In this document: piece by piece, positions 1-64,000 of the stretch | Numbering within the stretch: position 1 is the stretch's first letter | Layout of the letters: every line of letters begins with the position of its first letter | Assembly (NCBI GenBank): GCA_027604185.1 | Contig: JADGKB010000009.1 | Span: forward strand, 173,412-237,411 | Direction: 5' to 3' | Origin: Boothiomyces macroporosus | Taxonomy: Eukaryota > Chytridiomycota > Chytridiomycetes > Rhizophydiales > Terramycetaceae | DNA length: 64,000 nucleotides | The notes under the pieces: generated by a model | What the model saw: the letters and a program-made list of their open reading frames with translations, nothing else | Databases searched by the model: none | What the model was told of the DNA's origin: nothing | Translations under genes and position numbers: made by a program

Positions 1-1327
1 GTTGCGAAAAAATATGCGCTTTAGTGGTAAGGTTAACCAGCCGAAATACTACTTTAGTGAGGTTTGGGAATTTGCTCAAGTTTGCATATAGAGATGAATG
101 ACTGTAAGTGAACCTCTCGCCTTGAACATATAGTGTACTAAGTGGACATTTCAGCATGCAGTTGTACACGTATTCTGTTTCTTCAGCTTTGTATAAATCA
201 AGATGCAAACAACACAAATTAGAATCTTTGGCTGCCAAGAAAACATCGCCCAAGTATCTGTTAACTCTTACATCTAAATAGCGCAAATTGCATTCGTTCA
301 AATTTCTAATCAATGCTTGAGATGACAGACTGCCAAATTGGTTCATCCGCAATATTTCCAACTTTGAATCGGCGATATGGTCGAAAAGACATGCAATGGC
401 TTCATCTTTGATCTTGTATCCACCAAACTCAAGATGAATAAGATTAGATTGAGGGATTGCTCTAGCTAAGGGCTCAAACATTTCCGTAGTAATCCCGGAA
501 ATTGGCAGTATCAAAGTTTCTAGTTTCGAAATGCCAATGAACTTTGACAGAGACTCCATTGCAGATTCCAGGAACTCAGCTCCGGTATACGACAAGTCTA
601 ATTTTCTTAATTGCGAAGTTGCAAGACATTTAATCACTTTGGAGTGAATGTCGTCATGAATTGGCAAGCAAAATGATTTTAACGCGGGGAATTTCGAAAT
701 ATCTGGAAAATCAAATTGGTCTGCTTCCAATATTTCAATTCTGTCACAGTTGAGGTAATTAAAGACCTCCTGCATTTTCAGATATTCTTGGAATTGATAC
801 ACCACATGCCTAACATTACTCATGCGTCGGAAATTGCGGACAGTCTCCTTCTTTTGTAAATAATTATTTTGGTGAATTAACACTTTGGTAATCTTTGAGA
901 GTACATCATCTTGCACTTCATCCCAATTGACCCAGTCAAATGAAACTTCAAAATGAATTTCTTTGCAGTAAGGAAGATCCTTGTGCAATTGTGCGAAAAA
1001 GTATTCGTCAATAACAATAGTTCTGAACCTCAGGTGGCACAGTTTAATCCTCTTTAGCGTTCTGAAAAATCCGTCCTTGATTCGGATATTTGTTGGGTCA
1101 TGGTTCGTATAATTGATTGGCCGCATTCTATTGAGTTTGAAAATCAAAGTCTTTCCTTGCACAAATTGATTATACTCCCAGTCTCCAAGTAGCTTTCGAG
1201 GCCCTAGAAATTCAAACATGGCTTTGCTCAGCATCGAAATTTGTTCCAATTCATCCCGATTTAACTGTTCCAAAATATTTAAAAGAACTTCCGCTGGGAA
1301 ATCAAACAAATTCATAAACCGACTCAT
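1..1327 (-). CDS. F-box/LRR-like protein, 3' end beyond window
   Basis: A single open frame runs from the ATG at 1325-1327 leftwards off the window edge, giving at least 442 residues and no intron. The N-terminus has an F-box (MNLFDFPAEVLLNILEQL, about residues 4-22). It is followed by irregular leucine-rich segments such as KLETLILPISG and NLIHLEFGGYK, typical of RNI-like LRR folds. F-box proteins recruit substrates to SCF ubiquitin ligases through Skp1, and the LRRs would bind the target. The closest counterpart in the window is the F-box gene at 46560-48062. The C-terminus and its stop are not visible. Family assignment is firm from the F-box and repeats; the target is unknown. Confidence 0.75.
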   Translation of the reverse strand, partial: MSRFMNLFDFPAEVLLNILEQLNRDELEQISMLSKAMFEFLGPRKLLGDWEYNQFVQGKTLIFKLNRMRPINYTNHDPTNIRIKDGFFRTLKRIKLCHLRFRTIVIDEYFFAQLHKDLPYCKEIHFEVSFDWVNWDEVQDDVLSKITKVLIHQNNYLQKKETVRNFRRMSNVRHVVYQFQEYLKMQEVFNYLNCDRIEILEADQFDFPDISKFPALKSFCLPIHDDIHSKVIKCLATSQLRKLDLSYTGAEFLESAMESLSKFIGISKLETLILPISGITTEMFEPLARAIPQSNLIHLEFGGYKIKDEAIACLFDHIADSKLEILRMNQFGSLSSQALIRNLNECNLRYLDVRVNRYLGDVFLAAKDSNLCCLHLDLYKAEETEYVYNCMLKCPLSTLYVQGERFTYSHSSLYANLSKFPNLTKVVFRLVNLTTKAHIFSQ

Positions 1328-1542
1328 TTTTTTGGATAAGAATTTGCAATAGAAATTTGTCGAAATTGAGCGCCACAGCCAAGTCCCATTCATTAAAGTT
1401 CCTTTAGAATTTCTTGGATCTACTACATCTATAGACTAGCAATATATTCCCATTACTAATTAACACGGATTCCATCTCTTGCAATTTTCAACCAGCAAAA
1501 GTCTTGAAATTTCAACACACTTTTTTTTTATTTTTTTTGAAA

Positions 1543-1926
1543 ATGAATGACAAGAAAATAGAAAAGAAAAAGAGAGACCCCAAAAAAGAGATTGAGCGGT
1601 TCAAAAAACAAGCTCTCAAACGACCGCCAAAGGAGATTATAGAGTATAACGAGGAAAGCCGGCACGAATTTGTAACTGGGTTTCACAAGCGAAAACAGCA
1701 GCTGAAAAAGAAGAGAGTGGAGAAACAGATTGAAAGGAGTAAACAGGAAAAGAGGGATTCGCTTAGAGAAAAGAGGCGCAAGTTGTATGATGTTTTACCA
1801 ATGGTAAAGGAGATTGATTCCATCAATGAAGTCAGTGGCGAGAAGGATGTTGTAAAATATGGAAAGAGTGTTACAGTTACTGTTACTCCTTTTGATCCGG
1901 AAGACATGGGTGATTTGCAAGAATAA
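1543..1926 (+). CDS. Rrp17/NOL12-family nucleolar protein
   Basis: A 127-residue, very basic and highly charged protein. The diagnostic stretch EESRHEFVTGFHKRKQQL (about residues 38-55) matches the Rrp17/Nol12 (Nop25) signature. Family members act in the nucleolus in 5' end maturation of 60S pre-rRNA, and yeast Rrp17 has 5'-3' exonuclease activity. The start was chosen at the first true ATG (1543); the open frame continues 13 codons upstream only from a TTG. No intron was found. It is divergent from the F-box gene on its left and convergent with MAT1 on its right (138 nt between stops). Length is short for the family, which is usually about 200 residues, so a truncated C-terminal tail is likely. 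Confidence 0.72.
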   Translation: MNDKKIEKKKRDPKKEIERFKKQALKRPPKEIIEYNEESRHEFVTGFHKRKQQLKKKRVEKQIERSKQEKRDSLREKRRKLYDVLPMVKEIDSINEVSGEKDVVKYGKSVTVTVTPFDPEDMGDLQE

Positions 1927-2064
1927 AATATATATTTAGATGTTTGCAAACAACGCGGAGGTAGCAGAAGTCAAAGCTCTAGTAAATGTTATTGACGTGC
2001 TGAATCCGCTTGCCTTGTATACATCTCCCTTGATATCGGTTGTCAATCTAATATTATTTTATAT

Positions 2065-2852
2065 TTACCTGCTACTGTATTGATTGGTATTGACAAATGA
2101 AATTCTGTTTAGCACCGTGTCAACAGGTTCAAAATCAAAGTCATCATCCTCTTCAATCTCCTCCAGTTCAATCTTGATTTCTACTTTATCCACTTTCTGC
2201 TTCTTGTACTTGTTTTCTTTCAATACTGTTTTCAAGTCCTTTGAAGATGAAGATTGGATTTTAGTAATCAATTCCAAATCACTCTGCTGTTTCTCGTTCA
2301 ACTGTTTATTTTCAATTTCCAAGAATGCTTCTTTTCTCGCTTGCTTTTCTAGTTTCTCTCGCTGAATCTTTTGCTGGATCAGTCTTTCTTCCTGGAGCTG
2401 TTTTTGTTTATTGCGTTCAATCAATTCCTTGTTTTCATTTCGGAACCTCTCTATTCGCTCATTGGTTTCTTGGATATCCACATTATTAATCATATTGAAT
2501 ATAATCTCTTCTGTTTCTTCCAAGTAATCGTTGTACTCTCGCAAAGATCCAAAATCTTCTTGTCGCTTGTTTATGAACGACAGTTTCTTTCTTATCTGCA
2601 CCTCCTTTTCCACATATAAATCATCGAATTTCTGGGTAGTAAAGTTGCTTTTACGTAGAGTGGTTTTACAAATAGGACAAGGGCCTGAATTAGGAATGGA
2701 ATACCAGGACCAGAACGAAACAGACGATCAACACAGGTCTCGCACATCTTGTGGAAGCAAGGAGATACCAGCAACTTGAGACTCTGGTTGAGATATTTGT
2801 CAGTCAAGCAAACGGGACAGGTGTCGTTATTCACATTTGTCGTTTTCGTCAT
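2065..2852 (-). CDS. TFB3: TFIIH/CAK assembly factor MAT1 (Tfb3)
   Basis: Two exons, 2705-2852 and 2065-2684, separated by a 20-nt intron (2685-2704, GTATTCCATTCCTAATTCAG), give 255 residues. The N-terminal RING has C-x2-C and later Cys/His pairs (CPVCLTDKY, then CFHKMCETC, then CPICK, the last only restored by splicing). The MAT1 core then follows (VEKEVQIRKKLSFINKRQED, LREYNDYLEETEEIIFN), with a long charged coiled coil. MAT1 assembles CDK7-cyclin H and tethers it to TFIIH. The intron interrupts the RING exactly between conserved positions, so the frame is certain. The C-terminus is shorter than in animals. Confidence 0.93.
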
Positions 2853-3302
2853 TTCAGATTTCTGAAAAATTTCAAAGAATCAGGTCATTTCATGCAAAGA
2901 AGAGATCAATTCAAAGAATTATAGAGGCCATGGTATGCTTTGTCTTGGAGTTGAACTGGTATCTAGAGATAATAAGCTACGCCAACTGATTATACATCTT
3001 TGGTGAGATGGCGGTGCTCCAACAAACAGCGAGGCCATTTTATTATATTCGTATCTACTATTTAGCAGTGAACACCAGATAGATGGCAGAATGTGCATCA
3101 GATGAGCAACACGGTTTTCTACTGCGTGTCTTAAAGTGCGATAACTTCCTGGAATGCAACCGGGAATCAAACTGCGTCTCTAGCATAGTAATTTGGCAGG
3201 CAAAGAAGTGAGGTTATCTTGTCATGAATGTGTGATACAACTAAATGGTGGGAGCCCTGCACAGCACCTGTTTCATTTTAGCCACCGCAAGCTTTTCACC
3301 AA
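2853..3302. other. Divergent intergenic region
   Basis: This 450-nt gap lies between the start of MAT1 on the minus strand and the start of the LEA-like gene on the plus strand, so it should carry both promoters. Short open frames occur on the minus strand (for example 2919-3170) but lack recognisable motifs and I do not call them. No RNA gene or repeat was seen. Confidence 0.5.
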
Positions 3303-4780
3303 ATGGAAAATAGAGTAGACAACCATTCATATGAAATGCATTCAAGAGAGCAAAGACCATCGGATTCAAACAATTCCCCTCGCGCTCCTCCACAGTCAAG
3401 CATGCCCCCAAAATTATCCCCTTCATTCAACCCAAACAGAATAAGCGCTTCTTCTGGGGGTTCGTCAGACAAGGATGCCAAAGAACTGTTAGAATCCATC
3501 CCTCAAAGCCCTAATTCTAATGTACATAGTGGATATGAATATCAACATGATTACCAAGGCAGAGAAAATGCAAGTTATCCCCAGAATAATGACAACTATT
3601 ATCAATATGGACAGCCTTACCCAGCACAGTATGATGGGCAGTACCCGCCAGAAGCAAAAGGTTATGAGCATGGGCAAGGTTATGACTATGGCTATGATCA
3701 ATACAACCAACAATACAACCAACAGTATCCAGAATATGGATATCAACAAGGCTACAATTACGGTCAACCAGAGTATGAACAAAGCCATCCATCATATGCC
3801 CCTAATTCTGCCTACACAGCTTCGTATGCCAATCAACCTTACCCACAAGAAGATTATGCTCATACTATTTCAAATTATGAAAGTAGTTATCAACATTCAA
3901 TCCATTCCCACGATCCTTCAGAATATGGAAGAAATGTAAAGTTTGACAAGGATGCGAAATCTGAAAAGAACTATTCTTCTCCACTAAAGACTAACCGCAT
4001 GAGTGCCATGTCAACTGGATCAGTAATCCACGAAAGGTACTGCTGTGGTATGTTCAAGTCAAAGAGAAAGTGCGCTTTAGTATGTGTGCCAATTTGGACT
4101 ATACTCTTGGCAATTATTGGTAGTCAATTAGTAATATTAGGTGTTGCAGTATTCTTCTTGTTCCCAAGAAACCCTACTTTTACTATTGGTCAGGTTCAAG
4201 AAGTAGATCCTCTCGCTGTAAATGATGTTGCTACTCTGCGAACTGGTAATCCACCTTTCCAAGCAAACTTTTCCATGGAGACTGATATTGTAGTAACTTC
4301 TAGCAATTACATTGCTTGGTCCATTAATCAACTTACAATCAAAGCTTTTATTCGAATTCCATTTATTGACCCGAAAACAAACAAACTTGGATACACAATT
4401 GCACCAGTAGAAGTAGCATCTGGCTCTCGAAGTGCCATCACATTAAGAGCTCAAGGCAATACTACAATACCAATTGTAATAATTCATTAATTTAGAAATT
4501 TTACATATACTATCAGGCATCAGGACAAGTAACCCCAACCAACCTAGGCAATAGCACCAGTAATTTGGGTCTATATATGATTATTCAATCTTGTGGAGCG
4601 AATCTGTTTCCATATGGGAGTTTGCCCATTGATAACAATATTATTGACCTGATATTCGAATCTACTGTAACATTAGGAATATTTAAATTTGATTTGCCTC
4701 AAAATATTCAAAGAATTCCTTGTCCTCAAGGTGCGTTGGATCTGGTTAAAATTGTTCACGAGGGTATTTTTGGAAACTGA
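3303..4780 (+). CDS. LEA-2-like single-pass membrane protein, Gln/Tyr-rich tail
   Basis: Exons 3303-4475 and 4496-4780 flank a 20-nt intron (GTAATAATTCATTAATTTAG, 4476-4495); the product is 485 residues. Residues 1-240 are low complexity, rich in Gln, Tyr, Asn and Pro with many QY repeats, and presumably cytosolic. A Cys/Lys-rich patch (YCCGMFKSKRKCAL) precedes one transmembrane helix (about 262-282, IWTILLAIIGSQLVILGVAV). The remaining 200 residues resemble the beta-sandwich LEA-2/NDR1-type domain of fungal plasma-membrane or vacuolar proteins. Without splicing the protein would end in VIIH at 4490. Function is unknown beyond the family; a cell-surface or vacuolar-membrane role is inferred. 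Confidence 0.75.
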
Positions 4781-4859
4781 TAATAAAGGCACTTTTGACT
4801 CTATTTAATATTCACTTTGGATCTATAACTCCATACAGTATGTAATATATTCAAAAGAG

Positions 4860-5772
4860 CTACAAGACATCAACGTATTCAGATACATCATCAAAAGTAA
4901 GCGTAACCAAATCAAAAGTAGCTTCAATCTGCACAACCACCCTTTCACTCTTGCTATTGTACTCTTTCAATTCAGCAACCTGCCCCTTCTCTTCACCTTT
5001 TACAACCAACACTCGTTTACCAACCCTAGGTATAACAGTCTCCAAATCACATTGCTCAACTACATTAATAACATTTACAATCTACCAAATTGCCGCCCTC
5101 TAGTTTGACTATGCAAGTGTTTAATGAAACGACGTCTTGAATTATACCTTTTTGATTATAGTTCTTTTTCGATAGAATGCGAACTCTGATATGTGGTCTT
5201 ATCCATTGCTTCTGTATAATCTTGATTTGATCGTCCCAAACGCGAATAGTTTCATCCTTCAATTTGATTTTCACACTTGTTCCGTCTTTTTTTGTTGATG
5301 TATCGAGGACAGTGCCTTCCTTGTTTTTATGCTTGCCTTCAGTTACTCGAACTGTTTGTCCTTTCAAGTCTCTCCTTGGCGGCGGCGGAGTTGGATCCCG
5401 TTCAACAATCTGTTTTTGTTTTGTTGTTTCTACTATTGGATCGGCAAGAGGATCAGCGCCTATTCCTAGAAGGGGTGGTCTTGGTTTGAGTTCTATAGGT
5501 GCTAGCAATCCATTAGGGTTCTTTCCGACTGGCTTTCCTTCCTTCCACCCCATTCCTTTGAGTAATGCCGCTCCAAACATTTCAACTGGTACCGTTTCAT
5601 AGTTGGATGAATCCGGTCGCTGGTTGTAATCAAACTCGTACTTTTCCTTTTCCGATATATTTGTAGGTATCTTTCTTATATCAGTCTTTTGAATGGGTAT
5701 CACTATATCCCTATGGATCCGTTGTACCGGCTGCTCGTCTTGGAATGCCTCTGCGATTTTTCTCTTTGACAT
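4860..5772 (-). CDS. SPP2: Spliceosome factor Spp2/GPKOW (G-patch, KOW)
   Basis: Two exons (5079-5772 and 4860-5059) with a 19-nt intron at 5060-5078 give 297 residues. A G-patch lies near residues 65-90 (FGAALLKGMGWKEGKPVGKN). Two KOW motifs follow (GQTVRVTEGKHKNKEGTVL and GKRVLVVKGEEKGQVAEL); the second needs the splice. Spp2/GPKOW binds the DEAH helicase Prp2/DHX16 and is needed for the first catalytic step of splicing. Only 53 nt separate its start from the stop of the upstream co-directional B56 gene. A core spliceosome factor is a sensible candidate for comparison in a genome with about 20-nt introns. Confidence 0.9.
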
Positions 5773-5825
5773 TTAAAAATTTTCACAAGCTCAAAAAGAC
5801 CAAAAATACTAAAGAAAAGAAAAAT

Positions 5826-7935
5826 CTATTCCGACTTGTCGCTCTTTGAAGAGATTAAATCCTCCAGGGATTTATGTCTACTCAACTCAGACATAACATC
5901 TGCATCAACTGGTAAGACTGATTTTCTACGGAACCTGGATGGAGTGGCATCTTTTTTGTCATTAAATTGTTGCTATAATTAGTGGTAATTACGAGTTCTT
6001 TTGTAAGGGAATCATCTTCTTCCATCGCGCCTGGAGATTTAGCGAGTTCATCTGCATCTTCACTTGGCTCTTGAATCAATTCCTTTTCAGTCACAATTGA
6101 AACTGGCCCTTAATTTAGTAGGAATTACTTGCAGTAGGTTTCTTGATTACAATATTCTCAACGTGAATAGTTTCAAGGTTCTTTTGTGCCAGCTCTTCAA
6201 TCTTTGCCCAAGCTTCTTCGCGATCCTTTTGTTTCTTGCGCTCACTAGATTAAAACAAATTACTGCTGACGGCTTTGCTTGAATTTGTTTGTGCATTCAT
6301 CAAACAGCTTTGGCGACATTTCCATAAAGAGCTTGAGAGCATTGTACACTAGACCGTGAATTGTTCTTGTTAATATTAGATTACCTATTCCAATGTGATT
6401 TAGAATTCTTGTATAGTGCTGGAAACATGATTGGTAATATAACATTAACATTTTCGTTTATCAAGTTATTGATATACTCATTATTCCAGTAGTATAATGC
6501 TCTTTCAGCAACTTGGAAATGTGGGCTAGACACAGATCTAGCAATTTGCTGGAATATTGGCACTTGCACTTTGACAAATTCTGATGGCTCAATAACATCC
6601 AGTATCTCTTCCAATTCGTTCAGAAACATTACTTCCTTTGGTGAATTTACTTTTGGCCAGAAGCGTAGCAATCCATTGACCACTTCTTCAGTTAGTGTAG
6701 GGTCTTTTTCTAAAAACTGTACAACGCAATAAGCTAGCTGCGGATGATATAGTGTAAGTGATTTTGCTTTATGCAGAGGAAGCAGGACTCTTATTAAGAA
6801 TACTTTGTGTTCCTCTTTTAATGGAAGAGCGAACCCGTTAATAATGCTAGATAAGACTTTTTGTACCTTCCTAAAATTTCCAGCATTTCCGCAATCCCGC
6901 TATGACGCTCGTCTTCATATACAAACATAAAGAATGCATTATTAATAGATCTTCTAATAAAGGCTCTTAAATTAAGGAATTTTCCATAAATTCTGTGCAA
7001 AGTGGTTTTCAAAAAGTCCCTTTCACGAGGATCTTCACTGTCAAACAATTCCAATAGCTTTTGTTAGTAACAAGTACTTGTAAAACAAAGTGAGTGTCGA
7101 TATACTTTTTGGCAATATTGGTATTAAAATCTGGAGATTCTATAAAGCGCAGCAATAATTCATAAACGATTTGCAAATGTGGCCACCCAGTTTCCAAAAC
7201 AGGCTCATCTTCTTCTGGGTCAAAAGCGTCGCCGGCAGGATTAACTTGCGGCGGAAGCGTTCTAAACATATTGGTCGAAAACTAGATTACATTTAATTAC
7301 CATATTCATTAAATCAGGGTATGTTGATTCGACAATTACGCCTCTGTTATTCGTAATATAATCCACAAGTTCCGTCAATGTTTGTCTCTTGATTTCCTTT
7401 CCTTTTAGATCCCCAAGTGTGTCTGTAAAGTCAAACATCACACAGCATTGTTGCAGTTTCTTTAGCAACAACTCTGGTCTTTCCGAGATCGGGACTTCTA
7501 CGGTTTAATCTCTCTAATTACCCTTGAGGTTGGGCAATTTCTCCAATTCTACTTTTTCAGTAACGTGGAATCTGGAGGACTTTTGTCGTTTTGGGGTTTT
7601 AGTGACTGGAAGTGTGTCTTTTCCGCTCTTTATTTTTGCTATGGTTCCGGCTTTAGGAGCACCGGTATTCGTGGGTGGTGTAACTGGTGCGGATACTTGT
7701 ATTGATGGAGCTTCCTCCTTCTTTTTGTTATCTTTCTTCATTGGTGCTGCAGGTACAGTCGTGTTTGCGTTTGGCGGTGTGGTTGCTCTTGCTTGTGTCT
7801 TTGGCGTGGTTGGCTGTTGCTTTGCTGAGGGTTGCTTATTATCTTTGGTGAAAGGTAACTGAATACCCTGAGGATGAGATTAGCAAAAAGTTAGAAAAAT
7901 AACTTACTCGAAAATAGTACCTTGAGAGACTTCAT
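5826..7935 (-). CDS. RTS1: PP2A regulatory subunit B56 (PPP2R5/Rts1)
   Basis: Ten exons give 631 residues. Intron lengths from the 5' end are 53, 24, 19, 20, 20, 19, 19, 20 and 20 nt (7868-7920, 7498-7521, 7282-7300, 7058-7077, 6847-6866, 6366-6384, 6245-6263, 6109-6128, 5973-5992). Spliced motifs match B56 almost word for word: [60 protein letters not shown] and [21 protein letters not shown]56 recruits PP2A to LxxIxE-bearing substrates in mitosis, and the HEAT-like core is complete. The N-terminus is Thr/Pro/Lys-rich. The C-terminus carries RRKSVLP, as in other B56 proteins. The first exon (MKSLK) and its 53-nt intron are the least certain part; translation may instead start at the in-frame ATG at 7741. 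Confidence 0.95.
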
Positions 7936-8190
7936 GAAGACTTGCGACTGATGCAAATTATCGTGGGGTTAATTAGACAATGCTTTTTCTAATAGTTTTT
8001 TACCAGACAATGGACCACTCCAATGAGTGAGGCGTATCACGACAGAAATTCTCAGCAGTATGGGTATCGCTAATAACATCTGTATCTAACAAATACCGCG
8101 ATAACCTGGGACATTATTCCAGAATAAATTAAATCCCAGAGTGTCCAATTCCAATTTTCTAATTTACATTTTTTTCATCCAACAATCGAA

Positions 8191-8549
8191 ATGACTGCAC
8201 TCCAGCTGGCCTCACAAGCACACAATGCATACGTAAGAAGACTCTACAGACGCTCACTACGTCTTGCCGCTGATTGGTACTGGAGAAGACCAGAATACAG
8301 AGAAAAATCAATGTTGATTAGAGAATTATTTGAAGTTAACAAGGATTTGCAAAGTGTAAAGCAGGTTGAAGTGTGTTTAGCTCAAGCGGAATATTTGCTA
8401 GTAGCGTATGCCCATTACCAACCATTCAAACATATCACTGCGCCAGGAGGGTCTAAATTTGAAAGAAATGTTCCGTTCCCCGAAGAGGTAATTTGGGTTA
8501 ACTATAGCTTATTAAACGAGGAGTTACTCCATTCGACAACTTTTCTTAA
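8191..8549 (+). CDS. NDUFB9: Complex I LYR subunit NDUFB9/B22
   Basis: Exons 8191-8487 and 8508-8549 flank a 20-nt intron (GTAATTTGGGTTAACTATAG); the product is 112 residues. An LYR motif (VRRLYRRSLRLAADWYW, about residues 15-31) is followed by the B22 signature (ITAPGGSKFERNVPFPEE). After splicing it ends in LIKRGVTPFDNFS; unspliced translation would run into unrelated codons. LYR subunits bind mitochondrial acyl carrier protein and attach to the membrane arm of NADH:ubiquinone oxidoreductase. Its presence means complex I is retained, so this is not a microsporidian-like reduced genome. It is convergent with the metacaspase, 21 nt between stops. Confidence 0.9.
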
Positions 8550-8570
8550 ATATATCGATTTGCTACATAT

Positions 8571-9975
8571 TTATATTAAAAAGTGCTGATTCATGTCCAT
8601 ATACCGACCAGAAGACAACTGCGGCTTTTGGTTGTACTTTTTAGTAATAACATCACGCACTTCAACAAGTAACTGGCCATAGGAAATAGAATGGTACTGT
8701 GAGAGCACTTGGGTAAACGCATAGGTCATTGCTCCAGTGTTTCTGCCTTGAATTACTGCATCTGTAGAGGTTTCACTGTCTTTACTGCCGGAAAACATGA
8801 TAATATCAGCATGATAGTTGCCTTTTTCTGCCATCCTTTGATTCAGATCTTTATCTTTAGAAGTAAGAATTGGAATTGCTGCCATACCCGCTGTCATGAC
8901 AGCATTCATGAGTCCACCTCGCATCAAACCCTGTGCTGCAGTTTGTGCAATAGATTTTAATCTCTCTGCTTTTGTGCCCTCCTTGATTCTTCCATCAGCG
9001 TAATAGGTAACGGGCAAGTCCAAAGCAGATCCAGAATGGCAGCAGTCCATAACAGCAGTTAGCCTAACCCCAGCAGGTAAAGGTTTCACTAGTATATCAT
9101 TCAATTGCTAAGTTAGTAGATTTACTTACATCATCAATTATAACTCCAGCAGTTTGGTGATCTAGTGGCAGAATGGTATCATCCATACCGCCGTCATCCC
9201 CAGAAGTGTTTTTCTGTTGACCACCATGCCCAGAGTAGTGAAAAAATAGAGAATTACCAGGAACGTTTTCGCTTACGAGCCAAGACATTGCATTCAGCAT
9301 ATTTTGTCTGGTCGGCCTAAACATTGGGTTAGGATTATCATCTGTCAAAATAACCATATCAGCTGGGTTGCTGGAGAATCCCCAATACCTAGACAAGAAA
9401 TCTCTCATTGTATACACATCATTGATACACCCTTGCAATTGATTTTTGGTTCCGATATAATTGATTCCAATCAAGAGCGCTTTCTTTCTCCCCGTACAGG
9501 TAGAAATGTAATTGTTTGGGATATTGGAGTAGTGAGTTGGCACGTTCCATTGAGGTAATGGTGCAAACCCAGGGTTTACATTACGATCAAAATTTGGAGG
9601 CGGATTGGAAGGTGGGAGATAGCCATTCATTCCAGGTGGAGCAGAGTACCCCATATTCGCTGGTGGAGGACCAGGAGGAGGAGCATATCCAGTGTTTGGT
9701 GTATTGTATGGAATATAAGGCGGGTTTCCTGGTGGTGGCCCTGGTGGAGGAGCAAAAGTATTTGGACTTTGGTAAGGCGATGGTGGAACATTCTGTGCTT
9801 GGTATGGAGAAGGAGGTACGTTAGGAGGAAAGTTTGGAGCCTGGTACTGTTGGTACGGCATCCCATATCCATTATTTACAGGTGGTTGATTAGGGTTATA
9901 GGGAGGTTGATACATTGGTTGCTGTGGCCGGTTGTGTCTTCCAGTACTGGAATGGGAGCCTGGATAATCGCTCAT
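8571..9975 (-). CDS. Type I metacaspase
   Basis: Exons 9130-9975 and 8571-9107 flank a 22-nt intron (9108-9129) with a perfect CTAAC branch site; the product is 460 residues. Residues 1-160 form a Pro/Gln/Tyr/Asn-rich prodomain with PPSPYQ and PPPGPPP repeats, typical of fungal type I metacaspases. The caspase fold begins at KKALLIGINY (about 164). Catalytic His is in FFHYSGHGGQ (about H250) and catalytic Cys in AVMDCCHSGSALDLP (about C305, in exon 2). Metacaspases are Ca2+-dependent Arg/Lys-specific peptidases acting in protein quality control and cell death. All key residues are intact. Confidence 0.93.
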
Positions 9976-10125
9976 TTGTATTTGTTTTGGAAAGTCGCTT
10001 CAGCCCCACATCTTTACAAATCATGACACAGCCAAATATTCCATTTCAGCGTTTGGTACCATCTCTATTTGGATACTCATGCATATCATTTTATCAAATA
10101 AGCTTGTTCTATTTGTATTTACAAT

Positions 10126-12121
10126 TTATTCCAAACACTTTCGTTTCCTAACATCCTTGACATGAAATACAAGATGATCAATCTCAAACTTATCAAGGTA
10201 CCACAGCCATACCCTTTGCTTTTCTGACAGCACGTCATTCTGACTCTTTACTTCCACAAGCTTAAATTCCAAAGTGTCCAGCTTCCATACACACAAATCT
10301 GGCACACCTCCACTATGAGCCCTGTGTCAATTATAGTTACCAGTAAGTTTTCGCAAACAAGTCGCAAATATGCGCCAACTTTTCTCCACCAATGCAATCA
10401 CATATTTCCAAGAGATCTTGCAATTCATAATCCCAATTAACCCCTACACAACGATTGTACCGCTCCCGATTCCAAACTAATTCTAAAAGATCGTTTGCTT
10501 TACCATTGCGTATCTCTCCAAGGTTGACGTCAATAGTATCCTTTCTAGATTCATAGAAATATTCTGTTTGAAGGTCTAAAGGGGCTACTTGGTAGGGTGA
10601 ATTGAATGCGCCTGGTATACTGTCATCAAAAATGACATTCCAAAACAATAAACCGAATAATGTAGATAAAATTGACGTTTCAGAATGAAACCCTTTATAT
10701 CCTTGTTCTCGGTACCACTTTAAGCAATATTGCTCCACTGTCAAGCCTCCTTCTACTATAACTCGTTGTTTATCCTTTACTTGCTTTAGCTTTACGCCAT
10801 CTATTACAGTTTGCGGATCAAATAGATATTTACATTCAACTGTGTGCGAATTCACTGTCGGTTTGGGGATTTTAGTACCAGATAGTCTGGCAAACCGTTT
10901 CATAATGGAGGTGTGGTGGTGTGAGTGAACGTATGGGTCATTTAAAGCCTGCTTGCATACCTCCAAAGCATTGTCTTTGTCAATATAGCGCTCGAGAATC
11001 CGGGCAAGTTCATTGTACCAATACCCTCTTTTGTTTCTACCAAATATTTGTTGATCAAGCAAACACTTTAATAATACAACACATTCTTGATATTCTTTCA
11101 ATCTGAAATTCGCATTATAAATTATGCCCAAGCATCTAGTTAGGACATTTCCTTTTGTAAATCGGTTAAGATAGGGGAGATCTGTTATGTGAGGATTTAA
11201 TCTGGACTGCCATTCAGAAACAAGATGGCTGAATTTAACAATTTCCTGAAAAGATTCAGTTGAATTGAGCTCTGCTAACTGAGCAAGTTTAAACTCCATC
11301 TCTAAACCATCAACATACTCCCGCAAATCATCAATTGCAGGCCAAACCAGTGCAAATCGCGTATAGTTAACCCTGACATATTTCCTTCTTCTCTCCCGTG
11401 TTTCTATTTCACAAGTATCAACGCTCTCATCTATATCTGAAGTGACATTCTCTTTTTCTTCCCCACCAGAGACCTTCTTTACTTGGACAGTCCCACTCAA
11501 ATTTGCTAATATGGAATCAGTCATGAAAGCATCATTTGCTGGCCAAGCTTCCAAGCGAGCATAAATGACAAAAAACATACGAAATGCGTGGAGAGGGTCG
11601 CTGCTTAACCGAACCAAATCTCCTACAGCTGAAATTGCACGCATAAATAGGATTCCAATCACTTCTTCTTTTGAGTGGAACATGGTAGACTGATTCGCTG
11701 TATCCAGTAATTGTTTAATCAACGCAGACTTTGTATTTGCCTTGATATGATACTGCTTTGCCAGCTGCTTGAGCTCAACCAGGCTAGCAATTGATAAATA
11801 ATCCTCCACACTGGAAGGGCCTTGTGTTTCCAAAAAACCAATACTTGCAAGTTCTGAAATGCAGCCATCAAGGCTTTTCATCTTCCCATCAGTATGATCA
11901 AATTGTTCCATCTTTGATTCCATTTCCTCAAGGTTCCACTTTATGCTGGATTTCCGTATCCATAAATGCTTTCGGTTAAAAAGTCTAATGTACAGTAACT
12001 GTGCAGAATAGGATAAATCTTTGAATTGTAAGACGATCGCTTCCTCCACTAAATGCGGTTCACTCTGTAGGACGGTATCCAGACATTCCTCAAACTGTTC
12101 AATGTAGGATTTGGATTGCAT
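10126..12121 (-). CDS. FAN1: Fanconi-associated nuclease 1 (FAN1)
   Basis: Exons 10341-12121 and 10126-10321 with a 19-nt intron (10322-10340) give 658 residues. The N-terminus matches the FAN1 start (YIEQFEECLDTVLQSEPHLV, then LLYIRLFNRKHLWIRK). A SAP-like DNA-binding segment (LVELKQLAKQYHIKANTKSA) follows near residue 115. A TPR-like middle region leads to the C-terminal VRR-NUC nuclease, where splicing joins TYW to AHSGGVPDLCVWKL and LVEVKSQND, giving the PD-(D/E)xK-type PD...ExK. No UBZ finger is visible at the N-terminus, as in other fungal FAN1 proteins. FAN1 resolves interstrand crosslinks and cleaves 5' flaps. Confidence 0.92.
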
Positions 12122-12323
12122 TCAGACTTTTTCTCCAAGTGACTGTGACTGTATGATGGAGGGTTCCTTTATAACTGGTCTAGGATATCAAGCTCATTCA
12201 GCATACATGCGTGGTTTTGACTTGCGGTTGTGGAGCTACCTGAATCCGATGATTAGATTGTCGCATGATATTGCTGGTGCATATTTCGCCAGTACATCTT
12301 TTTAATCTTTCGCGTGTGTTTAT

Positions 12324-13810
12324 ATGTTGTTGAAAAACTATGAGCTGAAAGAACGAATAGGAAAAGGATCTTTTGGGCAGGTTTTTATTTCCTAAGGAAG
12401 GTTTACAAAGCTGTGGATTCAGCAAACTCTCTCACCGTTGCCATCAAGATTATTGATTTGGAAGATTCAACCGATGATATCGACGATATCAGACAGGAAA
12501 TCCGGATCTTGGCTTCGCTTAAATCGCCTTATACTATTGAATACTATTCCTCTTTTGTCAAAGACACTTCGTTGTGGATCGTGATGGAATACTGTTCTTT
12601 CGGCTCCTGTCTAGATTTAATGAAGAAGTTTGGAGCTTTTTCTCCTGATATGGTAGATTGTCTCTAACTAGATTGCGATAATTATGCGAGAAACTCTGTA
12701 TGGATTAGGTAAGCTATTGCTAACTTGGAATACATTCATGAAATGCAAAAGATTCATAGAGATATAAAAGCGGCCAATATTCTCTTGACGGAGCAAGGGA
12801 ATGTCAAATTGGCCGATTTTGGAGTTAGCGGACAGGTAAGTCTTTCTAACTAGAGATCACAGCTACTATTAGTAAAAAGAATACCTTTGTTGGCACCCCA
12901 TATTGGATGGCTCCTGAAGTTATCCTTCGATCAGCTTACAACACCAAGGCGGATATTTGGTCACTAGGAATAACTTGCTGGGAACTGTTATTGTAATTCG
13001 TATTAACCACAGTGGTCTACCCCCAAATGCCAATATACATCCAATGAAAGTACTATTCATAATACCAAAAGACGATCCGCCAAAGTTGCCAGAAACCTAT
13101 CCCCAAAACTTGTCCAGGTTCATCTCTGCTTGCCTTGAAAAGAAACAGTCTCAGGTGCAATAGACTAACTATAGAGACCAACTGCCAAACAACTACTTGC
13201 TCATGAATACATAAAATCAGCCAAATCGATCGGTTTCATACAATCTCAATTGGCAATATGGGCTAAACAACCAGTTCAAGGAGATTCATTCAAAGCGTCT
13301 AAACAAATAATTGAAGATCACAGTCAATGGGATTTCTCTGGTTTGCCGAAAACATTGGGAAAGAGCGTTGCTTTTGAAGATGAATTCGACCTGCAGTTAC
13401 CGGAGGAGCAATACAAGCAACAAGTGCCACTCGGATACGACCTTTTGAAAACAGTCATTATACCCTCGTTTGAAAAAGTCACTAACGAGTACCAAAACCA
13501 ACATATTCTGCTTGAAATTATTGAAAAACTAGAGCAAATATCAATAGATTCGCCAGTAATCGGAGAAAAGCTATGTATAACTATCTTGCAGGATTTGTTT
13601 AGTTGTTCGCGAAAGAGTCTAAAAGAGTTTGTCGCTTTGATTGCAAAGAATAGTGGAGACAACTTTGATTTGGATGAACAGGATGCAAAAAGGCTTAATT
13701 TTAAAGCTGGCCAGCTCAGTAACGATACAGTGACTTGGGAAGGTTACGACGGTGCAAGAACTATGATGGGAGAATACTTGTTGGCTAGGTGGAAAAAAAG
13801 TGATCAATAA
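12324..13810 (+). CDS. Ste20-group GCK/MST-like Ser/Thr kinase
   Basis: Seven exons (12324-12380, 12401-12652, 12672-12708, 12729-12835, 12856-12992, 13013-13154, 13175-13810) give 455 residues. The kinase domain starts at once: [12 protein letters not shown] (G-loop), VAIKII (K35), [13 protein letters not shown] (catalytic loop), DFGVSG, then [10 protein letters not shown]. This is the GCK-III/MST pattern of fungal Sps1/Kic1/Sid1-type kinases acting in polarity and septation pathways. A 210-residue C-terminal region follows. All six introns are 19-20 nt. The third (12709-12728) has GT and CTAAC but ends in GG, and the fourth (12836-12855) skips a TAG at nt 18 for AG at nt 20. The two structures are forced by the conserved kinase sequence. 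Confidence 0.93.
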
Positions 13811-13848
13811 AAATTTAATATTATATTAAAAGGTATAAAACAGATTAA

Positions 13849-15941
13849 TTAGAAATAAGTTTGAGGGCCATGGCCGTTTCTGCTTGGTGTATTTCTTTCT
13901 GTAGCATCAGGTTGGAAGTAATATGATCGTGGTCGAGCAGAGAGTGGGGTTTCTATCGATGTTCTAGATAGAAGAGTAGAATTTCTTTCATGTTCATCTT
14001 TAGTTTGCTGGAAGAGCAGGGAATATGTAGATTGTGGTCTGTGATCATTCGAATTTCTCGCCAATGCTTCCAAAATAGGAGATGTGAGTAGCGGTTCGGC
14101 AGTCAATATCTTTGCACTACCAACCGACCTTCTGTCCAAAAGCGACAGTCTAGTTACATCAATTCGAAGGTTAGGGGCAATCTTCCTTTCTGGCACAACA
14201 TTCGTAATTGGATGTACAATATAGGATCCTTCAGATATAACCGAAGATATTTCTGAAGTTTCAGATAATGGGCTTGGGGAATATGCCTGGTCTGGTTCCT
14301 GAATACTTCCATACGGGTAATCATAGGATTCCACATACGTGGTCTGGATTAGTGGTGGTCGTTGAGGCTTGTATATGTTTGAGCCAGAGGATGCAGTGAT
14401 ATTGAAAGATCTATTTCCAGCAAGCAATTCACGCAAGTGCTGATTCAGCAAGCAGGACAATACTGCGTGGAAAATATACGAAAAGGCAATTAATCCTTGC
14501 ATATTCAATAGATTTTCGTCTGACTGAAGCACTGATGATAAGTTTGTAAAGTAAAACAATGACATGTACCAGCATGCATTTAGAATTTGAAGGAATAACA
14601 GCGTTACCATGAATGAATCGTAACGCAATACTCGTCGAACCATTGCAAACAGTGTTGCTCTTTTCCTTGCTTTTGGAAGTGCTTTCAATAGTTCTCCGAA
14701 AACAAAAACGTGTGGTGACAGGTCAATGAAATACATCGCCACCACCCAAATTACCTGCAAATTGGTCCAGGTCGACATTGCTTCAGAGCTGATAATGCCG
14801 CTGCTTGTGATAAAATTGTATCCATATAGTGGTGCACAAAATCCAATGTGTAATACCAAAACTATCAGAATCATTAGTGAAAAATTGAGCTTTGTGTTGA
14901 CTCGCATGAATATCAGCAACATGCTTGACGAAATTAATACTGTAAATAGTGTCGCTAGTGCAAAGAGCACTTGATTTGCTTGATAGAGGTTGGTCATAAA
15001 GTAAAAGTCTGATGATGTTGTGTAACAATAGTACATTGAAACACAAACATAGATCAGCCAAACCAAATGTGAAAATACGTAAGCCATCATAAATTTCGTT
15101 CTTCCTTTGTAAAGACTATCATTAAAACAACGAATTACTGGTATGAATATGAGAATAGGACTATCAGCGATCCGATTATGGAGAGTATGTAAAACCCAGT
15201 TCCCAAATAGTACGTGGAATAGATATTAGAAGGTGCAATTAGGTTGTGTGGAATCTGGGCTATCCATTGAAGGGAAACTGATCCTTGTGGTATACTTGTT
15301 AACGATACATTGTATGCTCCGATGAACGAAAGCGAAGTCTGCAGTATTTCACTCAGCCGATAAGACTTTTTCAATCCTGCGCAGTTGGCTGAAGAGTATA
15401 TCTCTAGGTATCCGTCACTGGTGCACTTCATGTGGTTGTTGTTGCATTGGTCATTTGCTCGCAAGTATAATTCTGTACTGGGTGCATACGGTTTCAACCA
15501 GGTATTCTGAGGGTTCAAATCAATCAAATAACAATATGAATGTCCTACTGCTGCGCTCCAAATTCCTGCAGTTGAGTCACTTGTGGAGACGCTTTGGTAT
15601 GGATTCAACTCTCCAAAATAGTTGTTTTCCATTGTAGTGTAGCAACATCCTGATCCGTAGTGCTTCTCTAGTAATCCACATGCTTGAGGATCGAGTGAAT
15701 TTAATGAATTTGCGTATGTCTGTAATGCAGTTGCATTTTGTTTAGGAACAACAAACATCATACTGGGCGCTCCCGAACAATTGGGCAACTCCCAGGTAGA
15801 CTGGAGTATCTGTTGCTGCATGCGTTGTAAAAAGTTGAACTTTTCGTCCTCTTTTTGCTCTTTCCTTTTTCGCTCACAGTCACAGTTCACAGACTGGTCA
15901 GAGAAAGACAATACACGGATATCCTTAAACTCATCTCGCAT
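13849..15941 (-). CDS. Seven-helix membrane protein with Cys-rich ectodomain
   Basis: Exons 15139-15941 and 13849-15115 flank a 23-nt intron (15116-15138); the product is 689 residues. Residues about 40-245 form a Cys-rich region (CGLLEKHYGSGCCYTT, NDQCNNNHMKC, SSANCAGLKK). Helices follow near GFYILSIIGSLIVLFSYSYH, AYVFSHLVWLIYVCVSMYYC, VLFALATLFTVLISSSMLLI, LMILIVLVLHIGFCAPLY, LQVIWVVAMYFIDLSPHVFV, TLLFLQILNACWYMSLFYF and LIAFSYIFHAVLSCLL, that is seven, then a 200-residue Ser-rich tail. This is receptor-like topology, but I recognise no GPCR family motif. No signal peptide is visible before the ectodomain, so a short upstream exon could be missing. Function unknown. Confidence 0.7.
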
Positions 15942-16541
15942 AAAAATATAATCAGCTTGAAGCGGATAGAAGTGCGAATATTATCCTCTTACTTTCATTT
16001 CGATTGCTCGATTATTCATTGATGGCCTTCTCATTTGTGCTACGTTCAGCCACAAAGTGCTTACTAAAAAGGCATAAAAATGTTACACAGTGCAACAAAA
16101 AGAAAATTAAAATGGAAGCTGGGAAATATGAAACATGCTTCTTAATGTCAGCAATCAATTCGCTCCCGACAGAATTTTGGTTACTTGCAAGTAAGAACGT
16201 AACCCACTGCTTTTGAGGGTCAAAACTTGCTGATCAGCCCGACTAAATTGTGGGGCAGAGTCCTTTAGAACAAGGCCGGGAAAGTTCAATGACCTTAAGA
16301 TGACTTTTAATTTCCAACACATGAGAGTACAATCAGATCTGCCACGCGGGCTACCAAATAATCACTTGATGAGCTAATTCTGACCAGTACAGATATACCT
16401 TGTTGAATTTAGTTATGCCAAGCAATGTTAGTAACACTGCCTTTGACACCCCAATAATTAAATTCCCGCTCGTCACCATTTATCTCATCTCCATCTCCAT
16501 TACTCATACAAAATGATTCAGCAAAGCTCGAAACTCTTTAT
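15942..16541. other. Intergenic region, no gene recognised
   Basis: These 600 nt separate the start of the 7TM gene from the 3' end of the TFIIIC gene, both on the minus strand. Short open frames such as 16004-16216 have no motif. I looked for tRNA A- and B-box pairs in the GC-richer part around 16220-16400 and found none convincing. Confidence 0.5.
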
Positions 16542-19500
16542 TTAAGCAACCGCTTTGGCGTACCACCGGTTTCCCGGATAATATGCGGTAACAACCTCGT
16601 ATTCTTCATCGCTGAACAATCCATCCAACACATTCTCACTTTCTTTCAAGACAGTAACCTTTCGCGCTTTAATTGCCTGCCGCTTTTCCAATTCTTCAAG
16701 TATCTGAGACAATTCAAACTTTGAAAGCACGATTTCAACCCTTTTTTGTAAATCGCACAGAATCAAACCAGGAGATTCTACTAAAACTCCTAAAACTAAT
16801 TCACAACAAGCCTTGTACACATTCGGGATTATTTCACCAGTGAGTGTGTACCACAGTTTTGGAGTTGTAAAAGTTTTTGACAGTTCTGTATCAACATCAG
16901 CTAATTCAACGGGCTTTTCAATTTCAATTAACCAAGAATGCTTGTACTTTTCATGAATGTACACCGTGAAATCAAAGCCAACTTTCAATACCTTGTCATT
17001 TTCCAGTACATGTAAGATTCTATCCAAATCTTTCAACTTTGTTTTTTCTTGCAATCTTTTAAATGTTAGACCAAGGATCCCTGCCTTGTCCAATTCATCC
17101 AACACTCGGTCGCACTCTAATTGCGGCTGACTCACATTCACACTTCTATCAGCACTTTTGCTAGGCTCTATTTCATCGTCAGACTCTATTTCTTTGCGCT
17201 TGCTGCTGCTCCGGCTACTTTGAACAATCTGTATCTTAATATTTGAAACAACTAGGATTAATAACAACTACGGTTGGGATCGTCAATCTGAACTTCTGGT
17301 ATCTTGACAACAAACTCTAAATTTTCTTGGAGAAATAGTTCCAGTAGAACAGCCATAACACCGGGTTCTTTACGGACTGGAAGTGCAGTTTTCCCGTTCT
17401 CTGCTAGATTCTTTTCAAGCGATTTCAAGTACGATGCACTCTGACCAAAGAGTTTTGGCGGCAAGATTCCACACAAAAGTTCAACAAACTTGTCGCTGGG
17501 AGAAAACTGTTTACCTTTACCGTAAGACTTTCTAATCAATACATATTTTTCTACTAGCTGATTGGTAGTCTTTTTTATATCCTCTTCATCAAACTTTTTC
17601 AGTGTCAGCCAAGCAATTTCCGGTCGATACAAACTCGACGGTGTAATAGATATCATTTTGATTATTGAGGCCAACAAGTGCATATGCAAATCTTGTTCAG
17701 TCATCTCGTATTCTTGATAATCACTTTGAGGTTCAACTTCATGAGTGAAAGAGATCGAGTACAAGAATTGGGTTTTTGAAGTTAGGTATCGTCTAGATTC
17801 TAGTTGTACATGAATAGGATCACCATTTTCGATGGACATGAAGTTGGTGGTATCTTCATTAATTTGATAATTCTGTTCAAAAGTTTCTATATCCTGTGGT
17901 AGACTTAAATCATGATCGGTAGGCATTTGAAATTCCTTGATGTAACTCTTGAAACCTTGCAGTAGTTTGATTAAATTGTTAGACAAGTATGGGAAATCAA
18001 TCACTTGTGTCTGTTCAAACATTGCTTGGTATTTTGGCCACTGAGATCGGTAAAAAGCAATCTTTTGTATATTACTATACTTGCGCTTAAGGATAATGAT
18101 TCGTCTACGTAGCCGATCTTTTGTTATTTCACTATTTGATGGAAAGAGTTGCGGGAGGTAAGCTAGAGGAAATTTACCAGCAATAGAGAAATTTGACAAA
18201 ATCACAAATGAGATCAGGATGTTTTCGTCATCTTCAGCAGACCAATCCATTCGTAGCCTTCTTCCTTTTACTTTTTCTTCAGGCTCTTCTTCAACCACCT
18301 TTTCAACAGGTTTCTTTTTCGGTTTCACCCGCTCACCAATGGATTTCGAAAACCGCTTTTCGATTTTTGAATAGTAATATTTAATCATTGTGATTGACAG
18401 GGAAATCTTTCTCGACAGACTTTGGCATAAAAAGTCGTTTTGTAATGGAGTACTCTTTGTTTTGTAATCGACATAACTTTCCAAGACGCTTTTCTGTTCT
18501 GCGTTGATAGAATAGACTTCTTTCCAATTCTTTTTCACAAACAAAAATGAGTATTTTTCATCCTCGTTTGGTGGACATGATAAGCATTCGTATTCCAACT
18601 GCTTCCAGTAATTTTCTACCGAAAGCGATTCTGAATGGAACACATGTTCTACTACTGGTGGTGATTTCGAATAGTCGTACAAATTAATAGTTTGGTGTAT
18701 TTCATAGTACAATGCAATGCTTTGATGCTCTTCCAGCGGAGTGTATTCATCAGTGTAATGATCATAATGCATAGGTCGAATCAATTCCAGTGTAATCAAT
18801 ATGTGAAGTAATTCATATAGAATGTATCTAAACCTAGACTTGTTGAATTTCAAGTTTTTGATATTTTGGGGTAAATCACATAGCTTTACGAGTTTTACTT
18901 CTTGATTAATTAAATACTCATCCAGTTCATCGGATTGCCGGGTCTGTCCTACAATCTGCAGTGCTAATCCGAGTGTCAGCTGATTGAATATCCAGCTAGT
19001 TTCGATAATATCTCTGTTTTGATCAAGTAGCCACTGGTGTAGAAGCTTTGCTCTCTTATTTTTTGGTCCAATAAACCCATATTTTTTAGCAAACTCTTTC
19101 CAGTTTGGTGAATCATCAAGATCTGGTTTTTTAGGCGTCTCTATTCGATCAATCTCCATGTTTTCGATAACGATAGGTTTGGAGGCACTAGGTCGGAAAT
19201 AATTTTGTTTGTACAGTTCAATTTGATTCTTTACTAGCGGATGTTCTAGATTATAATTTGGCAACGTGATGATGTTCTTTTGAATAATGTTTCCATTTGG
19301 AATCGGTACAGCCAAGTTGAAAGTCTTTACTTCGTTATCAAGCTCAAGTAAATTGATTGCCTTTCTAATCGTTTTTCTATCTATGCGATGCTCCAAATGA
19401 TCCCACTCTCTAGCGAGCTCGTTTATTTTATCTTCTAATATTTGATTCGCGTCATGCACTCGTTCAGTTTCCAATATACTTAGAATGTACTGTTTAATTT

Positions 19501-20509
19501 TTGCAATTTTTGATATCTTTCTTGGTGTTTGCAAGGGTAATGGAGCATCCACATATTCATCAGCCCAAGGTAATTCCACATTGATAAAGTAAACAAATCT
19601 AGACGATTTCCCAACATTTTCCTGGACAGCTTTAAGGTATTTCAAGCCTTTAGTTTTCCCTTCCAGCCGATGAATCTCATTTACGATTTTCTTTTTTGGA
19701 ATAGTAGGGAAATAATGACAGATATCTTTGATGGTCATCCCTGAGTTATTGTTCTTTTTAATCAAGAGATATAATTGCACGTCAAAAGCCAGGTTTTGCT
19801 TTAGCCCAATTGTAGTATTTTGAACCATTATTGGCTTGTTCTTTTTTTCGACATACGGATATTCCAGCAACCTGACACACTTGTCCAGCCCATTTTTTTG
19901 ATTCGAGACAGCGATAAATTCAAGATATTCTGGGTTAATTCAAAATACTTTCTCGTTGTAGTTTATACAGCAATCGGTAGAATGATTTTCTCAGTGGTCT
20001 CTGTTTTGTATCTAAATTAACAAGAAATACCAATGCCAACCAAGACCATCAAATCTTGGCATTTTAAAGTTTGGTTTGTGGATTCTTTTAGTATCGTCAA
20101 CATATTATTGATTTGGTCTTTGGTAATTGCAAGGTTATGATCAATCTGATTTGTGGAAAATCTCTTGTGTATGAACAGATTCGTCCTACTCCCGGAAGCC
20201 AATACGCTAATCTTTTGACTAGGTTAACCAACAGTACATCAGATCCGTAGTCGATAGAATTTTAAGATGATGAAAAGTAGTTTTCGGGTCCATTTCAAAA
20301 TGATGGGAGATTTCAATTTGCGTAGCTCCCTTTTCTCTTCTTCTTTGAATAAACTTTAGTATTTTCAAAACTGGTGTATCCCAATTGATATTGCTGTATT
20401 TCAAATGTCCAGTAATCTCGTCGTTCTCGCAATACAGCTTCCCATCGAATTTAACCGACTTTATCTTTCGTAGTAGCCCTAGAATGTAATCCTTCGTGTT
20501 GTCCTCCAA
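16542..20509 (-). CDS. TFIIIC largest subunit (Tfc3/GTF3C1-like)
   Basis: Five exons (20238-20509, 20031-20218, 19949-20011, 17272-19929, 16542-17251) joined over introns of 19, 19, 19 and 20 nt give 1296 residues. Exon 1 carries a winged-helix of the B-block binding type (TQIEISHHFEMDPKTTFHHL), continued after splicing by DLIQKISVLASGSRT. Further winged-helix-like blocks occur (SGMTIKDICHYFPTIPKKKI), and the acidic/basic linker KRKEIESDDE lies near the C-terminal part. This order fits the tau138/GTF3C1 subunit that binds the B box of tRNA genes. Overall similarity is low outside the N-terminus, as is usual for this protein, so the name is an inference from domain order and size. Confidence 0.68.
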
Positions 20510-20733
20510 AGGCGTAATTAAACCTATCTAAGTCTAGTCTTACCTACTGTTAACTCTATATACATTTCGAGTCTGCAAATTTCTTTTCTAATATTTCCCA
20601 CAATTCATTCAATTCCATTCCTGCATTAGTTTAACAGACCTTCGGGACCATTAACGGAAATTTCATTAATGGCGAATTGCAGCACTTGATCCATTTTCGC
20701 CACAAATTTTTTAGTTGGCTTTTCAGACTAAAA

Positions 20734-22884
20734 ATGGACGCATTTCTAAGTTGGGTAATAATAATTAACATAGGTAAGCGTAACTAACCATAGGTAAGTC
20801 CGCATTCATGTAGGCGAATACAATCCAAGAGACTACCGTAGAGTCGCTTGCGAATGGACAATCAATCAATCTGATTCTAAACAAAATAGATTCCAATTGG
20901 TTCAAAATCAAACCGCATTCGGATAACTGGGTCATTCAATTCAATAATTTAAAGTTGAATTACAAATTGATTGGAATGTACTTGCAGGAAATGAACCAGC
21001 AAATTGGGAACCTGGAACCAATTGATTTCACCAAAATGGTAAAGAATATGGATGTGAAAGAAATTGAGAAATATTGTTTTTTGGTTATTTCGCTATGCGT
21101 AGGTATAAACTTATTTTAGGTAAGGAATTCTAACCGCAGGTTCAATGCGGGAATAATCAATTCTTTATTGAAAAGATTCAAACGCTTCCGCAAGAGCATC
21201 AGACTACTCTTATGGTTGAAATTGAAAAAGTATGTTAATTTTAATACAGACCATCAATCTGTTGAGGAATGACAAGGTGAAAAAAGATAATGTCCAAGAT
21301 CTAGAGCAAGAATTGGAGGCTTTGAAGCAAGAGAAACTGGTGCTTGAAAACAAACTAGTCCAAATGGGAAAATCAAATTCGAATGAATACAATATTCAGC
21401 TAGAAACGAGAATGTAAATAGTATTAATACAGTGTTCAACTGGAAAAAGAGAACCAAGAACTGTCTCTAAAGAATCAGCAACTGTCTTCCAAAACTGTTT
21501 CTTTGAACCAGAAATTGAACCAAGAATACGAAAAAAATGACTTTCCAAAGATTCAACTCGATGAATTCAAACAGATCGTAGACAAGTTGGAAAAGACCGA
21601 GATGATGAACGAAAAATTAAGAAAAAAGATTGATGATTTGAATGAGCAAAAGAATGAAATCTCTCACTTGAAAAGCGTTGTTGACGATTTAAACAAAAAG
21701 AACAGTAAATATCTTGTTAACCAAAGATGACTTGGAAGAACATTTCCAAAAAGTGGCTGGATTGAAGCCATTGATTGATACTTACAAAGCCCAAATTGAG
21801 CAACTGGAAGAAAAGAATTCTCAGTTGCACGTTGAGCAATTGAACCTGTCTTTTCAAGCCAAAGAATTCAAAACAAGAATCAAGAGGTACGAGCAAGAGC
21901 ATGAACGCGATTCTGAAAAGATCATGGAGCTAGAAGAGCATATCAGAGATATTGAATTGGGAGTTGGAGAGTCTAAAGAATCCAAAGATATTCTTAAAGA
22001 GCAAAGCTTGAAATTGCTTTCTCAAACTAAAGAATTGGAAAGAGTCAGAGTATTGGAAAACTTGTTGCAAGACGCAAACTCTCTAAAGCAAAAATTCCAA
22101 GAGGATTATCAACAAGTATACAAGCAAAACATTTCATTATTAAACCAAATCCAACAATTGAAAACATTTAGTGATCCATCTTCAGCAGATTTGGTTTTGA
22201 AACTTACACATGCAGAATCTCAATTAAAGCGAATGCAGTCTGAAACCGACTTGAAAAAGGAAGAAAAACATAAATCTAGAACTTCATTTTCACCAGATAA
22301 GCGATTGTTTGATGAAAACAAAAAGATAATTGCTAGATGTGAAACATTGGAGCAAGAGAAGGCCAACTTGGAAACTAATTTAGCAGAAATCAATACAAAG
22401 ATGATGGAACTATCCAAACAAAACACGTATTTATTATTAATTTAGCGATTTAAAATCCAAGCTCAATGTATACGACTCTACTACTGGTAATATGGACGAC
22501 ACGACCAAAAACCTAGTAACGGCAACGCAAAAGCTAGGCTCAGTGACTGAACAAAACGTTCAACTCCATCAAGCACTCAAACAAGCCAAAGAATTAATCC
22601 AATCACAAGACAAGAAAATCAAAGAACTCGTAAGTTCAAGCACCAGTGAAAACTTTTTAGAAGCTGTACAGTCACTCGAACATACACTCAAACAACGAGA
22701 AGCCGAAATCCAACGACTAGTTACTGAGATCAAAGATACTAGAATGGCAGCTAAACGTGAACAACGATTGATGATGAGTGCATGGTACGAGCTTGGAATT
22801 CAGTTTCAACGTAAATCTGGTGGTGGGCCGGTTTCGTGGTTGGGTCAACAGCGCCAAAACCTGTCTAAATCAAGATTACTATAA
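20734..22884 (+). CDS. Hook-family dynein adaptor
   Basis: Seven exons (20734-20754, 20814-21098, 21140-21229, 21250-21413, 21433-21704, 21727-22426, 22446-22884) give 656 residues. The N-terminal Hook domain reads FLSW, then LANGQSINLILNKIDSNWFK and DNWVIQFNNLKLNYKLIGMY, matching HOOK1-3/HookA. The rest is almost continuous coiled coil, ending in SWLGQQRQN. Hook proteins link dynein-dynactin to early endosomes. The first two introns are 59 and 41 nt and each is built of about 20-nt GT...AG units back to back; the others are 20, 19, 22 and 19 nt. Removal of all units is needed to keep the frame. It shares a 224-nt divergent promoter region with the TFIIIC gene and ends 19 nt from the transporter. 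Confidence 0.88.
20755..20813 (+). other. Triple stacked intron in Hook gene
   Basis: The 59 nt between exon 1 (ATG...TGG) and exon 2 (GCG AAT ACA) divide into three intron-like units with nothing between them. Unit 1 (20755-20773) is GTAATAATAATTAACATAG, 19 nt. Unit 2 (20774-20793) is GTAAGCGTAACTAACCATAG, 20 nt. Unit 3 (20794-20813) is GTAAGTCCGCATTCATGTAG, 20 nt. Each starts GTAA and ends TAG; units 1 and 2 also carry clear branch-like TTAAC/CTAAC. Removing only one or two units always gives a premature stop or loses the conserved Hook frame. Confidence 0.8.
21099..21139 (+). other. Double stacked intron in Hook gene
   Basis: Between SLC (exon 2) and VQCGNNQFFIEK (exon 3) lie 41 nt made of a 21-nt unit (21099-21119, GTAGG...TTTTAG) and a 20-nt unit (21120-21139, GTAAGGAATTCTAACCGCAG). 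The junction is AG|GT with no exon. Only removal of both restores the Hook-domain frame. Confidence 0.78.
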
Positions 22885-22903
22885 AATTTTTCATTTATTT
22901 TTA

Positions 22904-24302
22904 TTAGTGTCCACCTCCTCCGAGAAAGAAGATATTGAATAACGAAGTAAACATTACTATTATACCTAGCACGACCAATGAGCCACTTAGTATTTGTAGT
23001 ATACTCATTCGTTCACCGACTACCCTTTGGTTCTGGCTCAATTTAAAATAAAATAAGCCTGGTAGGATGTAGCATATGGTGGTTGACCCTGTAGCACCGA
23101 CTATACTGAGAATTGTAGACAGATCTTTGATTGAAATTGCAATTAGGTATGAACTGATCATTATTCCGATTGTTAGTGTGTTGAATCTTGCGTTTGACAT
23201 TCCGTTTGGGTCTGAGCCTGGGAATACTTTATCACAACTGTTGCGACATGGGTGGCACTGTAACGGGTAGCTGAATAGTACCAAGAACCCTATCGAAAGT
23301 TGGCCAACTGTAATCAACAATGATGGCGGATCTAAATTAGCATCAACTTACATTGTGATATAATATTTGAAGAGACGAGAGCACCAAATGTCAAGTAACC
23401 GATTATACCAATTGTTTGATATACCAGAAAAGAAGTCCCGATTGATCGAGAAATGACTTTGTTTAGCTGTGCAGCACTGTTATCTGACAGTTCATTATGG
23501 ATTGCGAAAATCTAAATCAGAATTAATATACATTTTGGTGGCAAGTAAAGGCAAATACAAATATCGGCAGGTGGGAGAGTGTGCTTGCATCAAATCTGAA
23601 CCATTCAATATCTTCAAATGTTGGGAATTCTGGCATTGAGTCTACTGGTGCAATGTAGAAAGAGATTACCACATAGAGCAAATAGACAACAGCTAATAAG
23701 GAAAAGGCAGACGTGTAGCGAAGCGAATCCAATCTGCGCATGAATGAAGTAGGTATAACTGCGATAATAGACAAAGTTATCCAGAACTCTCTGTTTCTCC
23801 AAATGCTGTCCAATCCCATATCAGGATAAAATCCCAACATGACTTGTGGCATCAGTCCACCTAAAATGACAAGGTACGATATCGACACCCCAAAACATTT
23901 GATTGCAATAGCCAAATCAAAATAAACAGCTGCGTTTGGGTACGTAATCGATGCGCAAGTAAAAAAAGACGATTTCCTTCCAACTTGAGCTGCCATTCTG
24001 GAGAGTAGAAACAACCCAAACCCAGAACATGTAGCACAAAACAAAATCAAGAAAATGCCGAATCCTAAACCTGTTGCTGCTATTGCTGACGGCATAGCGA
24101 GCATCCCTGATCCTAAAATGGTGTTGATCAAATTAATGCAGGATGACAGAATAGTTCCTTGGGGTAACTGTTTGGTCTGTATGGTTTCATCTTCTATTTC
24201 TTCTAGTTGCGGATGTTCTTCTCTATCAAGCAATGGGCTAGTATCAACTTCATCATTAGTTCGTCTTTCTTCCATTTTTGTGAAACAGGGTAAAAACGTC
24301 AT
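22904..24302 (-). CDS. Vacuolar-type amino-acid transporter (AVT/SLC38)
   Basis: Exons 23532-24302, 23352-23511 and 22904-23331, with two 20-nt introns, give 452 residues. An acidic N-terminal tail holds a dileucine-like TSPLLDREEH. The AAAP-family opening follows (SSCINLINTILGSGMLAMPS), then about 11 helices. Splicing joins FTCHQN to IFAIHNELSDNSA, the family's CHQN-x2-HNE signature. Fungal AVT proteins move neutral or basic amino acids across the vacuolar membrane with proton coupling; substrate cannot be read here. The start could also be the second Met nine codons later. Convergent with Hook (19 nt). Confidence 0.9.
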
Positions 24303-24341
24303 GCTTTTAATTTGTCTTGTACAACGTTCAGGTTTAGCAGA

Positions 24342-24500
24342 ATGGATCCGGAAATGACTGGAGTGCAGATTGAATTTTATGCAGATGCAGATATCAGATT
24401 CAAGGACATGGGGAACGTTCTACAGACCCTCAAGAGCCGGCTGTTTTTGAAACGCATTATTCCAAATATTATAATACCATTGTTTTATGATTGGTTATAG
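24342..24500 (+). CDS. Possible small protein, 52 residues
   Basis: An ATG-initiated frame (MDPEMTGVQIEFYADADIRF at the start) lies in the 255-nt divergent gap between the transporter and the deacetylase. It ends in a hydrophobic stretch. A 19-nt GT...TAG segment (24480-24498) could be an intron that changes the last residues to FVYLGY. I recognise no family. A frame of this size is within chance expectation, so it is listed only as a candidate. Confidence 0.25.
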   Translation: MDPEMTGVQIEFYADADIRFKDMGNVLQTLKSRLFLKRIIPNIIIPLFYDWL

Positions 24501-24557
24501 TGTTTATCTTGGATATTAATCTTGGGGTGAAATGTCCAGAAGTTGCCCAGAAATCTC

Positions 24558-25641
24558 ATGACCAGAAAGGTTGGCCTGTTGTATTCAAAAGAATTGATCC
24601 ACTACGCAGATAGCCTTCATAATAGCGGAAGCAGAGTAATTAGAGTTAATTCAGTCCCGTCTGACTCATGACTTGATTGCAGCCTACAAGCTCCCAATAG
24701 AAATTATCGAAGCCCAAAAAGCAACGATAACAGAGCTGATGGAATATCACTCTGTTGAATACATAGGAGCAATTTATAGTACCAAAGAACTGGAGAGCGA
24801 AGGGATTTATGATCCAGTAGAAAAAACACCTTTGGAATACTTGGGATTAGTGGATGACTGTGCCAAATTTACTGATATAAAAGAGCATATTCTCTATATT
24901 GCCGGGTCTTCAATTACAGCTGCCAGAGCAATCCAAGATCACGATGTGATAATTAACTGGCAAGGAGGAAGACATCACGCAAAAAAATCTAAAGCTGCTG
25001 GGTTCTGCTATGTTAACGACGTTGTCCTGTGTATCATGCAATTACAAGAAGATTACCAAAGAATACTCTACATTGACATTGACATTCATCATGGTGACGG
25101 AGTAGAAGAGGCTTTCAGCTGCTCCAAGTCAGTTACCACCTGTTCTTTTCACATTTGTGAGCCCGGATACTTTCCTGGAAGTGGCAAGAACAGTTTGAAC
25201 GAATATACCATCAATGTCCCACTTAAGCCAGGGATTCAAGGAGAAAAGTTTCTAGCTGTTTTTACTCGTGTCGTTGAAAAAGTAATGGCGACTGCAAATC
25301 CTCAGGTGATTGTTTTGCAATGTGGAGTAGATGGGCTAGCTAGAGATCCACTTGGAGGTTGGAATTTGACAGAAGTTGATTATTGTAATTGCGTCGATTA
25401 CATCCTCAGATCGAATATGCCTACCATAATCCTGGGAGGAGGAGGATATAACCCGGTTAATGTTGCAAAATGTTGGACGAGTGTAACAGCAAAGTGTGTT
25501 GGAGTAGATTTACCAAGAGATATCCCCGAAATTGATGATTGGCCACTGTTTGCACCAGATTACTCAATCAATGTATCGAAAAGCAATCAGAAAGATTACA
25601 ACGAGTCTGTAGATTCCATTTTATGTTCTATAAGCAATTAA
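24558..25641 (+). CDS. Class I histone deacetylase, Hos1/HDAC8-like
   Basis: Exons 24558-24635 and 24655-25641 flank a 19-nt intron (24636-24654); the product is 354 residues. Zn-site and catalytic motifs are intact: GGRHHAKKSKAAGFCYVND, DIDIHHGDGVEEAF, the aspartate in CGVDGLARDPLGG, and the transition-state Tyr in ILGGGGYNPVN. GGRHH instead of GGLHH or GGWHH, together with the short tail, fits Hos1/HDAC8 rather than Rpd3. Splicing joins YADSLHNSGSR to SRLTHDLIAAY, the usual HDAC N-terminal helix. The product would deacetylate histones or, as for Hos1, cohesin Smc3; the substrate is inference. Convergent with the Rad5-like gene (67 nt). Confidence 0.92.
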
Positions 25642-25708
25642 ATGTTCTGTTTGTGATATAGTTCAAAAAGCAACTAATTTCTACACGGCTAATTAAACTG
25701 CATTTTTA

Positions 25709-28320
25709 TTAAAAAAGCTCGATTAGTTCTTCAAATGACATCTTCTCTCCATTAACTGCACCAACAAGCTCGCTTTTCCTCCTCTGTATCTCGATAATTT
25801 TCTCTTCAACACTACCCCGTATAATATACTTGTACACATTCACATCTTTGGTTTGTCCAATCCTGTGTACTCTATCAATGGCTTGATTTTCAATGCTAAC
25901 ATTCCACCACGGATCTAATAGTACCACATTATCTATGTTAGGTATTTTTACTAGCAATGGTTAGGTTTATACCGACACCTGTAGATCGCAGCGATGCTAA
26001 GAGCACTTTACAACCTGGTTTGTGGAATGCATTCAAATTGGTATCGCGTTTCTGCAGAGTCATGGTTCCATCTAACCGAGTGTATTCTATTGAGCAACTA
26101 TTGAGTTCATTCTGTACTAAATCAAGCATACTAGTCCACTGACTAAATACAATTACTTTATCTTTGGTTTTCTTTAGCAACTCTAATAAGCTTTCTAGTT
26201 TTGTAGATGATTGGTAATTTAGAGGCTTTAGAGTAATTGAATTGGATTCAGTTTCTAGAATCTTTAATACTTGTGACTCAGTAAACTTTTGTCGACATAT
26301 TGGGCAAAGAATGTCCTCACCCTTTTCTTCACTAGTTGTAATGATATCCTGTATACAAGGCTTGCAACTTGTGTGTAAACAAGGAAGTAAGATATTCTCC
26401 ATTTCAGATTCAAAGCACACTGGGCATTCCTTTATATTCTTGATTTCACTTTCTAGGTTATTAGTGTACTCTGTCTTTGTTGAGCAGTATTTTTGTATGA
26501 TTGATTCCAACTGCAGTTCAGATTCATCAGTACTTGTTTTAGAAATAAGGTTGGGATGATTACAAGCCTGCCGTAGTTTTGTTAATAGTGCAAACACATG
26601 TAAATAGTCAGCCTTCCCGATTAGCTTTAAATATTCCAGCTTTGATTTTGAATAAGCGTTGATTGCTTCATACATTTCCCGTTCAGTTGGAGAAAACTCT
26701 AGATATTTAATTTCAATATTCTTCTTTGGTAGCGGTATTATCAAGTTTCCACTAGTATCTTTCATATCCTTTGTTCTTCGTATAATCAGAGGTTCCAGGA
26801 TTGTTTGAACCGTGGTTAGTGCTGAAACGTCTCTCTTTTGGAAAGGGGTGGTGATAAAGGCATTCCAGTAGCTGTAAGAAGACCATGGCTCTACTTTGAG
26901 GAATTTCACTATGGAATACAAATCACTAATTTAGTAAATATTACTCTAGTTTGTTGATGATTGGTGTGCCTGTAATCGCCCATTTGTTGAAAGCAGCCAA
27001 ATCATAACAAGCTTTTGCTGCCAAAGTAGACCGTTCTTTGATATAATGAGCTTCATCTACAATCAACAAAAAGTACCTAGTACAATCCTGTGCCACTTTA
27101 CACTGTATAGCAACGATTTCTCCTTGTGCTCATACTCACTTGTCAATGTTCCATAAGTTGTAATTACCGCAAAAGCATCCTTTAGTTTCAAGTCTCGCTC
27201 AGTACCATGAAATATCAAAGTTTTCGCAGATCCAATGCATTTCTTGATTTCATCCCTCCACTGTGGTACCAGATTCAGAGGGCATATAATCAAAGTAGCA
27301 CCAGTCTTTTTCACTGGTTCATTTTTCTCACTTGTCAAGCTGCTGCTTTCCAGAAACCTGCTTGTGTGCATTAAAGCAATCATTTCAATAGTTTTACCCA
27401 GACCCATTTCGTCAGCTAAAATCCCTCCTTGGCAATGTCTTTCCCTAGGAAATTCGATCGATAGTTGAGTTGAAAATGGTGAATAATAAAACTCTTGATG
27501 ATCTTGCGTAGAAACCTAGATTAAAACCAGGTACTTTAATCCATAGAGGAGATAACGAAATTCCCATATCGGCATTCGCTTGCTCTTTCGTGTACATGAA
27601 CGACAACGCTTTTAGCTGATATTCACGCAGTGTTAGCAGAAACCCTTCCGCAGGATCCATCGGTTTCATATTTGAATCAATCAATGAAGCCTTGGAGTAA
27701 ATCTCCTGCCCCAAGTCAATCTCATCCTTTAGCTTTTTCACAGTTTGTTGAATCAGCCCAATCTTTTCAAATAGAGTATCAAAAGCTGCCTTGCGATCAT
27801 TGACATTAATCTCTTTGAATTCAAAAGCTTCTTTGATTATATATATTTCCAGAGATACAATTATTTCATCCAGTAAATTGATTCTTGGTGGAGCGTAAAT
27901 CACTTTTCCTTTGAATTCACAAATTCTATGAGTGATCATGGTATTAATAAACGTCGAGAATTCCGTGTTTAGTTTGGCTATGTCATGCGTAGTGCGATTG
28001 TTTCTTAGCCGTATAATTCCAGCTTTGTTCTTGATTTGCTTTGGTAATTGGACAGACACTAAATCTCCTGCTACGACTGAAGCGCCTCGCGATAGTGCGG
28101 AAGCAGTGACTGTGATTTCAGATAGTAATGCTGGGAAATGGAATGGCTTTATCCGCTTTGGTAACGGAGTTGGTTCCAGCACTCTTTTTTCTTTGCATGA
28201 TATTTCCAATATTTCACAATCCGGAATATTTTCCAGCCCTTGTTCGGCCTGGAGCCATTTGATTTCTTCCGGAGTGAGCTCCAGTTCCTGCATTTGGAGA
28301 TTGCAAGTCAAATCGGACAC
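25709..28320 (-). CDS. RAD5: Rad5/HLTF-like SNF2 translocase with RING
   Basis: Five exons (27535-28320, 27077-27515, 26945-27056, 25952-26925, 25709-25932) over introns of 19, 20, 19 and 19 nt give 844 residues. SNF2 motifs: [20 protein letters not shown] (I), IVLDEAH (II, restored by splicing), [15 protein letters not shown] (III), and [15 protein letters not shown] (VI). A C3HC4 RING sits inside the helicase ([20 protein letters not shown], then CPICRQ). This architecture defines Rad5/HLTF, which polyubiquitinates PCNA and regresses forks. The N-terminus is short (yeast Rad5 is about 1170 residues) and a HIRAN domain is not obvious, although residues about 60-100 could be a divergent one. 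Confidence 0.92.
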
Positions 28321-28367
28321 GGTTGGTGGACACTTTTATAAAAATATTTTGTAGAGTTTATTATTAT

Positions 28368-29927
28368 TCATCTGATTGTCATCTTTTTGTATTGACTGAC
28401 CAATTCGTCCTCAACCACAACCTTCTTTTTCTTGCTTTCGAATACTTTCCAAAACTTTAGATTTTCGTCCGAGGCACTGGAGGCTACCGTTTGTCCATCT
28501 GGGGATAGCGCAGTGTTCAAAATACGGGCATCGTGGCCAGGCAAGTCTGCAATTTTGTTTAGTGTTGGGTAGGACCAGATAGATAAATGATTATTTGGGA
28601 ATCCATGAGAGCTGATAAACTCCTTGTATTCAATAGACCATTGTATAGATGTAACTTGGGATCCAGCATGAATTGAATTCACTTTGGCAGAAGTTGAAGT
28701 ATTCCAAAAGTGAATCATATGGTCTTGTTTACCTCCTCCCGTAGCAAGCAAATTAATTTGCCAAGGACACCATGAAACTGCCTAGATTAATTTGTAGTAC
28801 CTTTACAGCTGCATTGTGGTTTGTCTTTGTCATTCGTGGCACTGAAGATCGCGCATCCCAGATTTGAACCAAGTTATCGTTACCTCCACTAGCAAGTAAA
28901 CCTCCATCTGGCCGCCATTTCAATCCGCAAACCTCAGACGTGTGTCCCAGCAATTCTGCAGTTTTATGATTTGCAATTCTGACATCGTGGTTCCAAATGC
29001 TTCCATCTCTGGCGCCAGAAGATAAAATATGTCTGTCCCATGATAAAACTCCAACCCTACTTGTGTGTCCTTTCATTGATCGAATTTTCGAAAATGAATC
29101 AACATCCCAGATTTGCGCATCTCCATTTGATAGCCCTACTGCTAAATAGGATCCATCTCCAGCCCATTGAACAGATGCTATATAATCATCTCCCTTTGTT
29201 TTACAAAATTCAGATACATCTCCAGTATCGCCATTCCAAATGTAGACAGTGTCCTCTAATCCAACAGCCAACAGGTTTTTACTTGACCAGTCCAGCAAAT
29301 TTAAATAGAAATCATCAGCTAGTCCAGGAGCATCCAATACCTTTTCAGGTACCAGTGGAATTCTACGTTTCGTGAGTGCGGCTTTTGGTTTAACTGGCCT
29401 GTTCCAAACCGCTCTCAAATCAGTGCGATTTGATGGAGGCGGTTCAGATCCAAATGCCAATATCCTCTTTTCAAGTGCTACACCACACGCCTTTGCCATC
29501 ACTTGTTGATAAGCTATACTTTCTTGATCTAATGGTTCGAATTTTGTTTCCTTGATATTGTACTGTGAAGTGTTGATATCCATGGCATTTCTATTAGGTA
29601 TAAAGCGGTCAAACTAAGTCAGAGTATCATTACAGTCTTGGTTTTTGTTTTTTGTTTTATAGGCGAATACACGATAGGACCAACGTTTTGCTTTGGAGAG
29701 ATTTTGAAAGGAGAGCGTTTAAATGGGGAGCGAACGGGTGTTCTAGTAGGGGAAGGTATCATTGGGGAATCTATGGATTTGAATAACGCTCTCCTAGGAG
29801 ATGGTTGCGGGGTCTTGGTCTTCTTGTGGATCATGTTGGGCGAATTTCTAGGTATTTGAAACCGTCCGGACTTGCTATTTGGAGTTCGTTGATTCATTTC
29901 CCCAACAAAAAACGAGATTTCGGACAA
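28368..29927 (-). CDS. CDC20: APC/C activator Cdc20 (Slp1-like)
   Basis: Three exons (29634-29927, 28801-29613, 28368-28781) with introns of 20 and 19 nt give 506 residues. The first intron must be spliced to expose the C-box (DRFIPNRNAMDI). Then come the Cdc20-type KRILAF segment, KVLDAPGL, seven WD40 blades (for example SSGARDGSIWNHDVR, CGLKWRPDGGLLASGGNDN) and the C-terminal Ile-Arg tail (KKMTIR) that docks on the APC/C. The N-terminus is rich in SP/TP sites, as expected for CDK control. Motif spelling favours Cdc20 over Cdh1. It lies 47 nt from the Rad5 start and 56 nt from the PFK-2 stop, in a co-directional run. Confidence 0.94.
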
Positions 29928-29983
29928 GATTCAAAATCGAGTTGAATGGCAATTATTTGTAGTTATAAAAACAATTTTTTATT

Positions 29984-31726
29984 TCAAACAAATTCATAGC
30001 CTTCACCTTGGTATTCGATTTTTCCTGTTTTAGGATCATAGGCATAGCGATGTAAATCCGCACCGTATGGCTTTGGTTGTAGGCAATAGAGAGTATGTAA
30101 GGGCACTTTAACTTTTGGCACATCGCAGAGGGGAATACCGGTAAAGTAGGCCAGCAGGGTGCGCATGACTACTTGATGTGTAACTACCAGTGCATCAACC
30201 CTCATTCTTTCTAATTCAATGATTACTGGACGCAGGCGCTCAATAACATCCAAGTAGGATTCGCCTCCTGCCCCTGGATATCTGTATTGCAGCTTTTGTT
30301 CTTGTCTAGCTAGGTATTCATCTGGATGCTTCAATTTGATTTCTTCATAAGTCATATCTTCAAAAGCCCCGGCGTAAATCTCGTTCAAGAACCTTTGTTA
30401 ATGGTAGATACTTTATATGTGATATTTCATATTTCTCTGGATCTTCTTCAAACTTTTCCGCAGTCTCTAGTGTTCTTTTTAAAGTAGAGGTGAATACACG
30501 CAAGGCTTCAACTTTACTATTCAAGGACCATGTCGAATCGTTCTGCTTTCTGTCAAACTCTTTTTCGCCGTCAATCATTTCTCTGTTTTCGATAAACTCG
30601 TAAAGCGCTTCGGCATATTTCTTTCCATTCGCTGAAAGGCTTGAATCTCCGCCTAATCTACCAACCATATTGTACAGAGATTCTCCATGTCTGGTTAGCC
30701 AAATAGTCCTCTTTACAATATGCTATCATTAAATATACAAACCATCTGCATCAGGTAAAACACACATTGTGAAGGCAGGTATCCTCTAATCCTATGCGCA
30801 ATGACTTTGTTTCCAACGTCCACAATCTTGATATAACTATTGTTAATCTGCCCTTCATCATAAATACCTTAAATTCCTACTTTCTTCCTCGTCAGATATA
30901 GTCTGATATACTTTTTCATAGTTGCTGATTCTGTTTCTGAAATCCTTGAGCGCCTCTTCCGGATCCATATTAATGTAATCCGGTCCTTGTAGTTTCATCT
31001 AGGTCAAGTCCCGATTACTCTAATATTCTGTTCAAGGAGTTCGTGATTTGGACAGATACTCTCAATGAAAAAGGCTTTAATGTGTGATTCTTGACCGACC
31101 CTATCTCTGAGCGCTTGTCTCCTAGCAATGGTTGAATTGGTAGCCTTGAATATTAGCTTTAATCTACATCGTGGATAGCGACCTTTCCTCCTTGCTTTAA
31201 CCATTCGATAGACTCGTTCAGGGTTTCCGCGGCAACCTTTTCACGTAATGAAGCCGCTTCAGCATTTGAATGATCAAAGAACTTTGCATCATGAGAAGTC
31301 CCAGTTTCTGAAGATTTTGTAACGTTATCCACTACCCTTCGCCTGTTTCCAACGTTGAACACTTTGGTATTGAATCCGCACCACGACAAATATCTTGCGA
31401 GCTTCTTGCAGATATCTAGATGAGCGAAATAGTACATGACTTGCCCCTAGCTGGTAATCCAACCTGCATTAAAAACACAAACCATAAAGATAATATACTT
31501 TGGTCCAAGTTCATTCTTTAATTCAAGTACATCTTGGTTATTATCGCCTACCTCTTCTCTTTTTGACGCTTGAATCTGATCCAGAAAGCTCGTTCTGCAT
31601 TTCAGGTTTGTCAACTTTTCGTGAAAGAAAATTAAAAGCCAGAGGATTGGCAACGTTCTGCATTGTGACTGCAAACGAGTCAATGAATGCATGAATGTTA
31701 GAGTATAGATCGCTTTCTTTTTCCAT
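29984..31726 (-). CDS. 6-phosphofructo-2-kinase/fructose-2,6-bisphosphatase
   Basis: Nine exons give 523 residues. Introns are 19, 19, 20, 23, 20, 31, 20 and 19 nt (31533-31551, 31464-31482, 31416-31435, 31145-31167, 30999-31018, 30837-30867, 30723-30742, 30393-30411). The kinase P-loop is MVGLPARGKSY, assembled from three exons, one of only 28 nt. Then come FFIESIC and QGPDYINMDPEEA. The phosphatase half has LTRHGES and the catalytic-pocket VVTHQVVMRT. The enzyme sets fructose-2,6-bisphosphate and so glycolytic flux; both active sites look intact. The start is the first ATG after an in-frame TGA in this frame. Confidence 0.94.
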
Positions 31727-31846
31727 TGCGGCAAATTGATTGGGAAAGTCACAAGGGCCGTTTGATCAAGTGCTTCCTCGCTGTTTTGGCATTTTTCATT
31801 TTCTGTGATGGCTTGTGATTTATTTTGATTCTGGGTTCAGAATCCC

Positions 31847-32002
31847 TTGAAATCAATCTGGATAATCGTTTAATCAATCTGGATAGTCCCTTAATCAATC
31901 TGGATAATCGTTTGAAATCAATGTAGACAATCGTTTGAAATCAATCTGGATAATCGTTAGAAATCAATGTAGACAATCGTTTGAAATCAATCTGGACAAT
32001 CG
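31847..32002. repeat. Minisatellite of seven 21-23-nt units
   Basis: Seven units follow one another, of the form TTGAAATCAATCTGGATAAT plus CG. Units 4 and 6 carry a second version, AATCAATGTAGACAATCG. Units begin near 31847, 31869, 31890, 31911, 31934, 31957 and 31980. The array sits inside the 487-nt divergent gap between the PFK-2 gene and the first tandem GPCR gene (31727-32213). The rest of the gap holds no recognisable gene. The array may affect either promoter, but nothing shows this directly. Confidence 0.85.
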
Positions 32003-32213
32003 CTTGGAGCGCATTACTTTTATTGAATACGCTTTTGGAATCTCTCTGCGCTTGATTCATGTTGAATATGGCTTCAAAATCTCTTCTTGGTCAATTGATG
32101 TGTTAGTTTGCACGAGGGTATTTCTGTAATTCAAGGATATAAATTCAAATCATTTGGAGGACAATGACGTTCACTTGAAAAAGACGTAATCACTCAGTGT
32201 TTTGTTTAGCAGC

Positions 32214-33219
32214 ATGATTTACCAGCAACTCAGTAGCGAGATATTTTCAGTCTTCAATAAAGTGATATTAGTTGAAGCCTCAATATGCCTAATGTTGTGC
32301 TTTCTGCCACTCATGGTGACAGTGGGAAAGGCTATAGTACCGAATATGATTTATTCTTTGACACTGACAATCATCAATGCTTGCGGTTGTATTTATGTGA
32401 TAGCGTTCAATAGCATAGACTATACTATAAAAGAATGGGCATCAGGAATTTTGGGTTGCTTAATATACAACACGTTATCTTACTGTATCTGCCTGTCATC
32501 CCTATCCATCTACGCGGCAATTGCAGTGGATAGATATGCAGCAGTATATCACGGCAAAAGCTTTACGAAAAACGAGATATACATTATTATTGCAATAATA
32601 ATACTAATTGCGACAGCTTATTCACTCCTTGCCAGTATAATTGCCTCAAACAACGACATTCTAGCACCACAGAGTTCAAACTTATGGTGTACATTTTCAT
32701 ACAATGACAAGTCTTCATCAGTTCTGTCAATCCTGTTTTACTTGTCGCTATTCCTGCTTTTCACGATTGCATCAACACTGATATACTGCTACTTTTCTAT
32801 TTGGAAGAAATACAGCAGTGTACTGAAACAACAGGTGTACCGATTCACTACGAATGAAAAGAAGGAGCAGAAACTCATTATGGTGTCTGTTTTGACGTGT
32901 TTGGTGTTTGTTACATTTTGGAGTCCAATGTAACTCTTTGCTAATTTAGGCTCTTTAAAATAGTATATGAATATGCAACTAGTAGAGAAATACACTATGC
33001 AGTAGATTTCTTGGCGCTAATATGTATCATTGCTAGTTTTGGCGCAACATCTTTGATTGTGTTGCTTTCTGACGAGCGATTTCTGAGAAACCTGAAATTG
33101 ACATTGGGAATTTCCACTGTATCGCAAACTAATAGCTCAAGTAAGAATCTCCTAACATAGAACTCACGCAAGACACTGGGTACCCCGGATCTTTAATTGT
33201 TTCGGAGCAACAGGAGTGA
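32214..33219 (+). CDS. GPCR-like seven-helix receptor, tandem copy 1
   Basis: Exons 32214-32929, 32950-33140 and 33161-33219, with two 20-nt introns, give 321 residues. Helices include ICLMLCFLPLMVTVGKAIV, LTLTIINACGCIYVIAF, CICLSSLSIYAAIAV and IYIIIAIIILIATAYSLLAS. A DRY motif ends helix 3 (IAVDRYAAVYHG) and a CWxP-like FVTFWSPM marks helix 6. Helix 7 comes from exon 2. The paired extracellular cysteines (GCLIY; NLWCTF) fit the conserved class A disulphide. It is paralogous to the next gene, with the same intron positions. Ligand and G-protein coupling are unknown. Confidence 0.8.
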
Positions 33220-33301
33220 GGTTGGAGTTCTATACACGTTATCCCTTGGGCTCTTTTAGATAACCTTTTAATAAATTACAGGTACGCTATCCTTGTGAAA
33301 T

Positions 33302-34422
33302 ATGAAAATCATTACATTTGCGGCTATTCTAACGCTTCATTGTTCAGTGCCATATTTGAACAATGTTGTCATCATAGAACAAACGCTTCCTAAAATGAAT
33401 ATTGAGGCAAGTGCAGATTTGTTTTCAATTTTTGATCAATTTCTCTTGGGAGAAGCTTCCATATGTTTTCTCCTGAGCTGTCTTCCACTACTCGTAGTTG
33501 CTTCAAGATATTTGGCACCAAATATGATTTACTCATTAGCTCTTTCACTTATCAATGCTTTGGGGTGTATACAGATTTTGGCTTATAATGGTATAGATTA
33601 TTCAATGAAAAAGTGGGTGACAGGGGATATTGGGTGTCTAGTTTACACTGCAACCTCCCATTGGATATGTTTAACATCAATCGCGATTTATACCGTAATT
33701 GCAATTGACAGATACCTTAATGTGCTATATTCATCTAATTTTAATTGCAGACAAGTAATCTTTGTGATTATACTGGTTTTCATTTCAATGTTCACGTACT
33801 CTATCTCAACAAGCGTAGTAGCATTCAATAGCGGCCTGCTAGAATTACAAGACTCTAATGTATGGTGTACATTTTCTTACCGTCAATCCTCATCTAGTAT
33901 ACTCTCTATTCTCTTTTGTTCTTCAGTAGCCATTCTCTTACTTTGTACCATTTCACTGGTATTCTGTTATTACCAAATCTGGAAAAAGTTTAACGAAATA
34001 GTGCAGCGGCAAGTTTATCGGATCCATGAAATCGAGCGGAAAGAAAGGAAACTAATCAAAGTGTCAATTTTGACATGCTTGGCATTCATAATTTTTTGGA
34101 CGCCAATGTACAACTGCCTAACATAGGTTTACAAAAATCTTGTATGAATACTTTACAGCTTCAAAATCCGGGTACCTTTTTGATTATATTTCGTTGGTTA
34201 GTTTGGTTGCCAGTTTTGGAACAACTTCGATTATGGTGATGGTGTCAGATGTGCGATTCTATTATTCCTTTAGGGAATACTTTGGGTTTCAGAAAACGAT
34301 AAGGCAAAGCAGTACAGGTAATATTTGCTAATATAGATCAAGAAAACGGGGAAGCTTTTCCAGAGTCTGAAAGGAACACAAGAGACAACCTAACTCGTGA
34401 GGCTGAGCATTCATATTTGTGA
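33302..34422 (+). CDS. GPCR-like seven-helix receptor, tandem copy 2
   Basis: Exons 33302-34107, 34127-34317 and 34337-34422, with two 19-nt introns, give 360 residues. It follows copy 1 in the same orientation and repeats its features: IAIDRYLNVLYS (DRY), FIIFWTPM, NVWCTFSY, and a helix-7 exon of exactly 191 nt in both genes. The start is uncertain. The ATG at 33302 adds a hydrophobic, signal-like MKIITFAAILTLHCSVPYLN, whereas alignment with copy 1 favours the ATG at 33395. The tails differ (copy 2 ends REAEHSYL), suggesting different regulation after duplication. Confidence 0.8.
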
Positions 34423-34463
34423 TTCTTGATAATAAACGAATGAAAATACTATATATTATATGT

Positions 34464-36258
34464 CTAAATGCACCAAAAGATTGACTTTTGATTAGATTTT
34501 ACAACTTGCTTGTGGTTTCTAGGTGGAATAATATGTTTTGGGGGCTCTCTATTGCCATTTGCAGGAGCACTTTGAATCGGAGAGACAGTATACGCACTGT
34601 CTGGATTCCTGCTTGGTTGAACATTGCCCAGCTGAGAAAATGGAAATGGCCCAGCATACAAGTTATGGGCAGATTCTGTTGAGCTTTCTGAAGATGCGTA
34701 CCCAGGCGAAACAGGAGAGTATATCTGTGGAGGTTTAGAAACAACAGAGGTAGATATTGGAACGACAGGTGGATGATAATCCAACTGTGCAGTAGAGAAT
34801 TGCGGTGAATAGTACAGCTGTGATGGCTGCGGAGAATGGAGCTCCGTACTCATGATAGGAGCAGTGCTAGGTCCAAAATCTTTTCGAATATTGCTTTCAG
34901 ACTTGAATTTGCTCGATAGAATCAAGTGGCTATCTCGAGACTTTGCACCAACTGTTTTACTTCTTTGCGCAGGTTTCTTTTGGGCTTGGTCAGGAATAGA
35001 AAAAGAACCAAAATCTGGAAGAACAAAGTTTGATGATTGAAATGCTGGAAGCTGGGGATCAAATATGCCTTTTTGGGCAATGTATGTATTGTAGGATATT
35101 GGACTAGGAGCTCGAGCAATATGGTTAAGACTTGAGGGTTTAGGAGATTCCTTTGCGGAAATAGGACTGGCACTACGAGGAAAAGTATGCCCGGGATACA
35201 AAGTAGACTGTTGTGGACTAGCTGGTCTAGTGATTTCATGCTTTTGGGAAATTGAAGCCAAAGGACTTGGGGTTCTATACATATTGATGCTTGGACCAGA
35301 ATCACTCGAGCTCTTTACACTGCTTGAGATTTCCATGGCAATGCTACTAAGTTCGATTGGAGGTATCAAAGTCGAGCTGGAGGTGACACCACTAGCAACA
35401 GACGGATCAGGAGAAGCAACTCTAGATGGGTTTAAAGGAACCATAGGAGTGGACATGTGTGGCATATGATTTCCATTAACCAACGGGCTTCCTACTTCCA
35501 AATGGTGTTCGGATTTTCTACCATGAAAAGAAGGTGTATATTCATGAACTTTTTGCCTGATGGCACCAACTGTTTTAGCGATAGGCTCAACAGACTTTTT
35601 AACTGTATTGCTTTTGATTGGAGCATGTTTTCTTGAGTCGGATTTGCTCCTTGATAATTGAACGGGCGGTAATGGCATATGTTCAGTTGTAACATCGACA
35701 TTATCTAAAGTACTTTTACGGTTATAAGAGATTTTGGAATCGTGAGTGGTAGGTTCAGGGAATAAATCAATCAAAAAGTCGCTGTTGTCAATTGCAGAAT
35801 CGAGCAAATTAAGCGCAGATTTGATGTTGAATGCGTCCTGGATCGTATTGTTGTTGTTTCCACTATCCACAGATTTTACAGTATTGTGGGATACACGGTC
35901 ACTGTCTGGAGTAGACTCTGAGAGGATTGTAGAGTCAGAGCTGACTGGTCTATCTATAATATTGAAATCTGACTGCAACTGGTATTTTAAAGAATCTAAT
36001 TTTTCCATTTCGTTTGGATTTGCGAACGGTTTGCGCCAAAGCCTTATATTTAATGCCCAACGGCCAAGTGATTTCCGCTTGTGTAACTTTCCATTTTGAG
36101 TTTAGGAAGAATTTTCTGTCGCCGTTTTTCATACAAATAGCAATCAAGGAGGGCAATTCCTTTGGCGGGCATATAAAGTGAAACCAAGTAGGTGGTAAAT
36201 CTATGGGTTTTTTGGAAATAGTTTTTTGATAATTTCTTTTTTTTATCAATTCCTGCAT
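34464..36258 (-). CDS. WW-like domain protein with long Ser/Pro-rich region
   Basis: Exons 36062-36258 and 34464-36042 flank a 19-nt intron (36043-36061, GTTGGGCATTAAATATAAG); the product is 591 residues. Residues about 20-70 resemble a divergent WW domain: LPPTWFHFI, then DRKFFLNSK, ending in the ITWP completed by splicing. The remaining 500 residues are disordered and rich in Ser, Pro, His and Gln, with many SP motifs (RASPDP, RTPSPLA, RPASPQQ), suggesting heavy phosphorylation. No catalytic domain is seen. Near the stop an 18-nt GTAAAATCTAATCAAAAG could be an additional in-frame intron, so the last residues are ambiguous. Function unknown. Confidence 0.6.
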
Positions 36259-36877
36259 TGCATGTGTTATTCAGAAAGGTCCCATGAAATTATTCGGAAC
36301 TTTTTACGTTTTGGTTAGACTGAAATGAGCCCGACTTGCAAATAGGCTGATTGGCCAAGAAATGCTAGTCACGATGCAGGCAGCTGCAATTTGCTCGTCT
36401 GAAGCTGAAGAGTTTGAATAATAAAAAGGTGGACGGTGATGGTAGCGGTTGACAAAAACGGCTTTTTTTCATTCAATCAGTTTTTATCGTCGTGATTTCC
36501 ATTTTCAGTGTCTACCAATCAAGTTTTTGACAGCCCAGAGATTTATAGCAATTTGATGGAACGAATAGTAGGGATTATATTTACATGCAAAACAGACTAC
36601 CTTTTTTTTAATTTTGTTTGTGATCAATGTGAAATCAGGCGGTGTCTGTGCTCACGGTCATTGGGTGAAAAAAATGAGTACAGGCTATGAATGGATTCAT
36701 TAAATGACCTTTGGAGGGCAAATTAAAGTTTTTGGGGTTTGCAAGCAGAATGGTTTTACTCTTTATGAAAACTACGAGTGTAGTGTTGAAGATAGTGAAC
36801 GGTAAAACGTTTCTCGTTTAATTCTGAATGAAAAGCAATTTGGATATATTACAACTACAGATCCTGGTGTAACCAAT
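36259..36877. other. Intergenic region with short open frames only
   Basis: This 619-nt stretch separates two minus-strand genes. Plus-strand frames at 36508-36690 (no good ATG) and 36704-36805 (33 codons from an ATG) look weakly protein-like but have no family signature. I see no RNA gene. It probably contains the promoter of the WW-like gene and the 3' flank of the exonuclease-like gene. Confidence 0.45.
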
Positions 36878-37552
36878 TCAGTGCGAACCACAACGTTTTT
36901 CGCTTAAAAAGTTTGCTAGATTATCATGGTATGCCACAGTTACAGTGCAGTATGCAAGAATAGCGACTGGGAATGGGCGAGGGCATACAATTGGATGAGC
37001 TTCTAGCAGTGGCAAAGCGCGGTTACGAATAGCTTGTATTGCGGACTTTTGGTAAAAGGATAGTTGCAGGTATTCATCTAAAATGTCGAAATACTCTGGT
37101 TGCCCAATTCCGAATGATTTTACTTCTGCTTGCAGGCAAAGGACGTTTTCAAGGAAGCAATTCCATTCCTTTGCTTTGGCAATAGTATTGGAGTCAAAGA
37201 ACACTTTTAGAATGCCAGAACTTTCTAAAATCCTCTTCAGGTTCGCCCCGCAATGTTCAAACACAAAACAATCAGGGATAGAGATTAGGTCTATGATATA
37301 CACCACTACAGTATCGCTGACATGAATTAGAAAGAGTGCATCAGATTGGTTGTCATCTATGGCGAGGAAACCAATATTCAAATGCTCGACTGTCAAAGTT
37401 GCCAAATAGTTCAACAGAATTTCCATCAGATGGGCAGTGTCAATCAATTCATACATCAGTCCAAGCTTTTTCAAGCTCACATCCTTGCGCTCTTGAATAA
37501 CTAAATCTTGTAGCTGTGGTTTGAGATCAGACATGCAGTAAAATTCATGCAT
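36878..37552 (-). CDS. 3'-5' exonuclease-fold protein, probably inactive
   Basis: A single-exon gene of 224 residues. The fold pattern resembles the EXD1/WRN-exonuclease (DEDD) family: strands around LNIGFLAIDDNQSDALFLIH, then ANLKRILESSGILKVFFDSN. The usual Exo I D-x-E appears as DDN, and the Exo III Y-x3-D appears as YQKSA, so key metal-binding acids seem missing. It may be a pseudo-nuclease with an RNA- or DNA-binding role; this is inference. Its ATG lies only 5 nt after the stop of the upstream hydrolase gene. A second in-frame Met (37534) could be used instead. Confidence 0.6.
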   Translation of the reverse strand: MHEFYCMSDLKPQLQDLVIQERKDVSLKKLGLMYELIDTAHLMEILLNYLATLTVEHLNIGFLAIDDNQSDALFLIHVSDTVVVYIIDLISIPDCFVFEHCGANLKRILESSGILKVFFDSNTIAKAKEWNCFLENVLCLQAEVKSFGIGQPEYFDILDEYLQLSFYQKSAIQAIRNRALPLLEAHPIVCPRPFPVAILAYCTVTVAYHDNLANFLSEKRCGSH

Positions 37553-37557
37553 ACTAT

Positions 37558-38541
37558 TTATTTTTGAAGAAAATCTCTAATATCCTGAACGAATCTTGAA
37601 AGGAATCTCTTGTCGTGTGAGAAAAAGTGGTCTGCTCCATCGTATACAATCAATCGTCCATTTGGACACGCTTTTAACCACAGCTGCTCTGAATCTCGAT
37701 GATCTAGTGAGCCATTAATAAACAAAACTCTTCCCTTGAAATTTGGCAGCTGCTTTAGCGGGTTGGTATTCGAGAGTATTTCCACTTGCTCTAAACCAGA
37801 GTGAAAGTACATTCCCGTGTAAAGAGCAATTTCATTCACCATGTCGTTGGAAATGTTTTCATTCTTGTTTGCTTGAGCGATTAACCCTTTCAGCATGAAA
37901 ATATTTGGAAGTAGGGGAATGAATAATTTGAATGCCATCATGCCTAATCCTGCTTTCCAGCCTCTTCCCACTCCAACGTTTTGTCCAGCCATTCCAATTA
38001 CTGCTGCTGAAAACAGATCGGGGTGTCTTCCGAGCAGTTCCATTCCGATATACCCACCTACAGTTAATAATGTATACCTAGAGAGCCACCAACATAGACT
38101 GGCTTAATCCCGTTAAAAATATTTGTGTGGTCTTTGACAGTGTCAATAATTACTTTGATTGCCGATTCAAGACCAAGAGCTTCATCCATTCGAGAGCCAT
38201 GACCGGGTAAATCAATCAATACACAGTGGTACTCTGTCAGTTGTCTAGCATGCTCAACAAACATCTTTCGATTACCGCCCCTAGTTAAATCCCATTTACC
38301 CGCCATGGACAAATACAATAGAGACTGCACTGTTCTTGTCTCTACCATACTCTTCATAGTTTATATTGAAATCAAGGCTGCATACTTTTTTGAAACATGG
38401 TTTACAACGAGAGGCAAGAGGTTTATCAGACGAAGCACAAGCATAGTCCAAACACTTGCTACAGAATATTTGGTTACATTCTGGGCACTGGCTGGCAAAG
38501 AAATATATTGATTTGGAACACGATTTGCAGGTGGATGGCAT
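37558..38541 (-). CDS. Zinc-finger plus alpha/beta hydrolase fusion
   Basis: Exons 38300-38541, 38078-38280 and 37558-38057, with introns of 19 and 20 nt, give 314 residues. Residues 1-52 hold eight or more cysteines in CxxC pairs (CKSCSKSIYFFASQCPECNQ, then CSKC, CKPCFKKVC), a FYVE/B-box-like zinc-binding module. An alpha/beta hydrolase follows: oxyanion FVHGGGGN (made by splicing), LIDLPGHGSR, nucleophile elbow VGGSLGG (also made by splicing), acid near INGSLDHRDSE, and His in DGADHFFSHD. All triad elements are present. The substrate is unknown. The finger may direct it to membranes or proteins. Confidence 0.8.
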
Positions 38542-39054
38542 GTCGGGAAAGTAAATTCCAGTGGCTATTGTCTATTGTATTCTGGATAGAAAGAAACTCA
38601 CCATATACAATTACCGTTTCAAAATTATGCAATTAAGTTGCTCTGGACCGCGTAGTTACTACTAGTCCATTTAAACCAGCTTGCAGCTCTTTAATCAATA
38701 CTTTTCAAATATGGTGAATTGTACCTGCCTGCGGACAACAAAAATAATGAAAATAATGCAAATAATAACGCAACATCAATCTCAAAGGCTTTGATAGAGC
38801 AAAGTTAAACTCGGATTACTCAAACTTGTTTTCATTACCGCTGTTTCAGTGATTGAAAACCAGACCGCAACACATCACAACAAAATTAGCTTTTCTACAA
38901 GAATAAAGGTATAGGTCTTTAATCTATACACTTCCTGAAGGATATACGCTTGTTTTGTTTTTATTTACAAATATTTGACATCCATCTCGATTCATGTGGC
39001 GCATCCAAATAAAATCGATATGGGCGCTCTCGTTTTTTTAATATTTCACCTCTC
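38542..39054. other. Divergent intergenic region
   Basis: These 513 nt lie between the starts of the minus-strand hydrolase gene and the plus-strand GPI-protein gene. The region is A/T-rich, with ACAAAAATAATGAAAATAAT-like runs near 38730. No gene, repeat array or RNA was recognised; both promoters are expected here. Confidence 0.5.
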
Positions 39055-39740
39055 ATGTTCCTTCAAATTGCTTCATTATTAATTGCATCAGCATCAGCTC
39101 AGTTTACAGACAAGTGCGGGTTGCCTGCAGATAACGCCTGCTTGGTCAAAAATGCGCAATACACTTTTGTGGGTACTGTTACTTCCAACACTATTTCTTC
39201 AGGCGGAAGCGCTTCAAATTACAATGCCACGCTCTCTGTTAGATGTATGTTTGCCTCATTTTCATCCCCTCCATCATCCGGTGAGGGTTTAGTTGGTAAG
39301 TTGAATTTAATGTAGGCAACACTATTACTGTCACTGGATGGGGTGTTCCAAATCCAAAATGTCCTAACGGCTTGGGAGCAGCAGCCAATGTTCAAGATAC
39401 TAATATTTACTTTATCAACGTTGCACAACGTCCACAAGCTGGACAGAGTGCACAGAATATTATTTACGCTGTGCAAGATATCTGTGTAGGTGGCATTCCA
39501 TTCAACCAAGCCAATTTACAGACCATTTCTGATGTTCTTGCTCAAAACCCAGGCAATGCCATCACTGGAGCCGCCGCCGGCACTGATGCTGCTTGCACTC
39601 TACCAAAATCTAGTGTTTCCTCATCTTCATCTACTACTGGTTCATCTGGTACCCCACAATTCAATGCTGGTGCTCGCCCTGAAACCACTTATTTGGCATT
39701 TGCTGCGTTCCTTGTCGGTTCTGTATTTCTATCAATGTGA
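39055..39740 (+). CDS. Secreted GPI-anchored Cys-rich protein, paralogue 1
   Basis: Exons 39055-39295 and 39316-39740 with a 20-nt intron give 221 residues. A signal peptide (MFLQIASLLIASASAQ) is followed by a domain with spaced cysteines (DKCGLPADNACLVKNAQYTF, VRCMFASFSSPPSSGEG, PKCPNG, DICVGGIPF). A Ser/Thr-rich stalk and a C-terminal hydrophobic GPI signal (TYLAFAAFLVGSVFLSM) come last. This is typical of fungal cell-surface proteins. The next gene is a clear paralogue that lacks this intron. Function unknown. Confidence 0.8.
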
Positions 39741-39865
39741 ACAATATAAAAGTTAGTGTTTTAAAGCTAATTAATTTGCAATATTAAATCGCGAATATCA
39801 GTGCAAGATTTGTGGCTCAGCCATCTGGTGTTTTGAATCCAAAAAATTCCTTTTTAAAAATTTCA

Positions 39866-40513
39866 ATGATATTCCTCTTGTTAAGCAATGCGCTTGGCCA
39901 ACTATACGGCTGCGAACAGACTTCTGACCCAGTAGCCTGTTTCATAAAGAATTCTCAATACACAGTAGTAGGAACAGTACTTTCCACAGACGTTGGAACA
40001 CCATTTGGAAACCCGACAAATTATGGGGCTAAAATAGCTATTAGATGCATGTACGCTTCATTTACAGTACCACCAAGCTCAGGCGATGGAATAGTCGGAA
40101 ATACAGTTTCAGTTACAGGGTTTGGAACACCAAATGGTCAATGCGGTACTAATATCAATCCAGGAGCGACAGCCAATGTAGGCGATACAAAGATATACTT
40201 TTTGTATGTAGCTACAACTCAGTCTGGAGTAGCACCTAAACAAATGACTTATTCATTGCAAAATCCTTGCACTGGAGGTATTCCATTCAGTGTATCAAAC
40301 ATGTACAAGATTGGGGATATATTAGCAAGTAATCCTGGTAATGCGATTAATGGAAGCAGTTTTGGTAGTGATCCTACTTGTGCAATTCCGCCAAAATCGT
40401 TCAACGTTTCTGGAGTGATTACAAATTCTAGTGGTGTAACTACTACCATATCTAGTGGTGCTATTAGAACTGTGCCATTAGCTTTTCTATCAGTAGTTTT
40501 ATTAGTCTTGTAA
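39866..40513 (+). CDS. Secreted GPI-anchored Cys-rich protein, paralogue 2
   Basis: A single-exon gene of 215 residues. The start was set at the first ATG (39866); upstream codons are open only from a GTG. A short signal peptide (MIFLLLSNALG) precedes a domain matching its neighbour: CFIKNSQYTVVGTV, IRCMYASFTVPPSSGDG, NPCTGGIPFSVSN, then a Ser/Thr stalk and the GPI signal (RTVPLAFLSVVLLVL). Where paralogue 1 has an intron inside VG|N, this gene reads straight through GIVGNTVSV. They lie in tandem 125 nt apart. Confidence 0.8.
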   Translation: MIFLLLSNALGQLYGCEQTSDPVACFIKNSQYTVVGTVLSTDVGTPFGNPTNYGAKIAIRCMYASFTVPPSSGDGIVGNTVSVTGFGTPNGQCGTNINPGATANVGDTKIYFLYVATTQSGVAPKQMTYSLQNPCTGGIPFSVSNMYKIGDILASNPGNAINGSSFGSDPTCAIPPKSFNVSGVITNSSGVTTTISSGAIRTVPLAFLSVVLLVL

Positions 40514-41166
40514 TATATTTATAATGAAATATTACTTGCTTTTTGATTACAGTGTAGTGCATTTGTAAAGTTTGGAATTCAGATACAAAGTATTCTATTA
40601 ATCTGCTCTCATAGTGAAACAGATACTGTACAAAATCAGCCCGATACCAATTTCGTTTAAACATGGTCTTTATTTTCAATCCTAATTCTCTTCAAGATAA
40701 TCGAATACCAGGTATCGCGGATGATCTCTGCACCATTTCAAGACTGCTATTCTCCTACAGTATTCAAGATCATTTTCAGCTATAGTTAGAGCCGCTTTGA
40801 TATTTCTACTGCATTTTTGGTCTAGTCAATTATTGTCATTTTGTAATTGCAAAAAAGACAACTTTTAAGCTTGTGACTAATTATATTAACGTGAACGAGT
40901 TGGGGCCGGGATGAGCATCAGGTTAACTATAGCTAGAATTACCAGTGTTCGAAAGAAATATTTCCTGGACTGTGCAGCTTTTTTTGAAAGACAGTCGTTT
41001 GTATAGCAGTTTGATCAGCATTCATTTGCAAGTCATTTCGATTGGGCTTTAAAAGTCGTACTTAGGGTTTTTGTGTCGCCTAACTGATTGGATCATGCTC
41101 GCCATTTGTAGCAATGGAACTTCTTGAGAATCTCCATATCAAACAGGTATGTGTAATTTAATTTAT
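40514..41166. other. Intergenic region, possible decayed minus-strand coding
   Basis: This 653-nt gap lies between convergent genes. On the minus strand two short frames read somewhat like protein: 40682-40825 (ending RYLVFDYLEEN) and 40464-40661 (starting MFKRNWYRADF). Neither has a start, splice pattern or family I can support, and frames of this length are expected by chance. Nothing else was recognised. Confidence 0.35.
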
Positions 41167-41766
41167 TTAAGCATCGCATTTAACTTCCCAAGGTCTTTGG
41201 CATTGTTGGGTAGATTCGCACCAAGTGTAACCTGCGGAAGCTTTGCATCCATGAGAATCAGAGTCACCACCAACTACTACAGGGCATTGTGTTTCCCAAG
41301 GTCTTTGGCATTGTTGGGTAGATTCGCACCAAGTGTAACCGGCAGATGGGATACAACCGTGAGCATCTCTGTCTCCGCCAACATTTCTCTTTTCAACTGC
41401 TGGGCATTGTGTTTCCCAAGGTCTTTGGCATTGTTGAGTAGATTCGCACCAAGTATAACCTGCGGAAGCTTTGCATCCATGAGAATCAGAGTCACCACCA
41501 ACTACTACAGGGCATTGTTGTTCCCAAGGTCTTTGGCATTGTTGAGTAGATTCACACCAAGTGTAGCCGGCAGATGGGATACAACCGTGAGCATCTCTAT
41601 CACCACCAGGGACAGGACACTTTTCTTCCCAAGGGCGTTGGCACTTTTGAGTAGATTCACACCAAGTGTAGCCGGCAGATGGGATACAACCATGAACATC
41701 TCTATCACCTCCAACAACAGGAGAAGCTGAAGCAGCAGCAACAAGTAAAGCAATAAATACTGACAT
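41167..41766 (-). CDS. Secreted protein of five W-C modules
   Basis: An intronless gene of 199 residues; the start is the Met before the signal peptide (MSVFIALLVAAASAS). Five modules of about 38 residues follow, each of the form GGDxDxHGC, then SAGYTWCEST, then QxCQRPWE, then C, giving four cysteines per module that could form two disulphides. A dibasic KR (PAVEKRNVGG) between modules 3 and 4 could be a Kex2 site. Modules 2-3 and 4-5 are nearly identical at DNA level (offset 228 nt). Similar short modules occur in many microbial secreted proteins as far as I recall; their role is unknown. A GTATAAATAC element lies 28 nt upstream. Confidence 0.85.
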   Translation of the reverse strand: MSVFIALLVAAASASPVVGGDRDVHGCIPSAGYTWCESTQKCQRPWEEKCPVPGGDRDAHGCIPSAGYTWCESTQQCQRPWEQQCPVVVGGDSDSHGCKASAGYTWCESTQQCQRPWETQCPAVEKRNVGGDRDAHGCIPSAGYTWCESTQQCQRPWETQCPVVVGGDSDSHGCKASAGYTWCESTQQCQRPWEVKCDA

Positions 41767-42455
41767 TTTGATAAATAGCATTTCTGTATTGCTGTATTTA
41801 TACCCTTTGAGAGACACCACTGTGGGGTTACACAGGCTAAACTGCGGTCACGCAAGCCTATTTGGGTATTCAAAGGGTCGTTATTCAAGTTTTGTCAAGA
41901 GCAAGTGTTGTGTTTCAGAATTAATCACAAAATTCTAGAGATTGAGGCACTCATGAATTTGGATGTTTTTTAAAAGATACTATTGGGCTGTCAAACACTG
42001 TATTATTCATGGTCGGTTATATTAAATCCAAAGTGTTATAATATTAAAGTTCTATATTGGGACCAAAAGAAGATCCAAAATTGGAACCAAATGGGCCCAG
42101 GTTGCCCCACAGCCAAGAAACAAAAGAAAACAGAACGCCAAACCGGTATATCATTAAAGAAACCGTAATCAACTTGACCAGGGTAACTATATTAAAATCT
42201 CTGATATCTGGCAACATTGTTAATTATATGGGATTGAAATCATTCTCAAAGGAATGCAGCCACGGTTTTGCCACCACAACAACTGTTGAGTTTTCTATTT
42301 TGGCACATGAAGTGTTCTCGAACATTTCGTACACTCTGATTCGCGGAGAATGCCGGGTTTAATATGCGGCGAATAATTTGATTCATGATTATAATGACAA
42401 ATCACCAATCACAATAGTTCATCTTTTGATTGGACAACTTGAAAGATGAAAAGAT
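41767..42455. other. Intergenic region between W-C module genes
   Basis: These 689 nt include the TATA box of the five-module gene and the 3' flank of the three-module gene. Plus-strand open frames at 41983-42168 and 42057-42362 lack a proper ATG start and family motifs. They are not called. Confidence 0.45.
41794..41803 (-). promoter_or_regulatory. TATA box of five-module gene
   Basis: GTATAAATAC on the minus strand lies 27 nt upstream of the ATG. The same or nearly the same 10-mer precedes two other W-C module genes and the ferric-reductase gene. Confidence 0.6.
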
Positions 42456-42830
42456 TTATTGGTTGACGCAGATATTTTCCCAAGGACGTTGGCACTTTTT
42501 GGTAGATGTGCACCATTCAAAGCCTTCAGAGAGAACGCACCCGTGTTCATCTTTATCTGACCCAGGAGCAGTTGGGCATTGGTTTACCCAAGGCTGTTGG
42601 CATTTCTTTGTAGATTCGCACCAAACATACCCAGCAGAACCAACACAACCATGAGCATCTTTATCTGACCCAGGAGTAATTGGACATTCAGTTTCCCAAG
42701 GACGTTGGCATTTTCCAGTTTCAGGGCACCAAGCATACCCAGCAGAAACAAGACATTTGTGAGTTTCTACAGAGCTAGTAATTGGAGAAGCAGTGGCAGT
42801 TGCAGCAAGTAAAGTAATGAAGAAAGTCAT
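42456..42830 (-). CDS. Secreted protein of three W-C modules
   Basis: An intronless gene of 124 residues beginning at the signal peptide (MTFFITLLAATATAS). It has three modules: HKCLVSAGYAWCPETGKCQR, HGCVGSAGYVWCESTKKCQQ and HGCVLSEGFEWCTSTKKCQR, each closed by PW(E/V) and a fourth Cys. Linkers carry PGSDKD instead of the GGDRD of its neighbours, so it is an older paralogue. There is no dibasic site. A TATA box sits at 42859-42868. Confidence 0.82.
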   Translation of the reverse strand: MTFFITLLAATATASPITSSVETHKCLVSAGYAWCPETGKCQRPWETECPITPGSDKDAHGCVGSAGYVWCESTKKCQQPWVNQCPTAPGSDKDEHGCVLSEGFEWCTSTKKCQRPWENICVNQ

Positions 42831-42858
42831 GTTGAATTGAGTTTTTGTTGGTTCTACT

Positions 42859-42868
42859 GTATTTATAC
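42859..42868 (-). promoter_or_regulatory. TATA box of three-module gene
   Basis: GTATAAATAC on the minus strand lies 28 nt upstream of the ATG at 42830, in the same position and spelling as at the five-module gene. The rest of the 522-nt gap (42831-43352) shows no gene. Confidence 0.6.
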
Positions 42869-43352
42869 GAATAAACACGAAAATTGTGTTTCTTCCACCA
42901 ACCTTTGTGGGTGGAATTCAAGGTTCTCCTGCGGAATCAATCGATATAGCAATTAAAGTGCAGTATTTCGTGTTAAATTTGTAGCACATACGGATTACAT
43001 TGTACTCATATTAGTATCTCAAGTTGAAAATGTTGTGTACAACATCATTTAGGTGAATGAAATGTAAGAGACCAATATAGTAATCCTTCTAAAGCCCTTA
43101 AAACTACTGCATTTGGAACTTACCTCTTTAAACCCAATTCATTTGTAACTGAGGGGCAATTTAGGATATATGCTAATAAATCAAGTACGCAGATAAATTG
43201 AATTGGTAATAAAAGTCAAAGGAACTTTGTTGTAATGATCTGAGTTGAACTAAAAGCTCAAATATTATGAAAGCTATTACAGTCATACAAGAAAGCAAGT
43301 TGCAACACTTAAAAAGGTAAAAATGAATGTATAAATATCCATATTGGTTTAT

Positions 43353-43631
43353 TTAGGCATCACATTGTTCTTCCCAGGAACGTTGGCACTTTTGGGTAGA
43401 TTCGCACCAAGTGTAACCTGCAGACGGGATACAACCATGAGCATCTCTGTCACCACCGACAGCTCTCTTTTCGACAGCTGGGCACTGTTGTTCCCAGGAA
43501 CGTTGGCATTGTTGGGTAGATTCGCACCAAGTATAACCTGCAGATGGGATACAACCATGAGCATCTCTGTCACCTCCAACAACAGGAGAAGCAGCAGCAG
43601 TAGCAATCAATAAATTAAAGAGCAAAGACAT
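43353..43631 (-). CDS. Secreted protein of two W-C modules
   Basis: An intronless gene of 92 residues with signal peptide MSLLFNLLIATAAAS and two modules (HGCIPSAGYTWCESTQQCQR and HGCIPSAGYTWCESTQKCQR). They are separated by PAVEKRAVGG, where KR could be cut by a Kex2-type protease to release two four-cysteine peptides. It is closest to modules 3-4 of the five-module gene, including the KR linker, so the two genes share a recent origin. Confidence 0.83.
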   Translation of the reverse strand: MSLLFNLLIATAAASPVVGGDRDAHGCIPSAGYTWCESTQQCQRSWEQQCPAVEKRAVGGDRDAHGCIPSAGYTWCESTQKCQRSWEEQCDA

Positions 43632-44427
43632 TTTGATAATTTCAAATTAACCTAACCCTATTTATACTTTTGACAAAGCGGTTTGTTTTACCGCATCGAT
43701 GTTTTGGGAATCTCAATTGTGGGGTAATTACTTCAACCAAAAAGCAAAAGGGACCAAAACGGGAATACAGTTGAGCCCAGCACATCCACAAAATTAGAGA
43801 ATCGAATGTAGAATAAAATTGAAGAGTATATCCTCTGTACTGATTGGTATATTTTGCTCTATTAATCTGCTATGATTTCAGGTGCGTATTTCCGATTGTT
43901 GTTGAACATTTTGTTTTAAACTAAAGAGGATTTAATATTGATATTAAATACACCGCCTTTGAAAGGTATTCCTTTGACGTTTTGAAGGATCATTCTTGGC
44001 ATCATCACAGCAATCAGTTTTTAGATAATAAACCTCGCTTGAAATCATCAGAATAACGCAGTCTTCCATGTATACAAACTTTTAGGATACTGGATAATTT
44101 TTAACTTGGGTGCAGCGAAACCCAAACTCATTCATTGGGAAGGTGATCATATAGATCAATAGAACAATTGCAGCAAAGATATTGCTCCCAAGTGTGTAGA
44201 TGCAGCTGAACAGTAGATGGTAATTCGTAATTGAAACAGAATTGAACCTATTCAAATATTCTCTTCCGCCAACAAGAGGTTCCTATATCGTACTCGTGCG
44301 AATTCAGTCGTAATTTCATCAATCAACCATCAATTACTTCAAGTGAGAAAATCATGACTTATCGTGGTGACACAAATTCCCACATCAATGCACCTATTTA
44401 AATCAAGAGATTTTCACTGTATTTCAA
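43632..44427. other. Intergenic region with possible gene remnant
   Basis: This 796-nt stretch lies between divergent genes. On the minus strand a 66-codon open stretch (about 44283-44086) encodes a membrane-helix-like LFSCIYTLGSNIFAAIVLLI. A second stretch ends near 43916 (QNVKGIPFKGGVFNI). They could be exons of an undetected or decaying membrane-protein gene, but I could not join them with good splice sites. Confidence 0.35.
43658..43667 (-). promoter_or_regulatory. TATA box of two-module gene
   Basis: GTATAAATAG on the minus strand lies 26 nt upstream of the ATG at 43631, differing by one base from the element at the other two genes. Confidence 0.55.
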
Positions 44428-45216
44428 ATGATTGATTATCCACATACTCTCGAATTCCCAATCCATCTTAAACTAGGAACAGAAATATTCCAGATCACCC
44501 AAGACCTATACAAAAAGATACCGCAAAACTCTAGCTTATTCAATATTATCACCCCGCAATCAAATTACAAGATAAACAAAGATGAAGACGGAAACACTCT
44601 TATTCTGAATGATATCAAACCGCAAGTGTTTAGATTGATGCTAGAGTATGTCCAAACTGGAAACAAAGTTGATCTACTAATCAAGAGCTGCAAACACCGA
44701 CAAGAACTAGTATCCGCATTTGAATACTTTTGCATTGAACTACCGCAGGAATTCAAACATGAAAATGAATTGAAAGGAGCGTTGACTAAAGGAGCTCAAG
44801 TAAGAGATCGCAATTGCCAGGCGTATCACAGAATACAAGATATAGAGTTTGATTCTATTGTAGAAGCCTTTCTTCCAATTGCATGTAAAATATCAAAGAT
44901 CCTGTGTGCTGATTTGAATCGGTACTTTGAACTAGAACGTAAAGCCAATCCAGACACCTATAGCGATGACAACGTGGAATTTACTTTACATTTACATGAC
45001 AACAAAATAACTGCGAGACTTTGGTACAAAGGAATTCAAGTTCTATTCACGGATCATTTTAAATGTGAATATAGTGAAAATAATTTGGCGGCATTATCAT
45101 TCACATTTCTCAGTGTATTATGGGGGATGGGTTACTCCAAAGACGAAACCCGAAAGTTATGTTTTGGAAAACCTTGTGAATTTATGACTACTTTCCGAGC
45201 AAGGTTTTTGGAATAA
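44428..45216 (+). CDS. BTB/T1-like protein, family member 1
   Basis: An intronless gene of 262 residues. The N-terminal 100 residues match a BTB/T1 (KCTD-like) fold: LKLGTEIFQITQDLYKKIPQ, then INKDEDGNTLILNDIKPQVF and EYVQTGNKVDLLI. The C-terminal part carries the family signature FTFLSVLWGMGYSKDETRK, a diverged version of the (A/D)IFLNxxWGxxIS seen in three nearby genes. BTB domains mediate self-association and often recruit Cul3 ligases. The C-terminal domain is not one I recognise. Confidence 0.7.
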   Translation: MIDYPHTLEFPIHLKLGTEIFQITQDLYKKIPQNSSLFNIITPQSNYKINKDEDGNTLILNDIKPQVFRLMLEYVQTGNKVDLLIKSCKHRQELVSAFEYFCIELPQEFKHENELKGALTKGAQVRDRNCQAYHRIQDIEFDSIVEAFLPIACKISKILCADLNRYFELERKANPDTYSDDNVEFTLHLHDNKITARLWYKGIQVLFTDHFKCEYSENNLAALSFTFLSVLWGMGYSKDETRKLCFGKPCEFMTTFRARFLE

Positions 45217-45238
45217 AAGTAATGACATGATTATTTAT

Positions 45239-45673
45239 TTAGTCTTGGCTTGAAGCTACTATCAGTGAGCTTTTCGCATCCATATCTCTGTTACTTCTTG
45301 CGAGCAAACCAACATTTAAAGCATCGCCTTCGCCTATATACAGCCCGTAATACAATACATCTTGATCGTCGTGGCTGAATTGGACCATCCAAACAGGTTC
45401 GGAAGGATAGAGTTTTTCCATCCTAATTGGATTGAAATCGCCATACAAACTACCAGCATACAAGCCATCAAAAGCCTTTATATTCTTTAGGGCTTTTGCT
45501 TTGAATTCGTCAAAGTCAAAGTTTGCCTTTGAACCAATTGCTACAGTGTTTTGTCCAAGAATAAGCCAGTGAACATCTGGAATGTTGGGTTTATGTTTGA
45601 AGATGTTTGCGCAATACTTTGACATTGGGTAAGTTGCGATTTGTTTCGTACTTTTAACCAAGGGGTGAGTCAT
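45239..45673 (-). CDS. Uncharacterised 144-residue protein
   Basis: An intronless gene with the start at the first ATG. The sequence is mixed alpha/beta and soluble, with no signal peptide or membrane helix (VHWLILGQNTVAIGSKANFD, VWMVQFSHDDQDVLYYGLYI). I recognise no family. It lies inside the BTB/F-box/kinase block, convergent with BTB member 1 (22 nt between stops) and divergent from member 2. Confidence 0.55.
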   Translation of the reverse strand: MTHPLVKSTKQIATYPMSKYCANIFKHKPNIPDVHWLILGQNTVAIGSKANFDFDEFKAKALKNIKAFDGLYAGSLYGDFNPIRMEKLYPSEPVWMVQFSHDDQDVLYYGLYIGEGDALNVGLLARSNRDMDAKSSLIVASSQD

Positions 45674-45761
45674 TGTAGTGAATTACAACGTGGCCACAAT
45701 CAATCATACCGATAATTATGCGAATCATGCAGCACTTGAATAATTATTCTTTCCTTTTTTC

Positions 45762-46499
45762 ATGACAACTGTGAAACTCAAAGTCGGAAACACAGTAGTT
45801 CCGCTCAGCGATAAAGCATTGGAAAACTTATCTTCAGATTCTCTGCTTTACAACATCATCAAAAATGACTCGTTTGCCAAGGAACAGGATTCAGAAGGCA
45901 ATTTCTGTTTGTTGAACAATGAAATTTCACCCTATGTTGTTGAATTACTAGTTCAGTATCTGGAATCCACAGATCCGATTCAATTGATGATTGATTCTAT
46001 ATCCTGTAGAAAACAACTGCTTGTTGCAATGGATTACCTTGGTATTCCAATTCCCATTGAATTACAACAAAAAAAAGCGTTTCAGAATACATTGGAAGCC
46101 TCTCGAGCACATCATTATGTGAATTACCGCCAATTCAGAGATATGACATTTAAAGCCAACCATGAGGTTTTACAAACCTGCGCACATAGTTTACTTTCAG
46201 ATTTAGTTCACGAACATCAACAATTTCTTGATAATTACTTGGTAAGGGAAAGTAAAACTGTCCACTTCAATGTACGTGCATGCCCAAAGATTTTTTTAGT
46301 ATTATTGAGTTTCAGTGGTAAATTTGTACAGCTAAACTTTACTCTTTCTGGTATACCAAAACCTCCTCTTGCAACTCAATGCCCGATGATAGGCGATATA
46401 TTTCTAAACGTCATATGGGGGTTGGATATTTCAAAGACAGCACTATTGCAGATTGGAGAAGATGGGATTGATCTCGATGCTACACAAATATTCGATTGA
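45762..46499 (+). CDS. BTB/T1-like protein, family member 2
   Basis: An intronless gene of 245 residues. BTB/T1-like N-terminus: VKLKVGNTVVPLSDKALENL, EQDSEGNFCLLNNEISPYVV and LVAMDYLGIPIP. C-terminal signature: IGDIFLNVIWGLDISKTALL. The layout is the same as member 1: an about 100-residue BTB unit, a helical linker, then an about 100-residue beta-rich C-terminal domain. Probable role as a self-associating adaptor; partners unknown. Confidence 0.7.
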   Translation: MTTVKLKVGNTVVPLSDKALENLSSDSLLYNIIKNDSFAKEQDSEGNFCLLNNEISPYVVELLVQYLESTDPIQLMIDSISCRKQLLVAMDYLGIPIPIELQQKKAFQNTLEASRAHHYVNYRQFRDMTFKANHEVLQTCAHSLLSDLVHEHQQFLDNYLVRESKTVHFNVRACPKIFLVLLSFSGKFVQLNFTLSGIPKPPLATQCPMIGDIFLNVIWGLDISKTALLQIGEDGIDLDATQIFD

Positions 46500-46559
46500 T
46501 TAATCATTAATATAATTCATAAAGTGTGGATCATTTGTACCTCAAAGATTTTTGCTCAG

Positions 46560-48062
46560 ATGACTCGACTGGAATTTCTTTCAAAATTTATGCAACTAGA
46601 CAAACTACCAGCCGACATTATTCTAAATATTCTTGATTACCTGGATGATGTTAATGATATATATCAACTCGCTCAAGCCAATCGATTTTTCAAGTATTAT
46701 TTGGAACCAATGGTCAATATTTTAAACTATTGTGATTACAGAGTACAAGACAAAGAAGAGGCATTCAAGGGATATTTGAAATATTTACCCACTTTTATCA
46801 ATTCAGGATTCAAAACTCAGTGTGCAATAGTGTTTTTGCATTCAAAGTTTAATTTGGAATACCTTAGAAATTTGGAACCAACTCGGGAATTGCTAGTTGA
46901 TGTCGTAGATGCAGAGTGTTTCAATCTTTTGGATAATGTAACTGTACCATTTAGAATCATCTATTACGACCACCATAACGTAAAAGTGTTGAGGATAGTT
47001 TTGGAACGATATTACGACAAAATCAAGAGAATGTATATTCCACCCGAGTTTGAAAGCAGTATATGGCCACTATATTTGAATGCAATTGAAAATGGAAAGT
47101 TGTCCCATCTCGAAGTTTGCCTTTCATCAGATTTGGATTTACCGGCATTTATCGAATCGCTAAAGAAAAGTAGTATTCCTAGTATTTCAGTTGAATCATA
47201 CTTGGATGGTGAAACGTTAGACATGATTGTGGATGGAATAGCAAATTCAAATGTACAATATTTTTCATATGGTTGGGACTACAAAAGTTCATCTGACATG
47301 ATACCACTATTCGAAAAACTACACACTACTAATCTAGCATATTTGGATGTAACATTCCTTGCTGAAGATAAACAGGCTTTTCAAATATTCATAGCGAATA
47401 TAGCAGAGTCAAAATTACAAAAGTTACAGATTTATGTTGCAAAAGAGTTTTTAAAGGAGTTACTGGATTCAATTGTTTGTACAAAGTTGGAAAAATTGCA
47501 ATTTGGCTGTGTGTATTACAAAGAGGGAGAGTGGGATTCTGAATATGAATGTTATAATGACCCTAAAGAAATTACCTATTTTGATGATTCATGCGTTGAT
47601 TTGCTATCACTTTATATCAACAAGCTACCAATGAAAGCCTTGACACTACATCTAGATAACAGCTGCAAAATTCCAGGTTTTATCAGATCAATGGAAAATT
47701 CACCACTAAAAACGCTTAAAATCAATTATGGAGGGGCAGTTGCCGAGTGCAATCTTGTTTCGTTTGCTACTGCGCTTAAAAATACAAGTATTTCATACTT
47801 GTGTATGGGAGTTGATAGAATCGAATCATTGGAAATCGCCAGAGAATTTGGTACACTTTTGAAAGAGTCTTCAGTCCGCAAATTGCGATTGTATCTTCAA
47901 GTCATTGCTGCCAATGTACTTGTGGAACTAGTAGAGCCATTGCGTTACTCAAAACTTTACTATTTGGAAATCAGGATGAAGGATAAATCCAATCTGTCTG
48001 TGCTTCAGAAGGCTTTATCAACATGCTTTCCATTCCAAATTCGAGTATTTTATTCCCCATAG
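46560..48062 (+). CDS. F-box protein with degenerate LRR-like repeats
   Basis: An intronless gene of 500 residues; the first ATG is at 46560 (upstream codons are open only from a GTG). The F-box lies at residues about 15-55 (KLPADIILNILDYLDDVNDI, then QLAQANRFFKYYL). Repeated segments with leucine-rich character follow (ESKLQKLQIYVAKEF, KLEKLQFGCVYY, SPLKTLKINYG, SSVRKLRLYLQV). It would act as a substrate receptor of an SCF ligase. It resembles the F-box gene cut by the left window edge in layout and lack of introns. Confidence 0.75.
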   Translation: MTRLEFLSKFMQLDKLPADIILNILDYLDDVNDIYQLAQANRFFKYYLEPMVNILNYCDYRVQDKEEAFKGYLKYLPTFINSGFKTQCAIVFLHSKFNLEYLRNLEPTRELLVDVVDAECFNLLDNVTVPFRIIYYDHHNVKVLRIVLERYYDKIKRMYIPPEFESSIWPLYLNAIENGKLSHLEVCLSSDLDLPAFIESLKKSSIPSISVESYLDGETLDMIVDGIANSNVQYFSYGWDYKSSSDMIPLFEKLHTTNLAYLDVTFLAEDKQAFQIFIANIAESKLQKLQIYVAKEFLKELLDSIVCTKLEKLQFGCVYYKEGEWDSEYECYNDPKEITYFDDSCVDLLSLYINKLPMKALTLHLDNSCKIPGFIRSMENSPLKTLKINYGGAVAECNLVSFATALKNTSISYLCMGVDRIESLEIAREFGTLLKESSVRKLRLYLQVIAANVLVELVEPLRYSKLYYLEIRMKDKSNLSVLQKALSTCFPFQIRVFYSP

Positions 48063-48111
48063 TGGTTTGCATCTGTAAAAGAAAGTACTCGCAAGTATAT
48101 AATAGTAAATT

Positions 48112-48855
48112 CTATTGAAATTTATTTAGTACTCGTTCTTCCTGGATTGATATTTGAATGAAATCTCGGGACTTTTGGGGAACCAACAACTCATTGAATG
48201 TAATACCCAATCCCCACAAAATGTTCAAAAAGATGTCCGCGTAAACTATTGGAATACCAGTTTTCATTTCAATCGCTTCATTCCAAGTAGCTTCTTTCCC
48301 TTTGTAGATCAGCGCAACTGAAATGATTTTCTTTTTAATAAATAGTTGGACAGAAAACATAGCTCTAGTATCTGTATCCAGTAATTTCGGTTCTGATTGT
48401 TCAAATGCTTCATTTAGTTGAGATAAAAGCCTGTGTGATATATTTTGGGCAGCAGGCAAGAACCACGACAATGTATCTTCAAGCAGCATTTCATAATTAC
48501 GTTCATTGTATTTTTTACCTTTACTAACCATACTACCAAATGCTACATACTGCACACAGGGCAAATCTAATCCAAGGTACTCTATTGCCGAAATACACTC
48601 GTTGTTTACCAACACTTTGACAGGATTGCCATTTTCAATGTAATCCAAAATGATTCCAAACACTGCTGGTGTTATTGCAGTGTTCAACAGAAGGATGTTG
48701 CCTTGGGAATCTCTTTCTCGTTTATATTGTGGATTGACCAATAGATTATGCAAACAAGAGTGTACAGGGATCTTTTCAAGCATGGATGGAGTAATGGTGA
48801 ATACTTTGGATTGAACTTTGACAGTACATTCTGCAGTCATTGAATTCTTTTGCAA
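48112..48855 (-). CDS. BTB/T1-like protein, family member 3
   Basis: An intronless gene of 247 residues (a start at the second Met, 48840, is also possible). BTB/T1-like N-terminus: VKVQSKVFTITPSMLEKIPV, ERDSQGNILLLNTAITPAVF and AIEYLGLDLP. C-terminal signature: VYADIFLNILWGLGITFNEL. It shares the domain order of members 1, 2 and 4. Convergent with the F-box gene, 49 nt between stops. Confidence 0.7.
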   Translation of the reverse strand: MQKNSMTAECTVKVQSKVFTITPSMLEKIPVHSCLHNLLVNPQYKRERDSQGNILLLNTAITPAVFGIILDYIENGNPVKVLVNNECISAIEYLGLDLPCVQYVAFGSMVSKGKKYNERNYEMLLEDTLSWFLPAAQNISHRLLSQLNEAFEQSEPKLLDTDTRAMFSVQLFIKKKIISVALIYKGKEATWNEAIEMKTGIPIVYADIFLNILWGLGITFNELLVPQKSRDFIQISIQEERVLNKFQ

Positions 48856-48946
48856 AGTTTGTACTAGTCTAACCTTACCGCCTCAAGTTTCGCACAGCCA
48901 AGGTAAAGGCACCTGATGTTAGTGCTGCAACGAGAGTATATTAATT

Positions 48947-49684
48947 TTATATATTATTCTTGGGGAACTTTGATGCAGGGATTGAGAGTATGAGCTCTGA
49001 ATAACTTTTGACCTTTTGATCAGTCTCGATCATTTCCTGAATGGATATCCCCATACCCCAGATTAAATTCAAAAAGATATCCGCAAAGGCATATTTCACC
49101 TTTCCAGCAGTGCTCATAGGATATATTTTCTCGAATACGTGAAACTTGTAACCTCTGATATCCAACCCAACCACCAAGTTCTCTGAAAGAGCAAGTTTAA
49201 ACTCCATGTATTCATCGACAATTTCACCAGTAATCCTTTCCTTTTCACACTCTTTCTGCAAAAGCAACAACAATTCGTTTGCCAATTTCAAAGCAGTTGG
49301 CAACCACTTTTCTTGAAACTTCAAGTAATTCCGTTTGACTGCCAAATCAATATTTTCCATTGTCTGCTGTAACAATTTCATTTGGTTCAAGATTGGAGTA
49401 TCTGCATCTAGTCCAAAGTAATCAAAGGCAGCCAGCAATCTATTGCGATTCGAGTATAGAACCAATGGAAATTCATTCCTAGTTTCCAAATAATTCAAAA
49501 TCACCTTAAACGTATCAGGTTCAATATCGTCGTTCAACAAAACAATTGATCCTTGCTCATCAACATCTTTTTGAAACTTGGATTCCGGATCGAAAATATT
49601 GAATAAACAGGAATCTTTGGGAATTGAATCGAGTACATTTGGTTTGATTTCGAATACTTTGTTTTTGATTTTCAGGTTTGGCAT
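48947..49684 (-). CDS. BTB/T1-like protein, family member 4
   Basis: An intronless gene of 245 residues. BTB/T1-like N-terminus: LKIKNKVFEIKPNVLDSIPK, KDVDEQGSIVLLNDDIEPDT and LLAAFDYFGLDAD. C-terminal signature: AFADIFLNLIWGMGISIQEM, the best conserved copy in the window. It lies 91 nt upstream of member 3 in the same orientation, so the two are a tandem pair. Confidence 0.7.
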   Translation of the reverse strand: MPNLKIKNKVFEIKPNVLDSIPKDSCLFNIFDPESKFQKDVDEQGSIVLLNDDIEPDTFKVILNYLETRNEFPLVLYSNRNRLLAAFDYFGLDADTPILNQMKLLQQTMENIDLAVKRNYLKFQEKWLPTALKLANELLLLLQKECEKERITGEIVDEYMEFKLALSENLVVGLDIRGYKFHVFEKIYPMSTAGKVKYAFADIFLNLIWGMGISIQEMIETDQKVKSYSELILSIPASKFPKNNI

Positions 49685-49810
49685 TTGTGGAATTGGGAAA
49701 CAATAAAAAAAGATAATTCTATATTCATGCTGAATCTCTAGTATCTATTTATTCGCAGCAAAAAGTCTTTATTCATGTGGATTTATCTGTACTGAAAATG
49801 TTTTCCCCAA

Positions 49811-50698
49811 ATGGACTTGGACAGACCGCCAAAACCAATGCTCAAGAAACGCTTTACAAGCAAGCTAAAAGGGATATTCCGGAGTTTCTCTTCTCATACA
49901 CCCAAACAAGAGGAGCCAACTAAAGAACAACCAAATTACCGACTCTCTCTCGACAGTGCAATAGGAAATATTGATAGAGACTACTTTACTTCAACTGAAT
50001 TGAATGGGCCAGCAACTACTGCAGTAATTAACAATCAGTCAGTACCGAGGGCCTCGTCTCCCACCACTGACATTTCATTCAATAACTTTGATGGACCAGC
50101 TGTCGGACAGTATAAAAAGATTTGTAAATTAGGGGCAGGAGGAAGCGGAACAGTAGTTAAAGCAATAGGCAGGAATAACCAAATTGTTGCCATCAAGATA
50201 CTAAACTCTTACCACTCTGCGAATGATGCTCAGCAAGAGCAGCAACTCCATAAACTAATGGGAACTGCTGCAGGGCCATTAACTTCTCAAGGAAACCAAT
50301 TTTGTGTAGTAATGAAATACATTGATGGACGCACGTTAGAAAAAGAACTGCTAGACCCTTATTCTATCCACCATCCACTGACTCTTTATAATAGCTGTAA
50401 AAACTTGTTGCTGCGGCTATTGGCAAAGGGCTATTACCATGGTGACGCAAACAGCGGCAATTTCTTGGTTACAAATGATATGGTCTACTTGATTGATTAT
50501 GGAGATAGTGGCAAGAGTGACAATCTGGCTTATCTACTAGAGAAAATTAAAGTAGATTTCAAGAAATTGGCTTCGAATGTTTATGAAGAGCTAAAGTATA
50601 GGGATACCACAGAAGCCGAAGAGTGCCGTCAAGTAGCCCAATTGGATTACAGTGATCCGGATAGAATAGTTGTAGATTTTTCTCGTTTAATATATTGA
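49811..50698 (+). CDS. Atypical protein-kinase-like protein (HGD/DYG), copy 1
   Basis: An intronless gene of 295 residues. A basic, Pro/Ser-rich N-terminal 95 residues precede a small kinase fold: G-loop LGAGGSGTVVKA, VAIKIL (beta-3 Lys), hinge-like VVMKYIDGRTLEKELLD, catalytic loop YYHGDANSGNFLV and metal loop LIDYGDSG. HRD is replaced by HGD and DFG by DYG, and only about 75 residues follow. So the C-lobe is minimal, as in Bud32/RIO or small-molecule kinases. It is likely an active atypical kinase; the substrate is unknown. Paralogous to the next gene. Confidence 0.7.
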   Translation: MDLDRPPKPMLKKRFTSKLKGIFRSFSSHTPKQEEPTKEQPNYRLSLDSAIGNIDRDYFTSTELNGPATTAVINNQSVPRASSPTTDISFNNFDGPAVGQYKKICKLGAGGSGTVVKAIGRNNQIVAIKILNSYHSANDAQQEQQLHKLMGTAAGPLTSQGNQFCVVMKYIDGRTLEKELLDPYSIHHPLTLYNSCKNLLLRLLAKGYYHGDANSGNFLVTNDMVYLIDYGDSGKSDNLAYLLEKIKVDFKKLASNVYEELKYRDTTEAEECRQVAQLDYSDPDRIVVDFSRLIY

Positions 50699-50817
50699 GT
50701 AATTATTATTTACTCTTATTGCGCATTGATTTACCATAGATATGTTGTTGGGGGGTGACTCTTTAAATGTGGCTGAGTTACATAAAAACACTGATTTTCT
50801 TTTGTAAAAGTTTAACA

Positions 50818-51726
50818 ATGAATCCTCCTCCGTTACCGCCAAGAGGCCCTCCTCTGCCCGAAAGAAAAGAATTACCGAGAATTCCCACGGAAAAGAAATT
50901 ACCACGAGTACCAACAGAATCCAGAAACAAGGAAAATACGATAATCAACGTCATTCAAGAGAATACAAAGAATGTGAAAAATCTGCTTCAACGAGTTGGT
51001 TCAAAGATCAAAAAGGAAATTTCAAATGAGCGATATGATGGATTAACCGGAATCGCTTTAGCAGAGAAAGTGTTTGAGTATCGACCATTCCAAGCGTCTG
51101 CAACGATAAACTTGGAAAAGGAATACACTTTTTATACCAATCACAAGGGCATATACTATGAAAAAGTTTGTGACTTGGGTTCGGGTGCAAACGGAACAGT
51201 GTCAAAAGCCAGGTGTTTGAACACAAATGAAATTGTAGCTTTGAAAAGATTAAATCATTACCAAGACCACAAAGATGCAATGCGGGAGCAAAAGATTCAT
51301 GAAATGATGGGTACTAGTGCTGGCGAAGTCCTACTCTCAGCAACACGCGATTTCATAGTAATGAAGTACATTGAAGGTCGCACTCTGGAAAAAGAACTAT
51401 TGGACCCGGAATCAAAACATGATCCTTTGCAACTATACATGAAATGCAAGTCGTTGATACTCAAACTATATTCCTTTGGATACTACCATGGAGATACAAA
51501 CTCTGGCAATTTTGTAGTGACCGATGATGATGTGTACTTGATTGATTACGGTGAAAGCTACCCATGTACAATGCTTGAAAGTATCCTGTACGATTTCAAA
51601 AAACTTGCGTCTAATGTAATTGACGAGATACAGTATCGTCAAACAGAGGAAGCAGACGAATGTAAAAAAGAGGCATTGCTGGATTACAAAGACCCAGAAC
51701 GAAATGTCTCACATTTAAGATATTGA
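50818..51726 (+). CDS. Atypical protein-kinase-like protein (HGD/DYG), copy 2
   Basis: An intronless gene of 302 residues; the start was set at MNPPPLPPRGPPLPERKELP rather than an upstream Met preceded by hydrophobic residues. The Pro-rich start could bind SH3 domains. The kinase core repeats copy 1: LGSGANGTVSKA, VALKRL, FIVMKYIEGRTLEKELLD, YYHGDTNSGNFVV and LIDYGESY, with the same short C-lobe (DFKKLASNVIDEIQYR). The strongest identity is in KYI(D/E)GRTLEKELLDP. Tandem duplication followed by divergence of the N-terminal tails. Confidence 0.7.
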   Translation: MNPPPLPPRGPPLPERKELPRIPTEKKLPRVPTESRNKENTIINVIQENTKNVKNLLQRVGSKIKKEISNERYDGLTGIALAEKVFEYRPFQASATINLEKEYTFYTNHKGIYYEKVCDLGSGANGTVSKARCLNTNEIVALKRLNHYQDHKDAMREQKIHEMMGTSAGEVLLSATRDFIVMKYIEGRTLEKELLDPESKHDPLQLYMKCKSLILKLYSFGYYHGDTNSGNFVVTDDDVYLIDYGESYPCTMLESILYDFKKLASNVIDEIQYRQTEEADECKKEALLDYKDPERNVSHLRY

Positions 51727-51747
51727 TACCACAAATAAACCGTTTAT

Positions 51748-53029
51748 TCAGTACCGTTGTCTTAGAAATTCTGTTATTTCTTCTGAAGAAAAAGGTTTAA
51801 AGTGATTATCTTCAAATCTACGAATAGCAACCACTCGTTTAAACAAATCATCTCCTAATTGATTCCTCATAAATTCACTAGTGCTGAATACTTTGGTAGC
51901 TGCTTCTAACGTTGCTGGTAATCGATCTGGCCGTTCTTCTTCTGGTAAACTTGTTGGTTCAACGTTAATTTCTTTTGGCAAGACCATTTTTCGTTTTATG
52001 CCATCGATACCAGCTGCTAGTAAACCTCCAACGATAAAGTAGGGGCTAGCAGTACCGTCAGGTGTTTTTACTTCAAACCGACCAACAGATGACTGGTTGT
52101 TTCTAATCAACCTAATTGGAGCTTCCTTGTTTTCATAGCCAGCAAATTTAAATGCACCAGCCCAGCATTGAGGAACGATACGAGCATAAGAGTTTGGTGT
52201 TGGTGCAATTAGAGGAAAAAGAACTGGCAAATGATCCAAAACACCTGCTGAAAACTGTTCAGTCAATTCTGCTGAATCTCCATCTTTAGTTTGTACCGAA
52301 ATATGAGTGTGGTTAGAGTTTCCAGCTTGGGCAGCAAAAGGTTTTGGAATAAATGTAGCATTAAATCCAAAGTTTTCGCAAATGCTATAGATTGTATGGC
52401 GAGCCAATACTAGTGAATCAGCAGCTTTTACTGGTTCATTGACAAACGGACCGATAGCAACTTCCAACTGACCATATGCAGATTCCGGATGGTATTGCCA
52501 TACAGGAATCCCCAAATCTTCCAGAGTTTCTACAATAGTAGACAACACTTTCCATCCTTTACCTCTAAGAGCCTTGGCTTCAGCATAAACAGTAGTATCA
52601 AGAGGTTTTCCTCTTTCCGACACACAAAATTCCAATTCAAAGCCGAGCGTTACAGATGCACCGTACGCACTTAGCTCGCTAACTTTGTTTTTAAGAAAAG
52701 TACGTGGGTATCGTTCCCATAATTGCTGTGATTTAGTAGTAAGGAAATCGCAAAGTACGATCGCAGTATCTGTTAGCCACGGCAACCTCTTTAAAGTTGA
52801 TTGATCGGGTAATAATGTTACTTCACCTATATTAGAGGAGAATACCTGCTGGCGAGTCTTCAATCAACATGTCGTACATCAAAGGAAAGGATAGAATACC
52901 ACTGGTTAGTGAAAGACCCTTCTCGGCAACCATTTGATCATATCTCTTTTTTGTTACTACTCTGGTCCGAGTAATGTTTGAGATATCGTTCCAAATCAAT
53001 TGAACGTGCTTTATTGGTTGTTCAGTCAT
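51748..53029 (-). CDS. Glutamine synthetase-like enzyme
   Basis: Exons 52846-53029 and 51748-52826 with a 19-nt intron (52827-52845) give 420 residues. The N-terminal beta-grasp part (HVQLIWNDISNITRTRVVTK) is followed by the catalytic domain: GFELEFCV (metal-binding Glu), HPESAYGQLEVAIG, NHTHISVQ, and NNQSSVGRFEVKTPDGTASP. This belongs to the bacterial-type GSI / FluG / gamma-glutamylpolyamine-ligase group rather than eukaryotic GSII. It would ligate ammonia or an amine to glutamate; the exact amine cannot be read from sequence. Confidence 0.85.
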
Positions 53030-53107
53030 TTTTGTAAAAGTCCAAGTGGTGGCTTTGAAGAATTAAAATGACTGTGCAAAATCAACTTTTAAAACGAATA
53101 CTATATA

Positions 53108-53479
53108 TTAATGTTCAATTAGAGACAAGGCCAAAGCTGCTTCTAATTCAGAATCGGCGGAAGACGACTGAATAAAAGAATTCAGTTCAAATTCACGAAT
53201 CTGTTCAAGAGCTTGTTCCAGTTCCATCTGCTTAATCGATTCATCAATGGCTTGCTGTATATCTGGTTCAATCTGATCAACAACTAGTTGGGTCCTTAGA
53301 GAATCAAACTCTTGCTTATCTACAAACTGAATATACTTTTGCGGTTGCATAATAACGAATTGGCTAATGTTTTCTACACCAAGCTGGATTTGATCTTGGA
53401 TTGATCCCCAGCTGTTGGCACCACCTTTACGCGGTTCTGTAGCTATTACTTTTTCAGATTTTTGGTTGAAGGTTTCCAT
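53108..53479 (-). CDS. Small protein with ubiquitin-interacting motifs
   Basis: An intronless gene of 123 residues. A UIM-like helix at the very C-terminus (DSELEAALALSLIEH) has the A-x3-S core. A second candidate lies at about 72-88 (IEPDIQQAIDESIKQME). The rest is charged and helical with no other domain. UIMs bind ubiquitin chains, so an adaptor role in trafficking or proteasome delivery is inferred. Confidence 0.55.
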   Translation of the reverse strand: METFNQKSEKVIATEPRKGGANSWGSIQDQIQLGVENISQFVIMQPQKYIQFVDKQEFDSLRTQLVVDQIEPDIQQAIDESIKQMELEQALEQIREFELNSFIQSSSADSELEAALALSLIEH

Positions 53480-53781
53480 TACTGTTTTCCATTTTTCTAT
53501 GGTTTTAAAGCAAAAGTTGGACGTGAGTCATTGCCGAGTCAGGCACCAGAAAATGACTCTTAACACAAAGAATTTATCCACTAGAAGGATGTTAAAGTTG
53601 TATCCATAGATTTTGCAGATATCAAATTTCCTATGAATCAGCATCAGCATCAGTGGTGTATAAAATCAGCATCAGGTGTATTTTAGAAGCGGTATAAAAG
53701 TGCTTTGAATCAAAATCAACAGCGGTATTAGTTCCAATAAAAAAGTCTATTAAAATAATCGTTTCAAATAAAATATGTTTA
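53480..53781. other. Intergenic region with short direct repeats
   Basis: These 302 nt between co-directional minus genes include a repeated ATCAGCATCAG around 53637-53675 and a plus-strand TATA-like GTATAAAAG at 53692. No open frame is worth calling. Confidence 0.45.
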
Positions 53782-54021
53782 TTAATTCCATTTAGATCCC
53801 TTCTTTACCTTTTCTATTTTATTTGGGGATTTCTTTCCTGGAGAGAGTAATTTCACTTGCCCAACTTGCTTGCTCCAGTCCAAATACTCTTTGAGCTTTT
53901 CCCACTGGTACTGAATGGACGGGTCAGAATGCTTTCTGAATTTCAATTCCTTTACTGGGGTTCGTGACTGGATTTTAATAAATAGTGGTATCGTCTCTGG
54001 TTTTACAAAAGTAACTGACAT
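53782..54021 (-). CDS. Small basic protein, 79 residues, unknown
   Basis: The start is placed at MSVTFVKPETIPLFIKIQSR (54021). The frame stays open upstream but there runs into the 3' part of the ATPase gene. The tail is Lys/Ser-rich (SPGKKSPNKIEKVKKGSKWN). No family recognised. It lies 29 nt downstream of the ATPase stop on the same strand. Confidence 0.4.
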   Translation of the reverse strand: MSVTFVKPETIPLFIKIQSRTPVKELKFRKHSDPSIQYQWEKLKEYLDWSKQVGQVKLLSPGKKSPNKIEKVKKGSKWN

Positions 54022-54050
54022 GAAAAAAAAATTAATTTGTGAACTTTTTA

Positions 54051-57000
54051 TTATGCGGTTGACATTTTTGTAGGGTGTAAATCCAATCCACTGATTTCTG
54101 GAGAGAACTTCATGCTTCTGTTTCTCAAAATAACCATTCTGATAAAGGTGTACAAGTAGATGACCAAACCAAATCCTAAACCAATCAACCACACGTATGG
54201 AGTCATAATATGGTTAGTTCCAAATGCAATGTTGAGTGGCGGTACGTAAATGAGAAGGAAAACAAAGGCAGCACCAATCAAGATACCATAGAAATTGCGA
54301 GAGTTTGAAAACATGTACTTTCCAATAGGATATCTGAACTTTGCTTTCACACAAAACAAGTTGAATGCCTGTTGAATCATAAGAGTCATGTAGAATGCAG
54401 AGTTTCCAAGAGAAATTGCAGATTGTTGATCGTCGTATGAAATGGTCTTGTTGTTTACGTTAATTGCATCCTTTCCACCAAAGTTAGGGTCAATAGTGTC
54501 GCTTGGAGTGATGCCAAGGTGGTACCACATGACAAAAAAGTAGGCAAACAAGCATCCAATGGTTTCAAGAGTACCAATTTCCAGATATGCCCATGACAAC
54601 ACACCACCATCAACAAGAGTTTCTTCTTCAATAGGATCCAAAATGTTTCTCTTGATTCTCAACAACATTGGGGGTTCGCCATTAATAGCATCGCTCTTTG
54701 TTCTTGCAATGGATTTTGGAGTTACAGGCTTTCTTGGTTGCAGTTTCATCAGACTTCCCTTGTCTTCTGGCAAGTCCCATGCAAATGATAGTGCAAGGAA
54801 CAATTCAAAACCTAAATCGACAACCATGATAAGAATAGCAGATAGTGGAAGAGGAATAGGAACAGCGACACTCAACAAGTTGGCATAGACTGGAATTAAC
54901 CTGTAATTTACCTTCAGGCATAGTGTGGGAGATTGTGTACTTTACAGACTTTTTCAAGTTTTGGAAAATCAAACGACCTTCTTCAATACCGTTAACACAA
55001 GAGGCAAAGTTGTCATCAATCAAAATCATGGCAGCAGCTTCCTTTGATACATCGGATCCAGAAATGTTCATGGCAATACCTAAATCTGCTTTTTTCAAAG
55101 CAGGGGAATCATTCACACCATCACCAGTGACACCAACAATGTGGCCGAGTGACTGAGCATGTTTAACAATAGTAAGTTTGTGTTTTGGAGACGTACGTGC
55201 AAAGATAATTTCTTCTTTTGAAAAGATGTTGTCCCATTCAGCTTCTGTAAGTCCGTCAATCTTTTCACCATGAATAACAATAGCTCTTACATCGGATTCA
55301 GGGACTTCATCTGGTCTGCAGCCACGCTTTCTAGCCAATGATTCCTTTGTATCTTGCAACATCAAGTTGATCTTGCGTCCAATAGATTCGGCAGTAAGCG
55401 GATGATCACCGGTAACCATCATTACTCTGATTCCGGCTTCTCTGCAGTGTCCAATAGCTTCTCTTACACCATGCTTTGGAGGATCTTCCAATGATACCAA
55501 ACCATAGAATGTCAAGTTTTCCTAGTTGTTAATTTCAGCTTACTTTAGGATAGTTGGCTGGGTCTTTTTTGAATTCAAAATCTTCAGGATACTGATCACC
55601 TGGAAGTGCCAGACATGCAAATGCCAGCACTCTGTGTCCCTTTGAAGCCATAAAGTTGTAGGTTTCATCAAACATCTTGTGGTGTTCTGCAGCCAACGGG
55701 ACAGGTTTAGTGCCATCGTGGAAAGTAGAGCACAACTTTAAAACTCTTTCTGGGGCACCTTTCAAGTAAATCATTAGCTTTCCGTTCTTGTGTTCTTTCT
55801 TGTGAATGGTCATTGCCCATTTGTTATCAGAATTGAATGGAATTTCAAATACCTTTGGATAGTGATCAGACAAGTGTTCAAAGTCTTCAAGCTTTTGCGC
55901 AGCATTTCTGAGGAGACCAGCTTCAGTAGCATCCCCAAGAACAGAGCGAGTAGCAATAGGACCTTCATTAGATTCGAATCTGGCACGGGAACATAAAGCA
56001 GACATGTGTAAAATTTCATTCAATGGTTCACAGCTGGTGTCCAATGGAATGGCAGAAGAGTCGTTACCACTTTGTAATTGAGCATAAAACAATTGCAATC
56101 CAGACCACAGATAAGTAACAGTCATTTGATTTCTGGTCAATGTACCAGTTTTGTCAGTAGCCAACAAAGTAATTGCACCAAGAGTTTCAACACCTTGTAA
56201 ATCCTTGACAAGAACGTTTCTTCCAGCCATCTTTTTGGCAGCCAAAGAAAGCAAAATGGTTACAGTAGCAGGCAAACCTTCAGGAACGAAACTGACAAAG
56301 GTACCGATAGCAAAGTTGAATGCATAAGCCCAGGTATTTCCTCTGGCGAATTTAGCGACGAAAAAGAATGTAAGAGCAACAACAGCTGCAATTGCGGCGA
56401 TGGTGTAGACGAAAAAGTTGATTTCCTGGTTCATTGGAGAGACACGACGTTCTTCGCTTGAAGTCAAGAAGGCAATTTGACCGATAACAGTGTGGTCACC
56501 AGTTCTAATTACGATACCGTATCCTTCACCATTGACACACAAAGTACCATTAAAGAGCAAATTGTGAGCTTCCAAAGGATTTTTGTGTGCGTTATTCACC
56601 CCACGTTCTTGAGCTTCAGCTTCACCAGTAAGGGAGGCATTGTCAACCTTGATATCAGTGGAAGCAAATAAAAACAAATCAGCAGGGATTTTGTCACCAG
56701 AGCGGATGTAGACGATATCTCCCTTTACCAGCTCAACAGCAGAGATATTGACAGTCTTTCCATCTCTGATTACGTTACATTTTGCTGGAATCAAATTCTA
56801 CGATTAGCCATTAAAGTACCATGAAAGATTCCAAAATTGCCTGTGATTTTTGGGTTTGATAGAATTCAATGAATGCATTGAGGAAAGCAACTACGATACA
56901 GATTGCACCAATATAAACGTTGGTTGGGTTGTCAGCAGGGTCGACTGCGTAGACGATGTAGGCAACGATACCAGAAACCCACAACATCACATTGAACACA

Positions 57001-57250
57001 TGAAGCAAGTAGCCAATGAACTTTAGCACTGGATGAACCTTCTTTGGAGGAGTCAATTGATTGAGACCATAGGTTTCCAATCTCTTTTGCGCTTCGCTTG
57101 TAGAGAGACCTTCAGATGCACTTGGCTTAGATGTGTTGAATTTCACCGAGTACATTTCAGAGACTTCATCAAGACTCTTGAGATGTTCACACTACGTTAG
57201 CGAATGCTTACGATATCCACTTTTTTTTCTTCTTCCTTCTCAGCAGACAT
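54051..57250 (-). CDS. Na+/K+-type P-type ATPase (type IIC)
   Basis: Five exons (57212-57250, 56820-57191, 55544-56797, 54912-55521, 54051-54889) over introns of 20, 22, 22 and 22 nt give 1037 residues, the usual alpha-subunit size. Key features: cation-ATPase N-terminus (GLNQLTPPKKVHPVLKFIGY), SLTGEAEAQ actuator loop, VPEGLPATVTILLSLAAKKM, phosphorylation site LLATDKTGTLTRNQMTV (about D352), MVTGDHPLTAESIGRK and VTGDGVNDSPALKKADLGIA. VETLGAIT before DKTG and KNPLEAHNLLFNGT place it with Na+/K+- and H+/K+-ATPases, not SERCA or PMA1. It would export Na+ or exchange K+ at the plasma membrane. No beta subunit is seen here. Confidence 0.93.
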
Positions 57251-58529
57251 TTCAGTAAGTTTTTTCTCTGCGATTTTTTTTATAAAGCACAGCCAAAACG
57301 CGGTGGCTCAGCGAGTAATCAAGAGAAAATACTCTGGGAAGAGACTAGAATCTATATAGTACACCAGTGATGGAGTAAGAGAGAGCTCGAGAGAAAATAC
57401 TGGAGCAACTTGGATGGTCGTTGAGTGAATGAGGAAAAATTGACCATTAACGTAACACAAAGGGACAAAGCCTCGTTATTAATGGCAAATGCCAAAACCA
57501 CAGTCGTAAAATAAGGATTTGTGCTTTTCCAAAGCCACAATTATTTGTTCACAACTCTTTAGATACCAAAACTTGATTAGAGTAAAAAGTGATATCGCGG
57601 TTGGTGTTGATTCGTAGGTCGACAATCAAGTAGTATATGGGCTTTATATGAAGCTCTATTCTGCTTTACTGCACGTACCTTTCCGCATGTATGGTCTAAT
57701 GAAGAGTACTGTTGCAAAGCTTCTTGGCCGTCCAAAAAGGGTTAATATCGCAATTAATAATCGTTTTAAATAATCGCAGCGTGACACAACTACTTTTATC
57801 TCGTTTCACAGATCAGGAATTACCTCTGTTCAATAGAATTTTTAAGTCGTGCTCAAGAATTTGGGTCCCTTCAACTATCATGAACTGCGTGGTGATACAA
57901 AGACATTCAGTTTCCAGATCGCAAAGGGCCTGAAAGAAACTGAGTTGGAGGAATATGCAGGAAATTGAGAAATTTAAACCACAACAACATGGCATGAAAA
58001 ACACTGGCCATTCTGTCATTCTGACCGTTGTAATGTCTAGAAAACAGCTAGAAAAAATTAAGGTGGTTTCCCTGACTTGCATATGGCGAGTTTCCTCATT
58101 TTTGCAAATGATTTCAAAGGACCTCAAATAACCATTCTCAAGATATCTACTGAAATAGAATGGCTTTGAACAATAGAGTAGCACTTGTAGTTGCTCATTG
58201 AACCCAAATACATTTATAACCTTTTTTGTAAGCAAGTTTTGTATGCTACTACCCACTTTGCCGCACTTGATGCACAGATGAAGTGTGCAGAGAACAATGC
58301 TCCCAGATAAACTACAGATAAGAAATACCATAGAATATATATCTTGCGATGCCATGAGAAACACAAGGGTATACAAACCAAACCTTATCCGGAAGCTTCA
58401 CCGGTGCTTTTCCACTTGATCGTTATTTGATTAAATATCTCCGGCAAAACGTCGGAAACCCTGCAAGACGCGGTGAACGAGTTGATCGTGCGTTTACGGT
58501 ATAAATACAAGTATTAGCATACTAATGGT
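57251..58529. other. Long intergenic region with ambiguous coding signal
   Basis: This 1279-nt gap between divergent genes is the largest in the window. The minus strand has an uninterrupted 187-codon frame (58376-57813) with a hydrophobic start (IYSMVFLICSLSGSIVLC) and many cysteines but no known motif. The plus strand carries protein-like stretches in several frames: 57648-57773 (HVPFRMYGLMKST), 57861-57968 (RGDTKTFSFQIAKGLKETEL), 57955-58131, and about 58060-58170 (MASFLIFANDFKGPQITILK). No canonical splice sites join them. It may be a decayed plus-strand gene or a real minus-strand membrane protein. Confidence 0.4.
58499..58508 (+). promoter_or_regulatory. TATA box of ferric reductase-like gene
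   Basis: GTATAAATAC, identical to the element of two W-C module genes, lies 21 nt before the ATG at 58530. Such short spacing suggests a very short 5' leader. Confidence 0.5.
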
Positions 58530-60193
58530 ATGAGCAAAGTATCTGGATTATTGCTTTCGTTTAGTCTCTTTGTTGCCGCCTATGGTTTCGTATTTGCCCT
58601 CCTTCGATTACGCTGCTATTCCACTTTGTGCCTGCAAACCCAACAGACTCAGCTTAGAACGACTTGGGCAGTTGCTGGTGGATACTTTGCAATGTGTGCC
58701 CTATTCCTATATGCTTTTCCTCACTTGCCGATTAGAATCAAAAGCTTCTTGCAAAGTGAAATCTACATTATTCGCAAACTTCGCATCAAATACGAAATCT
58801 CCAACAGAATGTTGTTTCGAATTACGTGGTTGGACTTTATTCACACTGCCATATTAGCGACACTTTTGGTTTTTGACTTTAAATACTACTTTGATGCAAT
58901 GTACTCTAGTATCAGTCACAGAGTTGCACTTCACCCTATTCCTGGCTGGAAACCAGATGCAGCCTGGTGGAGATCTACATTTGTATCTGCTGGCCATTGG
59001 TGTGATGTTTTGATTGGATTGAATCTGATTCCGCTCTCGAGACACTCGTTTATCGCCAAAGTCCTGGGTCTGTCAACCGGCGCTTCCATTCGATACCATC
59101 AATTTACTGGAAATTTGCTGGTCCTTGCGGTACTTTGGCATGGGGTAATTGGATACAATGTTTTCCTTTCGAAATCATCTGAAAGTTTCTGGTCTGAAAC
59201 TTTTTTGTTGGGCACTTTTGGCAATGGTTATACTGATTACTGTATCCCTTTTGGAATAGCTGCGTTTTTAGGGCTACTGATGATCAGGGCTTCTTCTCTC
59301 CCCATAATTAGAAGACGAGCTTACAGGTTGTTCTTGACTTTGCACTATACTTTTGTGATCCCGTTCTTGACATTTGCTTCCCTCCACGCAGTCAGTAACT
59401 TTTACTGGACCTTTCCAGCATTGGCCCTATATATTTTGGACTTGATCTTTAGATTGTACCACTATCACAAAACCCTTCCAGCCCGGGCAATCAACGAAAC
59501 CCCTGATATTGTCAGATTGGACGTTAAAGTTGGAAAAAGACATGTTGAGCCAGGTCAGTTCTTTACATTGTACATCCCAGCTGTTTCCAAAGTTTTCAGT
59601 CACCCATTCAGTGTTGCAGGCATCAAAGGGGACACTGTATCTTTTCTTATTAAAAGACATCCTTCAGAAAAATGGACCAGCTCTGTTTGTGAAATTGCAG
59701 AGGATATTGATCGAGTTGCTCTGGATGGACCATTCTGTCACTCTCCTTTTGATTTCAACAAAGTATCTGGAATAGCTTGTGTTGTCGCTGGGTCTGGTAT
59801 TGCTGCTGCTTTTTCTCTTATTCAAAAGGTAAGTATTATTAATGCCAGGCTTCGTCGTCAGGGAAACCCTCCTTTCTAATTTGGTCAATTAGACATCCAT
59901 ATTGGCTAGATCTATCATTCCTCCAAGAACTTTGTTCTCTTCCTAAAGTATATATCCAAATTTGCTACACTGGAGATCCAAAAGAACTAGAGGGCCCAAA
60001 AAAACTAGAAAAGTCTCGTTCAGATTTCTACCGCTTTACAATGGGAAGGGTCGAAAGCAAATCTTTTGAATTCATTACTGGCGATCATATTGGGTTGTAT
60101 ATCTGTGGGCCAAACCAATTCATGAATCACGTTCAAGAGTTGACTTTCAGCAAACCGATTTTTGTTACTTTCCGAGAGACTTTTGAACTTTAG
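58530..60193 (+). CDS. Ferric reductase/NADPH oxidase-like flavocytochrome
   Basis: Exons 58530-59828 and 59849-60193 with a 20-nt intron (GTAAGTATTATTAATGCCAG) give 547 residues. The six-helix ferric-reductase domain has haem histidines in RYHQFTGNLLVLAVLWHGVI and LTLHYTFVIPFLTFASLHAV. Then come the FAD site (FSHPFSVAG), NAD(P)-binding VVAGSGIAAAFSLIQK, and the C-terminal ICGPNQFMNHV. These are the parts of a FRE/NOX enzyme that passes electrons from NADPH across the membrane to iron, copper or oxygen. FRE and NOX cannot be separated by eye. The C-terminal NAD domain is on the short side. Convergent with the class A-like GPCR, 13 nt between stops. Confidence 0.9.
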
Positions 60194-60206
60194 AATATAT
60201 TCACTT

Positions 60207-61360
60207 TTATTGATCGTCGTCCACATTTGTAAAACTTTTGATATTCAAGAATTCAAAAACATTGCTCCTGATTCTACCATCCAGTGTAATCAGCAAGTAT
60301 GGGTTAATGGCGCTATTGGATAGTGCAAAGAGTGAAACTGGTTAACATTCACTTACTGATTGCATCCACCACTGGCGGAACAGGGAGACCTGTAATGAGG
60401 GTGTACACTATCCCAACTAAATATGGTGTCTGGTGTCAACTTTCAATTACCCAACAGGATATAAAAGTGCCGGAAATCAAAATAGACTTTGTCAGTAGCT
60501 GCTTTTCTCTCGCGGTTACTACACCCGTTTGCGGCTCTGGTTTTTTAGTTGCATCCCCTTTATATTCTGCTACACTGTTAATATTTGATTCAGTAGCTTT
60601 CGTAGTTGTTTGAAAGCCAAATGATTTCTGACCAGAGTTTTTGAATACATTCATCGCATTCATGTATTTCAAGACAATCATGACTAGATTAGAATTCAGT
60701 TACAGTATGCGTATCCGATAAAAGAAACGGAAAACATGAGAATTACAATTGTAATTACAAGCATTACGATTGTCAATGGCTGCCTAGCGTTAGGTTTACA
60801 TACCTATCCCACCAAGCAACAGTGCAAATTTGATGAGCTGGCTGCAATCCGTAGGCATTGTGATAAGAGTTGGTAATCAGCGGAAAAACAGCAATTAGTA
60901 AACTGACAATCCAAATAACACCAGTCCATTTCCACGCACCTATGTTATATTCAAGTACTGGCTTCGTCCAGGTTTTTCAGAGACATCACCGCTCTATATC
61001 TTTCCAGAGTAATTGCAAAGCAAGAGTGAATCGAAGCAAAACACCCCAGCAGCACCAATAAAGAGTCAATGATGCAGCCGATTGCTCCAGTAGACCATCC
61101 CCCAAATGATAGATCTATATTGAACTATGGGTACCTCTAATCCCAAAAAATATAGCACTGAGAATAAACATGAAATCTGCCCAACAGAGAGATAGCAAGA
61201 GTAAAGTTGACGGTCCGTTCTTTTTAGGCAGTGTAGCTAAAAGGACAATACTGACACCGATTGCACCAACGAATGCGATAATTACGTGAATAACAATCCA
61301 AGATATTTCGCCTGGACCATCGAATGGCAGAACTGAATCTGGAATATCGATAACATTCAT
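60207..61360 (-). CDS. Class A (rhodopsin-like) GPCR
   Basis: Seven exons (61135-61360, 60959-61114, 60804-60939, 60704-60783, 60451-60683, 60357-60429, 60207-60337) over introns of 20, 19, 20, 20, 21 and 19 nt give 344 residues. All class A landmarks appear after splicing: helix 2 LLLSLCWADFMFIL, helix 3 FAITLERYRAV (E/DRY), helix 4 WTGVIWIVSLLIAVFPLI, helix 6 FISCWTPYLVGIVY (CWxP), and helix 7 SNSAINPYLLITLD (NPxxY-like). The third loop is long and Lys/Gln-rich. None of these exons is long enough to be found by simple ORF search. Ligand unknown. Such receptors are unusual outside animals but have been annotated in early-diverging fungi, to my knowledge. Confidence 0.85.
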
Positions 61361-61900
61361 TTTGGTTGAAAAAGAAAAGTTTTGGGTTGACGTCAGTCCC
61401 CAAAATTGTTAGTCGTCACTCTAAAGACCAGAGTTTTCTCACTTTATTAGAATCGGAATTATCTGTTTCCTTTGTTGAATATTGAGATCTTACCTACGCG
61501 AAGAGCTGATTGGGGGTTTCAACGTTTATATGGAACAGGCGATAATTTTCAATTAAATATGAAATTACAAGGTATAACTTGTTAGACCTCAAATTTAAAG
61601 TGTAAGTGGTGTTCCAATTTGCTGACTGGTCTATAATCTAATCCAGATGGAATTGAGAGTGCATTTCGCCATCATCCAAGTATAATCACCAGTATACTAT
61701 AAATTAAACATCCTTATCAACAATTACAACACCGATATTCCTCAATCAATCTTTATCTGGAACCTAATTAAACCCGTTGAAATTTAAAGTCAATGTTTTT
61801 GGGGATGTAACATATTTTTTACTGTACATTGTTAAATTTGTTCAACTTTAAATCTCTGTTGCTCATGTGAAATTTGTCCAAAAAATTAAATCTCCCCACA
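61361..61900. other. Divergent intergenic region
   Basis: These 540 nt hold the promoters of the class A-like receptor (minus) and the rhomboid-like gene (plus). The region is A/T-rich. No further gene, repeat or RNA was recognised. Confidence 0.5.
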
Positions 61901-62401
61901 ATGGAAGAATCGATTATAAGAAGGATTCTAGATATTATTTCGTATAGAGGAGGATTGACTGATATCGCAATCAACTATACACTTACATTATTGACGATAA
62001 TATCATTTTGGACTATATCATACAAATTGAAATTAGACCGATGGCCGTTGATTATATATTTATTGGGATATTCCCTTTTCCAAGTATCGCTTTGTCTGTT
62101 TATAACAGAGTGCTATGGAATATCTCTTATTTGGTGCTGCCTATTGGGACATCAATCTGTGTATTTTAAAAGAAACTGGTACATGGTTACGGTGTGGATT
62201 CTTTCCTTGAGTACAATCTTTTATTATTTAATTGTCAAAGAAATGGTTACAACAATAGCTCATGTGTTGGGGATTATGCTAGGGTATTTGGTTGGAAGAA
62301 TCCTTGTATTCTCCCAAGGAACCAAATATTCGGAATCTGACGAGACTGCTTTACTGCAAGATGACAGGGAATCATATGCGACACTATCAGGAGGAATATA
62401 G
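61901..62401 (+). CDS. Small rhomboid-like membrane protein
   Basis: An intronless gene of 166 residues with the start at the first ATG. Five or six helices are visible (YTLTLLTIISFWTISYKL; LIIYLLGYSLFQVSLCLFI; YMVTVWILSLSTIFYYLIV). A rhomboid-type Ser region appears as YGISLIWCCLLGH and the His helix as IAHVLGIMLGYLVGRILVF, with the H-x2-G-x3-G spacing of rhomboids. GxSG is GISL here, so activity is doubtful. The tail ends with SDETALLQDD, an acidic-dileucine sorting motif. Alternative: an unrelated small polytopic protein. Confidence 0.45.
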   Translation: MEESIIRRILDIISYRGGLTDIAINYTLTLLTIISFWTISYKLKLDRWPLIIYLLGYSLFQVSLCLFITECYGISLIWCCLLGHQSVYFKRNWYMVTVWILSLSTIFYYLIVKEMVTTIAHVLGIMLGYLVGRILVFSQGTKYSESDETALLQDDRESYATLSGGI

Positions 62402-62764
62402 AATAAAAGAGGTTCTTGTTTGCGTAAATACTCATTTGCTTGTGTCAAACAATCTGGGCAATATTTGAACCGCTAGCCTGTGTGGTTTTGGCAGACTTGA
62501 TTAAAAATCAAAAGTATACGCGATATTATCAGAATGAAACAAAGATGGTGAATTTTTGGGAGTGGTTTCCGTAAAGTATCTGGAGTGATCCAGAAGCCAC
62601 CTCCTTCTTTAACTGTAATTTCATGCATCCTAAATACTTTATAAAAGTGGATCCATAATTGCGCATTAAGTTTAAAAGCGCCGATTCATTCCGATGTGCG
62701 GATATTGATTAATAATTAGAATCGCGTAAAAATTTAATTTTTGTATTTACGCGATTTAACTCAA
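62402..62764. other. Intergenic region
   Basis: These 363 nt separate two co-directional membrane-protein genes. They contain an A/T-rich upstream region (ATTAATAATTAGAATCGCGT near 62708) and no open frame worth calling. Confidence 0.5.
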
Positions 62765-63562
62765 ATGACAGTTTTTTATGCAATCTCGTTAATCATATTA
62801 GGATATGCACTTTCAAATTGTCAGTTTACAGGGAAAGGTGCCGGCGGAAAAGTAAATATACTGGTTCTAGTAACTATAATCGCCCAAGCAATATACATTA
62901 TAGATTTGATGGCTCTGGATGAATTTCATGGATATCAGCGGCTTGTGCTCGATATATTGGGAAATATATGCGATATCATCAATACATGCTGTTTGGAGTT
63001 TGCTTATATCATCAGGCTAAGGGCTGTAATCACTGAACGCGATTCCAAGTGGAAAACCAACATTTTATGGTTTTACCCGCTAATATACCCCTTAGCTGAC
63101 ATATTGTCTATCATTGGCTATTATAACTCTGATATTGAACCTCTATCAATATTGGTATGGAACGTAATCAACATTGGATTAATATTGCAAGAGATTATAG
63201 TTCATTTATGGTTTTGTGCAGAGATATCAAAAATAATTCCACTGGAAAACAGAGCAACAAATACACTGCGGCTCATTATACTCTCGCAGTTTACGTATAT
63301 CATCGGGTTCCTATTTTCTCTGGTCTTTTCAATAATATACAATGATTCACTATCAAACGAACTGATATATTTCTTTTGGTCCATTAATATAGCTCTGATA
63401 CACCCAATGACAAAAGCGATATTCTCAATACAGTATGGCGCAACTCAATCAAGCGTTCTGAGAAACTTTGAAAAGGAAAATCCTGGGATTCAAATTTCTC
63501 AAGATATATCGATGGTGGAAGAATCTAGTAATAGTGACAGTGATAAAATATACATTATTTAA
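62765..63562 (+). CDS. Seven-helix membrane protein, unknown family
   Basis: An intronless gene of 265 residues; the first ATG is at 62765 (upstream codons are open without ATG). Helices: VFYAISLIILGYALSNC, VNILVLVTIIAQAIYIIDLM, ICDIINTCCLEFAYIIRL, ILWFYPLIYPLADILSIIG, ILVWNVINIGLILQEIIVHL, FTYIIGFLFSLVFSIIYN and LIYFFWSINIALIHPMTKAI, that is seven, with a Ser/Glu-rich tail. A lone IHPMTKAIF at the last helix is faintly like NPxxY. It lacks DRY and CWxP, unlike the other receptors here. Topology suggests a receptor or sensor; nothing more can be said. Confidence 0.6.
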   Translation: MTVFYAISLIILGYALSNCQFTGKGAGGKVNILVLVTIIAQAIYIIDLMALDEFHGYQRLVLDILGNICDIINTCCLEFAYIIRLRAVITERDSKWKTNILWFYPLIYPLADILSIIGYYNSDIEPLSILVWNVINIGLILQEIIVHLWFCAEISKIIPLENRATNTLRLIILSQFTYIIGFLFSLVFSIIYNDSLSNELIYFFWSINIALIHPMTKAIFSIQYGATQSSVLRNFEKENPGIQISQDISMVEESSNSDSDKIYII

Positions 63563-64000
63563 TATATACTTGAAATCATAACTATTTTACAAACTTATTA
63601 CTGCTCAAAAAGTTACACACTCTCAATCAGATACAAACTCAATTCTAGCGAGAATAGAATGCGATACATAATGGTTTGTGGTTGTGTATAACATGTCATG
63701 ATCACTTGAAAAGATAGGTGGACAAAGTTGATCGTACACAAGTGGTGCAAGTTGTCAATGAAACTAATGACACTGCAAGAGAGTATTTTTAGTCATTGCC
63801 AGATTTAAATTTTATTTTTCAACCCATTTAGCTTTACAATGATACATTTTTAACTTGAACTTTTATTGAAACTAGTCCTGATAAGAAATGAATATTGCTG
63901 AATGTGTAATATTAACATGAACGCATTGACCTGCTTGAAATGCCAAAACAATTATATCTAACAGTGTATATGAATTACAATACCTGCCAGATATACTATC
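63563..64000. other. Terminal intergenic region
   Basis: The last 438 nt are A/T-rich and hold no open frame, repeat or RNA gene that I can support. A neighbouring gene may begin beyond the window. Confidence 0.45.

Follow-up and report, generated by a model that had tools for sequence, protein, structure and literature searches.

In the genomic sequence of the chytrid Boothiomyces macroporosus, complete introns of spliceosomal type, each about 20 nt long, directly follow one another, separated by zero-length exons, and the conserved proteins predicted for the affected genes are restored only when an array is excised completely. The fungus belongs to the Terramycetaceae (Rhizophydiales, Chytridiomycota). 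Such an arrangement had been proposed in a sequence-only reading of one HOOK-family gene, together with a genome tuned to introns of about 20 nt; both are well supported, in that gene and at other loci. The gene lies in a 64,000-nt stretch (the window) of contig JADGKB010000009.1 (237,411 bases); the assembly searched comprises 15.2 Mb in 216 contigs.

The HOOK-family gene, identified by profile and homologue matches, runs from start to stop at 20734..22884 (+) and yields a product of 656 aa once array 1 and five other intervening sequences are spliced out. Array 1 (59 nt) sits directly after codon 7 and consists of unit 1 (20755..20773, 19 nt, GTAATAATAATTAACATAG, intron score 6.3), unit 2 (20774..20793, 20 nt, GTAAGCGTAACTAACCATAG, score 5.0) and unit 3 (20794..20813, 20 nt, GTAAGTCCGCATTCATGTAG, score 4.3), the last with the variant branch motif TTCAT. 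The earlier description of this array as 19+20+20 nt, every unit GTAA...TAG and joined at TAG|GTAA, is exact. Array 2, which that reading did not include, forms the second intron of the gene (+, 21+20 nt) and is made up of 21099..21119 (21 nt, GTAGGTATAAACTTATTTTAG, score 2.5) and 21120..21139 (20 nt, GTAAGGAATTCTAACCGCAG, score 2.9). The other introns of the gene are ordinary and single: 21230..21249 (20 nt), 21414..21432 (19 nt), 21705..21726 (22 nt) and 22427..22445 (19 nt), all on the plus strand.

Each unit of array 1 can be kept or removed, and only one of the eight resulting states, that with all three units out, leaves the frame open through the gene. The remaining seven run into a stop after 14–50 aa, which bears out the claim that partial removal breaks the frame. 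At array 2, three of the four removal states stop early and full removal is open. The spliced protein matches the HOOK_N profile (E = 8.5e-12, residues 5–130 against profile positions 7–144 of 146), the HOOK family profile and the solved structure of Hook homolog 3 (E = 1.3e-8, residues 4–133). The Hook domain, previously called 'perfect', is essentially complete, and the adjective is slightly too strong.

A deposited B. macroporosus protein from the same contig, HK103_007418, is 100% identical to the spliced Hook protein over 87% of length, and its junctions are the same at both arrays. This agreement corroborates the arrays weakly, because the C-terminus of HK103_007418 departs from the proteins of relatives; the entry may be an unaided prediction, and the C-terminal divergence is probably an annotation error. 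At 22630–22660 of the window the residues of HK103_007418 fit excision of a 31-nt segment, GTAAGTTC...TTTTTAG (stretch read by eye), which is coding as judged from the Terramyces and Globomyces proteins. The proteins of both relatives are colinear across the array 2 junction. Across the array 1 junction the Globomyces protein is colinear in a less conserved stretch, and the Terramyces model begins later.

Introns of about 20 nt are the rule in this genome. A small gene-finding model, trained on 254 kb (the window and 19 further stretches), gave the intron consensus GTAA...YTAAY.NAG. With a flat length prior, although short introns had served to train the splice signals, 124 of 145 introns in these 254 kb of the 15.2 Mb measured 18–24 nt, the narrow peak at about 15–25 nt that marks ultra-short spliceosomal introns. 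A units-only model, short by construction (16–25 nt), predicted 195 introns in the 254 kb, with lengths of 19 nt (n = 68), 20 nt (67), 21 nt (33), 22 nt (20) and 23 nt (5) and one intron each of 16 and 24 nt. When 16–130 nt was allowed, 191 of 229 predicted introns were still ≤ 25 nt; 17 of the 38 longer ones had fair splice signals, and two of these 17 were the Hook arrays, taken wholly or partly for a single intron. Most long calls gained little over a unit-only parse, and several were recognized by eye as a pair of single introns flanking a short exon or as a single intron plus coding sequence. A 45-nt candidate on contig C1 had a local gain of 22 over the unit-only parse (next highest, 8). 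The splicing machinery appears to accept a narrow range of lengths, with this one possible exception, and the limit may not be absolute.

Chance, that is, the accidental occurrence of AG|GT inside ordinary longer introns, can be given practically no weight as an explanation. The 254 kb were scanned on both strands for abutting units that each scored ≥ 1.9 (roughly the 5th percentile for single introns). Only two chains were found, both in the Hook gene, and there were none in any of 12 dinucleotide resamplings. Random 59-nt GTAA..TAG sequences never decomposed into three such units (0 of 40,000), and random 41-nt sequences did so into two units twice in 40,000. Across the genome, the spacing between a YTAAY branch and the following AG|GTAA...YTAAY peaked at the value expected of an intron: gaps of 1 and 2 had 18 and 16 distinct hits, whereas gaps 5–32 averaged 3.9 hits each, and there was a smaller rise of 9 and 9 hits at gaps 22 and 23, where one more unit fits (162 distinct hits among the 172 listed of 177 matches). 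Corrected for the strict motifs, the peak would correspond to a rough figure of 107 zero-length junctions in the genome.

What does speak for chance is that unscored patterns were no commoner than their reversed controls: raw totals for the branch-containing patterns were 72 versus 80 and 105 versus 125, and the plain doublet pattern occurred 286 times versus 439 reversed. The array signal emerges only at intron-like spacing or after scoring. Among 94 distinct doublets (from 100 listed of the 286), both units were intron-like in 21, at 15 loci including Hook, where 0.7 were expected. The sequence-only reading had named a random frequency of internal AG|GT as the result that would count against it; junctions are instead enriched at intron-like spacing, with raw totals not above control. 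Unless the intron model is wrong, these controls already refute the chance reading.

The same reading had called for a genome-wide search for directly repeated short introns, and such a search uncovered further arrays in conserved genes. A branch-blind pattern for consecutive units gave 29 matches in the genome versus 7 for the reversed pattern, and many of the matches resolve as arrays of 3 to 8 units, of which those in conserved genes have the strongest support. The gene for glycogen debranching enzyme (GDE) carries six units (133 nt), whose junction falls inside TEHPECGYNLV, and that for USP7 four units (82 nt), with the junction inside NKQWRV; both segments align ungapped with the solved enzymes. 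Arrays in ING (five units, 101 nt), PEX1 (three units) and BRE (3+3 units) lie inside Pfam matches. In the GDE protein search (proteins ≤ 1.75 times the query length) the species' own protein was not among the matches listed. The fibrillarin gene (locus L035, minus strand) packs eight intron units, including two doublets, into roughly 1.1 kb. Its match covers residues 33–307 of 315, and the doublets are in an N-terminal region of low complexity, so that homology says little about their junctions.

Of the 12 distinct arrays of at least three units that were tabulated, 10 have the same dominant open phase on their upstream and downstream sides (P = 5e-4); one of the ten, on the minus strand of contig C8, rests on a downstream stretch of 21 nt, and the phases disagree at the C1 and C5 arrays. 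Six arrays have at least four units (C1, C8 minus, C42, C77, C90 and C92), of which the C42 and C8 minus chains were pieced together from overlapping outputs. At C42 the overlapping matches cover three units completely and two others in part; one has a GC donor. For the arrays on C5, C60 and C1, gene modelling yielded no convincing gene. The C1 array (C1:351620-351779, L021–L026) consists of eight abutting 19–20-nt units, five of them nearly identical, with weak branch motifs; gene modelling gave neither a surrounding gene nor a coding context for it, and it could be a minisatellite in non-coding DNA or an array in decay. Two candidates were discarded: the C128 hit (L046) is a short tandem repeat rather than introns, and C1:393103 and C173:12185 are one and the same sequence and hold no scored chain. 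Identical matches also recur at fixed offsets within contigs C2, C10, C18, C20, C65 and C129 or across C1 and C173 (offsets of about 42.6, 53.7, 47.6, 45.1 and 18.8 kb; on C129, three copies at a spacing of 3,847 bp). They reflect either segmental duplication or haplotypes that the assembly contains twice.

Over ten arrays, full removal alone kept the frame open: none of 158 unit-retaining isoforms did so. Partial splicing would therefore yield transcripts of the NMD type, as would be seen if the units were alternatively kept and removed, switching between productive and unproductive mRNAs. However, any frame-breaking intron has the same property, nothing positive points to regulation, and the arrays are found in unrelated housekeeping genes. 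We regard regulated splicing of this kind as very improbable.

The internal units, first and last excluded, are informative about how an array is removed. In ten branch-blind arrays, with the near-identical C1 array left out, YTRAY is in place in 14 of 18 internal units, where shuffling predicts 1.6, and it is present in 129 of 170 single introns. Inclusion of C1 lowers the figure to 14 of 24. Over all distinct units of the branch-blind search the motif occurs in 25 of 41 (3.1 expected). The C5 array belongs neither to this set nor to that used for neighbour similarity (below). A few of the 18 internal units (in BRE a and ING) are recent copies of a neighbour. Because most of the units have diverged from their neighbours, their signals look kept and not merely inherited; had splicing relied on the outermost sites alone, nothing would have kept internal units from losing them.

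These observations bear on the simplest alternative, in which the first donor is joined directly to the last acceptor (59, 41 or 133 nt) and the internal sites are relics. Single-step excision requires no intermediates, there is the 45-nt candidate for a unitary intron on C1, and the Hook arrays come out as longer introns when the gene model has no short-length rule. Against it stand the branch motifs, which internal units carry about as single introns do although these units have mostly diverged, and the rarity of unitary introns above 25 nt. We consider single-step excision unlikely. The stepwise removal suggested by the sequence-only reading draws indirect support from the same two features, and because internal branch motifs are kept and the length range is narrow, we favour unit-by-unit removal at AG|GT. 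The spliceosome would use intron definition over about 19–23 nt, every donor would pair with its own branch point and acceptor, and an array would be excised one unit at a time. Whichever unit went first, a correct junction or the donor of the following unit would remain, and the order of removal need not matter because every junction is AG|GT. Array excision would then amount to recursive splicing on a micro-scale.

Adjacent units are near-identical in three of 14 arrays (C1, BRE a and ING, at C1:351620, C8:114397 and C92), a clear sign of tandem duplication. In the other 11, including Hook, neighbours resemble each other no more than do units taken from separate arrays. Searches of the genome with ≤ 3 mismatches gave six other matches to Hook unit 2, the best with two mismatches (two matches in the reversed control), and one other match to unit 3, with three mismatches (no match in the reversed control); dispersed copying of units 2 and 3 was dismissed, as no recent source copy was found. 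An origin of introns from a duplicated exon was likewise rejected: over 170 introns, identity to the downstream exon was 4.49 of 16 positions versus 4.49 at random, and to the upstream exon 4.21 versus 4.32. The proposal that introns are gained by tandem insertion into an existing one is accordingly borne out in part: near-identical neighbours exist in the three arrays, but the Hook units are dissimilar and no recent source was found for units 2 and 3.

The simplest account is duplication with later divergence. A unit would be duplicated in tandem, invisibly to the protein, and the copies would diverge while selection keeps each of them spliceable; separate insertion beside an existing intron is an alternative and may contribute too. 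Growth seems to feed on itself, because about 107 junctions scattered singly over roughly 11,700 introns (195 per 254 kb scaled to the genome) would leave chains of at least four units practically absent, and six were observed. We incline, with some reserve, to see the arrays as intron minisatellites: tandem repeats in which every unit is a complete intron maintained by selection, and which can expand because each new copy would be spliced out alone. Taken as a whole, unit-by-unit removal combined with growth by unit duplication and divergence is probably the best explanation of the arrays.

The closest known process is recursive splicing in Drosophila and human, in which introns are removed in segments at ratchet points with juxtaposed AG|GT, a ratchet point appearing as a zero-nucleotide exon (PMC8605326 and PMC10156609, both as excerpted). 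It occurs mostly in long introns, with a broader size range in human (excerpt of PMC10156609), and is described as needing a cryptic RS-exon downstream of the junction (excerpt of PMC8605326). The chytrid arrays share the AG|GT logic, and their predicted units do abut at AG|GT within one intervening sequence. They differ in having units of about 20 nt, in up to six or more consecutive units and in having no room for an RS-exon: the roughly 20 nt past each junction are occupied by the next unit.

Stwintrons of ascomycete fungi also have more than one intron unit per intervening sequence and are spliced consecutively; in the excerpts of PMC8469720 and PMC9024468, the internal intron splits the donor, branch or acceptor of the external one or sits near its donor. 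No splice element is interrupted in the chytrid arrays, whose units have their own donor and acceptor and mostly a branch motif. They are complete and merely abut, and nesting is unnecessary. Ultra-short introns of 15–23 nt are described for chlorarachniophyte nucleomorphs (PMC4035089), Blepharisma (PMC9942806) and Loxodes (PMC11441545), each source as excerpted. The narrow length peak is the same; those hosts are algal endosymbionts and ciliates, and here it is a fungus. The nucleomorph excerpt gives 32 nt as the largest intron known there in 2014, so no arrays are reported for these genomes in that source.

New introns can arise from copies, as with introner elements and tandem genomic duplication. 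Many near-identical dispersed copies, the hallmark of introners, were not found for Hook units 2 and 3, and introns show no similarity to their flanking exons; what duplicates there are lie side by side, copied from intron to intron. Tandem genomic duplication as a mode of intron gain is named in the excerpt of PMC8469720. Among the matches listed from open-licence PubMed Central (subscription papers and preprints lie outside it), judged by title and opening lines of the abstract, there was no description of exonless tandem intron arrays, nor of ~ 20-nt introns in chytrids.

If our interpretation is true, recursive-type splicing here reaches its lower size limit, successive sites being separated by no exon and hardly any intron, and splice-junction arrays would constitute a gene architecture of their own as well as a way for introns to be gained. 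They would serve as natural tests of how the spliceosome measures intron length, of how it copes with commitment events crowded onto 20-nt units, and of whether a spent acceptor can at once serve as the edge of the next donor. They would also offer a sequence-readable path by which introns multiply without touching the protein.

Arrays may cluster in the genome. A divergent neighbour of the Hook gene (16542..20618, −; TFIIIC large-subunit-like, by eye) contains a third array, 20524–20563 (−, 20+20 nt), which the sequence-only reading had likewise not described. It comprises unit 1 (20544..20563, GTATATAGAGTTAACAGTAG) and unit 2 (20524..20543, GTAAGACTAGACTTAGATAG, with a weak branch motif); the doublet is below the unit-score threshold of 1.9 and weaker than Hook array 2. 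The three arrays span about 620 bp, and all four zero-length junctions among the 195 introns of the gene-modelled 254 kb fall in the Hook and neighbour arrays. At C8:113712-114841 (L030), a divergent gene pair, the minus gene WD40-like by eye and the plus gene BRE by Pfam, has arrays on both strands in a space of about 1.1 kb, and in this resembles Hook and its TFIIIC-like neighbour. Scans of the whole 64,000-nt window for tRNA genes and Rfam families gave no matches. At 41128-42917 of the window, two neighbouring open frames encode short proteins made of repeated SAGYTWCESTQQCQRPWE-like modules.

Follow-up and report, generated by a model that had tools for sequence, protein, structure and literature searches.

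The 59-nt first intron of the Hook gene of Boothiomyces macroporosus, a chytrid (Rhizophydiales, Terramycetaceae), is composed of three intron-like units that abut without any exon between them. It is one of about 28 such arrays predicted in the genome (15.2 Mb in 216 contigs), and the units are probably removed singly by the spliceosome. The window, the whole 64,000-nt stretch of DNA that was analysed, corresponds to positions 173412-237411 of contig C9. The Hook gene occupies positions 20734-22884 of its plus strand, and the 5′ part is arranged as follows.

20734..20754, plus strand: Hook exon 1, codons 1-7 (MDAFLSW), ATGGACGCATTTCTAAGTTGG; sequence and HOOK3 alignment
20755..20773, plus strand: array 1 unit 1, 19 nt, GTAATAATAATTAACATAG, branch-point-like TTAAC; motif score 10.1
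20774..20793, plus strand: array 1 unit 2, 20 nt, GTAAGCGTAACTAACCATAG, branch-point-like CTAAC; motif score 9.8
20794..20813, plus strand: array 1 unit 3, 20 nt, GTAAGTCCGCATTCATGTAG, without a canonical branch point; sequence and gene finder
20814..21098, plus strand: Hook exon 2, starting with GCGAATACAATCC; gene finder and HOOK3 alignment

The initial annotation had described the 59 nt as three abutting GTAA...TAG units of 19+20+20 nt. The sequence is exactly so, with the TAG/GTAA joints at 20773/20774 and 20793/20794. The units are unlike one another in sequence, and unit 3, whose 3′ end is ATTCATGTAG, has no YTAAY branch point. All eight retention states were translated, and the frame was open over the 80 codons tested only with full removal. 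In the other seven states a stop was reached after 7 to 43 codons; when units 1 and 2 or units 1 and 3 (39 nt) were kept, the frame was held, yet a stop lay inside. Thus, as previously claimed, partial removal leads to a frameshift or stop (7/7 states) whichever unit is retained, while after full removal the Hook domain can be aligned over residues 4-133 with human HOOK3 (E value of 2e-8). The Hook protein of Globomyces aligns across both array joints of the spliced window protein, and the Terramyces model, which lacks the N-terminus, spans the second array joint only. The zero-length-exon array of Hook is thereby confirmed at the sequence level, its units being predicted introns. The entire 59 nt is likewise spliced out in the NCBI model of Hook; this proves nothing about the removal steps, because any path drops the 59 nt, and the C-terminus of the model departs from those of the relatives. 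Specifically, the C-terminal part conserved among the window, Terramyces, and Globomyces proteins is missing from this model (P0122), which is likely an annotation error. Two Hook protein searches gave no copy from B. macroporosus that was recognisable as a spliced cDNA.

The units have the standard intron length of the genome, in agreement with the initial annotation, since the predicted introns are mostly 19-22 nt long. Scanning of 264 kb (the window and C1:1-200000) with the motif GTAW..YTAAY..YAG gave a sharp peak at an intron length of ~19-21 nt. In a length-neutral run of the gene finder, 218 of 319 predicted introns were 19-22 nt, 10 were 23-36 nt, and 28 were 26-70 nt (the two latter ranges overlap, and the 28 include two arrays taken whole). 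Most others exceeded 70 nt, and many of these look like skipped exons. When zero-length exons were allowed and a length prior was applied, 346 of the 365 places with a single intron were 19-22 nt, 7 were 23-25 nt, and 12, including the WD40 array (see below) taken as a single 104-nt piece, were longer, a figure that is biased toward short introns by the prior, whereas that of the length-neutral run is not. The sensitivity of the gene finder without splice-site scores was too low. Canonical YTAAY is present in 219 of the 346 single introns, and the genome search for U2 gave two major-type U2 snRNA genes above the cut-off. The predicted introns therefore have the characteristics of minimal introns, namely GT...AG ends, a branch-point-like YTAAY, and a narrow length. 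Minimal, length-restricted introns are also present in Stentor and in the chlorarachniophyte nucleomorph.

One-at-a-time removal of the Hook units is likely because predicted introns are nearly always 19-22 nt, and 59 nt would not be a usual one-step substrate, given how seldom introns of 40-60 nt that lack inner units are predicted. In minimal introns the donor, branch point, and acceptor lie within ~20 nt, and a unit would be recognisable alone in principle. Recognition of each unit could accordingly rely on the donor, branch point, and acceptor within it, and the units could leave in any order, with the same mRNA as the outcome. Both the intron identity of the units in vivo and their stepwise departure are inferred here. 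Some units may not be autonomous, because a canonical branch point is missing from unit 3 of Hook array 1, unit 1 of the second Hook array, and some units of the WD40 array (see below). In addition, a strict length rule is opposed by the weak branch point of unit 3 in Hook and by a few longer predicted introns, some of which, such as two on C1 (43 and 45 nt), could be genuine.

The same observations bear on one-step excision of a single 59-nt intron from the first donor to the last acceptor, in which the inner AG/GT sites would be unused relics of its origin. The weak branch point of unit 3 speaks for such an excision, as does the existence of some predicted introns of 26-70 nt (4/365 under the short-biased model and 28/319 in the length-neutral run). 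The NCBI Hook model also drops the whole stretch, though any path would. We regard one-step excision as rather unlikely: unused inner units should decay, yet their length and ends are kept in arrays of up to five units, and few unitary introns of 40-60 nt are predicted.

The second Hook intron (21099-21139) is a 21+20 doublet, the full removal of which gives LCVQC, a string also found in Terramyces. The first intron of a predicted TFIIIC-like gene located head to head with Hook (20524-20563, minus strand) is a 20+20 doublet. Neither doublet was included in the initial annotation, and together with array 1 they place three arrays inside 616 bp (window 20524-21139). The remaining features are as follows.

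21099..21119, plus strand: array 2 unit 1, 21 nt, weak branch point; motif score 4.2 and gene finder
21120..21139, plus strand: array 2 unit 2, 20 nt, branch-point-like CTAAC; motif score 8.2 and gene finder
21230..21249, plus strand: ordinary Hook intron, 20 nt; gene finder and frame
21414..21432, plus strand: ordinary Hook intron, 19 nt; gene finder and frame
21705..21726, plus strand: ordinary Hook intron, 22 nt, 3′ end AAAG; gene finder and Globomyces alignment without an insert
22427..22445, plus strand: ordinary Hook intron, 19 nt; gene finder and frame
16542..20618, minus strand: predicted TFIIIC-like gene; PF04182 B-block, E value of 2e-12
20544..20563, minus strand: TFIIIC-like doublet, first unit, 20 nt; frame support only
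20524..20543, minus strand: TFIIIC-like doublet, second unit, 20 nt; frame support only
24673-25641: histone deacetylase gene; product 100% identical to a Boothiomyces macroporosus protein

A frameshift or sequencing error near 21720 was considered and dropped in favour of the 22-nt intron, as Globomyces has no insert there and the gene finder calls an intron. A near-identical Hook protein from another source (P0001) reads in frame through both 21705-21726 and 22427-22445. Its translation implies 21 and 20 nt at these two introns versus 22 and 19 nt in the window; strains thus seem to differ by a one-base drift in intron length. The in-frame read-through of P0001 near 21720 fits an unspliced 21-nt version.

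Beyond these three arrays, six more were placed in identified genes.

WD40 gene, C8: five units, 20+21+21+22+20 (104 nt); read by eye, frame only
BRE, first array, C8: 19+19+19; homology across the joint (Pfam)
BRE, second array, C8: 20+22+20; frame only
HAT1: 19+20; homology across the joint (3e-54)
USP7-like MATH gene: 20+21+21+20 (82 nt); homology across the joint (Pfam)
FTS, C163:22032-22698: 22+22+20; homology across the joint, best PDB match AKT-interacting protein

Of the nine arrays examined with their flanks, six have homology across the joint (Hook twice, HAT1, FTS, MATH, and the first BRE array), and frame alone supports the other three (the second BRE array, WD40, and TFIIIC-like). 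Sequence outside the window was examined over about 296 kb, in loci of which four overlap the window. A further 19 distinct arrays (11+5+3) are putative, being known as sequence strings alone; this tally omits C47:75580, for which there is no clean parse, and the places on C1 and C191, where the sequence resembles a simple tandem repeat. All 59 typed array units are 19-22 nt long, a range that the search patterns favour. Whole arrays measure 39-104 nt, and the longest, of four units (82 nt) and of five units (104 nt, by eye), are longer than that of Hook. The gene finder kept the 104 nt of WD40 as one unsplit piece, and this array would have up to seven units if all 149 nt between the conserved exons were intronic. 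WD40 and BRE are a divergent pair, the modelled start codons being separated by 12 bp, and their three arrays lie within ~1.1 kb (C8:113695-114820).

Several observations accompany this list. Both three-array clusters are located at head-to-head gene pairs. The first 310 nt of coding sequence contain four of six gene-finder arrays versus 75 of 263 introns in the window and C1, numbers that are small. Arrays are present in both Hook and FTS, which are presumably partners in the FHF dynein adaptor. No PDB entry matched the BRE or the MATH protein in searches. At C1:351642-351744, a 20-bp unit whose ends resemble those of introns (GTAAGTGTAATTTGAGATAG) is repeated in tandem in at least 5 copies. 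Of 89 TAG/GTA matches, 30 were read; in 26 of these nothing upstream resembles an intron unit, and they appear to be ordinary introns preceded by an exonic TAG. TAG/GTA introns at 38058-38080 and 60784-60806 (minus) of the window likewise have no intron-like unit upstream.

The frequency of abutting units relative to random expectation had been set beforehand as a possible refutation of the array proposal; it came out above expectation and does not refute the proposal, with an excess at a gap of 3 nt as well. The genome-wide search for direct repeats of short GT...AG units found them to be recurrent, with 19 strict pairs at zero gap (17 distinct strings) versus one for the reversed pattern; pairs starting with GTAT added five more versus none. 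The same strict pattern gave 0, 2, 11, and 2 pairs at gaps of 1, 2, 3, and 4 nt, respectively. Random placement of introns in coding sequence, extrapolated from 264 kb to about 15,000 introns and 9.8 Mb of coding sequence, predicted 4.5 strict zero-gap pairs, or 9.2 with raw pattern counts. When the first unit was fixed at 19 nt, 9 of the 19 pairs remained at zero gap and the sum over gaps of 1-30 nt was 10 (including the C8 triple itself), compared with 1.35 expected per gap under random placement. These counts indicate that very short exons are depleted overall and that zero is enriched. Arrays of at least three units numbered 8 versus about 0.035 expected by arithmetic on the same figures: Hook, BRE twice, WD40, MATH, FTS, and, by string alone, C77 and C92.

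The 3-nt gap was also enriched, and this excess counts against zero gap being unique. Six of the 11 gap-3 pairs are located at C103:3813-31205, where all spacers are NCC, possibly single-codon exons or a repeat. In three others (C15:29110, C27:130121, and C172:5885) the spacer is exactly ATG, and the start codon alone may form a 3-nt exon between two introns. Judging from these spacers, six ending in CC and three ATG, codon-length micro-exons seem to exist too.

The counts also address the view that introns are gained densely and independently of one another and that the arrays are incidental, with introns landing side by side by chance. About 23 zero-gap pairs would be expected over all introns (4.5 to 9.2 strict), 3-nt micro-exons are also frequent, and some doublets may have arisen in this manner. 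As a full explanation, chance was rejected on the 19 strict pairs versus 4.5 and the 8 longer arrays versus about 0.035. The clustering of three arrays within 616 bp in the window and three within ~1.1 kb on C8, and the exact unit copies in C8, also stand against it, making independent gain a very unlikely source of the arrays in general.

Arrays may grow when a whole unit is duplicated in tandem, a change that would be invisible to the protein because AG/GT is common to both ends. A duplication model of intron gain through AGGT is known. The initial annotation had proposed tandem gain, and this part of it is only weakly supported. In its favour, units 1 and 2 of the first BRE array on C8 are identical (19/19) and unit 3 matches at 16/19, and units 2 and 3 of the C92 array match at 18/21; apparent recent copying is visible in these two arrays only. 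On the other side, the similarity of adjacent units (34 pairs in 25 arrays) was 7.2 versus 6.6 of 17, which is marginal (p = 0.057), and the Hook units are unlike one another. Either most arrays are old or they arose by another route, such as insertion at the AG/GT of an existing intron. Introner-type likeness was compared between adjacent units, again with a marginal outcome, since 20 nt is too little sequence for a comparison across the genome. The idea that introns in general arise when the flanking exon is duplicated was rejected, as the comparison of intron start with downstream exon start gave z = -0.5 over 352 intron places. The BRE array on C8 alone resembles its downstream exon start (7/10 bases).

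The arrays share single features with several known systems. In Drosophila, recursive splicing at ratchet points uses single sites in long introns, each followed by a cryptic exon and then by another donor (PMC8605326). The abutment of acceptor and donor as AG/GT, an apparent zero-nucleotide exon, is common to these sites and Hook array 1. Introns with ratchet points are removed in steps according to the same source, and stepwise removal would be the B. macroporosus counterpart. Unlike ratchet points as described there, the present arrays are runs of complete ~20-nt minimal introns: the host introns are not long (39-104 nt for whole arrays), and each joint is followed by a complete unit ending in an acceptor rather than by a skipped cryptic exon with a donor. 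The repeat-expansion intron gain of Cryptococcus, in the portion of the report cited, involves a ~107-nt repeat that includes exon ends, with exons separating the copies (PMC2395259). Multiplication of an intron within a gene by tandem duplication would be shared with that case; in B. macroporosus the repeated piece is the intron alone. The narrow intron length resembles the tight restriction to roughly 15-30 nt outlined for ciliates (PMC5014332), while B. macroporosus is a chytrid fungus.

Stwintrons, as characterised in the cited sections, are composite intervening sequences of fungi that are removed by consecutive reactions, the inner intron splitting a splice signal of the outer one (PMC5639578, PMC7138796). 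Their composite nature and fungal host recall the present arrays, and nested introns of this type, in which a unit lies inside the donor of another that functions only after the inner one has left, would also entail consecutive removal. The B. macroporosus units, in contrast, follow one another head to tail with separate ends. GT and AG already bound every Hook unit, and if units 1 and 2 are parsed as [D1,2], the outer donor reads GGTAAG, not GT. This parse was rejected for Hook, the one gene in which it was tested, and a nested arrangement is highly improbable. The open-licence literature contains recursive splicing, stwintrons, and repeat-expansion gain; among the matches listed, with subscription journals mostly outside the scope, no tandem minimal-intron arrays were found.

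For annotators, the finding is a warning that an array may be mistaken for a single odd intron of 40, 60, or 80 nt. Separate removal of the units, the reading preferred here, can be extended to a possible but doubtful scheme in which a ~20-nt ruler of the spliceosome would be unable to span two units, making removal strictly unit by unit. Whole-intron tandem duplication at AG/GT would then grow the arrays, and intron ends would serve as a protein-neutral nursery for new introns. Minimal introns probe the smallest spliceosomal substrate, and the gain of an intron is seldom observed as it happens. The predicted arrays of two, three, four, and five units in identified genes would provide a test of whether the spliceosome measures intron length, and they also let one ask if new introns arise beside old ones.
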